A stretch of 64,000 nt of DNA from Lodderomyces elongisporus (Eukaryota > Ascomycota > Pichiomycetes > Serinales > Debaryomycetaceae): NCBI RefSeq assembly GCF_030384665.1, contig NC_083673.1:2241501-2305500 (forward strand). Direction: 5' to 3'. Below the pieces are notes generated by a model that was not told the DNA's origin, did not search any database, and was given only the letters and a program-made list of their open reading frames with translations. The translations under genes were made by a program, and so were the position numbers. This document shows, piece after piece, positions 1 to 64,000 of the stretch. Numbering within the stretch: position 1 is the stretch's first letter; every line of letters begins with the position of its first letter.

Positions 1-1
1 T

Positions 2-715
2 TTGGAATTGCTGCTGAGCTGGCCGGCATCAAACTCGCAAAGTGAAACAAATAGTGCTATTGCTCTGACTATTAGTGCTATTATGAAAACCTTGGAATCT
101 TTATCATCATCAGATCCCGACTTTAGAGAATATTTTTATGCAATGGGAAAATACAAGCTTACACAGGCTTTGCTATCGCATTTACAAAACTTAGACTCGA
201 GCAGTCCAAATTTGACAGGGTCATTGATACTTTTGAGGCACCAATTGAGATATGATGAAAGTATTGATATAAATGCAGTTTGGAATCTTTTTTTCACAAT
301 GTGTATTGACGTCAAGTTTGAAAGTGAGATGTTTATATTGTGGAACGAATCAATTTTAAGTATTAGTAATACGCGCTCTCGGGCATCATTGACAGGCATC
401 ATTTTGAAGTACTTGGAACTGGGTACAATGAAGCCTTTGTCATTACCCGTACTGACTATTTGCTTGAACTTTCTTGCCAAGGTTCTAATTGATGACGTGG
501 ACATTGATGAAGAGAAACTTTATCGATTGGACACAATATTTGGTAAATTATTCACCAAGAGCGACGCAATGTATCGAAAGCAGGCCACGATGTGTTATGG
601 CAGTTTATTGCGCAATAAGAATCTCACTACAGAGCTGATGCAAGCCTTGAATAAAATGAAAGCGAGATATAGTATGTCGCAACAGAGATTGATTGAGTTC
701 TACAGTCAAAAATAA
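2..715 (+). CDS. 3' end of an unidentified gene (C-terminal ~237 residues)
   Basis: The frame is open from the window edge to a TAA at 713-715, so the true start lies outside the window. The visible part looks like a helical repeat (ARM/HEAT-like) C-terminus: amphipathic helices with Leu/Ile spacing and a final basic helix ending in FYSQK. No catalytic motif is seen. It contains several in-frame CTG codons, including CTG-CTG at 14-19, which would read Ser in this clade. A CLASP/Stu1-type microtubule protein is one possibility from the overall character, but I cannot support a name. The downstream gene, STE12, is convergent, with 242 bp between stops. Confidence 0.75.
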   Translation: MELLLSWPASNSQSETNSAIALTISAIMKTLESLSSSDPDFREYFYAMGKYKLTQALLSHLQNLDSSSPNLTGSLILLRHQLRYDESIDINAVWNLFFTMCIDVKFESEMFILWNESILSISNTRSRASLTGIILKYLELGTMKPLSLPVLTICLNFLAKVLIDDVDIDEEKLYRLDTIFGKLFTKSDAMYRKQATMCYGSLLRNKNLTTELMQALNKMKARYSMSQQRLIEFYSQK

Positions 716-957
716 TCGTAGAAAGGAAACAAAAATTGTTAATGGGTATCTAAATAGTTCATTTTCTAAAATATATATAGATAAAAGAAATAAAATTAAT
801 TGTTTAAAATAAAACAAGTATTTGGTATAATTGAGGAAAGAAAATGCGTATCTAAAAACTTGCAAACTAGCGCAAATGAAGAGTATCGCTCACAATAGGG
901 AGGACAGGATAGATTTATGAGAAGAAAAAGAAGAAGATATGGTCAAAAGCCATTAGT

Positions 958-3189
958 TCATTGTCTTCCATGGTCTCTGTTATCGAGCCGGATTGTTTTG
1001 GACTTGACTACGTCACGTAAAGACGGACGATGCTTTGTGTCCTTTTCCTTGTAGTTCCTTTGCGAGAAACTACTGACGCCACTACTGGCTGGTACTGACG
1101 TCCCTTTGGTTACGCCATACTTCAGTGAATATTGTTGTTGTTGCTGTTGTTGTTGTTGCAACTGCCTCTTTTTCAACATCATTTTCGCACTTATTTGCTG
1201 TTGCCTAGTCATTTCCAGAAATGGGATTGTTTGAGGTTGTTGTTGTTGCTGTTGTTGTTGTGGTTGTTGTTGTTGTTGCTGCTGCTGTTGTGGTTGTGGT
1301 GGTTGATAGTGCTGGCGTTGCATGGGTATCATCATCGGCTGTTGGTTTACAGCTTGGAAGTTAAGCATGTCCTGATCGCTCATGAGCACATACGGTTGCA
1401 GCGGTTGGCCATAGCCCAACCCAGGGTCATACATCCCAAAAGCAGGTTGATTTGCAGCCGCAAGCGCTTGTGTTTGTGCATGTGTCTGAGCCTGAGCAGA
1501 CCAAAGGTCGTTTTCAGCGGGTAGCATGGAATTATAGGCAAGCGGAAGGTCGGTAGTGGTATAATATGGCATTTGATCGTACACCAAGGATTGTTGTTGT
1601 TGTTGTTGTTGTTGAGAAGGCAATTGGAATTGGGAAGAAGCTGCCCTCAATGAGGGGCGTCCTGATGCAAAATGTGTTTGTAGTTTAGCTGCTAATGGTT
1701 GTTGCTGTTGTTGTTGTTGTTGTTGCTGCTGCTGTAATTGTAGTTGTAGTTGTTGTAGGGAAGAGTTTACACCACCGGGTGGTTGCGAGAATCCTAGCAA
1801 GTCTTCAGCTGTAGGGTTCTGGAAAGCAAACATTTTTCCAGTAGATGATCTTGGTTGTAGTGAATTTGCGGATAAGGGAGGGGCCACCGGTGTTTTTAAT
1901 GGCTGTGTTTGCTCAATCAGGTACTCTTCGTTGAATGCTACTTGATTAGCAGTAGCAGACATTGGCTGTTGGCTATAGTAGCTGGAGTTTGGCATGAATA
2001 GTGTAGGGTCGATAAAATTGTTGAATGACCCACGCTCACCTGTACTTACACCTGTTGGTACAACATTTGGGTAGTAAACAGATTGCATATTTGGATCGAG
2101 TGTGATACAGCTATCTGTCGATTGACTGGTATCAAAATAGTCCAACGGAAAATCGTCCTCGTAGTCCGACCCAGCCCTGAACTGTTGCGGTGTTTCTTTG
2201 TTAAAGAAACTATATTTGTCCTCATCTTTATTGTAACCGTGATCCTTGGTCTTGGTTGTCAGAGCAATAGATGATCGTCCACTAATAGAATTTTTCCTAT
2301 CTATTTCTTCGCCACCAGCAGAATTAAGATTGGTATCATTAATATTTGCATCTAAACGGTTTTCCATGGATGATTTTACTGCTCTTTGTTTCTCTTTTCT
2401 TTGTTTTTCATTTTCCCTTTTCTCTGCCCCTTCTTCGTTATCTTCTTCTACTTCTTCTTCTTCTTCTTCTTCTTCCTCCTCCTCCTCATCTTCTTCGTCG
2501 TTTTCATTTATCCTAATCTGAGATTCCATGTGTTTCGTCAATTGATTGAACAAATTTGAGTTCTCGTCATATTGGAAGCTCAACGCCGGTTCTCGGTATG
2601 CCACCGTAGTGGGTTTTTGACCTAGTTTCTCCTTCTTCAAATCTCTTTCTAATGCATCTGCCATAAGTTTATCATGAGGCACATTGAACCAGAAAAACAC
2701 TTTTTGCTTCTTTTGAGTTCTTAAACACGAATTCTTGAACAAAAACTCCAAAAACTCCGATCTCGGTGGCTCCAAAATCGCATCAATATTGCATTTCAAG
2801 TTTCTCAAATCCGAAAAGATTCCTTCTTCAAACTTCTTACGATCAATGATTTTTCTTCCAAAGTGTTGAAACTTGTAGACAATGCATCTGACAATATCTG
2901 TTCCTGTTATGAAATACAAGTTGTTCCAGTAAACACAACTAACGAAACCTTCATCGTGATTTAAGTAATATCGTCTAATAACCTGATTTTCTTGCCAGTT
3001 TGCTGGTGCTGTAGCTAGGAAGAACTTGAGGTCTTCTATTAAACGTAACGATTCGTCAATCTCTTTCCGCGTCAGGTGCGTCTTGTTTGGTTCTGATGCT
3101 ATATTTTTTGCTGTCGCTGCTGGTGTGGCTGCTGCTGTAGTAGTTGGGTTTGTTGTAGTTGTAGTTGTAGTTGTTGTAGTTGTTGACAT
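958..3189 (-). CDS. STE12: Ste12-family transcription factor (Candida Cph1 orthologue)
   Basis: 743 residues, ATG at 3189. Residues about 39-195 are the STE homeodomain-like DNA-binding domain, nearly unchanged from yeast Ste12 (blocks such as RRYYLNHDEGFVSC, GRKI.DRKKFEEGIFSDLRNLKC and EPPRSEFLEFLFKNSC). It binds TGAAACA elements at the end of the pheromone/filamentation MAP-kinase cascade; in C. albicans Cph1 controls mating and hyphal growth. The N-terminus starts with about 11 Thr, a poly-Glu block lies near 228-250, and at least four poly-Gln tracts fill the C-terminal half. The filamentous-fungal C-terminal zinc fingers are absent, as in other yeasts. Its upstream region is unusually long (3.8 kb) and carries paired Ste12-type sites, suggesting autoregulation (inference). 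Confidence 0.96.
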   Translation of the reverse strand: MSTTTTTTTTTTTNPTTTAAATPAATAKNIASEPNKTHLTRKEIDESLRLIEDLKFFLATAPANWQENQVIRRYYLNHDEGFVSCVYWNNLYFITGTDIVRCIVYKFQHFGRKIIDRKKFEEGIFSDLRNLKCNIDAILEPPRSEFLEFLFKNSCLRTQKKQKVFFWFNVPHDKLMADALERDLKKEKLGQKPTTVAYREPALSFQYDENSNLFNQLTKHMESQIRINENDEEDEEEEEEEEEEEEVEEDNEEGAEKRENEKQRKEKQRAVKSSMENRLDANINDTNLNSAGGEEIDRKNSISGRSSIALTTKTKDHGYNKDEDKYSFFNKETPQQFRAGSDYEDDFPLDYFDTSQSTDSCITLDPNMQSVYYPNVVPTGVSTGERGSFNNFIDPTLFMPNSSYYSQQPMSATANQVAFNEEYLIEQTQPLKTPVAPPLSANSLQPRSSTGKMFAFQNPTAEDLLGFSQPPGGVNSSLQQLQLQLQQQQQQQQQQQQPLAAKLQTHFASGRPSLRAASSQFQLPSQQQQQQQQSLVYDQMPYYTTTDLPLAYNSMLPAENDLWSAQAQTHAQTQALAAANQPAFGMYDPGLGYGQPLQPYVLMSDQDMLNFQAVNQQPMMIPMQRQHYQPPQPQQQQQQQQQPQQQQQQQQPQTIPFLEMTRQQQISAKMMLKKRQLQQQQQQQQQYSLKYGVTKGTSVPASSGVSSFSQRNYKEKDTKHRPSLRDVVKSKTIRLDNRDHGRQ

Positions 3190-3490
3190 TTTTATTTATT
3201 TTTCAACGTACACGGAGTACAACAGGTTAAATGAGCGTAATGTAAGATGAAGCTGTTTCCAAACAGTACTAAAGTTGGTTTCAAAGTTGTTTTGGGTGTT
3301 GTATTTTGTTGATTTGAAGTATCTAGTGCTTTGGTCTGTCTGGGTGGTCTACAACAGATGGTGTGTGGTTCTAGACTCGGTCGGTTGACAATAAACAATA
3401 AGCAAAATTAAATATGTAAATAAATAAACAGAAAATAAAAAAAAAAAAAACAGAACAATACAATAATTGGAAAAACAGATGAGAATGTAG

Positions 3491-3603
3491 TGTTTCAGGT
3501 TGTTTTGTTTTGATGTTTTGGGAAAAATGTTGAAACTTGCGCGACACAGCAAAATTGTTGGCTGTTGCAAAGTTTCGTGTTTTATGTACGAGAACCTGAA
3601 ACA
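3491..3603. promoter_or_regulatory. Inverted pair of pheromone-response-type elements upstream of STE12
   Basis: TGTTTCAGGTT (3491-3501) and AACCTGAAACA (3593-3603) are perfect 11-bp reverse complements about 300-410 bp upstream of the STE12 ATG. Each contains the exact TGAAACA heptamer known for Ste12 binding. A near match (TGAAACT) lies at about 3530. Function is inferred from the motif and position. Confidence 0.6.
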
Positions 3604-6246
3604 AGATTTTTTTGTTTTTGTTTTTTTTTTTTATTTTTTTTTATATTTTATTTTTCCGTTTGTCTTCCGATGGGTATATAATCTTCCCCTTTTTTTCCCC
3701 AAATTGTGTATGGTCTTTATGTTTATATATGTTCGATTTGATCCACCTGTTTTGGTACTAATTTTTTTTCCTAATTGGAGATCAATGTAAAACCCAATCG
3801 ATAAGTAATGCTGGTAAGCCAGATTCTTTACTATTATTCTTTTTATACTGAATAGTGGTGATTTATACTCGTTTCGTTGTTGTTGTTGTTGTTGTTGTTG
3901 TTGTAGTTCGTTCCCCTTCTTTATTTTTTTTTGGCTCTCTCGACTTCGTTTGTCTATAATATTCACTAGTGTTTTATTACACCTTGAGCTGTTAATGTCA
4001 CGTGATGGTGATACAGTTGTAATTTTATTCTCCTGGCAAAAGCTCTATGCTGCTTCTATTATAAGCACAAGCACAAGATAGTATCAAGCTGTTAAGAACG
4101 TGGTTTTTTTAGGTGTTTAGCAAACTGTAATAGTTAGTTGCTAAAACCGAAACTAAGTTTCTGTCGGTAACAATCAGAAGATGGTGATAGGAAAATAGTG
4201 GAAAATTTAAAACTTAAAATTTTCATTAAAACAATAAATAAAAACACCAACTTGTAAACTTATACACAAACGATTCAATGGGTTTCAGCATCAACATATC
4301 TACGCTTATATGCATATACTTATATACTTGTATATTTATACAAAAGTGTAAGCGTCTTTTTGACAAGGTGACTTTAGCAGTCATGGATATTTTAGCATCA
4401 TCTGAATAATGGTCATCGGTCACCACTATTCACTTTCTTTGGCATTCCTATCATGATGTGTTCTTTTTTCCAAGAATTGTATGTGCTATAAAAAATTAAA
4501 TTGCAACATATTGCGTAGACCAGGGGTGGATGAAGGTTCCATTTTCACAAGACCTAGAAAACCAGATGGTGTGTGTATGTATTTGAGTATGAAAGAGAGA
4601 GAGAGAGAAATGTTGGCAGTATTAGTACTAGTATTATTATTATTATTATTATTAGTAGTAGTAGTACTTCTACTAGTAGTAATACAGCTAGAAAATACAA
4701 TTACGGTACTTGTTGGATACAATATTATATATGGAACGCCCTTGGATAGTTGCTTTTTCTACTAAAATATTAGATAAGTATTTTCATTAATTATGATTGT
4801 TGTGGGAGGCGTGGGGTGTGGGAAAGAGGACGAAAGGTTGTTAATTATTTCAAAAAAAAGAAAATATGAGGTTGTCAAAAGAATTAAACTTTGCATTCGC
4901 CGTGGTCTCAGATTTGATTGAACCTTAAAGAGCAAGATCGATTACAATCTATTTCGATACACTTTTCTTGAAATAAGACTAATCTAAACGAGGCACCAAC
5001 TAATACAAAAGAAACAAAGGTAAAGTAGAAGAATATATAAGAAAGAAACAACAAATGTTTATCATAATCTTTGAGGTTGTCTTTCTCCCTCCACCCACCC
5101 ACCCCACACACACACACACACACACACCAGTGCCATATCTAGTGTAAATTTGTTTCTTTTGCAGCATAAATGAATTTTAGACGCTGTCAAATGTTGTGTA
5201 CCTGGTCTGCATAAGAACTGAATGTAAGGAGGGTAAAAAATGAAAATAAAAAAAAAATTAAAATTAAAATAAAATAAATAATCAAATAAATGAATTTGCA
5301 AAAAAAAAGAAAAGAAAAGAGGATAAAAGGTAGATGAAAGAGGAGTTCTACAAGACAATATTCACCTAGTTCTTCATACGTCATAAGCTAGGACATGGTA
5401 CCTACATTAAGTGGCATGAACCGGCTTTGGAAGAGCATATTTGGAAAAGGCAGCCAGGACAAGAAAAACACAAATGCCAGTGAATAATTTTATGCCAGCC
5501 ATAAGATGCAAAAATACCACAACATTATTACTATAATAAGAGGAAAAATATTATTAACCAAGATAAAATTTTTATTTACTTATTGGTATTATACTAGAGT
5601 TCAATTTTACAAAGATACTCGTTGTGTATATACGCCTTGGAGCAATAAATATTAAAGATTACGATTAGAATGGAAATGTGGGGTAGAGGGGGGGAGAGGG
5701 GAGGAGGTGGGATGGACGATAAATTCTTTCAGCATATTTTATCCTTACAATAAAAGACTTGTTGCTTAAAGACTTTACTTTTAACAAATTTAGCATAATC
5801 AAAATATCGATTCTATCTTGCAATTTTTCAAATTCTTTTTTGTTTTGGTGTGTTGTTTTTTGTTTGCCATTTTGCCATTTTGCCATTTTGCCTTTTTGTC
5901 TTTTACTCATTTTGAGCCGTTCAGGTCACCTAGCCACAAAAGCCTAAACTGACGACGGATGGTAGTCAATTTAACCCCAAACCCTCGTCACGGAGAAGCT
6001 TTCTAAAGTACCGAAATGAACAAAAGTAACGTAAATTTGTATTTATAATACATAAAAAAAAATCTTTTCACTACTTTGAAATATTATGCACACATTTCGA
6101 ATCGTTTCTTAAGCTTAAAAGCTTATTCCAAGATTGCAAGAGTAAAGATACAGACATTCCTTTCTTTTCCTTTCTTTTCTTTTCTTTCCTTTTCTTTCCT
6201 TTTCTTTTCTTCGTTTTTTGTTTTTTGTTTTTCTTTTCTTCTTCTT

Positions 6247-6384
6247 ATGATCATGGTCATACATTTAGTTCCACCATCAGGTGATATCCCACAATTAAAC
6301 AATTGTAAAGACGTTACAATTGAGAAGCCAAAAAAAATCAAAGAAGGAGAGATTGAAGTAATAGGACATGCTCTTCAAATTTGA
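6247..6384 (+). CDS. Candidate small ORF, 45 residues, unknown
   Basis: An ATG directly after a long polypyrimidine tract opens a 45-codon ORF ending TGA at 6382-6384. Its composition is balanced rather than repetitive (LVPPSGDIPQLNN, then a Lys/Glu-rich stretch, then EVIGHALQI). No family is recognised. The open frame continues upstream through the polypyrimidine tract, but that part is low complexity and was not included. It is tail-to-tail with the next small ORF. It could be chance in AT-rich DNA. Confidence 0.25.
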   Translation: MIMVIHLVPPSGDIPQLNNCKDVTIEKPKKIKEGEIEVIGHALQI

Positions 6385-6445
6385 TGTAACATTTTATTTT
6401 TTTTTTTATTTTTTTTTTATTACTATTATTATTATTATTATTATT

Positions 6446-6556
6446 TTATTCTAATTTCTTATCTCTAATGAATACTTTTGAACTTTGACCATTCTTCATT
6501 ACCCCCACACCAAAACGACGGAAAAACATCAGTGCATCAGCTACAAACGGAGCCAT
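6446..6556 (-). CDS. Candidate small ORF, 36 residues, unknown
   Basis: ATG at 6556 on the minus strand, TAA at 6446-6448. The product starts MAPFVADA, then a short hydrophobic/aromatic stretch with FFRRFGVG, and ends in a basic tail (FIRDKKLE). The composition resembles small mitochondrial or ER membrane proteins. Codon 9 is CTG (Ser in this clade). No homologue is recognised, and a 36-codon ORF can occur by chance. Confidence 0.25.
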   Translation of the reverse strand: MAPFVADALMFFRRFGVGVMKNGQSSKVFIRDKKLE

Positions 6557-7011
6557 TGCCCAAAAGATGGGAAAAAAAATAATAAATTAATCAAATAAAC
6601 AGCACCACTGGTGACATCATGGCACAAACTACAGAATACAAAGAGGCATATGGAAGAACAATAAAATAGAGAGACCAAATAATAAAAAAGAGAAAGAAAA
6701 AAAAAAGAAGCTCATTACTCGTCAATCTTCATTCGTCAACACATTAATCATTTCAAAAGAAAACTATAAACTCTTGCGTACAAACTTGATATACCCTATA
6801 TACCTTCCATCTCCCGCCAGTAAGCAACATGAAAAAAAAAACAATCAAATAAACACATGTAAATGTTTAACGCATCAACTTCATTTTAATGGGGAAAGGG
6901 AGAAGGAGGCAGAGATTAAAATAAAATCTTTCAATTGCTTCTGAAAATACAAGGCGTGTGTAATTGTTTGTTTGACTCGGGTCATATCAGTCAAAATCAA
7001 TACAATCTAGC

Positions 7012-10000
7012 TCAATCGTCGTAGTCACTCCAATTCTTCCTCTCAATTGGAAACCATCCATTGGAGTCCATTCCGACTCCATTGCTAATTATATCCTTGC
7101 CGATAAACGGAACGTCCTTAGTAGCTGTTGCAGGACCTTGACTAAAACCAGTCATCAACTTCTTCAACCCATTGCTTGCTGACGAACATGCCAAAGAGGA
7201 ACCGGAAACTGTTGCTGTCCCAGATGCCGTAGCAGGGATGGAGTTTCGAGGACTCACCGAGGCTGAACCAATAGCGTTTGCTGAAGTAATGGAAACCAGT
7301 CCAACGTTTTTATTTCTCTCCTTTGACAAGACCGGATTGAACGCTTTAGGCGCACCGACATAATGCAGTGGTGAATTAACAGTAGCATTGGTCGTACTGT
7401 AAAAAGTGTTAGAGTTAGAGGCATTACTAGAAACGCCGTTACCGTTAGCTGGTTTGGAACTGGCTTGCGACACCGAAGCACGTCTAAATGGTGGAATGTA
7501 CTTACCACCTCCAGGGCCACCACCAAAACCTGAATCAGAATGATCCGTATCTTTTCCAGAAGTATGATTAGGCGATGAGCTACTAGACTTATTCGCTTCC
7601 ATATTCGAGGTCAGGAACAAATCGCCACGACTCTCTGTAAATTTAGACAGTGCGTCAAGCTCACCACTCGAAGAAATCAAAGTCTCGCCACTAACAACAT
7701 CCTGGTCAAAAGTTTCGTCGAAATCGTCTTCCAAATGGAAAACCTCATCATAGCCAGTATTGTTAATATTCTTACTGATAGCATTGCTAATAGAACCAGT
7801 AGCGCGATGATCCCTGCTATTACTACTAGCAATATTATTAATATTAATATTGTTGCTAATGTTGTTTTCTAGCGTCAAGTGCTCAAGGCCCAGCGACAAT
7901 GATGCAGAAATTGGAGACCTTGAGGTCACTACATTGTTTGGTGAGCGAAGGTATGGCGGAATATACTTACCAGAGTTGGACAAGTTTGAATTAACACTAG
8001 TTCCAATAACAGAACCATTTGTACCCGATGTTGCCATTAAAGATGATGCTGCCGCGTGGTGTAGACCCGAGTAGCCTCCATTAAACAGAGACCCAGTATT
8101 GGAGAATCCATTACTGACCAACCCCCTTCTCAATTTTGAAGTAGAATACAGTCTAGATTTCCTTCTATTGGCAGTATAATGGTTGTGCGAATCACTCGAA
8201 ACATGATAGTGTCCGTCATTATTACCGCGATAGTCAAAAGCTGTTCCATGAAACTCGGTACCGGTTTGTTGCGCTCCGTTTCCCGTCTTTGTACTTTTTT
8301 TGTTGCGAAAATTCTGTTTCCAAGTTCTCTTTCTCCTCAATGGTGGAGGTCTTTTTGGAAACTCGGCGTTGTTACCACGTCCTAAACGGCCGCGGTTATT
8401 ATCTCCATACTTGTCCATATAATGATTAAACACTGACTTGGGTGTGAAATAATCCTCCCGATGAAAACTAGGCTTTGTAGAACCATAACTATTTGAATAT
8501 CTCCCATTGACATTCAGATTCTGGTTTTGATTATACGAAGCAACATTCAATGGTTTTCTCGTGTTTCTAATGAACTTGAAATGCTGGTTTCGAATTGGGA
8601 TCGGCTTGGACCTGGTGCTTAGTGATAACAAAGCATCAGCGCGGTGATTGTGAGGAATTGCATTTCCTCCGCCTTCGCCATCTGCATCGGCATCTGTATC
8701 TGCATCAATTTCTCTTCCTGCTCTTGTTTCTGCTTTTAAGCTCAACGGAGAATTTTGCTCATCCGTTGCATTTCTTTCGTCCAAAAACCTAAGTTGCTGT
8801 GGCTGTGACTTAACATGTGCTTTTGGTTCATCAAAAGAATCCATCACCATCAACTCATCCGCGCCATATTCTTCCCCAATCTCTTCTCTTGTAATATCAA
8901 CTTCTTCATCCTCTTCTTCTTCTGCTGCTGCGTCTAATTCTACTTCTTGCTGCTGCTGCTCCTCCTCTTCTTCTTCTTCTTCTTCTTCTTCTTCCTCCTC
9001 CTCCTCGTCGTACTCATATTCATAGTCACTAGCTTCGTATTCTTCATCAATTGTAAAGAATCGAAGATTCGATAACTCTTCATCCAAGCTGTTCAAGTCC
9101 CTATTTCCTGGATCCATTGTTAAACTGAATCTCAAAACTGAAAATAAGTCACCGCTCATCGTCGAGAAAAAATCAAAAAGAGCTTCTCTATTGTTAACAA
9201 ATTGTAGAAATCTCTTGTCTGAGTAATTGGCAATTTGGAAAGGATTTTTGTGGAAAACCAACGTCAAGAGTATCACACCCAACGACCAAATATCAACTTT
9301 GGAAGCATCATAAGATTCAATCTCAGGATCAAAGAGCTCTGGAGCCATATATCTTTCGGAACCGACATTAAACTCTTTCCTATCAGTGATCACTTTGGTT
9401 GTTGTTGCCAAACCCCAATCACAAAGCTTAACACTCCAGTCCTCAGCAATGAGAATATTTTCTGGCTTCAAATCACGATGGTACACTCCTTTGGAATGAC
9501 AAAAGTCAACTGCGTTAACAATCTGGTGGAAAACATCCTTGATGTCCAGTGTTGTTGCGGGACCATTTCCTTTATGTATAGCTTCATACAAGTCACCCCT
9601 TGAACAAAACTCCAAAACTAAGCACGAATCAAAATGGTCATATAGCTTAGAAATGTTTGGGTGGTCACCTAATATCTCATGGATTTTGATCTCTTTTTGT
9701 GCTTCATCCTTTAAGCTATCAAAGACAGCGCTAGGATCTTCTACAAGCTCATCAATTGGGCTTTCTTTTTGTTTGGAAAATTGAGCTATTTGCGCTGGTG
9801 ATTTAAGACGAGCAGGACTTGAATTTGGTCTTTCGGTAGTAGCGCCCGTAATTGATTTGCCTGTCTTTGTATGATCTTTTTTTTGGTTTTTCTTATAATC
9901 AATCGGGTATATATACTTGACAGCAACAAGTAGATTGTCTCTCTTGGTATCTTTAGCCACCGAGACCAAGCCATACGAGCCTTCACTGATGTCGCTTACT

Positions 10001-10056
10001 TTGGAGTATCGGTTTTTTAGTAGCCCTCCTTTCTCATATTGTTCGAATTGTTCCAT
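7012..10056 (-). CDS. KSP1: Ksp1-type serine/threonine protein kinase
   Basis: 1014 residues from the ATG at 10056; the open frame extends 26 codons upstream, but the family begins with this M..YE.GG.L..RY pattern. Kinase domain is about residues 10-330: glycine loop SEGSYGLVS, VAVK Lys47, catalytic HRDLKPEN (193-200), DWG in place of DFG (213-215, usual in the Ksp1/Ran1 group), APE (238-240). A 60-residue insert follows the VAVK strand. A long disordered tail holds a Glu run at about 370-390, Asn/Ser-rich stretches and two KYIPP(Y/F)xR motifs. Yeast Ksp1 works with PKA/TORC1 in nutrient sensing, filamentation and autophagy control. Its neighbour is STE12, as I recall for C. albicans. It ends ...NWSDYDD. 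Confidence 0.94.
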   Translation of the reverse strand: MEQFEQYEKGGLLKNRYSKVSDISEGSYGLVSVAKDTKRDNLLVAVKYIYPIDYKKNQKKDHTKTGKSITGATTERPNSSPARLKSPAQIAQFSKQKESPIDELVEDPSAVFDSLKDEAQKEIKIHEILGDHPNISKLYDHFDSCLVLEFCSRGDLYEAIHKGNGPATTLDIKDVFHQIVNAVDFCHSKGVYHRDLKPENILIAEDWSVKLCDWGLATTTKVITDRKEFNVGSERYMAPELFDPEIESYDASKVDIWSLGVILLTLVFHKNPFQIANYSDKRFLQFVNNREALFDFFSTMSGDLFSVLRFSLTMDPGNRDLNSLDEELSNLRFFTIDEEYEASDYEYEYDEEEEEEEEEEEEEEEEQQQQEVELDAAAEEEEDEEVDITREEIGEEYGADELMVMDSFDEPKAHVKSQPQQLRFLDERNATDEQNSPLSLKAETRAGREIDADTDADADGEGGGNAIPHNHRADALLSLSTRSKPIPIRNQHFKFIRNTRKPLNVASYNQNQNLNVNGRYSNSYGSTKPSFHREDYFTPKSVFNHYMDKYGDNNRGRLGRGNNAEFPKRPPPLRRKRTWKQNFRNKKSTKTGNGAQQTGTEFHGTAFDYRGNNDGHYHVSSDSHNHYTANRRKSRLYSTSKLRRGLVSNGFSNTGSLFNGGYSGLHHAAASSLMATSGTNGSVIGTSVNSNLSNSGKYIPPYLRSPNNVVTSRSPISASLSLGLEHLTLENNISNNININNIASSNSRDHRATGSISNAISKNINNTGYDEVFHLEDDFDETFDQDVVSGETLISSSGELDALSKFTESRGDLFLTSNMEANKSSSSSPNHTSGKDTDHSDSGFGGGPGGGKYIPPFRRASVSQASSKPANGNGVSSNASNSNTFYSTTNATVNSPLHYVGAPKAFNPVLSKERNKNVGLVSITSANAIGSASVSPRNSIPATASGTATVSGSSLACSSASNGLKKLMTGFSQGPATATKDVPFIGKDIISNGVGMDSNGWFPIERKNWSDYDD

Positions 10057-10444
10057 TTCTTCGTAGAAAAAAGTTGAAAAAAGATAAACAAATAAAGAAA
10101 TATATATATGTATATGTGCTCTTTGGCGTTGCAATATATTTTAGTATCGTTAAAAGCAGATAAAACTTACCGGTTGAGTATGTATCTGGCAAAGGTGTAG
10201 ATGGTGACAGTGTGGGTGGGGTAGTTTATATCGTGAAAGTCCAAGTCAATTGGTCTTTAGTATTCTTTAAATGTAATGCAATAATCGAACGCTGGAGAAT
10301 AGAGTTTTATTTTTCTTTCTTGAATTCAAAGAGTAATAGATCAAGTTTGATTAGTGAAGTTCCTTATTAAATGTGTGCAATGCGTACGATCTAGTTATTG
10401 TGTTTCTTGCTGTCGTCGTTGATGTAGTTGTCGTTATCGTTATG

Positions 10445-10511
10445 GTTGTTGTTGTTGTATTTGTTGTTGTATTTGTTGTTGTATTTGTTGATGTATTTGT
10501 TGATATTATTG
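10445..10511. repeat. 12-bp tandem repeat, about five copies
   Basis: A TTGTTGTTGTAT-type unit repeats about five times with late GTT to GAT changes, 390-455 bp upstream of the KSP1 ATG. Confidence 0.75.
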
Positions 10512-11340
10512 TAGTTATTAATTTGAAAAGGACATAAATCGTTAAAAATTGGGAAAATCAAAGTAGAAATTAGTGTGATTAAATGAACTATAAGCGTTTA
10601 ATAAGCTGTATGTAGTGTATATGCAAATGGTAAATATGTTATGTTTTACCTGGATAATTATGCTTGTATGGTTGTGTTGTATAAAACTATTGAAAGCGTC
10701 TGTGATGGAACCAGTTTAAATATACCAAAGGTACAATGACAAATAAATTGGTAGCCAAGGGCAAAAGAATGAACTGAGATAAAATTTATTTGTGTCTGGT
10801 GTTCTTGATGGGCGGGTACTGAATACACTGAGGAAAAAAGGGTTGAGTGCTTTGGATTGTGCAGTTTGAGGACAAGTGGTTCTTTTCGTAAGGTTTCTTT
10901 TTTTTTTTTGTTAGTTTTGGATTACTTAGATCTAGACAAAAAAACTGGGTTTTGTCTAAGTCGTTGGTTTTTTTGTCTTTGTCTCTCTCGTGCGCTTTCT
11001 CTTTCTCTTTCTTTTTCGCTCACTATGACAATGTATCGCTTATGTGTTTGGTTGATTTGTTGAGATTTGGTTGAATGCTAATGGGAAGAAAGACTTTGGG
11101 TTTGGGAATGCTGCAATTGAGGAAAGTAAGTGATCTGAGAGAAATGTTGAGTTATCGCAGATGTGACTCTTTGACACTTTGTGTAATTACTATTACTGCT
11201 GCTGCTATTGTAGAAAATACTGTGTAGAGAAACATGGGCGTGTACTTTGCTACAAGAATGATATATGGGCACCTACCTACTCCTAACTTCAACTATTACT
11301 GCTATAGTTCAACTGCACAATACCTGCACAACAACTGTAC

Positions 11341-11381
11341 AACAACAGCGTAACAACAGCGTAACAACAGCGTAACAACAG
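11341..11381. repeat. 11-bp tandem repeat, 3.7 copies
   Basis: Unit AACAACAGCGT at 11341, 11352 and 11363, plus a partial copy. Non-coding; no function visible. Confidence 0.85.
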
Positions 11382-13049
11382 TACAATAAATGCTATTACA
11401 ATGCTCGTACAATACACACCTAGAACACTATTTGTTGGACATAATAGCAACCCCCTATTTTGATTTTTGAAATATAGAAGAAAAAAAAAACAAGAAAAGA
11501 AAAACAAAAAAAGTCTTTTTGGCTCCTTCATCCCCTATTTTGCCACAGTATTTACTATCAAAAGTGAGCTGTCCTTTTCATATGTACAGAGTAGGATGGG
11601 GTTGTGGCTATCAAGATGAACACTCTGTTCCCTCCTTTTGAAGTCCTTTGTCTTCTCCCTCTCTTTCTCCTTCTCCTTTTTATAAACGAAACCTGAGTTT
11701 ACTTCAAACATTACACTTTCTAGAACCTTCTACAAAATTGCCATGTCTGTTATCTTGATTCGAAAAACTACTGAGACCAATAATTGGTTAACCCTTTCCC
11801 CCGCATCGGATAACCGGTAATTACGAAAAAGAAAATGTCAAATTCGCAGATAATTACAATATAGGAGAAACTCAAGTGATATACAGTTAGATAGATACAT
11901 ATATACATACAAACAAACAAACAAACAAACATACAAACATACAAACATACAAACAACACACATACAAACATATATACATACATAATTTGATAGCAGTTAA
12001 AAATGTATTGCCAGTAGTAATTATAGTAATTGTAGTAATGGTAATAGTAGCAGTAATTAGCAAGTAACTGTCAATAATAGCAGTAACAATAGTGTTAGCA
12101 GTGATAGTAGTATTAAAAGAGGAAGGAGAAGATGTGAGAAATGGGGTGTATAGCAGATGTTGCATAAGGCATGTTTTTGTTTTGATTGTGTCTGAAATGT
12201 GGAGTATTGTCTCCCTATCCAACTTTCTGTGCTCTCCTTATCTTATCTATGATGTAACAACAATTATTATAATACTAATACAAATTTCAAATCAGAGATA
12301 CAAATTAACATAGTGATAACCATCTTTTGAAATCCATCAAAAAAGATGAACGCACACGACAAACTCCTTTCCTTTTTGGCCTATAATTGCTCTTTTCAAA
12401 TCTCAAACCAAGCATTGGCGAATAACAATAATACAACTATCCTCGGCAAATTGAAATAAACCACAAGAAAATTATATACTAATCACACCCACCCTCATTT
12501 ATTTTTTTAAAGTACTTCTTCTACTTCTTCTTCTTTGTCCATCTTGAGCACACCTCTCGCTCCCATTAGGCTCACGTACTTGATAGTATATCAAAAGCGA
12601 AGCTTCAATTGTACAACAAGAATCATCCACTTAGAAAAGATATACATAGAATCAATCATTTATCTTTTATTTAAAAAAAAAATCTCACCTTAATTGGGCA
12701 CATGTAAAAACTGTTTATCACGTGTTATGTGGCACGTGGTTTATTATTGAGTGTTTTTGTATGGTGTTGTATTAAAAGTGTCAGTAAATATTGTTTCTTC
12801 TTCTTCTTCTTCTTCTTTTTCTCTTGTTTTCGCGACATTAATTGCCGAAAACAGAACGGTTCATCGACAGACCCTATTTTTTTGCTGCCACACAATTAAT
12901 ACTGTTCAACCATCTTGACGATTATTTGGTTGCCATTGAGTTTCCTATTTCTTTTTCTTTTTCTTTTTCTTTTTCTCTCCTTCTTTAGCAAAATTAAATA
13001 TAAATTCTCAATTGTTCCAATCTATAAGATCATCATTATTTTCAAGAAA

Positions 13050-14840
13050 ATGGATGAACAAATTCCAACATTTTTGGCAGTTACAGGAGTAGAGGATGAA
13101 GCAGTGGCAAAGCAATTTCTAGAAATCACTGGTGGTAATCTAGACATGGCGGTCACTTTGTACATGGAATCTGGCCAGCAGGGAAATACAGGTAACGCAT
13201 CCGGCACTTCTGGTGTGCTGCACAATCTAGATGACGAAGCATATGCGAAACAACTACAAGAACAAGCTTATGGTGCCTCAGCCCAGGATAACGTGCGTGA
13301 AGCTGATGCAAATGTGCACAGACACGAAACATTGATGGACTCATTTGGTCCAGGACCAAGTATGTTTGGTCAAATGCAGAGACAAGCCGACTTGTTTGGA
13401 CAAAGACAGCAAGGTATATTCCATCAAGGATTTGACTTTACCAACCGCGCATCGCGCTCCATTAATTCCTATAACGCATATGATGACGATATTGATGATG
13501 AAGACCCCGAAGAGGAAGAAGATGAAGAAGAAGGCGAGGGAGAAGAAGAGGAAGGGGAGGACTACGAATTTAATTATGGTAATGGTAATGTTAATGGTGG
13601 TATAGATTATGAAGATGCCGAATACGGACATCAAAACCGAGGCAACCACCATGATATACAAATCTTGGACTCTGATGATGATGATGATGATTCGGACAAT
13701 CAAGAAAATATTATTCGACCAACAAGAACTGTTGGTAGACGGAGGCGACTTCGAAATCAACGAGATTCAAATTTAACATCTGTGCAACGAAGACTCGCTA
13801 ACTTATTCCGTCCACCATTTGACATTATAAGTGTCCTCACAATAGACCAGGCTCGAGCCGTTGCCAAGACAGAGAATAAATGGATTCTTGTCAATATCCA
13901 GGATTCTTCTGAGTTCCAATCACAAGTGCTAAATCGTGATTTCTGGTCCAATGCAAGAATAAAGCAAATAGTTAAAGATGAATTCATTTTCTTGCAATAT
14001 CAAAAGGATTCATTTGATGGAGAGTCATACGTTAACTTTTATCATGTTGAGCAAATGCCTCATATTGCTATCTTAGATCCCTTGACGGGTGAAAGAGTTT
14101 ATAAATGGAAAGAGGGCGAGGTGCCACAAGTTGAAAATTGGATTAGTGATGTCGATCAATTCTTGACAGAATTTTCCTTGGCCCCAGGGTCGAGCAACCC
14201 CATTGTAAAGCACGAAAGAAAAATTGATCCTGATAGTTTGACTGAAGAGCAGCAGATCGAATTGGCTATGAAACAAAGCGTTATGGACAACAATGCAAAC
14301 AACGGTACAACCATTGATAAAGCAATTTCACTTGATTCGGATAGTGATATTGACAGTATTAATGATAATGATGCGCGAGAAGAAGAACGTGATGATGATT
14401 ATGACGATGACGATGACGATGGTGATGATAATGATAATTATAATGATGGAGAAAAAAGCAATACTCGAGGTTTTCAAGAAAATGACGACTTGGCTAAGAA
14501 AAGCACACCATTAAAACCACTGGACCCATTCGATGCTATAGTCCCTCAAAACCATTCCGAGCCTGCTGAAGGTGCCATTACAAGAGTACAAATTCGATTT
14601 CCCAATGGTAAACGACTTGTTCGGAAACTTGCAATGCATGATAAAGTAGTTGTCCTATTTGAATGGTTGAAATATGTTTTGCAAGATTCAGCAGAGGAAT
14701 ATGGATTAGATATTGGGCAAGGTAATAGATTCGTTCTTTCAAATAGCTCGAACAAGGCATTCAAATTTATAGAGAATTTGCAGGCGACTATTGAAGACGC
14801 CAATTTGAAAAATGCCAGCATCTTATTAGAAAAGGATTAA
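13050..14840 (+). CDS. UBX5: UBA-UAS-UBX protein, Cdc48 cofactor (Ubx5-like)
   Basis: 596 residues from the ATG at 13050 (AAGAAAATGG context); the open frame extends upstream only through a low-complexity Phe/Leu stretch. Domain order: UBA about 4-42 (FLEITGGNLDMAVTLYM), long acidic disordered region, UAS thioredoxin-like domain about 250-385, a ubiquitin-interacting-type helix near 395-410 (EEQQIELAMKQSV), acidic linker, UBX about 507-596. This is the Ubx5/UBXD7 architecture, which links ubiquitinated substrates (via UBA/UIM) to the Cdc48/p97 ATPase. The UBX S3-S4 loop reads LSNSSNKAF instead of the usual FPR signature, which may weaken Cdc48 contact (inference). It converges on the next gene with 211 bp between them. 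Confidence 0.9.
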   Translation: MDEQIPTFLAVTGVEDEAVAKQFLEITGGNLDMAVTLYMESGQQGNTGNASGTSGVLHNLDDEAYAKQLQEQAYGASAQDNVREADANVHRHETLMDSFGPGPSMFGQMQRQADLFGQRQQGIFHQGFDFTNRASRSINSYNAYDDDIDDEDPEEEEDEEEGEGEEEEGEDYEFNYGNGNVNGGIDYEDAEYGHQNRGNHHDIQILDSDDDDDDSDNQENIIRPTRTVGRRRRLRNQRDSNLTSVQRRLANLFRPPFDIISVLTIDQARAVAKTENKWILVNIQDSSEFQSQVLNRDFWSNARIKQIVKDEFIFLQYQKDSFDGESYVNFYHVEQMPHIAILDPLTGERVYKWKEGEVPQVENWISDVDQFLTEFSLAPGSSNPIVKHERKIDPDSLTEEQQIELAMKQSVMDNNANNGTTIDKAISLDSDSDIDSINDNDAREEERDDDYDDDDDDGDDNDNYNDGEKSNTRGFQENDDLAKKSTPLKPLDPFDAIVPQNHSEPAEGAITRVQIRFPNGKRLVRKLAMHDKVVVLFEWLKYVLQDSAEEYGLDIGQGNRFVLSNSSNKAFKFIENLQATIEDANLKNASILLEKD

Positions 14841-15051
14841 AGTGATAGAAAGTCGAGAATATAGACCCTACGTTTATACATAGATCTGAAAAATAGGCAT
14901 TCATGTAATAAACAAAAAGCAAATGAAAGGTGAAAAGAGAGAAAAAGAAAATAGAAAGAAAGAGAGAATAAATAAATAAATAAATAAATGAAAAAAAAAA
15001 ATTCAAAAAAGGTATTGGAAAGTCAGAAATAATTGAAATACAGCTTATTAT

Positions 15052-16809
15052 CTATTGAGCTTTTTCGCCCCATTGGGGAAACGAACCAAGAGTGGGTAAT
15101 TCAGCCATTGCTAATGGTAGGCCGGGTTGTTGTTGTTCTTGAAACAAAACATTTTTGTAGATTTGACGATCTTGCCTTTCTGTTTCGGTCATCTCTGTCT
15201 CCACGTCGTACTCCTCGTCATAATACTCGTACACTCGCCTTGGATCATCTTCATCATCGTCCTCTTCATCATAATCTTCTTCGTCTTCTTCGTCGATGTC
15301 ATCCTCGTCATCGTCATCTTCGTTGTCAAAGTTTCTACTATATCCATCTCTATTTAGAGCACTAATGTTCAACGTATTCGTTGGGGGATTTGTTGCTTCC
15401 TTTTCTTTCAGGGGAATTGACTTGTATATTGTCGATGACCCTTTAAATGCACTCGACCTAGCCTCGGATCCCAAAACTCTATTGTTCATACCGTGTTGGT
15501 TTTGATACTTGCTTAATTCTCTTTTTTGTCTAACTTGTCTCCTGATTTGCATTATATCATCATCTATATCATTCTTAGCATCCAACTGTATTAATTGATC
15601 ATCGGGACCAAACACATTACCGTAATGCCGCTTGACATTATTTTTCATCAACTCCACTTTATGCGTTTTATACTGAACATCCCTTCGTAAATGGGATAAT
15701 TCAATTTTGTTTTTTGGTAGTAGTCGGTTGTCCAAACTCATATAATGGGAATCATGGTTATATTTCATTAGTAATGCAAGGTTAGATGTTGTGGTGCTAT
15801 TAATCGCATCATTTTTTGACCCACTTATGTCTGAGATGGATATTAATGATTTGTAATATTCTTGATCCATGGATTGTTGTATTGCTTCTTGGTTGAGATT
15901 ATTCTTTTCTTTATAAAGCTGAACTAGTTCATGATTGACTTTGGTTCGTAGCTCGTTCCGCTTGTTCATCACTTTATGATAATATTGTTTCCAAGCGATT
16001 GTAGAGTTGTTCTCGCTATTATTTTGTATTAATTGTGATTGGTAATCTTTAAATTTACCAATGCTTTTCAAATTGTCCCTATGCGGTTGAAAAATCTGGT
16101 TGAACAAAAGTGGGAAAGGAAATTTTGACAACTCTTGTGATGTATTGGAAATATCACTATCATCTTTGCTCTGTTTGATACTCTTCATGTTGTTGGCCAA
16201 ATTCTCATTCGTGAGCATTTTTTTCGACTCCGTCTCCAACTCCAACACGGACCCCTTCTCCTTTTGCTTAATCTCACCTTCGTTTCCATTGTTGCCGCTA
16301 AATTTTCTTATTAACTCATCGTTGTCATATTTAAAAGTGTCATCATAATCAAACGGCAGTTGCAAATTTTTAAAGATTTCCCTTAACTCCTCTTCGTACT
16401 CCAGTAGACTTTTTAATAAATCAGGTTTGGAAGGTATGCTGCCATTTTCAACCATTATCAAGTCTTCTGTATTTGTCATTATATTGTTTATAGTCTCAAC
16501 TTCAAAATTGTATATTTTGGACCAGCTTTTTTCATTTGCTGTGGCTAATTTGATCAGGTACTGGAGTTTTTCAATCATTGCGTTGATTCGCACAAGCCGG
16601 GACTCTATATATTGTCTGGAGAGGTGTTTGAATTCACTTGAAATTTCATTTTGATAATTTTGGAGTTCTTCAGCGGACATCTCTTCAAGGTGTGCAGGAT
16701 GGTGATCGAGATTGGATAGGTCATTTGATTGATTGGAAGGGAGAACATTCTTCTCTAAATCTGTCGAAGGTGATCTGGATAATGAGTTCGGTGAAGGGGA
16801 AGAGGACAT
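15052..16809 (-). CDS. Acidic coiled-coil protein of unknown function
   Basis: 585 residues, ATG at 16809, TAG... stop next to 15052. I do not recognise the family. Residues about 1-45 are Ser/Pro-rich, 45-160 predict as helices/coiled coil (around YIESRLVRINAMIEKLQ), 240-330 form a second helical block (WKQYYHKVMNKRNELRTKVNHE), and 370-430 a conserved-looking basic/charged block (RRDVQYKTHK, NVKRHYGNVFGPDDQ). A stretch near 485-545 is almost all Asp/Glu, and the end is LPTLGSFPQWGEKAQ. The first helical block is faintly like Sds3/Dep1 histone-deacetylase subunits, but too weakly to name. No signal peptide or membrane span is seen. It lies upstream of SKP1's 3' end on the same strand. Confidence 0.85.
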   Translation of the reverse strand: MSSSPSPNSLSRSPSTDLEKNVLPSNQSNDLSNLDHHPAHLEEMSAEELQNYQNEISSEFKHLSRQYIESRLVRINAMIEKLQYLIKLATANEKSWSKIYNFEVETINNIMTNTEDLIMVENGSIPSKPDLLKSLLEYEEELREIFKNLQLPFDYDDTFKYDNDELIRKFSGNNGNEGEIKQKEKGSVLELETESKKMLTNENLANNMKSIKQSKDDSDISNTSQELSKFPFPLLFNQIFQPHRDNLKSIGKFKDYQSQLIQNNSENNSTIAWKQYYHKVMNKRNELRTKVNHELVQLYKEKNNLNQEAIQQSMDQEYYKSLISISDISGSKNDAINSTTTSNLALLMKYNHDSHYMSLDNRLLPKNKIELSHLRRDVQYKTHKVELMKNNVKRHYGNVFGPDDQLIQLDAKNDIDDDIMQIRRQVRQKRELSKYQNQHGMNNRVLGSEARSSAFKGSSTIYKSIPLKEKEATNPPTNTLNISALNRDGYSRNFDNEDDDDEDDIDEEDEEDYDEEDDDEDDPRRVYEYYDEEYDVETEMTETERQDRQIYKNVLFQEQQQPGLPLAMAELPTLGSFPQWGEKAQ

Positions 16810-16942
16810 TTTTTTTAGATAGTATTTTCAACTTACCCGATAGTCAATAATACCAAATAGAATAGACAGGGTTGAATGGTGGAACAGGTATTTGCAACCT
16901 ACTGGAAGTATATGTGAATTTATATATTTATATATTTATATA

Positions 16943-16979
<37 letters not shown>

Positions 16980-17655
16980 GAAGAGGAGAAAAATAAGTAA
17001 GAGGCTAATATTTCAAAGGTGCAAAATACAATGTTATCAAAATGGTTGTAAAAAATAGAGAACCTTACAGTGCTACCACCTGAGCTTTTTCGAGCACACA
17101 AAATCCAACCATCATGGCCAAGTACATAGTAAATAGTGAATTGTGAATAGTAGAAAGTGAATAGCAGAAAGTGAATAGCAGAAAGCGACCACTAGGGATT
17201 CTTGGATACGAATACAGGAAGTAATAAAAATTTAATTGCTGACTCTTTTTATCTACATCTCCTCATAAACCCAGGTGCTCTTTTTTTTGTTTTAATTTTT
17301 TTGGAAGTATCATTACACAACTTGTTAACAAATAATGTAACTCAACAAGCTGAAATTTGCACATTAATTGTAGTGGAGCCAGGTTTTGATAAATGTAAAG
17401 GATCGAAAAAAAATATAAAAGGATATCCAATCCTACTATGTTCACCACTATATTGGTTCAGAAAGAAAAGACAAAAAAAATTAAAGTTCAGATATGCGTG
17501 TATTTTCATAAGTCTTGGACAAACTAGCAATAAATATGATCCTAGCTCAAATGGCCCATAGTTTCTGGCCTCCAGTTTCTAGCTTTATAATCATTAGCCA
17601 GCCCCGATTCCAAGCCTTTCTTTCATTCCCTCCCTTCCCCTTTCTCCTCCTCCTC

Positions 17656-17693
<38 letters not shown>

Positions 17694-17711
17694 TGGCGTT
17701 CGTTAATTTAC
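16810..17711. other. Intergenic, about 0.9 kb
   Basis: Contains an (AT)n run at about 16918-16972, a 14-bp AGTGAATAGCAGAA-type repeat (about three copies, 17145-17186) and a (CT)n run at about 17650-17692 next to the SKP1 stop. The 17202-17561 open frame starts at TTG and has no internal Met, so it is not called. Confidence 0.6.
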
Positions 17712-18206
17712 TCATCTATCTTCAGCCCATTCATTTTCCTTTCTAATAGCAGCTTCTTCTTCAGGACTGAAATCATTCACAATATTGAACGTCCTTCTCA
17801 ATTCTTCGGGACTTTTGCTCTTGATCATCTCTGCCACCATCTTACATCCACTATCCAATAATGGTTTAATATTCAAATAATTGGCAGCCAAGATGATTTC
17901 ATACAACATCTCCTGGTCAACTTTCAAAAAGTTTCTATCCCATTCCTCTACAGGAACAGATTTCTTAGCATCTTCATCCTCGTCATCTTGAAATACTGTG
18001 TTCTTGTGGTGTTCGCACCATTCCAACACTTTTGAGAGGACATTAGCACGAACGTTTGGTGTGGGGATCTCGAAATCTTCTGTAAGACCATCAGGATTTA
18101 AGTCGTTAATCATATTCTTCATAAGGATCGATTTTTCTGCAACTTTTTGCTCAACTGGGAATTTTTCATCATCTGACGATACAATAATGACCTTTGGTGA
18201 TGACAT
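17712..18206 (-). CDS. SKP1: Skp1, SCF ubiquitin ligase adaptor
   Basis: 164 residues, ATG at 18206. The N-terminal BTB/POZ-like fold ([23 protein letters not shown]) is followed by a short acidic loop ([10 protein letters not shown]) and the C-terminal Skp1 domain with the hallmark [22 protein letters not shown] and the NEWAEDR end. Skp1 joins F-box proteins to the cullin Cdc53 and is also part of the kinetochore CBF3 and RAVE complexes in yeast. It is shorter than the S. cerevisiae protein (194) because the acidic loop is short. The fold is complete. Confidence 0.98.
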
Positions 18207-18814
18207 CTTGTACGGCGTATATTCAAAATGTATATTGTAGAGTTATATATGGTAATCAGATCAGTTCAAGAAAAAAAAAAACTTGATGAATTATAGTGGC
18301 AGTAGGAATAATGAGGTTAGTATTAGTTGATGACAATGTTGTTGTTAGATTACTTTTACTTTCTAGCTCAAAATTGCTTTTCGTATTTTGAAGAAATGGT
18401 TCCTGTTGTCTCAATTTCCGTTCTCGTTGATCCCTATTCTTCTCTGTGTGTGTGCTGTTTTTTTTTGCCTCTCCCTAAAAAAAAATTTGTGAGAACGAGA
18501 GAGACAGAGAGAGACAGAAAAAAAAGAAGAGAAGTAGATATTGATTATATACACTTTGAGTTATAACCGAAATTTATTAAACCATAATACTGATGCACTT
18601 CTTTTCTTGGAAAGGAGAAGAAGGGAAAGGAGGGGAGGGGTAGAAAAGGGATAAACTCTAAGCAGATGACCGATTAAATGAAAAGAAATTGAAAAGAATA
18701 TAAAAAGAAAACTGGTTTGTAAAGTAAAAATAACCTATACTGATCAAACGTTGTCGAAAACCGATAATCTACATCAAAAGCTTTGTCAATGAAAATACTG
18801 ATTTTCAATTTTCT
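18207..18814. other. Intergenic between PEX3 and SKP1
   Basis: AT-rich promoter/terminator DNA with a poly-A run (18269-18280), a GT run near 18443-18453 and a GAGA stretch near 18493-18518. A TACTAAC on the minus strand (18316-18322) has no matching 5' splice site. Nothing else seen. Confidence 0.6.
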
Positions 18815-20317
18815 TTACTCAAAGTTTGAATATACACTCGCACTAAAGTCCTCCAACTGCTCAACACCATTCAAGGTGTTTATGTAGACATTTCCACCTA
18901 GTTCATTGGCCACTGCAGGTGCACTTTGAAAGCCGTTAAGACTGTTTAAAATATTCTCAATCTCGTTTTGTTCTCCTACTTCTTCATCTTCTGCTTCTGA
19001 TTCTGTGATTTCATTATTGTTCACCATGATACCATTTTGAACAGATAACTGTGCCAAAAAGGTTGCAAGCTTATACGATTGATTTGGAATCTCTGTGATT
19101 TTCTGCTGCGATTGAGAAAACTGATGTTGTTGTTCCGGTAAAGTACCCGACATTACCAAACTATTAGATGTGTTACCCAAGTTTATTGACAAGTTTGTAG
19201 TCAATGTTTGCAAATTTGTAGTAACAAGCGTGTTGAATAAGTTGAACAAGTACAAGTTGTCATCCAAAATAATCGAGTTTGTTTCATTTATAAGCTTTGT
19301 CAAGTTAGAGTCTGGAATGTCCAAATGGTGAATCAAGTCGGGGTTTGTGTTTAAAACGGTCTCCAAAAGATCGGGGTAGTTGATGGGAAATAGATTAGTC
19401 AAGATTAACTCTCTATTATTTGTATTAATCTCATTGATGATGGATGCTAAAATATTTTCAAAATCAGCGATCCCCAACTCAGTTTTCGGGGTGATTTTTT
19501 CAAAATTTTTCACAACAATGGCTTCAATCAATGAGCTGATATTCTGCCATCCCTTGTTTAATAACCACCAACTCAACGAAAGGTAGCTCTGCTCAATTAT
19601 GTAATTTTCATGCGGATCCATTTCATGGTTGCTTGTAGATTTCACACCAGCCATCAATATAGCGGACTCAAGATACGATCTTCTTGCAAGGATGTTTAGT
19701 TGCAATCTAGTGATTAACAATAATCCTGAGATGGAGTAGATTAGAGTCAATGACCTGGTGATTGTTTTAATCTTGAGCAAATTCCACAATTCAAGCTTGC
19801 TCTTGTTCATGTAGAATGACAATCTTGATTCTGGGTTGGTGGAGTTATTGTCCATGTTGTTGTTGTTGCTGCTGCCGCTGTTGTTGTTCTCCAACGCATT
19901 CAAATTATCCACTGTCAATTCGGTATTGCTATTTCCAATACTAGATTGTTGTTGTTGTGGTGGTTGTTGTGGTTGCTGTTGCTGTTGCTGCTGCAGTTGC
20001 AGTTGCAGTTGTTGGCCTTTCTTTAAGCGTAATGCCTGGGTTATTAATTCAACGGGCAATGCTTCGATGATTGGATGTGCCAATACTGGAAGCAAGGCCA
20101 AAATTGTATAGTAGCAATCATGTTGAGTTTGAATGAAACGTTGTTTGATTTGTTGTTTAAACATCAACTCCTGTCGCAAAGCATTTTGGTAGTTTCTAAA
20201 TTTTTTAATGACAAATTCATTGACTAGGAGGTATATAGAAAATGTTACTGCACTAGTTATAAAGATCCTTCGTTTGTTCCTATTGAAGAATCCAGCTAAT
20301 GATGAGAAAATTGCCAT
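18815..20317 (-). CDS. PEX3: Peroxin Pex3, peroxisomal membrane biogenesis factor
   Basis: 500 residues using the ATG at 20317; the frame continues five codons further to a TTG, which is not a credible start. The N-terminus MAIFSSLAGFFNRNKRRIF followed by a membrane span (about 17-37) and VIKKFRNYQN is the Pex3 anchor/targeting signature. A Gln/Asn-rich insert at about 100-165 interrupts the fold before NKSKLELWNLLKIKTITRSLTLIYS, a conserved Pex3 block. Pex3 docks Pex19 with its membrane-protein cargo and starts peroxisome formation from the ER; in yeast it also recruits Inp1 and Atg36. The low-complexity insert makes it longer than the 441-residue yeast protein. Confidence 0.95.
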   Translation of the reverse strand: MAIFSSLAGFFNRNKRRIFITSAVTFSIYLLVNEFVIKKFRNYQNALRQELMFKQQIKQRFIQTQHDCYYTILALLPVLAHPIIEALPVELITQALRLKKGQQLQLQLQQQQQQQPQQPPQQQQSSIGNSNTELTVDNLNALENNNSGSSNNNNMDNNSTNPESRLSFYMNKSKLELWNLLKIKTITRSLTLIYSISGLLLITRLQLNILARRSYLESAILMAGVKSTSNHEMDPHENYIIEQSYLSLSWWLLNKGWQNISSLIEAIVVKNFEKITPKTELGIADFENILASIINEINTNNRELILTNLFPINYPDLLETVLNTNPDLIHHLDIPDSNLTKLINETNSIILDDNLYLFNLFNTLVTTNLQTLTTNLSINLGNTSNSLVMSGTLPEQQHQFSQSQQKITEIPNQSYKLATFLAQLSVQNGIMVNNNEITESEAEDEEVGEQNEIENILNSLNGFQSAPAVANELGGNVYINTLNGVEQLEDFSASVYSNFE

Positions 20318-23300
20318 AGTTGCAGTTCCCAAGTTAAATTTGTTGAAGGAGGTGGGGGAAATGGCTAAGATGGTTATGACCAGAAGTGATTACAAGTGAG
20401 TTTGGTGGTGAACTGTATCTGCAAAAAAAGAAGAAGAAAAAAAAAAGAAAAGAATAATACCTTTGTGTGTGTGTGCTTCTTTTTTATCTTTTTAATCTCG
20501 CTTTTTGCTTTTCGCTTCTTCGTCACTGGTTATCTTTGGGAACCAATATGGTCTTTCTTTCGCTTTGAATGTTTTGGTTGTGTGAAAGAAAATTCATAGA
20601 TAAATTTCCTGTGCCACTAGCTCTCTTTCTCCCTCTTTCTTTCTCTCGCTTTAATTCTCTCACACTCGCTCACATTCCATTCTCCGTGTATTTTTTTCTT
20701 TTTTTTTTTGCTTGTTACATTTATTATGTAATAAATCCACTTGTACTTTGAATTGTATATTTTATTTTTATTATTTTATTATTTTTTTTAATTTTTTATA
20801 ATGTTTTTGCTGTTACAGCGTTCCGCTGATTCTCTCTTTCTCTCTCTCTCTCTCTCTTTTTGCCTCTCATTCCTTACTGTTGGTGGGGCTCGTGTGCTTG
20901 TGATCAACCGCGGGTTCAAAATATACATTATTACATAAGTTATTAGTAATAGCACACAAGTCTACAACTATTGATTTGTTTTTGCGGGGAACAAAAGGTT
21001 TAAAAAAAAAATTAGTGTGTGTGTCTGTGTCATTGTCGTTGTTGTTGTTGTTGTAGACTTCCTAATACAGCTACCAACTGCCAGTTTAACATTCACTCGA
21101 TCGACATATATATATGGATATCTGTAAATATATATATGTATATGACATGCTTTGTAATTCACAGTTTTAAACATTTTTTATCAAAACATATTGTTGCATA
21201 AAGAGAGAGAGAGAGATTTGTATTATGGTGGTTGTAGTAGTAGTGGTGGTGGTGGTGATAATATAGTGCAAATAGTCAATGAAAGGATGCAGAAACCAAA
21301 AGTATATTTAATTTGTTTGAAATTGCTTCGAACTTTTGGTTTTTGATCGTAGTTTCAAGTTTTTTCTTTTGCTCCGTAAACAAATTTTGAATACTGGTTC
21401 AAAGGTTTTGTTTATACAAGGTTGTAAGTCACATTTAAACTAACGGCCCCGAGTCGATTCTCATCCTCGTGGGTCAAAGTACAAAGACTAGTAATTTTTC
21501 AAACATTGAAAGATGTAATATGCAAAAGAAATGGAAGGATGAGGAATCAATTACCACATTTGTTACCACATTTGTTACCAAAAAAGTCCAAACAAGCAAT
21601 ATTTTTGAGTAAACTACGAAAAAGGGGATGAAGTCATACTGTAGAAAAAGAAATATGTAAAAAAACAAACAAAACAAAACAAAACAAGAATGTAGTAAAA
21701 AGATTCTGTGCTATATTGAGTCTAATAGAGTGCATAAGTCTCCATAAGCGAATACGAATATGACAAATACATTATAGACTTCTTTCTTGTTCCCTATATC
21801 TTCATAACCATTGATGAACTGTTTAATTTATTCATTCATATCCTTTTTTTTTCTTTCTTTCTTTCTCCAACAACTATTCGACCAACCCCTAATTGCAGAG
21901 AAATTGGGTCTAATGATCAACATCTAAAATACATTGCAAATAACAACCAAAAACAACAACCCTCCCTCCCCCAAAAAATAAAAATATAAATTAGAATTAG
22001 AGTTCAAAAGGATTTCAAAAACCCCTAATTCTCCAAAACAATATTTTGAATAGCCAACGGAATCTTCAAGTGATACAAAAACGGATAACATTTGACAGAT
22101 TTCGGTTTGTGCCGTGGCAATAGACTTGTAGCCAATTACTGTACTCACTTGCATCTCCTTTGTTTCATTTTTTTTCATTTTTTTGCCTTTGTATATTGTA
22201 TATACCTTTCTCCAAAAATAGGAACCACGTTTTGCTCTGTAATATAATTCTCAAACGACAAGATGTATGCAAAAGTGTGTAAAAAGTCAACAACTACAAC
22301 ATCAACAACAAGAACTAATACTACTACTACTATCACTACTACAACAACAACTACTATTACTACTATTAAAACAAGTACAGAGCGCAGCCTTCTGTTAGCA
22401 TGATCCCAATCCTTTGCATCTACCATTGATGGACAAAACTATTGTTGAACTTTGAAAGGAATATCTCTGGTACCAGATTCGATGAACCCTTCTCAAACAA
22501 CAAGAGAAAAGAAGAGAAATAATAGACAAAAAAAAAAGAGGAAAAGAATAGCCCATTGTCAATTCTCTACTCAACAACTCTTTGGTTTAATGCCGCATCC
22601 CTCTATATCACCGAGTGAAAAGGCAAAAAAAAATATGATAAAGAAAACAAAAAGACAACAGGCCCACGTTGGCCAAATCATAGACTTATTCGAATTTTTT
22701 TTTTTTTTTCATTATCTCTTTACTTTACTTACTAAATTAGTGCTACATTTCATATTACTCTACTTTACTTTTTGAAATTTATTTTACCATTTAATCAATT
22801 GCAAATTCTGCATTTAAGAACAAAGGAAAGAACATCAACATTTGTTTATTTGGAAGCCGTCCAGTCGTAGGGTGAAAAATTGGATATCTTCTATAAATTA
22901 TTGCAAGTGTTAATTAATGTTTTGGGACATGCCCACCTGCCCGATTAGAAAACAATAAAGGAACTACGAGTAAACCAGTTCTATATGCAGGCTTTACATG
23001 GTTTTTTTTTTGCAACAATACATTAACAAAGTAACCATTAATTGATAACCATCCCGTTTATTTTCGTTTTGTTTCGTTTCGTTTTGTTTCGTTTTGGTGT
23101 CTTTATTCTTATTATTCTTTTCATTCTGAGAAACCTATCAGATCGGGAGGGAAGATGGTCCAATCTGGAATGCCTTATATTGTCTCCAAAGTAAACCCGG
23201 AAACAGACCCCACATGGGACCTTTGCACCTTTAGCTTTCTTTACTTTCTTATTATCCAATCCTATTCTTTTTTTTTTTTTTTTGCAATATTTCAAATTTC

Positions 23301-23463
23301 CAGTTTTTCAAATTTTGTACTTGAGGTAATATCTCAAACCATCATTATAAATACTGGCTGAGATTCCCGTTTTTGAAATGGAGTATACCTCAATTGATTA
23401 ATTAACACTTTTCCAAACCACAGAAGCAATATAGCTGAGAAAGTAAGCTACTAAATTTTTATA
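20318..23463. other. 3.1 kb divergent region between PEX3 and the SurE-type gene
   Basis: No supported gene. It holds a TC run (20834-20858), GAGA at 21202-21216, GGT/GTA triplets at 21226-21260, a duplicated TTGTTACCACAT-type unit near 21550-21575, CTA/ACA triplet blocks at 22285-22375 and poly-T/poly-A runs. A more GC-rich, less repetitive patch lies at about 23125-23235, but neither strand gives a convincing protein. Confidence 0.55.
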
Positions 23464-24444
23464 ATGCAATTCTTAACTTCATCAATCGCTTTATTGTGTC
23501 TTTCCGCTGCTGTATCCTTGGCCAAGAACATTATCTTGACTAATGATGATGGTTGGCAAGCTACCAATATCAGAGCTACTTACTACAAGTTGAAAGATGC
23601 TGGCCACAATGTGTTTCTTGTTGCCCCCGTTGTTCAAAGATCGGGATACGGCGGTAAGTTCGATATACCAACATCTCCAACGCTTCAGCAAGGTGGTGAA
23701 TTCAACTATCCGCCTGCGGGCTCACCTAGTTGGGGAAGTGAACCAGATGATGACCATATCTGGTATTTCAACGGTACTCCAGCATCGTCAGTCGCTTTTG
23801 GTTTGCAATACGTTATCCCTGAGAAATTCAACAACATCTCGATTGACTTGGTTGTTAGTGGTCCTAACGAAGGTACCAACGAGAGTCCTGCAATGTTTAC
23901 TTTGAGCGGTACCATTGGTGCTACGTATAATGCCGTGTACAGAGGATACCCAGCTATTGCATTCAGTGGTTCAAATAGCAACAACTCTTTCTTCAAGGAT
24001 GCTTTGGACTTGAATGACACTTCGGCCCCATCAACTATCTACGGTAACAAAGTCGTTGAATTGGTTGACGCATTGTTCAAGTCACAAGGCTCAAATTCAA
24101 GAGCATTACCAGTGGGCGTAGGCTTAAACGTCAACTTTCCCAAAGTCGGCTACGAAAATGAAACGTGTTCTGATCCAAAGTATGTTTTCACCAGGTTGAC
24201 CGGTCAGTACGCTTCTGGTGCCGACTTGAAATACAATGCCACTTCCAACTCATTCTACTATGCACAAGACCAATTTTCGCCATTGACTGTTTGCAACAAC
24301 GGTGACTGCTCCTTGCCATCTGAGAATTTTGTTGTGGAGCACACAAAGTGTCAAACAGCAGTCTCCGTCTTCTCAATCGATTGGGATGCAAATTTGGGAT
24401 TAACCAACCAAGTCAAAGGTTTGATAGCCCCAGTGTTTGAATAG
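23464..24444 (+). CDS. Secreted SurE-family acid phosphatase/nucleotidase
   Basis: 326 residues, ATG at 23464. Signal peptide about 1-20 (hydrophobic, ending SLAK), then the SurE start NIILTNDDGW whose paired Asp residues bind the metal, followed by the conserved Ser region (VQRSGYGG), FNGTPASSVAFGL and SGPNEGTN, which corresponds to the SurE SG.N.G.N motif. These are the family's metal-site elements. Yeasts have secreted SurE-type acid phosphatases, so release of phosphate from external organic phosphates is likely. Several N-x-S/T sites and paired Cys near the C-terminus (CNNGDC, TKCQTA) fit an extracellular, disulfide-bonded protein. The gene has a long 5' region. Confidence 0.88.
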   Translation: MQFLTSSIALLCLSAAVSLAKNIILTNDDGWQATNIRATYYKLKDAGHNVFLVAPVVQRSGYGGKFDIPTSPTLQQGGEFNYPPAGSPSWGSEPDDDHIWYFNGTPASSVAFGLQYVIPEKFNNISIDLVVSGPNEGTNESPAMFTLSGTIGATYNAVYRGYPAIAFSGSNSNNSFFKDALDLNDTSAPSTIYGNKVVELVDALFKSQGSNSRALPVGVGLNVNFPKVGYENETCSDPKYVFTRLTGQYASGADLKYNATSNSFYYAQDQFSPLTVCNNGDCSLPSENFVVEHTKCQTAVSVFSIDWDANLGLTNQVKGLIAPVFE

Positions 24445-25755
24445 ATTTAAAAGTTGCAAAATTAGAAAAGAAAAGAAAAGAAAAGAAAAGAAAAGAAAGG
24501 AAAGGAAAAGAAAAGAAGGAAAAGGGATGGAAACATCAGTGTTCAATTTTTTTTTTTACATTCCCTTCTTTGATCTTGTTTTTTTATCTCAAAATCTTTC
24601 AATCACTTCATATTCTGTTAATTGTTGAATTTTTATTATTATTATTATTATTATTATTCAGTTCTTCTACCGTTGAAACTTGCTACTTACAATGCAGATT
24701 ACTTATACCGATATACAATTTCATTTACTTTCCTTTTATATACCTTATATAAAAAGTTATACAGACTTCGTCGAGTCCATTAGATTAGTAGTACACCATG
24801 CCAAATAGTTGACATGCACATGTATATTTTGCTCAAGCCTCTTTTTTTTTATTTCATTCCTCCTACTCCTCCCACACACACATCACCCCCCTTTCATCTC
24901 CTGCTACAAACTTCTTTACATAATAAGATTTCTTTTTTTTTTAATAGCTTCAAGTAAGCCACATATACTTCTAATTTAGGCTCGCTTCCAAAGTATGCAC
25001 AAAAACGGAAACACATTGTAAGCTTATCTTTGGACTCTAGCATCTTTTCTCAACATAAATCATCTTGTTTCATTTATTTTCTTACGACTTGTATAATAAG
25101 ATCAAACAAACAAATAAAAAAACCAAATAAAAGAATAAGATCACAGAAATATTGGTGAAATAAAAGTCTCCGATAGAAATCCATATTAGAAAAAGGCAGA
25201 AGAGCAATCAAACAAATTAAATCAATTTTCTTTTTTTTTTTTTTTTTGTAAATTAAATTAGATTAAACGCGGAAGAAGCACAAATTGTGTCTCTGGAAGT
25301 TTCGGCAATAAAACTAGATGGCTTATAGCCTATTTACATAACCGTAAGCAAATTTTCTTTACGGGGAAGACACAACCTGCATCTATATTGACTAGGCACA
25401 TTGAGCTGAAGTAGAAGAAGAGAAGGATGGAGAACAACAGTAGTAGTATTAATAGTAATAGTATTAATAGTAGTGGTAATAATACTAAGTGTGCAGAAGG
25501 GGGGGGGGGGGGAAAGAAAGATGGAGGACAAATTAGTGAAGAAAGAAGAGGGCGGAGAATTTGGTAAATATCTCAATCTGTATAATGATTATTATCATCA
25601 TCATTATCATCATTATCATCAATTATTTCAATCTTCTACATTCATTTCTCAAGTTTATCGTAGTTTCCTACCTTTGCAGTCTAAACCTGTTCTGTTGTTT
25701 CTCACATACTTATCGTCTAAAGCTAGAGTCCTAAAAATATATATATAGCAGAAAA
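24445..25755. other. 1.3 kb intergenic
   Basis: Contains an (AAAAG)n purine stretch at 24465-24520 just after the stop, (ATT)n at 24633-24658, poly-T runs, AGT/AAT triplets at 25436-25485, a 14-G run (25499-25512) and an ATC/ATT triplet block at 25583-25625. No gene supported. Confidence 0.6.
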
Positions 25756-28700
25756 ATGGGGTTGCTACTGAAGAAAAAAAAGCAACCTGAAAAGGAGAAG
25801 CCAAATAAAAATAAAAATAAAAATAATCATCCGCACAACCACAGATTCAACCGCAATTCCATTTCCATTTCGAATTCCAATTTCAACTCCAATTCCCGTT
25901 CCAGCTCAAGACGAGCTTCAGAAGATCGAATTCGTGGATCAAGATATAGTGGGTTGTACAATCGATCCTCTTTGAGCATTTCAGAAGACCAGTCAATCCA
26001 ATCAGGCCCGTCGATTTTAAACATGGCTACTTTAAATGGAGCTGTACCATACTCAGATCAACATCATTCTAATGGAACAAATCCACAGCAAACTTCCCCG
26101 CGCAGCAAGCAACATAATGGAGCTGACAATTCTATTGCTGTAAACTCGGCACTAGCCAAGAATAGAGCAACTACAGATGGGTCACGCGTACCTGCTACGG
26201 TTTCAGCTATAGCACCAAGTACACCCAATATAACAGCTGGCCAGGTACCCGAGCCCAATGGAGATATTCAAGCATTTACAGGTATAAATGATAGCATGTA
26301 TTCGACACAGCCGATAAACCAGGATCCGGCAATTGCAGTGACGTTAATGAGGGAACACACTAATGGATCCAATCCGGCATCATTTGGTATTGGACGTACT
26401 TCAACTTTGAATCAGCAACTGCAACTAGTACAGCCCCCAGGAGGAATTCTTGCAGCACAAGGACAAGGACAAGGACAAGGACAAGGACAAGTGCCATTGC
26501 AACTGCAATCGTCACACACATCCGCAAGTCGCACAGGACATAGTACGGCGTCTTCTTTCCATGACTCACCAACAACTGAACAGCCGTCTACGAAATCAGA
26601 GTCAGGTGGGATTATATCCTCTTTTTTAGCTGCTGCCGCAAACAAGATGATGACTCCAGTTGGAGAAGAAAGCAAGGACAAAGATAAAGACAAGAAGAAG
26701 GAGCACCTGCTAACCGCCAAATTAGACAATTTTATAAAATCAGTTCGTCATGATGACCAAAGTAGGTCTTCTGTTGGTGACTTGTCAGATAATCCACAAA
26801 CAGCCAATGAAGGTACAGCCGAAGGCACAGAGGCAGGTCAACAACAACAACAACAACAACAACAGCAGAACTTAGCTGTTGGTTCCAACGATTTACTTTC
26901 AGAGAACTCTGCACATAATGTACAATTTGAACCAGTTAGAGAGTCTCCGTTGAACACATTGGGCTCGGGAGAATTGTCGCTCGCTGATTTTGAGCAGCAA
27001 AATGCGCAGGCAGCACAAATGCAAGCAGCACAGATGCCAATACAAGGCCAGTTGCCTTCTCGACAAGCATCACTACGTTCGGGAGATACTCGTGGCTTAA
27101 GTATAAAGAGAAATTTTAGTCCCGATGTTATAAACAAAAATCTACCACACGGCAATCAATTACAGGCTGTTTCCAATGGGGCTGATATTAAAAGAGTTCA
27201 CCGACGCTCATTAAACGGTTCAACACTGGTTGAACGACTGGTTGATAGGAATGCGTCTGTTGGTAAAAATTCACAATTTTCAACAGCTACAACCACAACT
27301 ACAGCCAATGGGAACCATGATGATCTGAGACTTCAAGAAACAAAACTGAAGACTGATGAAACAATCAGGTCAAATTCAGATTCCGAACCTGATGATTTGG
27401 ATCACATCATCGATTACACCAAAAAGATCACTCATGCATCGAGAAAAAGTAATAAGGAGTTTCACGAAGCATTCAAAAAAGTTCCCAAAAAAGAGAAACT
27501 CATTCAAGATTTTAGTTGTGCATTATCGAAGGATATATTGGTCCAGGGTAAGATGTACCTAAGTGATCACTACATATGCTTTAGTTCCAACATCTTGGGA
27601 TTTATCACTCATTTGATGATACCACTACAAGAGGTGATTCAGATTGAAAAGAAATCTACCGCGGTGCTTTTTCCCAATGGTATGATTATTAGAACTTTAC
27701 ATCAAAAGTATGTGTTTGCGACATTTATGAGTCGAGACGCTGCATTTGAGTTAATAACCAATGTATGGCATCGTGTTCTACTAAAAAATTCCGATATTGA
27801 TCCAAGCAAATTAAGCAGAGCAGCTAGACTTCGTTCCGCTACCAAAAGTTCATTGGGCTCTCAAGATAGTGGGGAGTTGACGGATAGCGGTGAGAGCTCT
27901 GATGATGAATATTCTGGCGGATCCGATGAAGACGATGACAATTCGCTGGTGAATGGTGGTTCAGAAGATAAAGGTAATCGTAATGGTAATAACGATGATC
28001 ATGATGGTGATAATGATGATGATGATGATGATGATGACGAGGAAGAAAAAGGTGATGGTCGTGGTGATGGTGATGATGGCGATAAAGATAATGGTGATGG
28101 CGACAAAAATGGCGGCGGTGGTGAAAAATGGAAAGGTTTTGCCATAGTTGGGCCTGCCACACACGAGCCAACAGAGACTGGATATTCCAAAGAGTCAAAT
28201 GAAACATTTATTGCTGAGGATGTCATTAAAGCTCCTCCAGGAGTGGTTTTTAATATCCTTTTTGGTCCTGACGTTTCGTATTTTGTGAGAACCTTGAAGG
28301 ACCAGAAAAATTTTGATATTGATGAGTCTGCAATGCACGGTTTAAGCAAGAGCGAAAAAAACAGACATTATACATATATAAAACCACTTAGTGGACCCAT
28401 TGGTCCTAAACAGACCAAGTGTATTATTGATGACACGGTTATTGAGTTTAATCCTGAGAAATATTATGAAGTTGAGCAAGCAACACAAACGCCAGACGTT
28501 CCAAGTGGTAATTCGTTCAAAATCAAAACCAAAATTTTTCTTAGCTGGGCTGAGAAGAATCTGACCAAGATTTATGTTGTTACTTCGATCGAATGGAGTG
28601 GTAAGTCATGGATCAAAGGTGCGATTGAAAAGGGAACTATTGATGGTCAAAAGGATAGTATGAAGGAAATGATTGAGACTATCAATTCTATTCTTGCAGA

Positions 28701-29391
28701 GGGTGCAAATAAGAAAGGAGGATCAAGTAAGCGAAGATCCACAAAGAGTAAAAGGCAGAGTGGAGATGGCGAAAAGCTGGAGGGTGGAAAACAATCACTG
28801 CAGCCTTCTTCTTCCTCTTCTTCTTCACCGCAACAACCACAGGGTGTATTAGATCAACTAATGGGTTTAATAAACTCCATAGGTGATATGGTTCCCATTC
28901 CAATGTTGAGCAGTACGATAGTGGGCTCGATCATTTTGGTTGTCGCTTTCTTTATATCAATGATGTTTTTCAACAAAGTTGGTAGTGCGCTTTTCGGTTC
29001 TGGTTCGAATAAACCAGTGATTGAAATTATACCGTCAAATGCATATACCTCACGGATAAAGCTCAACAATGACGATTATCTCATTATCCCTACTGTGAAT
29101 ACTAATTTTGCCAACGAGCGAAAGATCAGAGAAGAGGAGGTTAATATCTGGAATTGGCTTGAGAGTCGGAGTGGTGGCGAATTTGGGAAACATTATAAGC
29201 TTAGAGGTCAAGCGAGCGAAGACGAGAGCAATGATTCTGCTAGTAACCAATTGTTTGATAGGAATCTCGACAAGATATCAGATAAAGAATTGAGAGAAAA
29301 ATACAGCGGACAAGAATTGAAGGAGTTACTAAAAGTTACCCAATTGGAATTGGAGAAATTACTGAAAAGAATTAACCAGTTGGAAGAATAG
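25756..29391 (+). CDS. LAM/LTC-family ER-anchored sterol transfer protein (GRAM + StART-like)
   Basis: 1211 residues, ATG at 25756. Order: basic/Asn-Ser-rich N-terminus, a long disordered region with GQ and Gln repeats, GRAM domain about 564-675 (LSKDILVQGKMYLSDHYICFSSNI), acidic Asp-rich linker about 715-770, one VASt/StART-like domain about 816-980 (IKAPPGVVFNILFGPDVSYF), single membrane span about 1051-1074, and a C-terminal coiled coil. Yeast Lam4 and Ysp2 have two StART-like domains; Lam5/Lam6 (Ltc1) have one, so this is Lam5/Lam6-like in layout, though longer. These proteins sit at ER contact sites and move ergosterol between membranes. The nearest S. cerevisiae paralogue cannot be settled by eye. 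Confidence 0.9.
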   Translation: MGLLLKKKKQPEKEKPNKNKNKNNHPHNHRFNRNSISISNSNFNSNSRSSSRRASEDRIRGSRYSGLYNRSSLSISEDQSIQSGPSILNMATLNGAVPYSDQHHSNGTNPQQTSPRSKQHNGADNSIAVNSALAKNRATTDGSRVPATVSAIAPSTPNITAGQVPEPNGDIQAFTGINDSMYSTQPINQDPAIAVTLMREHTNGSNPASFGIGRTSTLNQQLQLVQPPGGILAAQGQGQGQGQGQVPLQLQSSHTSASRTGHSTASSFHDSPTTEQPSTKSESGGIISSFLAAAANKMMTPVGEESKDKDKDKKKEHLLTAKLDNFIKSVRHDDQSRSSVGDLSDNPQTANEGTAEGTEAGQQQQQQQQQQNLAVGSNDLLSENSAHNVQFEPVRESPLNTLGSGELSLADFEQQNAQAAQMQAAQMPIQGQLPSRQASLRSGDTRGLSIKRNFSPDVINKNLPHGNQLQAVSNGADIKRVHRRSLNGSTLVERLVDRNASVGKNSQFSTATTTTTANGNHDDLRLQETKLKTDETIRSNSDSEPDDLDHIIDYTKKITHASRKSNKEFHEAFKKVPKKEKLIQDFSCALSKDILVQGKMYLSDHYICFSSNILGFITHLMIPLQEVIQIEKKSTAVLFPNGMIIRTLHQKYVFATFMSRDAAFELITNVWHRVLLKNSDIDPSKLSRAARLRSATKSSLGSQDSGELTDSGESSDDEYSGGSDEDDDNSLVNGGSEDKGNRNGNNDDHDGDNDDDDDDDDEEEKGDGRGDGDDGDKDNGDGDKNGGGGEKWKGFAIVGPATHEPTETGYSKESNETFIAEDVIKAPPGVVFNILFGPDVSYFVRTLKDQKNFDIDESAMHGLSKSEKNRHYTYIKPLSGPIGPKQTKCIIDDTVIEFNPEKYYEVEQATQTPDVPSGNSFKIKTKIFLSWAEKNLTKIYVVTSIEWSGKSWIKGAIEKGTIDGQKDSMKEMIETINSILAEGANKKGGSSKRRSTKSKRQSGDGEKLEGGKQSLQPSSSSSSSPQQPQGVLDQLMGLINSIGDMVPIPMLSSTIVGSIILVVAFFISMMFFNKVGSALFGSGSNKPVIEIIPSNAYTSRIKLNNDDYLIIPTVNTNFANERKIREEEVNIWNWLESRSGGEFGKHYKLRGQASEDESNDSASNQLFDRNLDKISDKELREKYSGQELKELLKVTQLELEKLLKRINQLEE
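26461..26490 (+). repeat. In-frame (GGACAA)5 hexamer repeat
   Basis: Five hexamers inside the LAM-family gene encode a Gly-Gln dipeptide repeat in the disordered region; the length is likely to vary between strains. Confidence 0.9.
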
Positions 29392-31243
29392 GAGGTTATA
29401 AAGTTGGTTTTAGACTCGAAATTGAAAACAAAATGAAAATGAACATGAAAAAAAGAAGAAAAATAAAACACATTTAAAAATTTAGCTGTAAATTCTTAGA
29501 TAAAACCAGTTTACAAAAGGTACCATTTAAATTTTTTTGTTCTTTTGTTCTTTTTTCCTTTCTTTCTTTCTTTTTGGCGGTTTATTCTCTCATAAGTGTG
29601 GTGTAAATTGCTTGTTTTGCTTTAGGACAAATGGTTGTTTCATCCAGAATTTCTTTACCTGTTTGGAAAGTTTTGACAAAAGTATGTCTATATCTCCTTA
29701 GATTATTTTTCGTTTGTTTTCTGTTCTCCTCGTTTCATTTTTGTTGTGAAGTTAGTTCGGTTTCCTCGTATTGCTTTATAAATCTATGCGGTTACGTCAT
29801 TATCGTATGTTACAAACTTTCCATTTTTTTTGGAATTTCCAAAACACGGTGTTTTCGGTCGGATGGAAGCGTAGGAAGGATCCAAAAATTAGTTTTAGTA
29901 AATTAATAAGTTACGGACGAAGAGTACAGCAAATACAAGAAGAGGCAAATAAAAGTATGAAGAGCTTGTGGGATAAACGGAGAGACAAATGAAATAGAAG
30001 GAGAAAGCGGTTGTTTCATATTCAGATGGTTACGAGTGTAGAAGGAGAGATAGAACAGTATCTACAATATTTTGTGCACGCAGGTATTGAGTAGCATAGA
30101 CTATTATTTATTTGTTCTGCCAGAAAAAAAGTTTCATGTCAGAAGTTCCAGCTATAGACAATCCGCGTCAAAGAGATAAAGTGCCTAGCTCCTGGCTGAG
30201 CTAATATATATATATATATATGTACATATATATAACTAATAAAGAGAAAGGGATTCTGTATGTGTAACGATATTGCGATGATTTTGATATGCCAATGTTG
30301 TGATTGAGGTGATACAATTCCAGTAATGGGTTGAGCAATGGAAAATGGTTGTGGAAAGAGTAGCTTAAATTGTTGCCTTCATAATAAGAACCTGATCGTA
30401 CTGACTCTATTGGAGAAAAAGATTTATTTGTTTCTTCAGGGAAACTGTTTGTAGAAAGTAAAAAACAAAATTTACAAATAAAGACCAAAATGATAACTAA
30501 AACAGAAACAAAAACAAAAACACTTACAACCGGTACGAATGATATATGATACCTACAGGTGAATTGGGGTTTCAAAATCACTTAGTAATTACACGCAAAG
30601 TACTGTTATAAAAGATGTTCAGCAACGTAACAAATAGCTTTTGTTTTGGTTGGTATTTCCGAGGATAGCACCTAACGAAATATAAAGAGATGAAGGGAGA
30701 GCAATAAGCAGGGCATGCTAAATATTTATACACATTCAAAACAAAAATGAAAAATATAAAAAAAAAAGAATGATGGTGAAGAAAAGCAGGAAGGATAAGG
30801 AAATAGCAGCAGCAGTAGTAGTAGTAGTAGTAGAAGAAGCCATTCAGTGCCACTAAGATCCTAAACACGATCAAAATCTGACATAAATTCATCGGATAAC
30901 CCTTGCTTTCAATAACCAACATCGAGGCTTGGAGTTTTATCTTTTTCTTTGTCTTCTCACTCACGCATCCAGGCCCATAAATATATTTATATATAAAAAT
31001 TTATATATACATATATATATAGATATACAAATATATATATATATATCAAACTTTCCATCTTATTGCCAATTAAGCTATTCCTGATACACAAGTGAGTTTC
31101 ACTTTAAAACTACAACATTGCTTTAACTAAAAGACCACACTATACACCAACTTAACTACCTTCTATATTTTTGTTGCTGCTCTTGGTAATTTACTAGGAA
31201 GCAATTAATATAAAGTATCATCACCACCACCACCACCACCACC
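29392..31243. other. 1.85 kb intergenic
   Basis: Apart from the possible split gene at 29631-29992, it contains (AT)n runs at 30204-30222 and 30980-31047, AGT triplets at 30808-30832, and a CACCAC run that forms the immediate 5' leader of the next gene (31220-31243). The minus-strand open frames at 30201-30964 start at GTG and are low complexity. Confidence 0.5.
29631..29992 (+). CDS. Possible small two-exon gene (basic protein), unconfirmed
   Basis: An ATG at 29631 gives 17 codons (MVVSSRISLPVWKVLTK) ending exactly at a GTATGT (29682-29687). A second frame opens just after a TTAG at 29752-29755 and runs to TGA at 29990-29992, ending in a charged segment (SYGRRVQQIQEEANKSMKSLWDKRRDK). Splicing 29682-29755 (74 nt) would join them in frame to about 95 residues, with a mitochondrial-type start. 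Against this, no TACTAAC or CTAAC branch point is visible, and a second GTATGT occurs at 29804. No family is recognised. Confidence 0.3.
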
Positions 31244-32758
31244 ATGTCCAGTGTATTCAGTCTACTTTGCAATACATTTACAGTATTCATACCGATATTG
31301 TACACCATCAAAGCACTTGACCCTTCAATTGAGTTTAACCACTGCTCGTATCAATTTCTACTAAACTACTGGCTATACTATGTCGCGTTAAGTTACATAA
31401 CAATGTCTCTTTTCAACAATGCAGGAATAGCTGAGTTGGCTGCATCGGCCGCGGAGATGTGGTTGTTCTATGGCACGAATAATAATAATACTAATACTAC
31501 TACTAATAATAATCATAATAATATTAGTAGTAGTAATATTGGATTGGTGAACAATTATCTTTTCGGCAAATATAGAGCCAAATTGAGAAACGTTGAAGAA
31601 ATGATAAATGCGTTATTAAGGCAATTTGGACCCAGTTTTGGAGCTGGCGGAGATTTCAATACGCAATTGCACAATTTGGGTGTTAAGTATGCACAGCAAC
31701 CAGTGTCTGGTGATTACAAAATTGATGTTGGTGCAATTGTGAATAAAACTATGCTGATTTTCTATTTCATGTATGCTATGTTTAATGAGAATAGGGGAGT
31801 GACGATATCGACACCACAACAGCAACAACAGCAACAACAACAACAACAACAGAGATCAAAGAGAGTGCGCAAACAGCCGTCATTCGGATCCATGCCTCGT
31901 ACCACCTCAGTGTCAAGATCGCGGTCAAATTCCAATTCTCAACAGAGAAGAGCTACGCCTGTATCATATACTACATCGTCTACTACATCCCCTACTGACA
32001 GCATTACAAATTCACCTTCCAATATGGGAAAAGTGGGTAGTGGTAGTGGAGGTAATGGAGTGTCAAAGTATAGAGTCAGCAGCTCACCACCTCCTTTTTC
32101 AGATCAAACACTGGAATATGTGCAGTATGGCGGTATTGGTGGTGCAAAGAAAAGGACGTCATCAGGTGGTGATTTTGATTTGACTTCGTCGATTCAAAAA
32201 CTTCGTCAACAGCAACAGCTGCTGCAACAACAACAACAACAACTGCAACAACAACAGCAACTGCAGCAACAACAGCAATTGCAACAATCGCATTCCGTAC
32301 CCTTGAGCCAAGAGTATGGAAACGCCAACTCGCGACTGGTTTCTGGACAAAGTCAGCACTACCAAACTGGATTGCAGCCACCACAAAGAGCTAATCCGCA
32401 ATATGTTCAGCCACATACCCAGAAGATATCTCACTCCCAATATCAAAAACAGCAGCAACAACAGCAGCAACAGCAACAACAGCAGCAACAGAGACAGGAA
32501 AACTTGAATCATATACGACGCTCAGAGAACTATAGAGATTATGGTGGGTCAGGGTCAGCTCCTAGTGGTTATGTTGTTAGTGAGGATAATTATGTTACGT
32601 CTAATGTAGCAACTAATGGCAACTATGGTAATGGCGGGTTTGGCATCAGTGGCGAGGACAAGTATACGGTCAACGAAAATTCTATGGCACGGATGCAAAA
32701 TGATCGAACGGAGAATGAGTTGCCTGCTGTTCCCACACCATCAATGGTCATTCAGTAA
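31244..32758 (+). CDS. TB2/DP1/HVA22 (Yop1-like) membrane protein with poly-Gln tail
   Basis: 504 residues, ATG at 31244 after a CACCAC leader. The first ~75 residues hold hydrophobic hairpin segments with the pattern IPILYTIKALD...LNYWLYYVALSYI, similar to the TB2/DP1/HVA22 pattern (P..Y...KA......YW..Y.......) of Yop1/REEP ER-shaping proteins. A further hydrophobic segment lies near 165-185 (VNKTMLIFYFMYAMFN). The rest is soluble, rich in Ser and Gln, with three long Gln tracts (about 190-205, 325-345, 405-425). No domain is seen in the tail. A role in ER tubule curvature is inference from the N-terminus only. Confidence 0.6.
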   Translation: MSSVFSLLCNTFTVFIPILYTIKALDPSIEFNHCSYQFLLNYWLYYVALSYITMSLFNNAGIAELAASAAEMWLFYGTNNNNTNTTTNNNHNNISSSNIGLVNNYLFGKYRAKLRNVEEMINALLRQFGPSFGAGGDFNTQLHNLGVKYAQQPVSGDYKIDVGAIVNKTMLIFYFMYAMFNENRGVTISTPQQQQQQQQQQQQRSKRVRKQPSFGSMPRTTSVSRSRSNSNSQQRRATPVSYTTSSTTSPTDSITNSPSNMGKVGSGSGGNGVSKYRVSSSPPPFSDQTLEYVQYGGIGGAKKRTSSGGDFDLTSSIQKLRQQQQLLQQQQQQLQQQQQLQQQQQLQQSHSVPLSQEYGNANSRLVSGQSQHYQTGLQPPQRANPQYVQPHTQKISHSQYQKQQQQQQQQQQQQQQRQENLNHIRRSENYRDYGGSGSAPSGYVVSEDNYVTSNVATNGNYGNGGFGISGEDKYTVNENSMARMQNDRTENELPAVPTPSMVIQ

Positions 32759-32955
32759 TCTTTAGTTGATAGCACATTTATCTTTTCTTTTTCTTTGTTT
32801 CTTCTTGCATTCGGGTAATTTACAGTTCTAAACATCTCTTGGGTTATTATATACATGGATTATCATGTTGAACATTGAACAACAATGATGCATGGTCAAA
32901 CTAATTTAGATAGAGATTTATCCTCAAATTTACGGCACGGAGAACTCCTTTGGAG

Positions 32956-32994
<39 letters not shown>

Positions 32995-35801
32995 TTTACG
33001 TGTACATTCTATCAGTGTATAAGCTTATGCTACGAGAACTACTTCTCTCTCACTGACTCATCAGCATTGGGTTCCATCTCCTATTACCTTGTCCTATAAA
33101 TTTTATTGTTCCTCCATTCTTTACGGCGATTTGAGGATAAAAATAGAATGTAGAAGAGAAAAAGTCTTTAAGATGTATGATGTCATCGTGGTTCACAGAT
33201 TGCTGCAAAGACTATAAAATAACAACAACAACAATTTTTATTTTTAATTTTTATTTTGTATTTTTTCAACTTTTAGTCCATTGAGCCTACACACAAAAAA
33301 ATTAAAGGATGTTATTACACAAACCTGTCTGATGATAAAAATTTGCTTTTTGCCGCGGAAACCACCAAAGAGTCAACTACTTAAAAATATATTTCTGCCT
33401 CTAGCCAAGCCAAAGGACAAGACTGACAAGACTGACATGAATGACAAGACTGATAAGTGGAAGCTGAAAGATTATCGTCAACAGCATAGTGTTAAGGAAA
33501 AAGAAAAAAATATAAATGTTTTACTCTTGTTCTCCAAAATAAATTGGTGTATATATAGAGCCTATTCTTTTTGCTTGGTGTTAAAAAAAGTACCTTTTTT
33601 TCTCGAATTGACTTTCGTTACACTGGTTTTCGTTCCTTTCAAAAAGATGAAAAAGAAGAAAAGAAAAACAAGAAACTAAAAATCAGAATCAAAAAAAAAA
33701 AAATAAAAATAAAAAAGAACCTACAAAGAAAACAAACAATAAGAGCGAGGAAGAACCAAAGAAAATTAGAAGGCCTCGAGTAATGAGTATTTAAAATCAT
33801 GATGAGCTTCCTCCAATCCCATAGTCTCTTAGTATTTTTTTTCAGTTTGTATGAGAGTGCTGATGGTCTTTTGAACACTTTCATCTACTTGCTCATCAAA
33901 TGTATAGAAACTATTGCAATCGCAGCTCACCTCGAGCCAAATGTCACATGAAATGATGTTGTTGTTTTTTTTTGGTGGGTAAACAAGTGGACAACTTAGA
34001 GTTTATCCTAACTATGCAGTGGTAGGATTTAGTGCATTGCATTGGATTCCTATCCAATAACGTCAGAGTACATACATTTGTAGCGGATTGTATATTTCAA
34101 TCTGCAATTTTCTTTTTTTTTAATTCACCATCGGTTTTTAGCCCCAACCCCTCCCCCCCCCCCCAAAAAAAAAAAAAAAATAAAAGAAGAAAAAAAAAAA
34201 GGGAAAACAGAATAGGCTGGTTTTTTTTAAAGCATTGTACATTGCACATTGGAAAACGTACATGCAAAATCTGTCAAATTACACATCTCTCTATTGTTAT
34301 CTAAATATCAACTGCCGTCTGACATATGCCGTCTCCCAACCGTCTCTTGTGCTTTTACCAGATGCAAATTTGCAGAATACTAAGCTATTTAAACAAATAG
34401 GCAGAGATTTCCTTTCCAGGATCAAAAAAAACACACACACACATACACACACACATACACACACACATACACATAATCCCATCGCATAGCGACCTTAACA
34501 ATTAAGGAGAACAAACGGTTTGTTTTACTTTGCTTTGCTTTGCTTTGTTTAAATTTTTGTTTTTGTTTTTGTTTTTCCAAGCTCTTTGGTTGTGGCTTTT
34601 ATCAGTTACTACTCAACGACTCGATTGTAATATGCAAGAAAGTGTTTAAAAAGCTTTAAAGTGTAAGAAAGTAAGAGAAGATGAAGAGAAACTCGAGTAG
34701 ACAAGTGTATAGGAACAACTGGCACTGGTGATTGTTAATTCAATATGACGATGGCAAGAAAATCATCATACCGCATTCTCATGCAGCACCTCTCATTAGC
34801 TGATAAACTGAATGTACAAGGTTGTAAAGTTGAATTTAATACCGATAGTTTTTGATTATCGTATTACTAGGTGGCGATGATGATGATGGTAGTGGTGGTG
34901 GGGGGGGGTGGCGCTGGTGGTGGTGCTTATAATAATAAAGGTTGTATTACTGCTAATGCCCTTTGCAGCAGAAACTGAGACATTATCAAAACACACATCC
35001 CACCTGAGATAATTCACATCTGTCCCCCCCCCCCCCCTTTTCTTTTCTCTTTTTCTTTTTTTCTTTCTTTCTTTCTTTCTTTCCTACTTTCTTTCCTACT
35101 GGTCCCATCATATTCTATACATCTTACACTTAATTCTCATTGATATCTAAAACTCCAATCATAGATCCTTATCATCATCATCCACCACCAGTATTTGGAT
35201 TTCATTGATTTAGCACTTAGAATATCAAGAGTAGTCAAAATAAAAAATAAATAAAAATCACAGAAAGAGATATCCCTCTTCCACTTGACAAATTAATCTG
35301 CAGTTGTATTTGTTTCCACTACCCCCCCCCCCCTTTTCTTTTCTTTTAAAAGTTTATTTTTTTTTTTTTTGTTAAATCTGACGTTTATTGAAACTTGCAA
35401 CAAAATCAAATCGATCCTACAAACCAAAGATACATTGGTTTACAAAACATTCGAGTCTTGAAATTAATCAAATAGGTTTAAGATAGACTTGCACACATTC
35501 TTGCAACACACACATACTCATACTCATAGTCAACTCGCAGTAGGGATAAACTATTTCCAATACCACTAACTTTAAAAATTGGAAACCTTGTTTTTTACAT
35601 AAATTGTGTTGAACTAGCAAAATCAAAACCGTTGAGAAAATACACCACCGCAAGATATATTCACTGAGTAATTCTTTTACTTTAACCATCTTCTACAAAA
35701 GAACAAAGATAAAAACAAAGGTGAGCAGAGAAGGAAAAGAAAAGCATATCAACAAAACAGTTGTTTCCATATACGTACCATTTACAAATATACGCAATAA
35801 A
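32759..35801. other. 3 kb intergenic upstream of SAE3
   Basis: Holds AT and GT runs (32957-32994), a GACAAGACT-type repeat at 33418-33452, poly-C (about 34147-34164, 35024-35037, 35322-35333) and poly-A runs, a CA run at 34429-34472, a G-rich GGTGGT block at 34870-34925 and TTTC repeats at 35057-35084. Except for the minus-strand candidate at 35468-35689, open frames start at non-ATG codons or are low complexity. Confidence 0.5.
35468..35689 (-). CDS. Candidate small membrane protein, 73 residues, divergent from SAE3
   Basis: ATG at 35689, 112 bp from the SAE3 start on the other strand. The product begins MVKVKELLSEYILR, followed by a hydrophobic segment (about 14-28) and a Cys-containing C-terminus. 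The composition is not repetitive, but no family is recognised and the last third (TMSMSMCVLQECVQ) looks less protein-like. Treat as a candidate. Confidence 0.28.
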   Translation of the reverse strand: MVKVKELLSEYILRWCIFSTVLILLVQHNLCKKQGFQFLKLVVLEIVYPYCELTMSMSMCVLQECVQVYLKPI

Positions 35802-36506
35802 ATGAGTAGTTCAAAAGTACTGGATCCCATAGTTACTGATCCCCTACTGAGCACCAAACACACAACACCACGCCCAAATGTTGATTCCACATTAGTGTCG
35901 GAAGCCACGCCCGCAGATACATTCTTGCACCCTTCTACTTCTTCATCAGCACCTCAGCTAAATAAGGCAGGTCTCACAATCAATACCTACTCAGATAACC
36001 TAACAGAGAATGGAGTCATCGATACAAGTTTGAATACAAGTTTGAATACAAGTTTGAATACAAGCTCTACAAATACGACATTTTTATCGACAACAACATC
36101 AAGATCACTTTCTTCCTCTCCATCGTCATCAACCACAACAATAGTAGACCACACTGACCATGGACACAATGGACACCACAAACATTGTGTCGACAATCTT
36201 GATCAAGTACATACACCAGATCACCCTAATCGAACCGAAGCGATATCAACTGCAGAGCAAGAGCGCATTACAATGAAACTGAAAAGTTTAGACGAAATTA
36301 AACAACAATGTTCCACACTTATTCACGAATTAGAGGGAAATCAACACCCTGAAGTGATAATCAAGAGGCATATCCAACAATTGAAAAAATACAACGAATT
36401 AAAGGATGTCGCATTGCAGTTGGTAACATTGATTGCTGACCAACGTCAAGTAAGGACAACAGATATCTTGGACGAAATGAAACTGGAGATTGGAAATGAG
36501 GAATAG
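35802..36506 (+). CDS. SAE3: Swi5/Sae3 homologue, Rad51/Dmc1 mediator, with long N-terminal extension
   Basis: 234 residues from the ATG at 35802; the open frame upstream begins at GTG and is not used. The C-terminal ~75 residues match the Swi5/Sae3 family: LDEIKQQCSTLIHELEGNQHPEVIIKRHIQQLKKYNELKDVALQLVTLIADQR, with the conserved IKRHI..L..YNE.KD core and the closing EMKLEIG. Sae3/Swi5 pairs with Mei5/Sfr1 and helps load Dmc1 or Rad51 in recombination. The family is normally 85-95 residues; here about 150 extra residues, rich in Ser, Thr, Asn and His, precede it. An internal ATG at 36273 (residue 158) would give a normal-size protein, so the extension needs transcript evidence. Confidence 0.85.
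   Translation: MSSSKVLDPIVTDPLLSTKHTTPRPNVDSTLVSEATPADTFLHPSTSSSAPQLNKAGLTINTYSDNLTENGVIDTSLNTSLNTSLNTSSTNTTFLSTTTSRSLSSSPSSSTTTIVDHTDHGHNGHHKHCVDNLDQVHTPDHPNRTEAISTAEQERITMKLKSLDEIKQQCSTLIHELEGNQHPEVIIKRHIQQLKKYNELKDVALQLVTLIADQRQVRTTDILDEMKLEIGNEE
36024..36059 (+). repeat. 12-bp in-frame tandem repeat (x3) in SAE3
   Basis: Unit ACAAGTTTGAAT at 36024, 36036 and 36048 with a partial fourth copy. It encodes a TSLN repeat in the N-terminal extension. Confidence 0.9.
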
Positions 36507-36561
36507 GTGATTCAAAGAGAAGAGCACAGTGAGAAATTCCGTGGAGTGTCCTTCAGAATAT

Positions 36562-36592
<31 letters not shown>

Positions 36593-37421
36593 AGTGTGTG
36601 TGTCTCTTTCTTGTTCGTGTGTGGTATTTGATGATATTTTGTTGTTTTTTGGTTTTTTTTCTTTTTTATATATGTTTGGTAGGTATCTTTTAATTTTTAA
36701 TGTCTTGTGATGAATCCGAAAATGTAGCTTACTCACCGAATAAGGCGAGTGATGATACTCTGCATCGATAGAAATCTAAATATTCCTCTCCCATGATCAA
36801 CACCCATCTGTTTGGCACAGGTGGACGAGAGAACAAGCACTCGTAGTAGTATGGTGGTAATAGTAATAGTAGTAGTAGTAGTAGTAGTACTAGTAATAGT
36901 TCACGAACTTCGTACAAAGCTAGGAAAAACAGCCAAAGAGAGAAAAAGACTATACAATAAAAAAAATAAAAAGAATTAAAATAAAAAATTTAATAAAAAA
37001 AAAAAGACTTAAACTGAAGGGAAAAAAGGACAAAGAAAAAATCAAGAGAAAAAGGAGACCAAAATCTCACTCCAGTGCATGATCCATACTACACCAATTG
37101 AAAGACCCTTGGAAAGTCAGTAAAGCTAGACATTTGCAGTATTTTTTGTAACACCATCGATCTAAACCAAACCCAACAAATTCAACAAATTCAACAAAAG
37201 CCTTTTGATAGACTCGCCCTCTCACCCCACTCAAATTTCATAAATACAGGCCTTGTAATAGTTCTCGAACAAAACGGCAAAACAATATCAACAGTACCAA
37301 CAATATCGACAGTATAGTTTGACAAGAGAATAAGAAAAAAAAAATTTCAACCATTAAACTAAATACACTACATACACTACATACAAAAAAAGACATCCAA
37401 TACGATTCAAAACCCCAGTAA
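36507..37421. other. 0.9 kb intergenic upstream of IRE1
   Basis: An (AT)n run (36571-36592), a GTA/GTAATA triplet run (36842-36898), poly-A stretches (36958-37010) and a CATACACTA-type duplication (37369-37384) precede the IRE1 ATG. No gene supported. Confidence 0.6.
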
Positions 37422-40400
37422 ATGCACATCATACCTTTTTTAACATCTTTCATATCGCTTATACTTTTAAGTTGTGTTTACTGCTCACCACGACGAGGGG
37501 AAAAAGCGAACTCCAATAATATCGAGCTGGCGCAGAATGAGCTCATAAAACCATATAGTAATCTACCGAGAATCCTGCTGCATCAGCAACCTCTTGATTA
37601 CCAACAACAACAACAACAACATCAGAACCAACCATCGCTGCAACCACTAGGACAACAGCACCAACAGCATGTACTACAGAATCATGATTCCAACTATCGC
37701 ATGTCGTCACTTCTACCGTTGCAACTCCGATCCATAGAGGACTGCGAGCTTCAGGATTTACTATTAATAAGTGATATCAACGGTAATTTACATGGCCTTG
37801 AACGAGGAACTGGCTCACTTTTATGGACCCTACCTATAGATGAACCATTGGTTAAAGTTCAATCCAATAATTCCTCTGAGAATCAAACATCGGCAAAGTC
37901 ACAGACTAATATACTATGGTTTGTGGAGCCCTATGACGATGGAACTCTTTTTTACTTCACACCCATGTACGGCCTTAACAAGTTACCAACAAGTATCAAA
38001 ACATTGGTCATGGAGTCTCCGTTTTCTTTAAGCGGTGATGATAAGATATACACTGGAACACGCAAGACCGCACTATATAGCTTAAATATCCACACAGGTG
38101 AAATCAAGTCATCATTCGGCAATCGCGACGAAGAGTGTCCCGTGCCAACAAGCGCCTTACCGCCGAGAGATGCTGAGGATGACACAATAATGATTGGAAA
38201 AACAAGATACGAATTGAGTATACACTCAAAATCCAATAGCAATGTTGTTTGGAATGTAACTTACTCTCAATGGGTTCCAAACAATATCGATAATGACTTG
38301 ATTATGCAGAATCAAGAGTCCCTCGATAAGTTGTACTTTACGCCATTCCATGACCGTTCTTTATTGGCAATAAATAAGGATATGGGAACACCAATATGGA
38401 TAAGCAAATTACCTGCATTGGCAGTGAATATATTTGACGTGTTTCATAATGCCAAACAAAGCAAAGAATACATCTTGTTGCCACATCCACTCAAGGTTCT
38501 TAATGATTTGCAGGTCAATGAAGGAACCAATAGAGATATGGTATTTCTTAACAAGACATCTGATCAAGATCAATGGATAGCCATGAGTTTTAATAACTAT
38601 CCAACACTAATCAAAAGTGCACCCCTATCCAAATACCAGGCTATGCTAAACAGCTACTACTCTGGTGTTGGAAACTCTTTTAAAGAGCTTTTTGAAAATT
38701 ACCAACTATCAGCGAATACACCCGAAGTAGTGGAGGAGTTAATCAGTGGCATACATAGAGTAGTTGAACTTTCGGGGGATACAGCATACCAACCGATTTC
38801 AAGGTTTGGTACCTCCGAAAAGAATATAAAGAGAATTGGGGATGGCAGCACCGAATCGATACTTGATGCTGAACGTGGCAGGGATAAAGGCAATAGTGAC
38901 AAATCCGTGCCAAACATTATTGATGGAATACGGTTCCCTGCGAAAGTTTCAACGATTGGTTCAGAAATTATCATGCTCGAACCTTATCAGAAGGATATGG
39001 ATGCTGTTCAAAACTACGATTCAATTGATTCTGGACAAAATACAAGTATAAATTTGAGCTCAGGTGCCATATTGAGACGGATATTGGAGGACCTCGGAGT
39101 ATTGTTGATTATACTTTTGCTTATCTTGACATTTGGAAGATCAAATAAGCTTGTTCAAAAACTATTTGGAGATTTCAGAGCACCAAAGGACTTGGAGTTA
39201 AGTGAGGATGATAATAGTAATAGTAGCGATAGGATGGCTGATGTTAAGCAAACAATCGTTATCGACGCATCTATAAATCCTGATGCTGAAGTTCAAAACG
39301 AGGCATTTACCAATGAGAAGAATCTCAGAGTTGACGAAAACGGCTCTAGTATAAAAATTGAGCCTAGTGATAAAGTTTTAGAGGATAACGAAAATCCTGG
39401 CAAAAGTGTTAGCTCCATGAGCACCAAAACATTGGCAAAGAAAGTTAGAATTGTGGAACCTAATGAAACAACTATTGATAATGATTTCGCAAAAACTACA
39501 AGTGAACCCAAAGAGTATATCACAGCCAATAACGCTAATGATAAAGTACAAAATATTGAGTTGGAAGAACAAACGACAAAGAAGAAACGCAAAAGAGGCA
39601 GTCGTGGAGGAAAACGTGGGGGTAAGCATATTAACAAGAATAAAACCAAATCGGAATCCGACATTGAGGAAGAAGATGACTATGAGGAAAGAGATCAAAG
39701 TGTAGAAGTTGAAGCAAGAAGAGAGAGGAAAGTAGGAACACGAACTGGAACTGGAACTGGAACTGGAACGGGTACCAGTGTTGACTCGGGATCGGGGTCT
39801 GGGGAAGAAGCCTATGTAAATAAAGATGGCGAAGAAGTTGTGTCTACAAAGAGTTTGATCAAGAGTGTTGCTTTGCCACCAACTAAAACTAAGAAGAAAT
39901 TACAAATTGAAAATAACCTAATTATCTCAGATAAGATTTTAGGATACGGTTCGCATGGAACTGTGGTTTTCCAGGGCTCGTTTGAAAACCGGCCTGTGGC
40001 TGTTAAACGCATGTTGCTTGATTTCTATGATGTAGCCAATCACGAGGTGCGCTTATTGCAAGAATCAGATGATCATCCAAATGTTATCAGATATTTTTGT
40101 TCACAAAGCTCGGAGTCTGAGAAATTTTTGTACATTGCATTGGAGTTGTGTTTGTGTACTTTGGAGGATATCATTGAAAAGCCTCAAAGATTTGCCGACT
40201 TGTGCATTCCTAAAAGAAATGAAATTCTATACCAACTAGCAAGTGGACTTCATTACTTGCACTCATTGAAGATTGTTCATCGAGATATCAAGCCGCAGAA
40301 TATTTTGGTTGCCGATATGAAGAAAACATACCAAATAAAGAAAAACCAGTCGTCATCATTGTCTTCTTCGCTCGGTAATGAGAATCATGAGGAACACAAT

Positions 40401-41276
40401 AACGTGAGACTATTGATTTCTGATTTCGGATTATGCAAAAAATTGGATAATGACCAATCTTCATTCAGAGCCACAACACAGAATGCCGCTTCGGGAACTT
40501 CTGGGTGGAGAGCTCCGGAGCTTCTCCTTCATCATGACTTGTTAGAAATTTCGCCTGATTCGATTTCCTCGGTGCACTCTGCTGGTGGCATCATGGATCC
40601 CAATATTTCGAGCAGTGGAAAAAGATTGACAAAGGCAATTGACATATTTTCCTTGGGATGTGTCTTTTTTTACATTTTGACAAATGGTTCGCATCCCTTT
40701 GGTGATAGATACTTACGAGAGGGAAACATCGTTAAAGGTGAGTATGATCTTTCCTTATTGATCCAAAGATGTCCTAATGATAAATACGAGTCTGTGGATC
40801 TAATATCTAAACTTATTGATGCAAATCCAGCCAATAGACCCAATGCGTCTGTTATCATGAAACATCCTTTATTTTGGTCCAACCACAAGCGTCTTGAATT
40901 TATCATAAAAGTAAGTGACACCGTTGATAGAGTTAATCGAAAAGAGCCAAGTGCACTTTTGGACAGCTTGGAATCTCACGCTGCAAAAGTTCATAATATG
41001 GATTGGAGATCAGCTTTGGATCAAGAGCTTGTTGATAATTTGGGTACATACAGGATGTATGGCACAGAGAAGTTGGCAGACTTGATTCGAGCCATTAGAA
41101 ACAAATGTCGTCATTATGATGAGTTGCCAAAGTCATTACAAGAAAAAATTGGGACCTTCCCCGATGGATTTTACAAATATTTCAATGACAGATTCCCGCA
41201 TTTATTAATGGAGCTTTATTATTTTGCTGAGCAAAACTTAAAAGACGAGTACGAGTATAGGCTTTTTTACTTCTAA
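37422..41276 (+). CDS. IRE1: Ire1, ER stress sensor kinase/endoribonuclease
   Basis: 1284 residues, ATG at 37422. Signal peptide about 1-22; luminal sensor domain with beta-propeller-like repeats (LLISDINGNLHGLERGTGSLLWT, WISKLPALAVNIFDVF); membrane span about 557-573; charged linker with a basic cluster KKKRKRGSRGGKRGGK near 720-737, like the yeast Ire1 linker element used for HAC1 mRNA docking; kinase about 831-1150 (GYGSHGTVVF, VAVK, VHRDIKPQN about 950, SDFG about 1000); KEN RNase domain to the end. The catalytic Arg-Asn and His in RNKCRHYDELP are kept. It senses unfolded proteins and splices HAC1 mRNA. A (Thr-Gly)n tract lies just before the kinase. Confidence 0.97.
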   Translation: MHIIPFLTSFISLILLSCVYCSPRRGEKANSNNIELAQNELIKPYSNLPRILLHQQPLDYQQQQQQHQNQPSLQPLGQQHQQHVLQNHDSNYRMSSLLPLQLRSIEDCELQDLLLISDINGNLHGLERGTGSLLWTLPIDEPLVKVQSNNSSENQTSAKSQTNILWFVEPYDDGTLFYFTPMYGLNKLPTSIKTLVMESPFSLSGDDKIYTGTRKTALYSLNIHTGEIKSSFGNRDEECPVPTSALPPRDAEDDTIMIGKTRYELSIHSKSNSNVVWNVTYSQWVPNNIDNDLIMQNQESLDKLYFTPFHDRSLLAINKDMGTPIWISKLPALAVNIFDVFHNAKQSKEYILLPHPLKVLNDLQVNEGTNRDMVFLNKTSDQDQWIAMSFNNYPTLIKSAPLSKYQAMLNSYYSGVGNSFKELFENYQLSANTPEVVEELISGIHRVVELSGDTAYQPISRFGTSEKNIKRIGDGSTESILDAERGRDKGNSDKSVPNIIDGIRFPAKVSTIGSEIIMLEPYQKDMDAVQNYDSIDSGQNTSINLSSGAILRRILEDLGVLLIILLLILTFGRSNKLVQKLFGDFRAPKDLELSEDDNSNSSDRMADVKQTIVIDASINPDAEVQNEAFTNEKNLRVDENGSSIKIEPSDKVLEDNENPGKSVSSMSTKTLAKKVRIVEPNETTIDNDFAKTTSEPKEYITANNANDKVQNIELEEQTTKKKRKRGSRGGKRGGKHINKNKTKSESDIEEEDDYEERDQSVEVEARRERKVGTRTGTGTGTGTGTSVDSGSGSGEEAYVNKDGEEVVSTKSLIKSVALPPTKTKKKLQIENNLIISDKILGYGSHGTVVFQGSFENRPVAVKRMLLDFYDVANHEVRLLQESDDHPNVIRYFCSQSSESEKFLYIALELCLCTLEDIIEKPQRFADLCIPKRNEILYQLASGLHYLHSLKIVHRDIKPQNILVADMKKTYQIKKNQSSSLSSSLGNENHEEHNNVRLLISDFGLCKKLDNDQSSFRATTQNAASGTSGWRAPELLLHHDLLEISPDSISSVHSAGGIMDPNISSSGKRLTKAIDIFSLGCVFFYILTNGSHPFGDRYLREGNIVKGEYDLSLLIQRCPNDKYESVDLISKLIDANPANRPNASVIMKHPLFWSNHKRLEFIIKVSDTVDRVNRKEPSALLDSLESHAAKVHNMDWRSALDQELVDNLGTYRMYGTEKLADLIRAIRNKCRHYDELPKSLQEKIGTFPDGFYKYFNDRFPHLLMELYYFAEQNLKDEYEYRLFYF
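39743..39766 (+). repeat. In-frame (AACTGG)4 hexamer repeat in IRE1 linker
   Basis: Four perfect hexamers encode a Thr-Gly dipeptide tract between the basic linker and the kinase domain. Confidence 0.85.
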
Positions 41277-41698
41277 ATAAAGTGCAAGCATTTACATAAT
41301 ATGCACATACACGACTTCATGAAACCATATATACATATATGTATATATATGTATGTATATATATATATGTATGTATGTACTTATATATAGATGTATATAA
41401 ACATTTAATTTTTTATAAATATATCTTTAGTCTAAACTGTTAATTATTCGATATTTTTCAAGAAGTTTGGAAAGTTTGTCGAAGCGTATTTATCGATTGA
41501 TTAAGGTGACCAGGAATTTTAGAGTTTTATGTTGAATTTAACAGTTGATCATCAACTATAGCTAACGAGAAAATTGCATCAACATCTCCATAACCACTGT
41601 CATCAAGAAGTGATTGTAAGGGTAGCATCTCTTGTTTGATAAAGCCTATCATTTTAAAGAAATAAAAGTTTCAATTTTATATTTTGTGACTTCTAGGT
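41277..41698. other. Convergent 3' region of IRE1 and ERI1
   Basis: Dominated by TATATA/TGTATG repeats at 41326-41400. Nothing else seen. Confidence 0.6.
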
Positions 41699-42016
41699 TT
41701 ATATACTCTGTATCCCTTTTGAATGTCGAAACAACTTCAATCCAGACCAGGATACAAAAGCCCACCACCACCCAACAACGTAAATGCACCATAGTTTCAC
41801 AACCAAATCATCCATGGTTTCAAACCACCAACAAAGTCTTTGGTGGAGTTCGTATCCTGATATAGGAATAATGATAAATCTCCATGTGTGAAAAAAGGAA
41901 TTCAATGTTATTAAAAAAAGAAGCCATGTAGATATAAGGATAGCGTAGCCATATCGTCCTAGCACAGTCCTCTGATTATCATTCCAATGGCTAGGTGGGA
42001 GGTATTCAGCCGCCAT
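41699..42016 (-). CDS. ERI1: Eri1/PIG-Y-like subunit of GPI-GlcNAc transferase
   Basis: 105 residues from the ATG at 42016, TAA at 41699-41701. The open frame extends further upstream, but only through His/Thr/Tyr low complexity. Two hydrophobic spans (about 24-40 and 75-92) flank a loop. The sequence RYGYAILISTWLLFLITLNSF and the second span GWWWAFVSWSGLKLFRHSKG resemble the small yeast protein Eri1, where the second span reads WLWALIAW followed by an acidic/FASSK tail. Eri1 works with the GPI-GnT complex at the ER, making GlcNAc-PI, and in yeast restrains it through Ras2. The loop is longer than in the 68-residue yeast protein. Identification rests on short similarity. Confidence 0.6.
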   Translation of the reverse strand: MAAEYLPPSHWNDNQRTVLGRYGYAILISTWLLFLITLNSFFHTWRFIIIPISGYELHQRLCWWFETMDDLVVKLWCIYVVGWWWAFVSWSGLKLFRHSKGIQSI

Positions 42017-42485
42017 GTGATTGCATAAGAATTGTTTGTGAAGAGAATTGTAAAGTAAAGAAGGTTGGAAAATATATAATTGTAAAATAAACGTAAAGAG
42101 GGTTAGAAAATATATAATTGCAATTGTATGTATTCGTGTGTGTGTATGTATGAATATATATATATATATATATATATGCGTGCGTGGGTGCGATTTGGGG
42201 CTACTTGATTTAGTGCTGTGCGTAGCTGTGCCAGCACAATATATGAAAAAGAAAAAGATATAGTGATTGCATCTACTACACAAGCTCAATCCCATGTAAG
42301 ATTCAACTACGAAAGTCAAAGTTTCTTTTTAAATTCAGCTTTATACAATACAAGTTACCTTCACAACTGCGTTCAATATATTGAGAAACCATTCTTCATC
42401 GCAGAAATGGCATGTAGTCATTAAAACTGGCTAGCCCGATACAAACGCAAGCCTATAAATTTGTTCTGAGGTATTGGCAATGTCT
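42017..42485. other. Intergenic upstream of ERI1
   Basis: Contains the 28-bp direct repeat listed separately, a GT/AT run at 42136-42180, and AT-rich DNA. Nothing else seen. Confidence 0.5.
42055..42120. repeat. 28-bp direct repeat upstream of ERI1
   Basis: 42055-42082 and 42093-42120 share 26 of 28 bases (GTAAAGAAGGTTGG.. against GTAAAGAGGGTTAG.., both ending ATATATAATTG). The first copy begins 39 bp upstream of the ERI1 ATG. Confidence 0.9.
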
Positions 42486-42671
42486 TTAATGTTTGTTTGG
42501 TACCCTTTTTAAAATAGGATCTTTAGCATCGTCCTTGGGGTTGTAATTATCTATAAATCTTAAAGTTTTGCACATCTGTCGTGTTTCTTGTACATGAGAA
42601 AAAGTTGTTGTTTTCAAATACGATTCTTTGTCATCTCCTGAATTATTTACTAGCCCTTTAAAGTTAGGCAT
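42486..42671 (-). CDS. Small unidentified protein, 61 residues
   Basis: ATG at 42671, TAA at 42486-42488, lying between ERI1 and LRP1 on the same strand. The composition is ordinary and hydrophilic (PNFKGLVNN, then TTTFSHVQETRQMCKTLRFIDNYNP, then KDPILKRVP), not low complexity, unlike most short open frames in this window. No membrane span or known motif is seen. I do not recognise it. It may be a real small gene or the last exon of a split one; about 245 bp separate it from the LRP1 stop. Confidence 0.45.
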   Translation of the reverse strand: MPNFKGLVNNSGDDKESYLKTTTFSHVQETRQMCKTLRFIDNYNPKDDAKDPILKRVPNKH

Positions 42672-42918
42672 GGAAACAATACTTTCCTATATGAACCGCT
42701 TAAAACAGACAACCAGGCATCGTATTGTAGATCATCCTTTGAATTTTATCCAAAAAACATAAACAAAGAAAAGAAATTGAAAACAATTTACAAAAAAATA
42801 AAAAATTAACAAAAAAATTGTAACCATAGGTAAAATTGAAAAAGATGAAGATAACAGCAACAGAAGCAGCAACAACAACAAAAAAATTGAAAAAAAGGTT
42901 GGTTTCAACGCTTTAAAT

Positions 42919-43599
42919 TTATTTTTTTGACTTTGGTTTAGACACTCTTCCAGGGGTTTTCGACTTACTCTTGGTGTCTTTGCTCTTTGTTGTTCCCGAC
43001 GGTTTTCGATTCGATACCTTCTTGCTATTTACAGTCTTTGTAGTATCATTTGTTTTGGTGTATTTTGCAGCCAGCAGACTATCACTGGTGATACCTTTGT
43101 TTGATTGTTCTTTCCTTGTCGTGCCATCCCTGGTTTCTTCCTCGTTATCAAATTTTGTATGTGTTCCTTGGAAGCTTTTCGTGCTTATTGCAGGTCGCGT
43201 GTCGGTCAATGTACTTTCAGCACCGTTCTTCATCCCCAATGTTTGCGTTATAAACTCTTTGGCTTTTCTCTTTTCATCTTCTTCCTTCTGCTTCATTTCA
43301 TCATCTAAATTTTGATCTAGTTTTTTGGCTCGCATCATGAAGTTCTTCACACGTGCCAACTCGTTCTTTATAGGATGCTCGTCAGTGTTTACACCAATAG
43401 TTTTAAGATATGAAAATATTGTTGATACTAGCACATATTGGAAATTGTTTAAAAATTGGATCTTGTCTTTAGCAGTTTCTTGTTGTGCGAGATGCTCGTC
43501 TAGCGACTTCGATAGTAATAACTCCAAGGTGGGCTCATACTGTAAAATTGACAGATCTAGTGACTTTAAAAAGAGTTTTATGTTTTCGGTATTATCCAT
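42919..43599 (-). CDS. LRP1: Lrp1/Rrp47, nuclear exosome cofactor (C1D family)
   Basis: 226 residues, ATG at 43599. The N-terminal ~110 residues form the Sas10/C1D helical domain (NNFQYVLVSTIFSYLKTIGVNTDEHPIKNELARVKNFMMRAKKL is typical, including the P.K.EL.R...Y/F..K pattern). The rest is a Lys/Ser/Thr-rich basic tail that binds RNA in yeast Rrp47. Lrp1 partners with Rrp6 in 3' processing of 5.8S rRNA, snRNAs and snoRNAs. It is divergent from RRP17, another rRNA-processing gene, with 270 bp between starts. Confidence 0.92.
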   Translation of the reverse strand: MDNTENIKLFLKSLDLSILQYEPTLELLLSKSLDEHLAQQETAKDKIQFLNNFQYVLVSTIFSYLKTIGVNTDEHPIKNELARVKNFMMRAKKLDQNLDDEMKQKEEDEKRKAKEFITQTLGMKNGAESTLTDTRPAISTKSFQGTHTKFDNEEETRDGTTRKEQSNKGITSDSLLAAKYTKTNDTTKTVNSKKVSNRKPSGTTKSKDTKSKSKTPGRVSKPKSKK

Positions 43600-43682
43600 T
43601 TTTGAAGTGTCTTTTTGATTGAAATGAAAAGCAAAGTTTTGGGACCTTCAAATTATAAAAGATGTGAATGGAGAAAACTGTC

Positions 43683-43688
43683 GATGAG
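43683..43688. promoter_or_regulatory. PAC element (GATGAG) in the LRP1-RRP17 divergent promoter
   Basis: CGATGAG at 43682-43688, 84 bp from the LRP1 start and 182 bp from the RRP17 start. PAC (GATGAG) marks yeast ribosome-biogenesis promoters. One site could serve both genes; no clear RRPE partner was seen. Confidence 0.55.
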
Positions 43689-43869
43689 TCTAGGATTTTG
43701 CGCTTTTTCTCTATACATTGTTTGTTTTTTTTTTTCCTTTCTCTACCGAGCTGTTTCTAGCACTTTTCAATTTTGCGATACAATTCATCTCTTTTCCTGC
43801 CCATCTCGTGTAATATTCAATCCTTATAATTTACAAATCAAACCACCAACAGCACTCTATCACAATATA

Positions 43870-44688
43870 ATGGTAAGACACAATAGGGATATACTTACTG
43901 GAGGTAAGAATTATGCTCAAAGGCAGGCCAAAAAACATTTGGTGGATGAAGTCACTTTTGACAAAGAAAAACGTCATGAGTACCTTACAGGATTCCACAA
44001 GCGAAAACTTCAGAGACAGAAAAAAGCACAAGAGTACAACAAGGAGCAGGAAAGGCTAGCCAAGATTGCAGAAAGAAAAGAGCTACGTGATGAAAGAAAG
44101 CGAGATTTGGAGAACCAATTGGCCGAATTCAAAGAGAAAGCTAAGGAGATAGCTGCTATTAATGGAGATCTAGCTGTGTCTGATGATGAAGAGGAGGAGG
44201 AGGAGGAAGGGGAGGAGGTTAAGGGAGAACGGATAGAAACGGGTGAGAATGATGAACCTGGGGAATGGAATGGATTTAACGAAGGAGAAGCGGAAGCGAA
44301 TGGTGAAACAAAGTCAAGCAATGGTTTCCTGTCAAGACCGGTGAAAGGAATATTGCATCATACTGAGGTTTACGATCCTGTTGGTAATGGAGGAAACGTT
44401 TTGCTTGATGATGAAACTACAGTAACAATTGAGTCGATTGAAAATCCAAACTTCAGCAACGTGCCTCTCAAGGAGGTTGCAAAGGCAAATAGAGTTGATC
44501 TAGAGAAATCCGAGGAAATACTCGAAAAATCTATAAAGAGAGCAAAGGATTATGCTGTATTGTGTGGAGTTGCTAAGCCTACGAAGGAAAAGAAACCAAA
44601 AAAGAAGTTTAGGTATTTGAGTAAGGCGGAGCGTCGAGAAAACACAAGAAAGGAGAAGATGAAGGGAAAGCTCCGAGGTAAGAAGTAA
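43870..44688 (+). CDS. RRP17: Rrp17/Nop25-type nucleolar 5'-3' exonuclease
   Basis: 272 residues from the ATG at 43870; the frame is open 85 codons upstream but passes through the divergent promoter. The family signature begins at once: RDILTGGKNYAQRQAKKHLVDEVTFDKEKRHEYLTGFHKRKLQRQKKAQEYNKEQER, nearly identical to yeast Rrp17. An acidic Glu run lies near 103-115, and the C-terminal block KPTKEKKPKKKFRYLSKAERRENTRKEKMKGKLRGKK is a basic nucleolar-type tail. Rrp17 trims 5' ends of 5.8S and 25S precursors. It is slightly longer than the 235-residue S. cerevisiae protein. Confidence 0.95.
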   Translation: MVRHNRDILTGGKNYAQRQAKKHLVDEVTFDKEKRHEYLTGFHKRKLQRQKKAQEYNKEQERLAKIAERKELRDERKRDLENQLAEFKEKAKEIAAINGDLAVSDDEEEEEEEGEEVKGERIETGENDEPGEWNGFNEGEAEANGETKSSNGFLSRPVKGILHHTEVYDPVGNGGNVLLDDETTVTIESIENPNFSNVPLKEVAKANRVDLEKSEEILEKSIKRAKDYAVLCGVAKPTKEKKPKKKFRYLSKAERRENTRKEKMKGKLRGKK

Positions 44689-45083
44689 TCTCTTTGGTAA
44701 GACTGATTTGAAGTTATGTATATCTGTTATATGTTTAACAAACGTTGTATTTCAATTGTCAGGCATGATTGTTTCATTTTGGCTTATTTGAAATGAACTA
44801 TAATGGACTTTTTAATATAAACCATTGTAGAGGAATCTTAAACTACAATTTTTTCTTACACTATGTCTAGAAACCATTTGGTAGCTCATCTCGCAACAGT
44901 TTTCTCAGACAAAATTTCAAGATGAGATAATTCCACCATGGAGAGAACATAAGTACATAAAAAAAAACTTTCGGTTTGTTCTAATTTCTTTTTCCTTTTC
45001 ACTTTTTTTTTTCTTCTTCTTCTTCTTCTTTTTCAGCATCCTCTCAACAACATCACCATCAAAGATGTATTTTTTTTTCAATT

Positions 45084-45312
45084 GTATGTTTCTTTATTTG
45101 CTTTCATTGAGCTTCATATAAGCACAAGCTGGACATATATATATAATGATGACAACGTTGTCGCCCCAAACGGAGGATCCTTTTCAGGACGCTGACCGAT
45201 TCGATAAATTAGCCAAACACTGAAAATTCTGACTTTTATTATATTCCAGTATTGATTGAAGGGAGAGCAATTCTTTTTTTTTACGTGGATCAAGTACTAA
45301 CAATCGTTTTAG
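45084..45312 (+). other. Canonical spliceosomal intron in an apparently non-coding transcript
   Basis: 5' splice site GTATGT at 45084-45089, branch point TACTAAC at 45295-45301, and first AG at 45311-45312 (a second at 45316-45317). These are the strict yeast consensus sequences. Exon 1 has one ATG (45065), which after splicing meets a stop within 11 codons with either AG. The only other open exon-2 frame is 20-odd codons (ATG 45327 or so). So the spliced product looks non-coding, and the intron carries the snoRNA below. Confidence 0.8.
45140..45240 (+). ncRNA. SNR67: C/D box snoRNA, snR67 homologue, intron-encoded
   Basis: Box C is ATGATGA (45146-45152) and box D is CTGA (45229-45232), 87 nt overall. 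The 12 nt before box D (45217-45228) pair with 25S rRNA GAUUUUCAGUGU (one G-U pair); the fifth nucleotide from box D (A45224) falls on U2724. A second guide (45159-45168, TGTCGCCCCA) pairs over 10 nt with the P-loop UGGGGCGGCA; with a D' box CGGA at 45171-45174, the fifth nucleotide (C45166) falls on G2619. Yeast snR67 directs exactly Gm2619 and Um2724. The distances to splice site (62 nt) and branch point (about 65 nt) fit an intronic snoRNA. Ends are approximate; rRNA sequence was recalled, not searched. Confidence 0.88.
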
Positions 45313-46406
45313 CTTAGTTAAGAAAAATGAATAAGTTGAAGTTGAGTGTTTCTGTTTTTGTACACAGCCTTAGCTGTTGTCATTGCCAATAGCACTCAGT
45401 TTTCTGTTATTTTTTTGTCTCTCTTTCTTTAACATGTTCATGGTATCGAATGGGTCTGATTGCTGCTGCGTTATGCATATACTTGTTTACATTTTTTTGT
45501 CTTCTTTTTTTTCGTTTTTTTGTCTTGATTTTTCATTGAATCATATTCCAAATCGTTGTGCCTTGTTTCGATTTTTTTCTCTCGGGCTAATGATGTTTTC
45601 CATGCTAATCATGAATGTTTCTGATTATCAACATACCTAAATCGCGTACTTGCATAAAAAATGGAAGGCGCGTCTGAAGCTTTGAAGAAAGTATGAGAAT
45701 GAAGAGATTGAAACGAAAATCGAAATCGAAAGAAAAAAAAGTGCAAACACTGTCTTGTATTCATCGTGCATGAATACAGGATGAGCTGTCAGAATCATTT
45801 GATTACGGTGAAGTACTAAGAATAGGAAAAGAGCTAGAGTTAGAGCTAGAGCTAGAGATAGGGCTGGTTGTGTGGATGATATGTTACTTTTTTGTTTTAT
45901 GACATGGCTTAATGCTTAACTTTGCAAAGGTTTTTGTTTTTGAGGCGATCTCAACCGAGCTGGTTAGTTCCTATAATTATTTTTGTAAAGTAAATAGTAG
46001 TCATTACAATACCCTTGATTCAAAAATTTTTATGCAGAGGCAGCTTATGAAGCAATCGTATTTATCTAGGATGGACTTTTCTGTCTCTTTCTCAATGTTT
46101 TTCCTCCTTTCCTGAATTTTGGCCCTTATTCGTACCTCTTACTTCATGGTGGCACGCACGCGATCATCATTCGAAATGAAAAATTACACACACACACACA
46201 CTTATATATATATATATATATATTTATTTGTATACACAACTTTGTTCTCTCTTTTGGAAACTAAACCCACCGAGGAAAAATTTAAACGACAAAATAGACT
46301 GAGAACAAGTGTTTATATATATATATATACATATATATTGTTGTACTTTTTGCAACTGTTTTCTTTTCTTCAGGAACATCTTTGTCAAATCCGTATTTTC
46401 TTGAAA

Positions 46407-47711
46407 ATGGATGAGCAGTCTGGGGAGACTGCGGCGATCTTATTCAATGATCTTATTCCTCTACCTTTCCGCATCTTACTATTAATTCAATTTCTACTAC
46501 TGTTATGGTTACTATTGAATATCATTTTATACAATTTTTCATCGCTCAATGTTCTACATTTGATTAACTTGTCCTATTCTCAACACAATTACACACAATT
46601 AGATCATCTGGCTCCTACAACATTTGGTGAATTTGCAACTACAATACCTGCCGACTTACTGGAAAACGCTAGGTTGATCAAAGGTATATGGCTGAATCTT
46701 AAACGAATCTCGTTAGTCAATTTCATCAGTTGGTTTGCATTCAAAGCTGTCAAGTGGTACAACAAGGATTTGACATTGTTGTATTATAGTATCCCAGTTG
46801 TGCTGTTTGCATATGTGTTTCACAGGTTGTTTTATGCAAATGTCAACACTGCAGGGCAAGTACGAGTATACACTACGATGAAGCGCGTCTTGCAAGGGGG
46901 AATAAATTCCTTGAGCATGAGAACCAATGACATATTGATCAGTGACTCTTTAGTCTCGGTGTCTAAAGTCTTGAATGATTTTGGATTATTCATTTGGAAC
47001 TATTATGTTAGTGAGTCGATAGCATACAACTATCAATTAGAATTTTTGATCTTGTGCATCCCAACTTTTATCAGAATTAAGCAATGTTGGTTCGAGTACT
47101 CGTCAACTGGCAAAACCCAGCACATGCTAAATTTAATCAAGTACTCCACGGCGTTTGGCCCACTTCTAATCAATGCATTAATCAAGCATACATTATTGAG
47201 ATCAAGTGACGAAGATAGACAATCGGGAGCATTGATTCAGCAGTTGACCAAGCTCAATGATTGGTGGTATTTCCTTTCGGCATTGAACTCGACCTATTCA
47301 TTTATATGGGACATAATGATGGATTGGCATTTACAACTCTTCAACAAGCTCTTTAACCCAAGAGAGAGATTCACGATTCTTAGACCGCATAAGGCATTTC
47401 CAGACTATATATATCTAATAGCGATGAGCATTGATTTTTTGTTTAGGTATATATGGGTGTTAAAACTATTTATTATCAATGAAGAATTGAGGTTGAGCTC
47501 GCAAATCAAGTTTCTTCACGTATTTTCCACATTCTTGTTTGGATACGATGCATACTCATTTGGGTATGTTATTATCGAGGTGTTGGAAATTTTTAGACGC
47601 TGGGTGTGGTGTTTTGTAAAACTAGAAAGTGATTGGATCAAGGTGAGGTATGAAGAGCCTAGAGAATTCGAATTAAGCGGGATGAACGAGATGGGTAAAG
47701 GTCTTACATAG
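46407..47711 (+). CDS. ERD1: Erd1, EXS-domain Golgi membrane protein
   Basis: 434 residues from the ATG at 46407; the upstream frame runs through CA/TA repeats and is not used. It is multi-spanning: hydrophobic segments near 20-45, 110-140, and several in the C-terminal half. The C-terminal EXS domain shows LCIPTFIRIKQCWFEY, LIKYSTAFGP, WDIMMDWHLQLF, FLFRYIWVLKLF and EIFRRWVWCFVKLESDW, as in Erd1/Syg1/Xpr1 proteins. Yeast Erd1 is needed to retain HDEL proteins and glycosyltransferases in ER/Golgi and recovers phosphate produced by glycosylation in the Golgi lumen. It lacks an SPX domain, which separates it from Syg1. Confidence 0.92.
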   Translation: MDEQSGETAAILFNDLIPLPFRILLLIQFLLLLWLLLNIILYNFSSLNVLHLINLSYSQHNYTQLDHLAPTTFGEFATTIPADLLENARLIKGIWLNLKRISLVNFISWFAFKAVKWYNKDLTLLYYSIPVVLFAYVFHRLFYANVNTAGQVRVYTTMKRVLQGGINSLSMRTNDILISDSLVSVSKVLNDFGLFIWNYYVSESIAYNYQLEFLILCIPTFIRIKQCWFEYSSTGKTQHMLNLIKYSTAFGPLLINALIKHTLLRSSDEDRQSGALIQQLTKLNDWWYFLSALNSTYSFIWDIMMDWHLQLFNKLFNPRERFTILRPHKAFPDYIYLIAMSIDFLFRYIWVLKLFIINEELRLSSQIKFLHVFSTFLFGYDAYSFGYVIIEVLEIFRRWVWCFVKLESDWIKVRYEEPREFELSGMNEMGKGLT

Positions 47712-48076
47712 ATTAGACATAATTAGCATCGTTAATTTAAATAAACCATTTGATAGATATTACCAATATATATATATATATATAAATAACAATACGTGTT
47801 AATCTTTCTACTTGGATAATGAACAAATCATAAAAGAAGAACCAAAAAAATAAAAAAAAAAGTAAAAGAAAAAGAAACTCTCTTGCCAATAAATCTTAAA
47901 AAAAGAATAATCTTATGCATTGATCAAATAAATATACACCCTAGAACTGAATAAAAAGATAATAGCAAATATTCAAAAAAGATAAAAAGAAAGAACATCG
48001 CCTCCACCATTCTTTAATAGTATGTGTTTTATTCTTCTTCTCTTCTCTTCTCATATATTATCTTATCTTATCTTAT
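47712..48076. other. Convergent 3' region after ERD1
   Basis: A TATATA run (47767-47783) and A-rich DNA; a TCTTATC pentamer-like repeat at 48060-48078 abuts the next stop. Nothing else seen. Confidence 0.55.
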
Positions 48077-48265
48077 CTAAGAACTTTGCTTGTTTTCCTC
48101 CAACCACTTTTCAGCGCTATTCCTGAATGCCAAATCAGCCTTTGGACTTAACCTGTTTTCTGAAAGCCATTTATATTTCAATGGTGATTTAATGGTCACA
48201 TAGATGACGAGAACGGATGACATGGTTGCAATTGCTGCAAAGCTTAAGGATGGTGCGTGTGCCAT
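48077..48265 (-). CDS. Small single-pass membrane protein, 62 residues, unidentified
   Basis: ATG at 48265, stop at 48077-48079. An N-terminal hydrophobic segment (about 7-25, SLSFAAIATMSSVLVIYVTI) is followed by a basic and polar tail (SPLKYKWLSENRLSPKADLAFRNSAEKWLEEN). The shape resembles small mitochondrial inner-membrane or ER proteins. The composition is ordinary and the ORF is compact between ERD1 and MRPL3, so I consider it real, but I do not recognise the family. Confidence 0.6.
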   Translation of the reverse strand: MAHAPSLSFAAIATMSSVLVIYVTIKSPLKYKWLSENRLSPKADLAFRNSAEKWLEENKQSS

Positions 48266-49322
48266 TTTAGTAGTATATATTCTGGAGGGATAAAGGGGAG
48301 ATTATTATGTTTATTGGTAAGTGGGAGGACCAAAAATGTGATATGGTAAAGATTGGTAACTAATTGTGAATCAACTCAGTTTGGATTATTTTTTTTTTGG
48401 CTCTGTATTGGTTCGCGATATTAGTTGATTGGTTACATTATGTCAAGTTGAGTTATGTTAAGTTAAGCTTGCACAATAAGTTGTAGTGAACACACGACCT
48501 CGTAGTATTCATCTCTCTTTCTCTTTCTCTCTTTCTTTTTCTCTCTTTCTCTCTTTCTCTCTTTCTCTCTCGCCTCGTTTTTTTTTTTCAAATTGTTGTT
48601 TTGCAACAACTTGATTTCGCGAAGGTGAAGAAAGAAGTTTGAATATCAAAACTTCCAAAGTTAAGAGGCCAAAGCTGGAACCTATAGTTGAAATCGGTGA
48701 TTATGTAGAGTTGCTATTTATAGTTGCATATAAAGTGTATAAGCTCTACTGAGCAAGTCAAGTATTGTTCTTTCTTTACAAAAGTTGCAAAAATGTTCGG
48801 GAAAGTGTATTGACTTTCCTTTTGAAACGTTGAAAAGCCCATAGTGTTCTTTTTTCGCAACTCAAGACTCTTGTAGTGAGTAGTTAGTTATGCTATAAAC
48901 CTAGTAAATACTTAGAGAAAATCAAGGTATGCCATCTATAGTACCAATATAATCATCTAATGTAAATTCCAAGAAGTAGCTAAACATCCAAGGTTCACCC
49001 TCTTTTTTTATCACATTAGAAGAAAGAAGATAGTTTCCAAACACATACAGTCACACATACACATATACCCTACACCCTACACCCTACACGCACACGCACT
49101 TGCGCACTCTGTTTTTTGTCGTTGTCTTTGTCTTTCTCGTTGTCCTTGTTTCTTTTCTGGTTTTCTTGCGCGCAGTGTGATTTCGCAAATACACCTAACT
49201 TAAAATAAAAAAAAAAATTTTCAGATAAGAGACACGAACTGTGTAGGAGGGGAAATAGAGATACTTCAACCCGGCGTCCAAGGAATCAAGACTTTACCTC
49301 CCACATTCTTTATATCATCATA
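48266..49322. other. 1.06 kb divergent region upstream of MRPL3
   Basis: Contains a (TTTCTC)n pyrimidine tract at about 48507-48575, CACACA/TACACCC repeats at 49040-49100, and poly-A before the MRPL3 leader. No gene supported. Confidence 0.6.
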
Positions 49323-50492
49323 ATGTTCAGGCAGGTTGCTCGTCCTTCAACTTTAAGGTCATTAGGTCTACTACGCTCAGGAGCATCTTCTTGCTTTATT
49401 CACCAATCGGCGAGAAAAAGCCAAGAAGAAGCATCACCTACATCATCATCAACAACAACAGCCAATTCTTCGGACATTCAATCAAGCAGGTCTAAATCTT
49501 TGCCAAAAAACGACCCTCAAGAGGCTAGACAATCAGACTATGAATTTCGTACCAATAACTTTATACATAGGTTGCCACAATCCACAGCTGAACAATCGCC
49601 ACTTTTAGTTGCATTACACAGTAGACTAAATCTCAGTCCCAAGTTCAAATTAAACACCTTGTCTCAATGTCTCAACTTGATTCCTGCTACAAAGGGTGAT
49701 GGTTTGGCCAATAATTACGGTTTAAATGTCATTGGTAAAGTGTTGATGAGCTACTACGTTACTGAATATTTACTATTGCATTATCCTAGATTGCCTATGT
49801 CAATTCACAATGCTGCAACCGACGCATTGATTGGAACCGAATCTTTGCTGAGTATAGGTAGATCATGGGGTATTGAGGTTGATGAAGTGTCCAAGTTGGA
49901 CAGATTTTTGGGCCAAGAGTCAGAGTTTTTGAAATACGGAAGATTGAGATATATGAGTGACAATAAAAAGGAAAATAGGGTGAAGGACTTGCCTGGTGTC
50001 ACTGAAGTTTTGAGTCTGAATTCAAATTTGACACAAGAAGATAAGGCTTACACCTCGGCCGTTACTGCCATTGTTGGTGGTATCTATACGCATTGTGGAG
50101 AAGTCGCAGCAAAGGAGTTTATCCTGGACCACATTCTCTCAAGAAAAGTCCCGCTTTCCGAAATGTTCCAATTTGAGCAACCAATCACTGAATTGATTAG
50201 ATTGTGTGATAAATTACAATTCCAAGAGCCCTTGTCAATTAGATTGATTGCTGAGACCGGTAGAAAATCGGCTAGCCCTCAATTCTTGGCTGGTGTGTTT
50301 GTTGGTAATGAGAAATTGGGTGAAGGTATTGGAGCAAGCTTGAAAGAAGCACAAACTAGGGCCGCTGTTAATAGCTTAATGAGCTATTACTTGTACTCGC
50401 CAATTAGCGCTGAGGGTAATCCAGTGAAAGTACCAAGTGATGAGAAGTATAAGTTTGAAGGTATTGTTGACATTGGCGATGTTGCCATCTAG
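49323..50492 (+). CDS. MRPL3: Mitochondrial large ribosomal subunit protein Mrpl3 (mL44)
   Basis: 389 residues, ATG at 49323, same length as yeast Mrpl3. The N-terminus MFRQVARPSTLRSLGLLRSG is an Arg/Ser-rich mitochondrial targeting signal. The body carries the RNase III-like fold (LNTLSQCLNLIPATKGDGLANNYGLNVIGKVLMSYYVTEYLLLHYPRLP) without the catalytic acidic signature, followed by a dsRNA-binding-type C-terminal domain (about 300-365, ASPQFLAGVFVGNEKLGEGIGASLKEAQTRAA). It is a structural protein of the mitoribosomal 54S subunit. Confidence 0.95.
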   Translation: MFRQVARPSTLRSLGLLRSGASSCFIHQSARKSQEEASPTSSSTTTANSSDIQSSRSKSLPKNDPQEARQSDYEFRTNNFIHRLPQSTAEQSPLLVALHSRLNLSPKFKLNTLSQCLNLIPATKGDGLANNYGLNVIGKVLMSYYVTEYLLLHYPRLPMSIHNAATDALIGTESLLSIGRSWGIEVDEVSKLDRFLGQESEFLKYGRLRYMSDNKKENRVKDLPGVTEVLSLNSNLTQEDKAYTSAVTAIVGGIYTHCGEVAAKEFILDHILSRKVPLSEMFQFEQPITELIRLCDKLQFQEPLSIRLIAETGRKSASPQFLAGVFVGNEKLGEGIGASLKEAQTRAAVNSLMSYYLYSPISAEGNPVKVPSDEKYKFEGIVDIGDVAI

Positions 50493-51224
50493 TTGATTAA
50501 TGGGTTAAGGAAATTTGAAAAAGAAGAACCCCAAATTAGAAGAAGGTTAGAAATAGTGAAGGGGAGATAGTGAAAAAATGAATAGGTGAAGAGGTGAGAA
50601 GAGATGAGAAAATGTGTGTGAGTATTCATTGTTGACGATACATTTATACAAAGTTGGTCAAGAAAGTGGGTCCATGCAGTGGTTTATGATGCTATGTTAT
50701 TTGTAAATAGAGTTGAACCTGTAACGGACTTTGTTAGACACGCATTAATATAGGTGAGTAGATAACGAAAGACCTTGTGTTGTTTTGTTTTGTTTGTTCT
50801 TTTCTTTCTTTCTTGTCTTTGATTCAAATCCAACTTGTTTTGGTACCTGGTATTGACGCCTTGTATTAATGGGATATAGAGTCTATTGAATGGATTTTCA
50901 ATACAAAATAACTAAATCTAGCAGGAGATATAAAGAGTTAATACTCTACAAATAACAGTAATTGAAATCCGTCTAATTAAAAGTCTGATACATTTAATAA
51001 ATTTTGTAGATTTATTAGATTTAGTACATTTTTTTAGATTCAAAATGTTGCAGAGGGAAGGGGTAAAAGATTACCAAACTAAAGTGTCCTATTTGAACTG
51101 AAAAAAAGATAAAGAAGGATAAAAAAAAGAAAAAGATCAAAAAGATAGAAGGCAGGGGAAAATGTAAAAGTAAAAGAACTAGATATTCTTGAGCTAAAAT
51201 CTTAGCTTATTGTCGGCCCTTCAC
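50493..51224. other. Convergent intergenic, 0.7 kb
   Basis: AT-rich 3' regions with purine-rich stretches (50516-50610, 51100-51160) and a TTAGATTTA-type duplication near 51000-51040. No gene supported. Confidence 0.6.
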
Positions 51225-51806
51225 CTATTTAGAACAAGCACCACCGGTAACTTTGTCGCTTTGGGCAGTGGACAATTTGTGGTAACATCTAACTTGGGCA
51301 GGAACACTGTCCATATCCTTCAACTTCAAAGTTGCATCTTGTTGTTTCATGATGTCCAAAACACACGAGTACTTGGTTGTTTCTGAGCTACAGTTGGATG
51401 CATCGTTGTAGTCAACAAAATCAAATCCACACTGTGAAGTCTCGAGCTCGTATTCTTTGTTATAGCATTGTTCTCTGTCAGCATCTTCAATGGTTCTCTT
51501 GTGGAATGCGGCACTTCTCTTTGATATGTCGTCGTAGCATGAGTTGTCATAGTTGTACTTGTACTTACCAGTTTGTTTGATTTCATGGGTGTTCAAGTTA
51601 ACGAGAACGATTTCACCATTCTTGTGGATTGTGTTTACAACTTCGTAATGTTTCGAGGCGTCTTTTTTGCCAGCTGATTTCAAGTGGGCCAAGACCGTGT
51701 CTGTTGGAGGTAAAATAGCATATCCATCTTGATCGTGCAATAAGGAGAAGGAGCATGCAGAAGTGATGGCCATAGCCAAAGTGGCAATAGAAGTGAATGA
51801 GACCAT
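51225..51806 (-). CDS. Secreted Cys-rich protein with two dibasic (Kex2-type) sites, unknown
   Basis: 193 residues, ATG at 51806. Signal peptide about 1-19 (MVSFTSIATLAMAITSACS). The N-terminal half (20-94) has one Cys; dibasic KR follows at 96-97 (ISKR) and 103-104 (FHKR), typical Kex2 sites. The C-terminal part (105-193) carries six Cys at 114, 126, 139, 148, 174 and 191; Cys90 lies just before the cleavage sites. So a two-part secreted, disulfide-bonded product is likely. No known fold is recognised. It could be a cell-wall or secreted effector-type protein; toxin-like or pheromone-like roles are not supported by any motif. The CDS uses few CTG codons and matches its neighbours in composition. 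Confidence 0.8.
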   Translation of the reverse strand: MVSFTSIATLAMAITSACSFSLLHDQDGYAILPPTDTVLAHLKSAGKKDASKHYEVVNTIHKNGEIVLVNLNTHEIKQTGKYKYNYDNSCYDDISKRSAAFHKRTIEDADREQCYNKEYELETSQCGFDFVDYNDASNCSSETTKYSCVLDIMKQQDATLKLKDMDSVPAQVRCYHKLSTAQSDKVTGGACSK

Positions 51807-52617
51807 GGTTGTTTAAATATATATTTATATATATATGCTGTCTAAAGAAGCAAGAATTAAAGAAAAGAAATAGTAAAATGATACAAGAAAGAGAAATCGG
51901 AAGGGTTCCCACCAATATATATATATATATATATTTATATATATTTATATGTAAAACAAAAGGATACAAGACTGATGGGTGATAGTGTACTAATAATGTT
52001 AAGCCATCTAGTACATTATTGGTGAAATAAATGGCACAATGCCGCTCTACGATGTAGTATTATAAAGTAGGATACTGCGCTGTAAACTGAAGCATTGTTG
52101 GAGCAGAAAATAAATTAAATTAAAATAAATAACTCTGTATACTACTTCTACTGTAGCACGAACTAAAAAAAAAAAAAACAAAGAACAATATAGAAAAAAA
52201 AAATTTTTTGAAGAATTAAAACAAGGAAAATGGTGTGAGAAAATCCTTTTTAGATTTACTTGAGTAAAGGTATGAAAAGTAGAAAAAGGAAGAACGGAGG
52301 GGAGGGGGTAAAGGAAGGAGTGATGTTTGGTGTGGTAAATGTATTGTCACCAATAGATTGAACTGATAAAATAGATTGGAAAATAAAAGTTTCTTTAATT
52401 TATTATTTTATTTTATTTTATTTTTTATTATGTCAAAAAATGGAAAATTGACAAGAGAACAAAGCCATCGAGTGTTCACAAACAATAGAAATATTTCTCA
52501 AAACCTTTCTTTTCTCTCTTTTTATACGTTTGACATTTGTATTGTTCATGTTGAACCAACCAATGACAACAAAGGAAACGGCACAGAATGTCCGCTTATG
52601 GGTTTTACAAATGTATA

Positions 52618-52654
<37 letters not shown>

Positions 52655-53200
52655 ATATATATCAATATATTACATCAAATCCTGTTTGAAGGTTGAGGAG
52701 CTTTTGTCAAATTAACAATTCTCTTTATATTTTTTTTTTACAGGATTCTTCTTTCTTCTTTTGCGAGTCTTTTCTTGCACTTTTCTTTATCTCCTCTATG
52801 TTTTGTCCTGGTATATATATGTCCATGATGATGAAAACAAAAGAATAAGTAGCAAAAAGTAACAATGCCCAACAATAACTAACAAAATGTAACAAACTTT
52901 TAGTTTCCACAACTCTTTCGTTATTGGCTAAACGCACGGCTCGTACTGTACAGTGTTTTTCGTTCTTTTTTTTTTGGCTTTTGCAAAATTACAAAACAAA
53001 GCAAAAAAATCTAACAAACTAAAAGGAAGACTAAAGAGAATTACTTGCATGGATGGAGTAATCCGCATATGCATTGCAAAGTATACCTGGGACTGTTTTA
53101 AGTCTTCTTTGTATGGGCTCCTTTGTGTTTATATTTTCTATCCGGTTATTGTTGATGAATGGATGGTGATTGGCTCCTCTATTGGCCCTGGCCAGAACAA

Positions 53201-53250
53201 TAAATGACAATAAATGACAAAAAATGACAATAAATGACAATAAATGACAA
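53201..53250. repeat. 10-bp tandem repeat, five copies
   Basis: Unit TAAATGACAA at 53201, 53211, 53221 (T to A change), 53231 and 53241. Non-coding. Confidence 0.95.
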
Positions 53251-53930
53251 AAACAAATATATACATATACTAATATTTTCCTGGATATCAGAAAGAATGT
53301 TCCTTCAATGCTTAAGTCCCCTACAAAAAGAAATAATAAATTTATAAACACATAGAAGGGATGATAAAGAAGAAAGTATATTAAAAAGCCTTGAGAATAA
53401 TAGCCTATGATCCAACCTCAAGACTTTTAAGCAATCTTCCTCAAGTCAGCTCTGTCTCCCAATTTGTTATCCCAGCATTTGATGGTGACGATGAATACAT
53501 TCCATTTTTTTTTGAACTTTCTGTTTCTCCAACTTTATATATTCTTTTTTAGTTTTATTCCTTTTCGCTTTTTGCCTATTTGCCTATTTGCCTTTTTGCC
53601 TTTTTTTTCGCTACAAATTGACTCAAAAGTGAGAAAAGACGGATATAGAAAAACGAAAAGCCAAGAAAACAAATAGGTCAATTTTAAATGTATAATTTTA
53701 GGGAAATTCAAAGAAGAGTTAGAATTGGGATGATAACAACCAGTAATAAACCCATTTCCTTGAAATTAAAAAAAAGGAAAAAAATAAAATGGATTGCACT
53801 TGTTTGAGAAAGAAAGGAAAATGGTGGTCTAGTAAGTTTCAGGAAATTCTCAAGAGAAAAAGGTTTTAGTTGTGTAACTTCTTAGATCATGGGTGTATAT
53901 TTACTCATAAACAAAAGAAAAAAGAACCTA

Positions 53931-53933
<3 letters not shown>

Positions 53934-53972
<39 letters not shown>
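53934..53972. repeat. (GA)n dinucleotide run
   Basis: About 19 GA units, in the ADE5,7 upstream region. Confidence 0.9.
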
Positions 53973-53977
<5 letters not shown>

Positions 53978-54065
53978 CAGAAACAGAAAGAAAAAGACAT
54001 TGAAAGGAAAAGACATTGAAAGTGAAAGTCAAAGTGAAAGTCAAAGTGATTTGGAAGAGATAAGC

Positions 54066-54290
54066 TGACTCAGAAAGAGTCAAAAATAGTTGGAGTGGTA
54101 ATCTAAATCCTAATCTAATCTCATCTTGATATATTCAGGAAATTAACCACAAGTACACGACCCATCACTTTTTTTTACTCTCTCTCTCTCTCTTTATCCC
54201 CCCAGCCTTTACACATGAAGAAGAAAAAGAAGAAAAATAACAACCACAAAGAAGTGGATGCATGAGAAGATGAACAGAGAAAGGGAGTCA
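54066..54290. promoter_or_regulatory. Three TGACTC (Gcn4/Bas1-type) sites upstream of ADE5,7
   Basis: TGACTCA at 54066-54072, GAGTCA at 54077-54082 (inverted, 5 bp apart) and GAGTCA at 54285-54290, i.e. 340-564 bp before the ATG. Bas1 and Gcn4 bind TGACTC in yeast ADE promoters. Whether these factors act here is inference. Confidence 0.55.
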
Positions 54291-54460
54291 GGGTAATATT
54301 GTATGGCCTTGGTAAATTTGATAAATTTGGTCCATTTAGTCCATTTTTCTTTTATTGTTGCAACCAAACATCTCGAATCGAATTGAATCGAATCAAATAA
54401 CAAAATCTCTAGGGCTTGAGTGTTTTAATATTTTTAATTTTTACACACAGACACATACAA

Positions 54461-54492
<32 letters not shown>

Positions 54493-54629
54493 TTATTCAT
54501 ATATATATATCCATATACACACCTACACTTTTTCCCCCCCCCTTTTCCTTTCTTTCTCATCCTCATCCTCATCCTATTTCTTTACCATTTTAATACCAAC
54601 AAACCATTCACCAGTTATAATCAATAAGA

Positions 54630-57020
54630 ATGTCCCTCAATATACTCGTTGTTGGAAATGGTGGTAGAGAGCACGCCATTGTTTGGAGACTATTGCAGTC
54701 ACCAACCGTTAAGCACATCTTTGTTGCACCAGGAAACGGAGGAACAACCACCCAATCATCAAAAGTCACCAATGTTCCAATTGGCTCCTCGGAAAAAGAT
54801 TTTGTGCAATTGCAAAAGTTTGCTTTGAAAAACGATATCAATCTAGTGATTCCCGGCCCCGAGCAACCTTTGGTTGATGGAATCACATCGATTTTCACTA
54901 AAGTAGGTATCCCCGTGTTTGGACCAAGTGCCAAAGCCGCCGTCATGGAAGGATCAAAAGCTTTTTCAAAAGACTTTATGAAGAAACACAATATCCCAAC
55001 TGCAAGGTATCAAAACTTTACCAACGTTGAAGATGCCAAGAAACATATCGAACAAGTTGACTATAAGATTGTTTTGAAAGCAGATGGAATTGCCGCTGGA
55101 AAGGGAGTCTTGATTCCCGAAACCAAGGAAGAGGCATTAAAAGGATTGAATGAAATTATGGTGGATAAAAATTTTGGTGATGCAGGTGATGAAATTGTTA
55201 TTGAAGAGTACCTTGAAGGTGACGAATTGAGTATCTTGACAATTACTGATGGTTACTCTTTTTACAATTTACCCGCAGCCCAGGACCATAAGAGGGTTGG
55301 CGATGGCGATAAGGGTTTGAACACTGGTGGAATGGGTGCATATGCCCCAGCACCAATTGCAACAAAGGAGATTCTTGCAAAGATCGACAAGGAGATCATC
55401 AAGCCAACAATTGACGGTATGAGACAAGATGGGTTTCCAATGACTGGTGTTTTGTTCACCGGTATTATGTTAACACCCACCAAAAAACCAAAAGTATTGG
55501 AGTACAATGTGAGGTTTGGTGATCCAGAAACACAAACCGTATTGCCATTGCTTAGTGATGATACAGATCTCGCTCAAGTGATGCTCGCTGCTGCAGAGCA
55601 TAGATTGGACTCGGTCAAGATCAGCACCAAGCCATTGTTTTCAACAACTGTTGTCATGGCAGCAGGCGGGTACCCAGAAGCATACAACAAAGGTGACGAA
55701 ATCGTTACTAAAGAGCCATTACCGAAAGACACATTTATTTTCCACGCAGGTACCAGTGAAAAAGATGGCAAGGTTGTTACTAGTGGTGGAAGAGTTATTG
55801 CATCTACCGCAATTGCCGAAACCTTGAGAGAGTCTGTCGATAAGGCTTATGTTGGAGTTGACCATGTCACATTTAATAACAAGTACAATAGAAAAGATAT
55901 TGCACACAGAGCGTTCCGTGATGCAGACAAATTTGTCAAGGACCAAACTCAAGGTGTTACTTATGCCGATGCAGGAGTTTCAGTAGACAACGGTAACTTG
56001 CTTGTTGAAACCATCAAGGCCAAGGTCAAGTCTACTTCGAGAGCTGGTGCCGATTCCGATATTGGTGGTTTTGGAGGATTATTTGATTTGAAAGCCGCTG
56101 GATATGATACGGCAGAAACTCTTTTGGTTGCTGCTACAGATGGTGTAGGAACCAAATTGAGAATTGCACAAATTATGGATATCCACAATACAGTGGGTAT
56201 CGACTTGGTTGCAATGAATGTCAATGACTTGGTTGTACAAGGTGCCGAGCCATTGATCTTCCTTGACTATTTTGCTACTGGTAAATTGGATATTAATATC
56301 GCAGCTCAGTTTGTTGAAGGTGTTGCTGATGGTTGTATTCAAGCTGGTTGTGCATTGGTTGGTGGTGAAACCTCGGAGATGCCAGGAATGTATGACGAAG
56401 GTCACTATGATACCAATGGTACCGCAGTGGGAGCTGTGAACAAGAATAAGATTTTGCCTAAAGTTCTGGAAATGAAAGCAGGAAATGTGCTCATTGGGTT
56501 AAGATCGGATGGTATCCATTCCAATGGGTTCTCGTTAGTGCGTAAAATCATTGAAATAAGTGATTACGAGTATACTTCTACTGCACCATGGAATACTAGC
56601 AAGACCATTGGTGAAGAAGTTTTGGTCCCAACAAAGATTTACGTTAAACAGCTTTTGCCAAGTATAGAACAGGATTTGCTTCTTGGGTTGGCTCACATCA
56701 CTGGTGGTGGATTGGTTGAAAACATTCCAAGAGCGTTGCCCAAAAACTTGCAAGCCCAAGTCGATATCAGCAGGTGGGAGGTACCCGAGATATTCAAATG
56801 GTTTGGCAAGCAAGGTAAAGTTCCTACAGATGATATCTTGAAGACATTCAATTTGGGCATCGGTATGGTGTTGATTGTTGCAAAGGAGAATGTGGATAAG
56901 GTGTTACAGAGCTTAAGCGAAGCTGGAGAGAAAGATGCCTTGGTTATTGGTGAGCTTGTAGAGAAGAAAAACAGCAGCGATGAGGGATGCATTGTCAACA
57001 ATGCAGAGGGCTTGTACTAA
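54630..57020 (+). CDS. ADE5,7: Bifunctional GAR synthetase / AIR synthetase (Ade5,7)
   Basis: 796 residues, ATG at 54630, close to the 802 of yeast. N-terminal GARS (about 1-430): GNGGREHA at 9-16, PGPEQPL, ATP-grasp with [11 protein letters not shown] and GDPETQ. C-terminal AIRS (about 445-796): [13 protein letters not shown] start, [60 protein letters not shown] and [10 protein letters not shown]. It catalyses steps 2 and 5 of purine synthesis (PRA to GAR; FGAM to AIR) in the cytosol. Like other yeasts it lacks the fused GAR transformylase found in animals. It has one in-frame CTG (56466-56468), which reads Ser in this clade. Confidence 0.98.
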   Translation: [796 protein letters not shown]

Positions 57021-57386
57021 AAAAAGGACTGACTGTATAGTTTTCTTATTTTCTTTTTAGATTGAGAAAAAAAACAACAACAACAAACATTATAATTATA
57101 ATTATAATAATAATGATAGTAATAGTAATACAAAGAAGAAAGATCAATTCGGAAAACAAAAGTCAAAAAAACGCAGAGAAAGAAGAGAGGAATCATATTG
57201 ATGATTACGTGAGAGTATTTGTAGTTTATTCCTAATGTGGTTAGCAAACCGGACCGATACTGAGGTTTTATGCGTGTATGAGCTGCGGCATTTCGATTCT
57301 ACAAAACATGTGACAAAAAAAAGAAGTTTTTTTTTTGTCTCTCTTTTCTCTCTCTCTCTCTTTCTTTTTTATTTTTTTTCAATTAA

Positions 57387-57446
57387 GTTAATCAATTAGT
57401 TAATCAATTAGTTAATCAATTAATTAATCAATTAGTTAATCAATTA
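57387..57446. repeat. 12-bp tandem repeat x5 containing TAATCAATTA
   Basis: Unit GTTAATCAATTA at 57387, 57399, 57411, 57423 (first base A) and 57435. Each unit contains TAAT-CA-ATTA, the palindromic dimer site bound by many homeodomain proteins. It lies 1.3 kb upstream of GSH1 and 0.37 kb after ADE5,7. A regulatory role is speculative. Confidence 0.9.
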
Positions 57447-57489
57447 AATTAATTGTATATTCCTTTTTTTTTTCCATATATGTTTGAGG

Positions 57490-57497
57490 TCACGTGA
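57490..57497. promoter_or_regulatory. Cbf1-type E-box TCACGTGA upstream of GSH1
   Basis: Palindromic TCACGTGA about 1.28 kb before the GSH1 ATG. Cbf1/Met4 uses this core in sulfur-metabolism promoters of S. cerevisiae, which would suit glutathione synthesis; distance and function are inferred. Confidence 0.4.
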
Positions 57498-57893
57498 AAT
57501 GTCATGAGCAGATGTAAAGATATTCTTCTTGTAAGTTCGGGAGCCACAACAATTAAAGACAAAAATAAAAGAGGAGCAGGATCCCCTTTATAATGTATGG
57601 TGAGAAAATAAGCGGAATAAAACAAAAAGATTTAGTGTAGTAGTATTTGAAAATGGGTAATTAAAAAATTGTTGAAAGGACAACAATTGAGAAGCAAAAT
57701 CTGAGGAAGAAGAATGGGAGGGAGAAGGAAGTAAAGATAATACCACACTTACTTTCCGTTATTGCTTGCCAGTAAAGCTTTTATATATATATAAGTGGAA
57801 AGTTTTTAAGTATTGTGGGTATTGTGAGTAGTTTGCTGTGTTTTCGTGGATATGAGCTTCAAGTGCAAAATGTGTTGGTGTTGGAAAAGTTGA

Positions 57894-57900
57894 TTAGTAA
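57894..57900. promoter_or_regulatory. Yap1/Cap1-type site TTAGTAA upstream of GSH1
   Basis: ATTAGTAA (57893-57900) matches the MTTASTAA element of Candida Cap1/Yap1 and lies about 870 bp before the GSH1 ATG. GSH1 is a known Yap1 target in yeast. Use here is inferred. Confidence 0.45.
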
Positions 57901-58261
57901 GATTTTCTGTTTGTCCGTCTCTTTTTTTTCTTTTTTTTTTTTAATTTTTTTTTTTTAAAATTTTCCTTCCTTCCATTTTGTGGTAAAAATCTCACATTAT
58001 TATCACAATATAGCAAGAGAAGTGATAGCGGGAAGCATATACACCATCGTTCACGCAATCTGAGCTATATACAAATATCTCATTTGTAATCTTTATAAAA
58101 GAGTAAGTGAATTACCTCAAGAGTTTGCAAGTTTACTCAAACAAAACGCAGCATATATATACATATACTCCATTCCAGCCTTTCCCATAACAACAACCCT
58201 TGCTCATCTCATTCTCTCGCTTGAAGGAGCTAAGATAAGGTTACTCACGAAATTTCTGTTT

Positions 58262-58263
<2 letters not shown>

Positions 58264-58293
<30 letters not shown>
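58264..58293. repeat. Homopolymer of 30 T
   Basis: Uninterrupted run of T about 480 bp upstream of the GSH1 ATG; sequence length may be unreliable. Confidence 0.9.
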
Positions 58294-58294
<1 letters not shown>

Positions 58295-58772
58295 GTTTAT
58301 TAATTTATATTTTTTAATTTCCAAATTACATATATATATATATATATATATTAATTCCTTATTTTTTTTTTTACCTTGCAGAAACCGCCCCAAAAGCAGA
58401 GTCAAAAGTTCACCGTTTTCCGTCCCATAGATCACTACTATTCCTACTACTACTACTACTACTACTGCCACCACCCTACACTAAGAGTGATTAGGGATTC
58501 CAGTGTTGGAGATTTGTATCAACAATACTTTTTATTTTTTCCTTCTTTCTCCTCAACAATTTAATTGTCACCAATTCTTCCATCTGGTTGTTGGAAAAAA
58601 AAAACACCCTCCATTTTGCAACTAGGTCACCTATATACATCTATCTGTTTCAATTCCAGGCACATATTAGACTCAATTTTTTCAACCACACTCCAAAATT
58701 TTTCGAAATTGCCACAGTTTCCACAATTCCCGCAATTTGCATCATCTGTGACAAGACTTTAAACAACACCAA

Positions 58773-61247
58773 ATGGGCTTGCTATCCTTGGGAACTCCAC
58801 TAGATTGGCACGAATCTAAAAAATACAATGAGCATGTACGCGACAATGGAATCACACAGCTCATAAACATCTTTAAGCAACATTACAACCGCGAGAATGA
58901 CGAGTTTCTTTGGGGAGACGAAGTTGAATATATGTTGGTGGATGTTGATCAAGAACATCACACTGCGAAGTTGGCCATCGATAAGGATTACATATTGGAC
59001 GATTTAAATGATGCGAAAAAGGGTTTACCAAATGCCCAAAAAAATAATGTGTCTTTCCACCCGGAGTATGGACGATATATGATTGAAGGAACACCGCTTA
59101 GACCATACGATGGGAATAAATTAGAGGATTACGTTTACGTTGAAGAGAATATGGTCAAGAGAAGAAAAATTAGCTCTGAAGAATTACCGAAAAATATCAA
59201 GCCCTTAACGTTGACAAGTTTTCCAAGAATGGGATGTCCCAATTTCACATCACCTTCAGCAAAAGCTATAGGACCAGCATCACAATCGTTGTTTTTACCT
59301 GACGAAATCATTAACCGCCATGCTAGATTCCCCACCTTGACTGCGAACATTAGAAAGAGAAAAGGCCACAAAGTGGCAATCAATCTACCAATATTCCCTG
59401 ATAAACACACCAAGTTATTGGATGACTCGATTCCTGCAAATAGACAATTATTCAAGAGCGATCAGGAGCCATTTCTTGGTGCATCAAAACCAGGGTATGT
59501 ATACATGGATTCCATGGGGTTTGGAATGGGATCCAGTTGTTTGCAAATCACTATGCAAGCAGCCAATATCAACGAGGCACGCTACTTGTATGATTCATTG
59601 GTACCAATTGCACCTATATTGTTGAGTCTTACTGCAGCAGCCCCCATCTTCAAAGGTTATTTGGTTGATCAGGATGTAAGGTGGAATGTTATTTGTGGTG
59701 CCGTTGATGATCGAACATTTATTGAAAAGGGTGAGGAGCCGTACAAGGGCCATCATTTATTTGGCGGACTTGATATAGATAAGGATGAGAAATTGAGTAT
59801 CAACCAGCATGGTGTGAGCAACACAGGTAATTTGCATAATCTTTTTACAAAAGACGGTAAGCCAATCCAGCGAGTACCAAAATCAAGGTATGATTCTGTT
59901 GATAACTACCTTGGAGACGGCGGGTATGACACCAAGTATTTCAAGGAGGAGTATAACGACACCAATGCCCCAATCAATTGCAAAATATACGATCGTTTGC
60001 TACAAGATAAGCTGGGTCAATTTGACAAATATTTGGCAAATCATTTTGCGCATTTGTTCATACGTGACCCATTGGTTATTTTTAGCGAGAGGTTGCATCA
60101 AGACAATGAGTTGAGTAATGATCATTTTGAAAATTTGCAAAGTACAAACTGGCAAACAATTAGATTTAAGCCGCCAGCATTGTATGAGAGGACGCCGAAT
60201 GGTACGATAGATTTCACCAATAGACCTGGATGGAGGGTTGAGTTTAGACCAATGGAGATACAAATCACAGATTTTGAGAATGCCGCATACCTGACATTTA
60301 TCAGTTTGCTATCAAAAGCGATTATCAAGTTCAAGCCCAATTTGTATACACCATTGCTGAAAGTAGAACTCGATATGAAACTAGCTCATCATGTTGATTC
60401 GGTATTGAATGAGAAGTTTTGGTTCAAATCTTTGGACTCGTGGGGATTGAACTATCGCGACTTTATTGGGTACGATTTCTCATGGTTTGATAGGTACTTG
60501 AGCGAAGGCAATGATGTTCTATTGGACAACGGTGCTGTATATTTGAATGGGTACAATTCAAGCAGCAGTCTAGCTGTACTCAATGGAGAAGCACCGCATT
60601 CTTTATCATCTGCATCATCTGCATCATCTTCATCTTGTTGTTCATCTTCGCCTGCATCGCTGTCATCAACGTCGGCAACATCTACATCACCTTCGTCAAG
60701 AGAAAATGGGTTGATAAATGGATCTTTAGCCTCAAAAGAAGCAAAAGAGACACATGAAGCAAAAATACTCAATGATGCGGAAACAAAAGGGTGCAATGGC
60801 AAGACTGTAGAAGAGATTAATGATGTCGATGATTATGGTTTCAACCAGAGGTATTCGATTAACGACATTATCAATGGTGATGGCAAACATCCTGGTCTCA
60901 TTAGACTTGTTATTAAACTAATTGCTACAGAATTGGTACCTAAAGAGAGCGAGCATTGCCAAAACTCCAAATGTGCTTCAGCGCTTATACAATTGAAGCA
61001 TTATTTGTTATTGATATCACAACGTGCTAGTGGACAAATTCCTACTGCCGCACACTGGATTAGAGATCAAGTGTTGAAGAATGCTGACTATAAGCAGGAC
61101 TCGAAAGTTTCTGATAAGATCAACTTTGATATTGTTAATGCTGTTGATAAGCTCACCAATTTAGAGAACAGAGACTTAGTATTGGACTTTTTCGGGGAAG
61201 TTGTTGGGGAGTACTTACTTAGTAGGAACCAAGTAGGAACCAAGTAG
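58773..61247 (+). CDS. GSH1: Glutamate-cysteine ligase (gamma-glutamylcysteine synthetase)
   Basis: 824 residues, ATG at 58773; the family start MGLLSLGTPL is present. Catalyses the first, rate-limiting step of glutathione synthesis in the cytosol. Active-site core WGDEVEYML (47-55), then LTSFPRMGC, HARFPTLTANIRKRKG, YMDSMGFGMGSSCLQ, FIRDPLVIF and GWRVEFRPMEIQITDFENAAY, all typical of eukaryotic GCL. A Ser/Ala-rich insert at about 594-645 (low complexity, with Cys) makes the protein longer than the 678-residue yeast enzyme. The codon CTG at 60357-60359 sits at PL[CTG]KV, where animal GCL reads PLSKVDENM, so it supports CTG = Ser. In C. albicans the gene is called GCS1. The TTG in the leader gives no uORF. 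Confidence 0.97.
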   Translation: MGLLSLGTPLDWHESKKYNEHVRDNGITQLINIFKQHYNRENDEFLWGDEVEYMLVDVDQEHHTAKLAIDKDYILDDLNDAKKGLPNAQKNNVSFHPEYGRYMIEGTPLRPYDGNKLEDYVYVEENMVKRRKISSEELPKNIKPLTLTSFPRMGCPNFTSPSAKAIGPASQSLFLPDEIINRHARFPTLTANIRKRKGHKVAINLPIFPDKHTKLLDDSIPANRQLFKSDQEPFLGASKPGYVYMDSMGFGMGSSCLQITMQAANINEARYLYDSLVPIAPILLSLTAAAPIFKGYLVDQDVRWNVICGAVDDRTFIEKGEEPYKGHHLFGGLDIDKDEKLSINQHGVSNTGNLHNLFTKDGKPIQRVPKSRYDSVDNYLGDGGYDTKYFKEEYNDTNAPINCKIYDRLLQDKLGQFDKYLANHFAHLFIRDPLVIFSERLHQDNELSNDHFENLQSTNWQTIRFKPPALYERTPNGTIDFTNRPGWRVEFRPMEIQITDFENAAYLTFISLLSKAIIKFKPNLYTPLLKVELDMKLAHHVDSVLNEKFWFKSLDSWGLNYRDFIGYDFSWFDRYLSEGNDVLLDNGAVYLNGYNSSSSLAVLNGEAPHSLSSASSASSSSCCSSSPASLSSTSATSTSPSSRENGLINGSLASKEAKETHEAKILNDAETKGCNGKTVEEINDVDDYGFNQRYSINDIINGDGKHPGLIRLVIKLIATELVPKESEHCQNSKCASALIQLKHYLLLISQRASGQIPTAAHWIRDQVLKNADYKQDSKVSDKINFDIVNAVDKLTNLENRDLVLDFFGEVVGEYLLSRNQVGTK

Positions 61248-62432
61248 CAAAAAGTTAGAAGAATATAGATACTTTGTTACTTTTTCTTTGAGGTATTGTA
61301 TTAATCGAAACTGTCTTTTTTTTATTAAACTAGATAAGTCTAGTCAATCTCTGTATTCCTAATTGTAAGCAAAGTCACATGACTTTGTATCTTTTCATTT
61401 ATCTCTCGCGAATCATGAATACAAAACTATGTCAAATAATCGGTTCCCCTCATGTTAGCGACATTGCCCTGCGACAATTCGTCTTTTCCCCTTCCCAAAT
61501 GTTTTATTGTGTTTTAGTAATGAGAACATACCTTTTTTCGTCTGGCTTTCCGTGAGAGCAAACAAATTTTTTTTTTTTTTTGTTTATTTTTTTTTTTTGC
61601 TTCCCGCGCTCCGTCTCTCACGCTTAGTTTTGACCAGGTCCATTTTTGACGCTTTCACACGACCGCATCTATTGAGCCTTGTTTTTCTTTTTTTCTTTTT
61701 CTTTTTTTTTTTCTTTTTTTTTTGTTTGGTATTTTTGTTCGATACTGGAATTGCTACAAGTCACGACATTGTCACGGTTTTAATGCTTGCTCTCTTTTCC
61801 TTTTTTATTTTTTTTAATTTTTTTTTTTTGTTCTTTTGGAGACAAAGTTATTTCCATTTCATATTACAAATAGTCGGAACTCATTTGTTGTTGTTTATCA
61901 AATCCTTTTCTTTTTTTTTTGGTATACATATATATCATCTGACTTGGTTAATTCCTATACGTTCGAGATTAGTTCAGAATTTACAGAATTTACCCTTGTG
62001 TTATTCTCAATTAGGTGAAGCAATTGCAGTTAAGGGCAAAAATATCAAAATATTAAAAGACTAATCAACTTTCCATTAGGTCCAGACATTCAAATCGATT
62101 TTTTTTCTCCCCCTTAATACACGACACCATTTCTATATCGTCCTTGTCTCACATTATTTCAAATTTTGAACCACATCCTACTTACTTACTTACTCCACTC
62201 GGTTTAAAGAAAAAGATCGTTTCTTTTCTATTTCTACATAGCTTCAGGATAGGAGAAAGCAATATACTAAACAACACACTTGAACTTATTTTTTATTCTT
62301 CTTTCTTTTATTTTTTTTATTAATTTTTTGATACACGAAGGATTTCCTTTTGCTTAACAAACAAAAAAAAAAAAAAAAAAAAAAAGAAGTATACCATACC
62401 AAACCAAACCAAACCAAACCAAACCAAAAAAA
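61248..62432. other. 1.2 kb intergenic between GSH1 and SMI1
   Basis: Poly-T tracts from 61565 to 61930 in a long T-rich open frame without an ATG start (not called). An inverted repeat AAAGTCA-CA-TGACTTT lies at about 61371-61386. A 23-A run is at 62363-62385 and an (AAACC)5 run at 62401-62425 forms the SMI1 5' leader. Confidence 0.6.
62401..62425. repeat. (AAACC)5 pentamer repeat in the SMI1 5' leader
   Basis: Five AAACC units at 62401-62425, ending 8 bp before the ATG at 62433, followed by an A run. In a transcript it would give a C-containing, unstructured leader. Confidence 0.85.
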
Positions 62433-64000
62433 ATGGGTATTCTTGATAATTTCAAGGCCTTTGTCCACTCGATAACTACGCAGGATCATTACGCATCATA
62501 TAATTCACCGTATAGAAATGCTTCTACTGGTGAAAGTCAATTGCCCAATGGGATCTCGGGTGGTTCGATGTTGCAATTGAACCCAGATATAAATTCCTCG
62601 ACAACCTCGTTGAATGACACTTCGGCTGGATTTTATAGACCGGGTATGAAGTCGTCACAGACACAGATCCAAGATGTTCCTATGCAGAACTTTGACTCCA
62701 ATGGGTTACCACCACTCCCCTCAATAGACTCATTATGGGACAGAATTGAGCATTGGATCGATGAAGAGTACCCCGAACTCGACGACAACTTAAATGATGG
62801 AGTCACTTCAGCCGACTTGAATGAATTCCTTCTGGACTTGAGGTGCGGCTCGCGAAGTTTGCCCGAGGACTTTAGACAATTTTACAAAAGACACGATGGC
62901 CAACTTAGAGGCGGGAAACCTACTGGGTTGATAATGGGCTTGGTGCTCTTGGACTTGGAGACCATTGTAGAGGAAAACATGATGTGGAACAAAGTCGTAG
63001 AGAGATTGGAGACTCAACAGCAAGCAGCTAAACTTCAACAGGCAAAAGCAAGCGTCGAAGCTAAGGAAGGTAGCAGTAGTCTGCACCAACACCAGCAGCA
63101 GCAGCACCAGCAGCAGCAGCAGACAAGTACTTTCATGAACCACCAACGTTCAATACCTCCTAACTCAATACAACCTGAATATTTCAATAGAGGTTGGATC
63201 GTTTTGCTTAAAGATAATACAGGCAATCAAGTTGCTATGGACTTGAACCCTGGTCCGCTGGGTACATGGGGTCAAATAATTTTATTTGGACGTGATTTCG
63301 ATACGAAATTAGTGATTGCCCAGAATTTACAAGACTTTATCTTTTCGTTTGTACTGGATTTAGAAGCTGGAAATTTCCTTATTGACTCTTCAGAATACCT
63401 GGAAGAATTGGGATACCTTTCGCCTGAAAGAGATGGGGATTACATGATTGGCGACGAAGAAGAAAATCAAGGTGAACTTAGTTTCTACGACAAGGATGGC
63501 AAGGAATTTGGTAAAGGTTCAATCAGAGGCAGACCAAATTACATTGAAGTATTGAAAAAGAGAGCTTTGAAAAGATATGGATTAAACGAGAACTTTCAAA
63601 CCATTTATCAACCGCAAAGGCCTCATAAGAAAACTACGCACCCCTCAGCGCACTCAGGTAGAAATAGCCCGATGATTCAATCAAGAAACGGTTCCACGCA
63701 GAACTTGAGAAGAAACATGTCAAACAACAACTCCACTGCAAGTTTATCATCCTCCTTGGCTATTAACAATAGTAACACCAATAGTAATACCAATAGTAGG
63801 AAAAAGACCCCCGTTCCAAGCCCATTAGTCAATTTGGACAAGAGCTCAAGCACCTTTTCAATCCCAAAGGAAACAATCATCGATGCCAAAAAGCAAACTT
63901 CAATGGCTGAAAATTCAGCAGCTAAAGAGACTAATTTGAGTGACGATTTGGAGGAGTTGACCGTCGACGATTTGAAAAAGAAGGAGGAGACGAAAGTGGT
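62433..64000 (+). CDS. SMI1: Smi1/Knr4, cell-wall integrity and signalling protein (3' end outside window)
   Basis: ATG at 62433 after an A-rich leader; the frame stays open for 522 codons to the window edge, so it is truncated. It begins MGILDNFKAFVHSITTQDHY, as in Smi1/Knr4. The globular SMI1/KNR4 core lies about residues 90-370: SIDSLWDRIEHWIDEEYPELDDNLNDGVTSADLNEFLLDLRC, LPEDFRQFYKRHDGQ, GWIVLLKDNTGNQVAMDLNPGPLGTWGQIILFGRDFDTK. A His/Gln-rich insert (about 210-232) interrupts it. After that the chain is Ser/Asn-rich, and probably disordered. Yeast Knr4 binds the Slt2 MAP kinase and calcineurin-pathway partners and coordinates wall synthesis with the cell cycle. It contains CTG codons, so Leu/Ser must be read by the alternative code. 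Confidence 0.93.
   Translation, partial: MGILDNFKAFVHSITTQDHYASYNSPYRNASTGESQLPNGISGGSMLQLNPDINSSTTSLNDTSAGFYRPGMKSSQTQIQDVPMQNFDSNGLPPLPSIDSLWDRIEHWIDEEYPELDDNLNDGVTSADLNEFLLDLRCGSRSLPEDFRQFYKRHDGQLRGGKPTGLIMGLVLLDLETIVEENMMWNKVVERLETQQQAAKLQQAKASVEAKEGSSSLHQHQQQQHQQQQQTSTFMNHQRSIPPNSIQPEYFNRGWIVLLKDNTGNQVAMDLNPGPLGTWGQIILFGRDFDTKLVIAQNLQDFIFSFVLDLEAGNFLIDSSEYLEELGYLSPERDGDYMIGDEEENQGELSFYDKDGKEFGKGSIRGRPNYIEVLKKRALKRYGLNENFQTIYQPQRPHKKTTHPSAHSGRNSPMIQSRNGSTQNLRRNMSNNNSTASLSSSLAINNSNTNSNTNSRKKTPVPSPLVNLDKSSSTFSIPKETIIDAKKQTSMAENSAAKETNLSDDLEELTVDDLKKKEETKV

Follow-up and report, generated by a model that had tools for sequence, protein, structure and literature searches.

The 64,000-nucleotide stretch of Lodderomyces elongisporus DNA analyzed here (the window) contains, between two reading frames of the forward strand, a small predicted intron that carries a box C/D small nucleolar RNA (snoRNA) of the snR67 family. 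The upstream neighbor is a reading frame of the Nop25 family (RRP17-like; positions 43615 to 44688, + strand), while downstream lies an EXS-family reading frame (46119 to 47711, + strand) whose nearest named relatives, at 64 to 65% identity, belong to Candida oxycetoniae, C. margitis, C. theae, and Lodderomyces beijingensis, species that the taxonomy places in Lodderomyces, and are mostly called ERD1. The upstream stop codon lies about 395 nt before the intron, and a further stretch of about 1,094 nt leads from the intron to the ATG of ERD1. RRP17 and ERD1, which we take to be near neighbors in S. cerevisiae too (YDR412W and YDR414C), have the same orientation here, with the snR67 host between them. 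The RRP17-like gene in turn adjoins a Sas10/Utp3/C1D-family frame on the - strand (42919 to 43599), so that two genes of RNA-processing type lie on that side of the host.

To identify the RNA, we scanned the whole window with the covariance models of 4227 Rfam families. The sole match above the gathering score was to RF01177 (snR67), at positions 45142 to 45234 of the + strand; it spans the model over its full length (1 to 83 of 83) and its score of 84.5 bits (E = 3.7e-15) clearly exceeds the cut-off, which is 55. The first-pass annotation of this DNA had named the RNA snR67 and had proposed a search of this kind for the interval, and the result bears the identification out. A permissive Rfam scan of the host region (44600 to 46500) returned, besides snR67, three matches, all far below their cut-offs.

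Boxes C and D lie near the two ends of the match, as befits a box C/D snoRNA. Box C (TGATGA, 45147 to 45152) coincides with the UGAUGA of the family consensus, and box D (CTGA, 45229 to 45232) is located by both the Rfam alignment and the sequence. Between them we read the CGGA at 45171 to 45174 as box D', the family consensus likewise having CGGA there, and the TGACCGA at 45193 to 45199, which is conserved in the Rfam alignment, is probably box C'. Box C, guide 1, box D', guide 2, and box D are all kept in the RF01177 alignment, in which the D'-to-C' interval, longer than in the consensus, is the most visible deviation. A terminal stem joining the ends of snR67 was not significant (z = -0.40; 66 of 200 shuffled sequences were at least as stable), and the folding of the whole intron showed no excess over chance (z = 0.47; 134 of 200 shuffled versions folded equally well or better).

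We next considered the two guides. As a pairing reference we used 240 nt of the 25S rRNA of S. cerevisiae, not the organism's own 25S. Guide 1 (45159 to 45168, + strand) forms 10 pairs with this stretch around G2619, one of them G-U; the pairs occupy positions 3 to 12 counted from box D', leaving two unpaired nucleotides before the box. Guide 2 (45217 to 45228, + strand) forms 12 pairs around U2724, again with one G-U. The partners at position +5 are a G for the D' guide and a U for the D guide, and they are 105 nt apart in the reference stretch. The published targets of snR67, Gm2619 and Um2724, are likewise 105 apart (PMC8307265, PMC5199042); one table numbers the first of them Gm2616 instead (PMC3511168). 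The assertion of the first-pass annotation that both guides match these targets at box+5 is thus supported for both registers, as judged against the S. cerevisiae reference sequence.

Long pairing runs are less telling. Among 20,000 random 18-mers from the window, runs of at least 10 pairs with the 240-nt target occurred in 1557 (7.8%) and runs of at least 12 in 292 (1.5%). The CTGA at 45220, a decoy, likewise gives a run of 10 pairs, two of them G-U. The argument therefore rests on the register, the exact spacing of 105 nt, and the Rfam score, and not on pairing length alone. In the rDNA unit that we fetched (L004), positions 502 to 5501 read N, which is why the pairing is given against the S. 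cerevisiae stretch. Two gapped patterns of the target pair, the 240-nt reference stretch, and a 41-nt pattern with up to three mismatches all had no match in the assembled genome; a gapped pattern likewise had none in viral_contigs, nor had the 240-nt stretch in plasmids. The rDNA array occupies positions 394625 to 433204 of contig 3, with neighboring 5S genes 7.7 kb apart and, in the fetched unit, on the strand opposite to 18S.

The snR67 match lies inside a predicted spliceosomal intron of 229 nt (45084 to 45312, + strand), with the donor GTATGT at 45084 to 45089, the branch-point sequence TACTAAC at 45295 to 45301, 61 nt past the match, and the acceptor TAG at 45310 to 45312. The strict-consensus intron described by the first-pass annotation is therefore present at the level of sequence signals, and it is the only strict set in the window when both strands are considered and the donor is required to lie within 800 nt of the branch point. 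By themselves the signals are unremarkable, since at least one set was found in 33% of 200 simulated 64-kb single strands (mean, 0.435). We then took their placement into account. Of 20,000 simulations with local base composition, 5 produced a set that encloses a fixed 93-nt block and lies within 300 nt of it on either side. Flanks of this type were found in the window at 12 of 12,660 placements, all 12 of them due to the snR67 intron itself. When six fetched loci were added to the window, making seven sequences, they were found at 26 of 3203 placements, a background that is not clean because it takes in this intron and, through the overlap of L005 and L009, cluster I twice.

Similar introns are found elsewhere in the genome. 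A genome-wide Rfam search located snR73 on contig 5 (one match), and a scan of 8 kb there revealed snR75, snR76, and snR77 adjoining it. Four of the seven members that the literature assigns to cluster I were thus recovered, and the remaining three gave no match above the gathering score in the 8 kb scanned. When a looser branch-point sequence was allowed for these comparators, snR77, snR76, and snR75 were each found to be flanked by GTATGT and a branch point (TACTAAC, TACTAAC, and AACTAAC, respectively). The implied introns measure 321, 267, and 195 nt, compared with 229 nt for snR67, and the snoRNAs end 120, 67, and 57 nt before the branch point, compared with 61 nt for snR67. No such intron was seen near snR73. 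We also looked for snR53, with which a non-intronic snR67 is presumably paired in S. cerevisiae, as the first-pass annotation had put it. Its family (RF00338) had no match above the gathering score in the 64-kb window. A genome search for it also gave no match, with 63 of 3697 candidates scored, and is uninformative, the control being likewise unmatched anywhere; the same holds for the genome searches for snR69 (no match, 52 of 3277 candidates scored, control unmatched) and snR62 (no match, 61 of 7226 candidates scored, control unmatched).

These observations bear on how, and whether, snR67 is made from this locus. It might be released without splicing from an independent transcript, the intron signals being decayed or fortuitous. 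In S. cerevisiae and its close relatives, the three clusters analyzed do derive from unspliced transcripts (PMC3596301), and intron signals alone do arise by chance in a window of 64 kb. Here, however, donor, branch point, and acceptor are all preserved around the snoRNA, an arrangement that was rare in our simulations (5 of 20,000), and the build resembles that of the three cluster I introns of the same genome, so that we regard an unspliced origin as very improbable. That the copy is an unexpressed pseudogene, with a working snR67 elsewhere, is scarcely credible, and no observation spoke in favor of it. Every box and both guides are intact, and when the organism's own genome (16,086,460 bases in 8 contigs) was searched with RF01177, this locus was the single reported match, with 56 of the 905 first-look candidates scored. 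The intact second snR67 that, according to the first-pass annotation, would have spoken against its reading was accordingly not among the reported matches. Furthermore, apart from the locus itself, a DNA search with positions 44880 to 45800 hit only four other places, each through a partial match to the pyrimidine tract.

As to the host, the likeliest candidate is a stand-alone non-coding RNA transcribed between the RRP17-like gene and ERD1. The first-pass annotation had called it apparently non-coding and had put the longest protein of its exons at about 11 to 20 codons. The first of these statements is likely to hold. The second depends on the ends of the transcript: the first ATG frame of at least 18 codons after the intron, at 45327, has 21 codons, and an exon 2 extended to ERD1 would include frames of up to 68 codons, the start being assumed at 44990. 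Alternatively, the intron could belong to the untranslated region (UTR) of a neighboring gene. Indeed, both neighbors are on the + strand, and UTR introns are reported as snoRNA hosts in these yeasts, in the 3' UTR for snR58 and LSU-C2809 and in the 5' UTR for snR79 (Donovan et al., PMC5033589). Against a UTR host stand the gaps of about 395 nt upstream and about 1,094 nt to the ERD1 ATG, possible though weak promoter motifs in the upstream gap, and the report that most snoRNAs of these species come from transcripts, mono- or polycistronic, that lack coding potential (PMC5033589). We thus consider a UTR host unlikely.

The possible promoter motifs are CTCATC (44885), AAAATTT (44911), and GATGAG (44921), which together span positions 44885 to 44926 of the + strand. 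We take them to resemble, weakly, the PAC and RRPE elements found in promoters of the ribosome-biogenesis type. Since the window has two more clusters of this kind, reading these motifs as a promoter is suggestive only. Tbf1-like motifs (ACCCTA, TAGGGT, and TTAGGG) were absent from positions 44689 to 45083. The pyrimidine tract, at 44985 to 45044, precedes exon 1 and has its partial matches at four other places in the genome, at 83 to 92% over about 47 to 60 nt. Two of these places (L007 and L008) were scanned and held no Rfam RNA above the gathering score. The tract is probably a low-complexity leader or promoter sequence.

Taken together, the family match, the boxes, the guide registers and their 105-nt spacing on the S. 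cerevisiae 25S stretch, the intron signals, the single reported genome match (56 of 905 candidates scored), the similar introns around snR77, snR76, and snR75, and the pattern published for L. elongisporus and its relatives make us highly confident that this locus is the snR67 gene of the organism, probably its sole copy, and that it encodes an intron-processed guide for G2619 and U2724, most likely in a stand-alone host. From these features we infer transcription, splicing, processing, and methylation as follows. RNA polymerase II would transcribe the host RNA, most likely a stand-alone non-coding one, between the Nop25/RRP17-like gene and ERD1, and the spliceosome would excise the 229-nt intron. 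The lariat would then be debranched and trimmed back by exonucleases to the box C/D particle containing snR67. This particle would direct 2'-O-methylation of 25S G2619, in the P-loop, through the D' guide and of U2724 through the D guide. Two rRNA methylations, one of them in the P-loop, would hence depend on the splicing of one small intron.

The first-pass annotation had seen a surprising change of host in this locus, a view that the literature does not sustain. Intronic C/D snoRNAs in non-coding hosts are common in the clade (PMC5033589, PMC3596301), and published work interprets their absence from Saccharomyces as a loss, so that the intronic state is not the novelty. In line with this, 323 of the 460 snoRNAs of three clusters across fungi were predicted to be intronic, and lost splice signals are given as the cause of the non-intronic state in S. 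cerevisiae (Luo et al. 2013, PMC3596301); in PMC5033589, Mitrovich et al. are the source named for C. albicans and for a progressive loss of introns in Saccharomycotina. In L. elongisporus itself, 36 of 69 snoRNAs are intronic, and 48 C/D snoRNAs were annotated, RNA-seq data (SRP077251 for that study) being used as an aid (Donovan et al. 2016, PMC5033589). As only snR39 and snR59 are named there as missing C/D orthologs, snR67 is implied in that set, although it goes unnamed in the main text. The locus is thus very probably annotated already. We found no naming of snR67 as intronic in this clade in the available parts of the literature; it is unmentioned in those of PMC2926782, PMC12309372, and PMC5389607, and nothing on it was found in those of PMC8476143.

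An intron-borne C/D snoRNA in a non-coding host is certainly of a known kind, and the snR67 locus looks like an ordinary arrangement for these yeasts. Little is gained from it beyond annotation, apart from a clean CTG-clade example of an intronic C/D snoRNA, whereas Saccharomyces, according to the literature, lost such introns (PMC3596301, PMC5033589). A more particular history, in which snR67 and its single intron were relocated together to a host of their own with no other snoRNA, beside a ribosome-biogenesis gene and under a promoter of ribosome-biogenesis type, seems to us improbable; if true, it would add a new case to the "excised and inserted" relocations described for other snoRNA introns (PMC3596301).

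Compared with known systems, the locus shares with S. cerevisiae snR67 (RF01177) the full-length family match, boxes C, D' (CGGA), and D, and both guides at the published registers, but it differs in its predicted intron and in a D'-to-C' stretch longer than the consensus. With the intronic snoRNAs described in C. parapsilosis, C. orthopsilosis, L. elongisporus, and C. albicans (PMC5033589), it has in common the GTATGT and TACTAAC signals, the C/D class, and a host that probably lacks a long frame; apart from snR67 being unnamed in the main text of that study, we saw no difference. The fungal clusters I to III (PMC3596301), whose species set includes L. elongisporus, similarly consist of intron-borne C/D snoRNAs in hosts of little coding potential. 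Unlike the present locus, where one snoRNA was found, those hosts carry several snoRNAs and are without snR67. Finally, Nc CD49 of N. crassa, which has the Um target of snR67, is listed as intronic and guides that target from box D, as predicted here; its D' guide, however, is that of snR54 and not the Gm2619 guide (PMC2780460).
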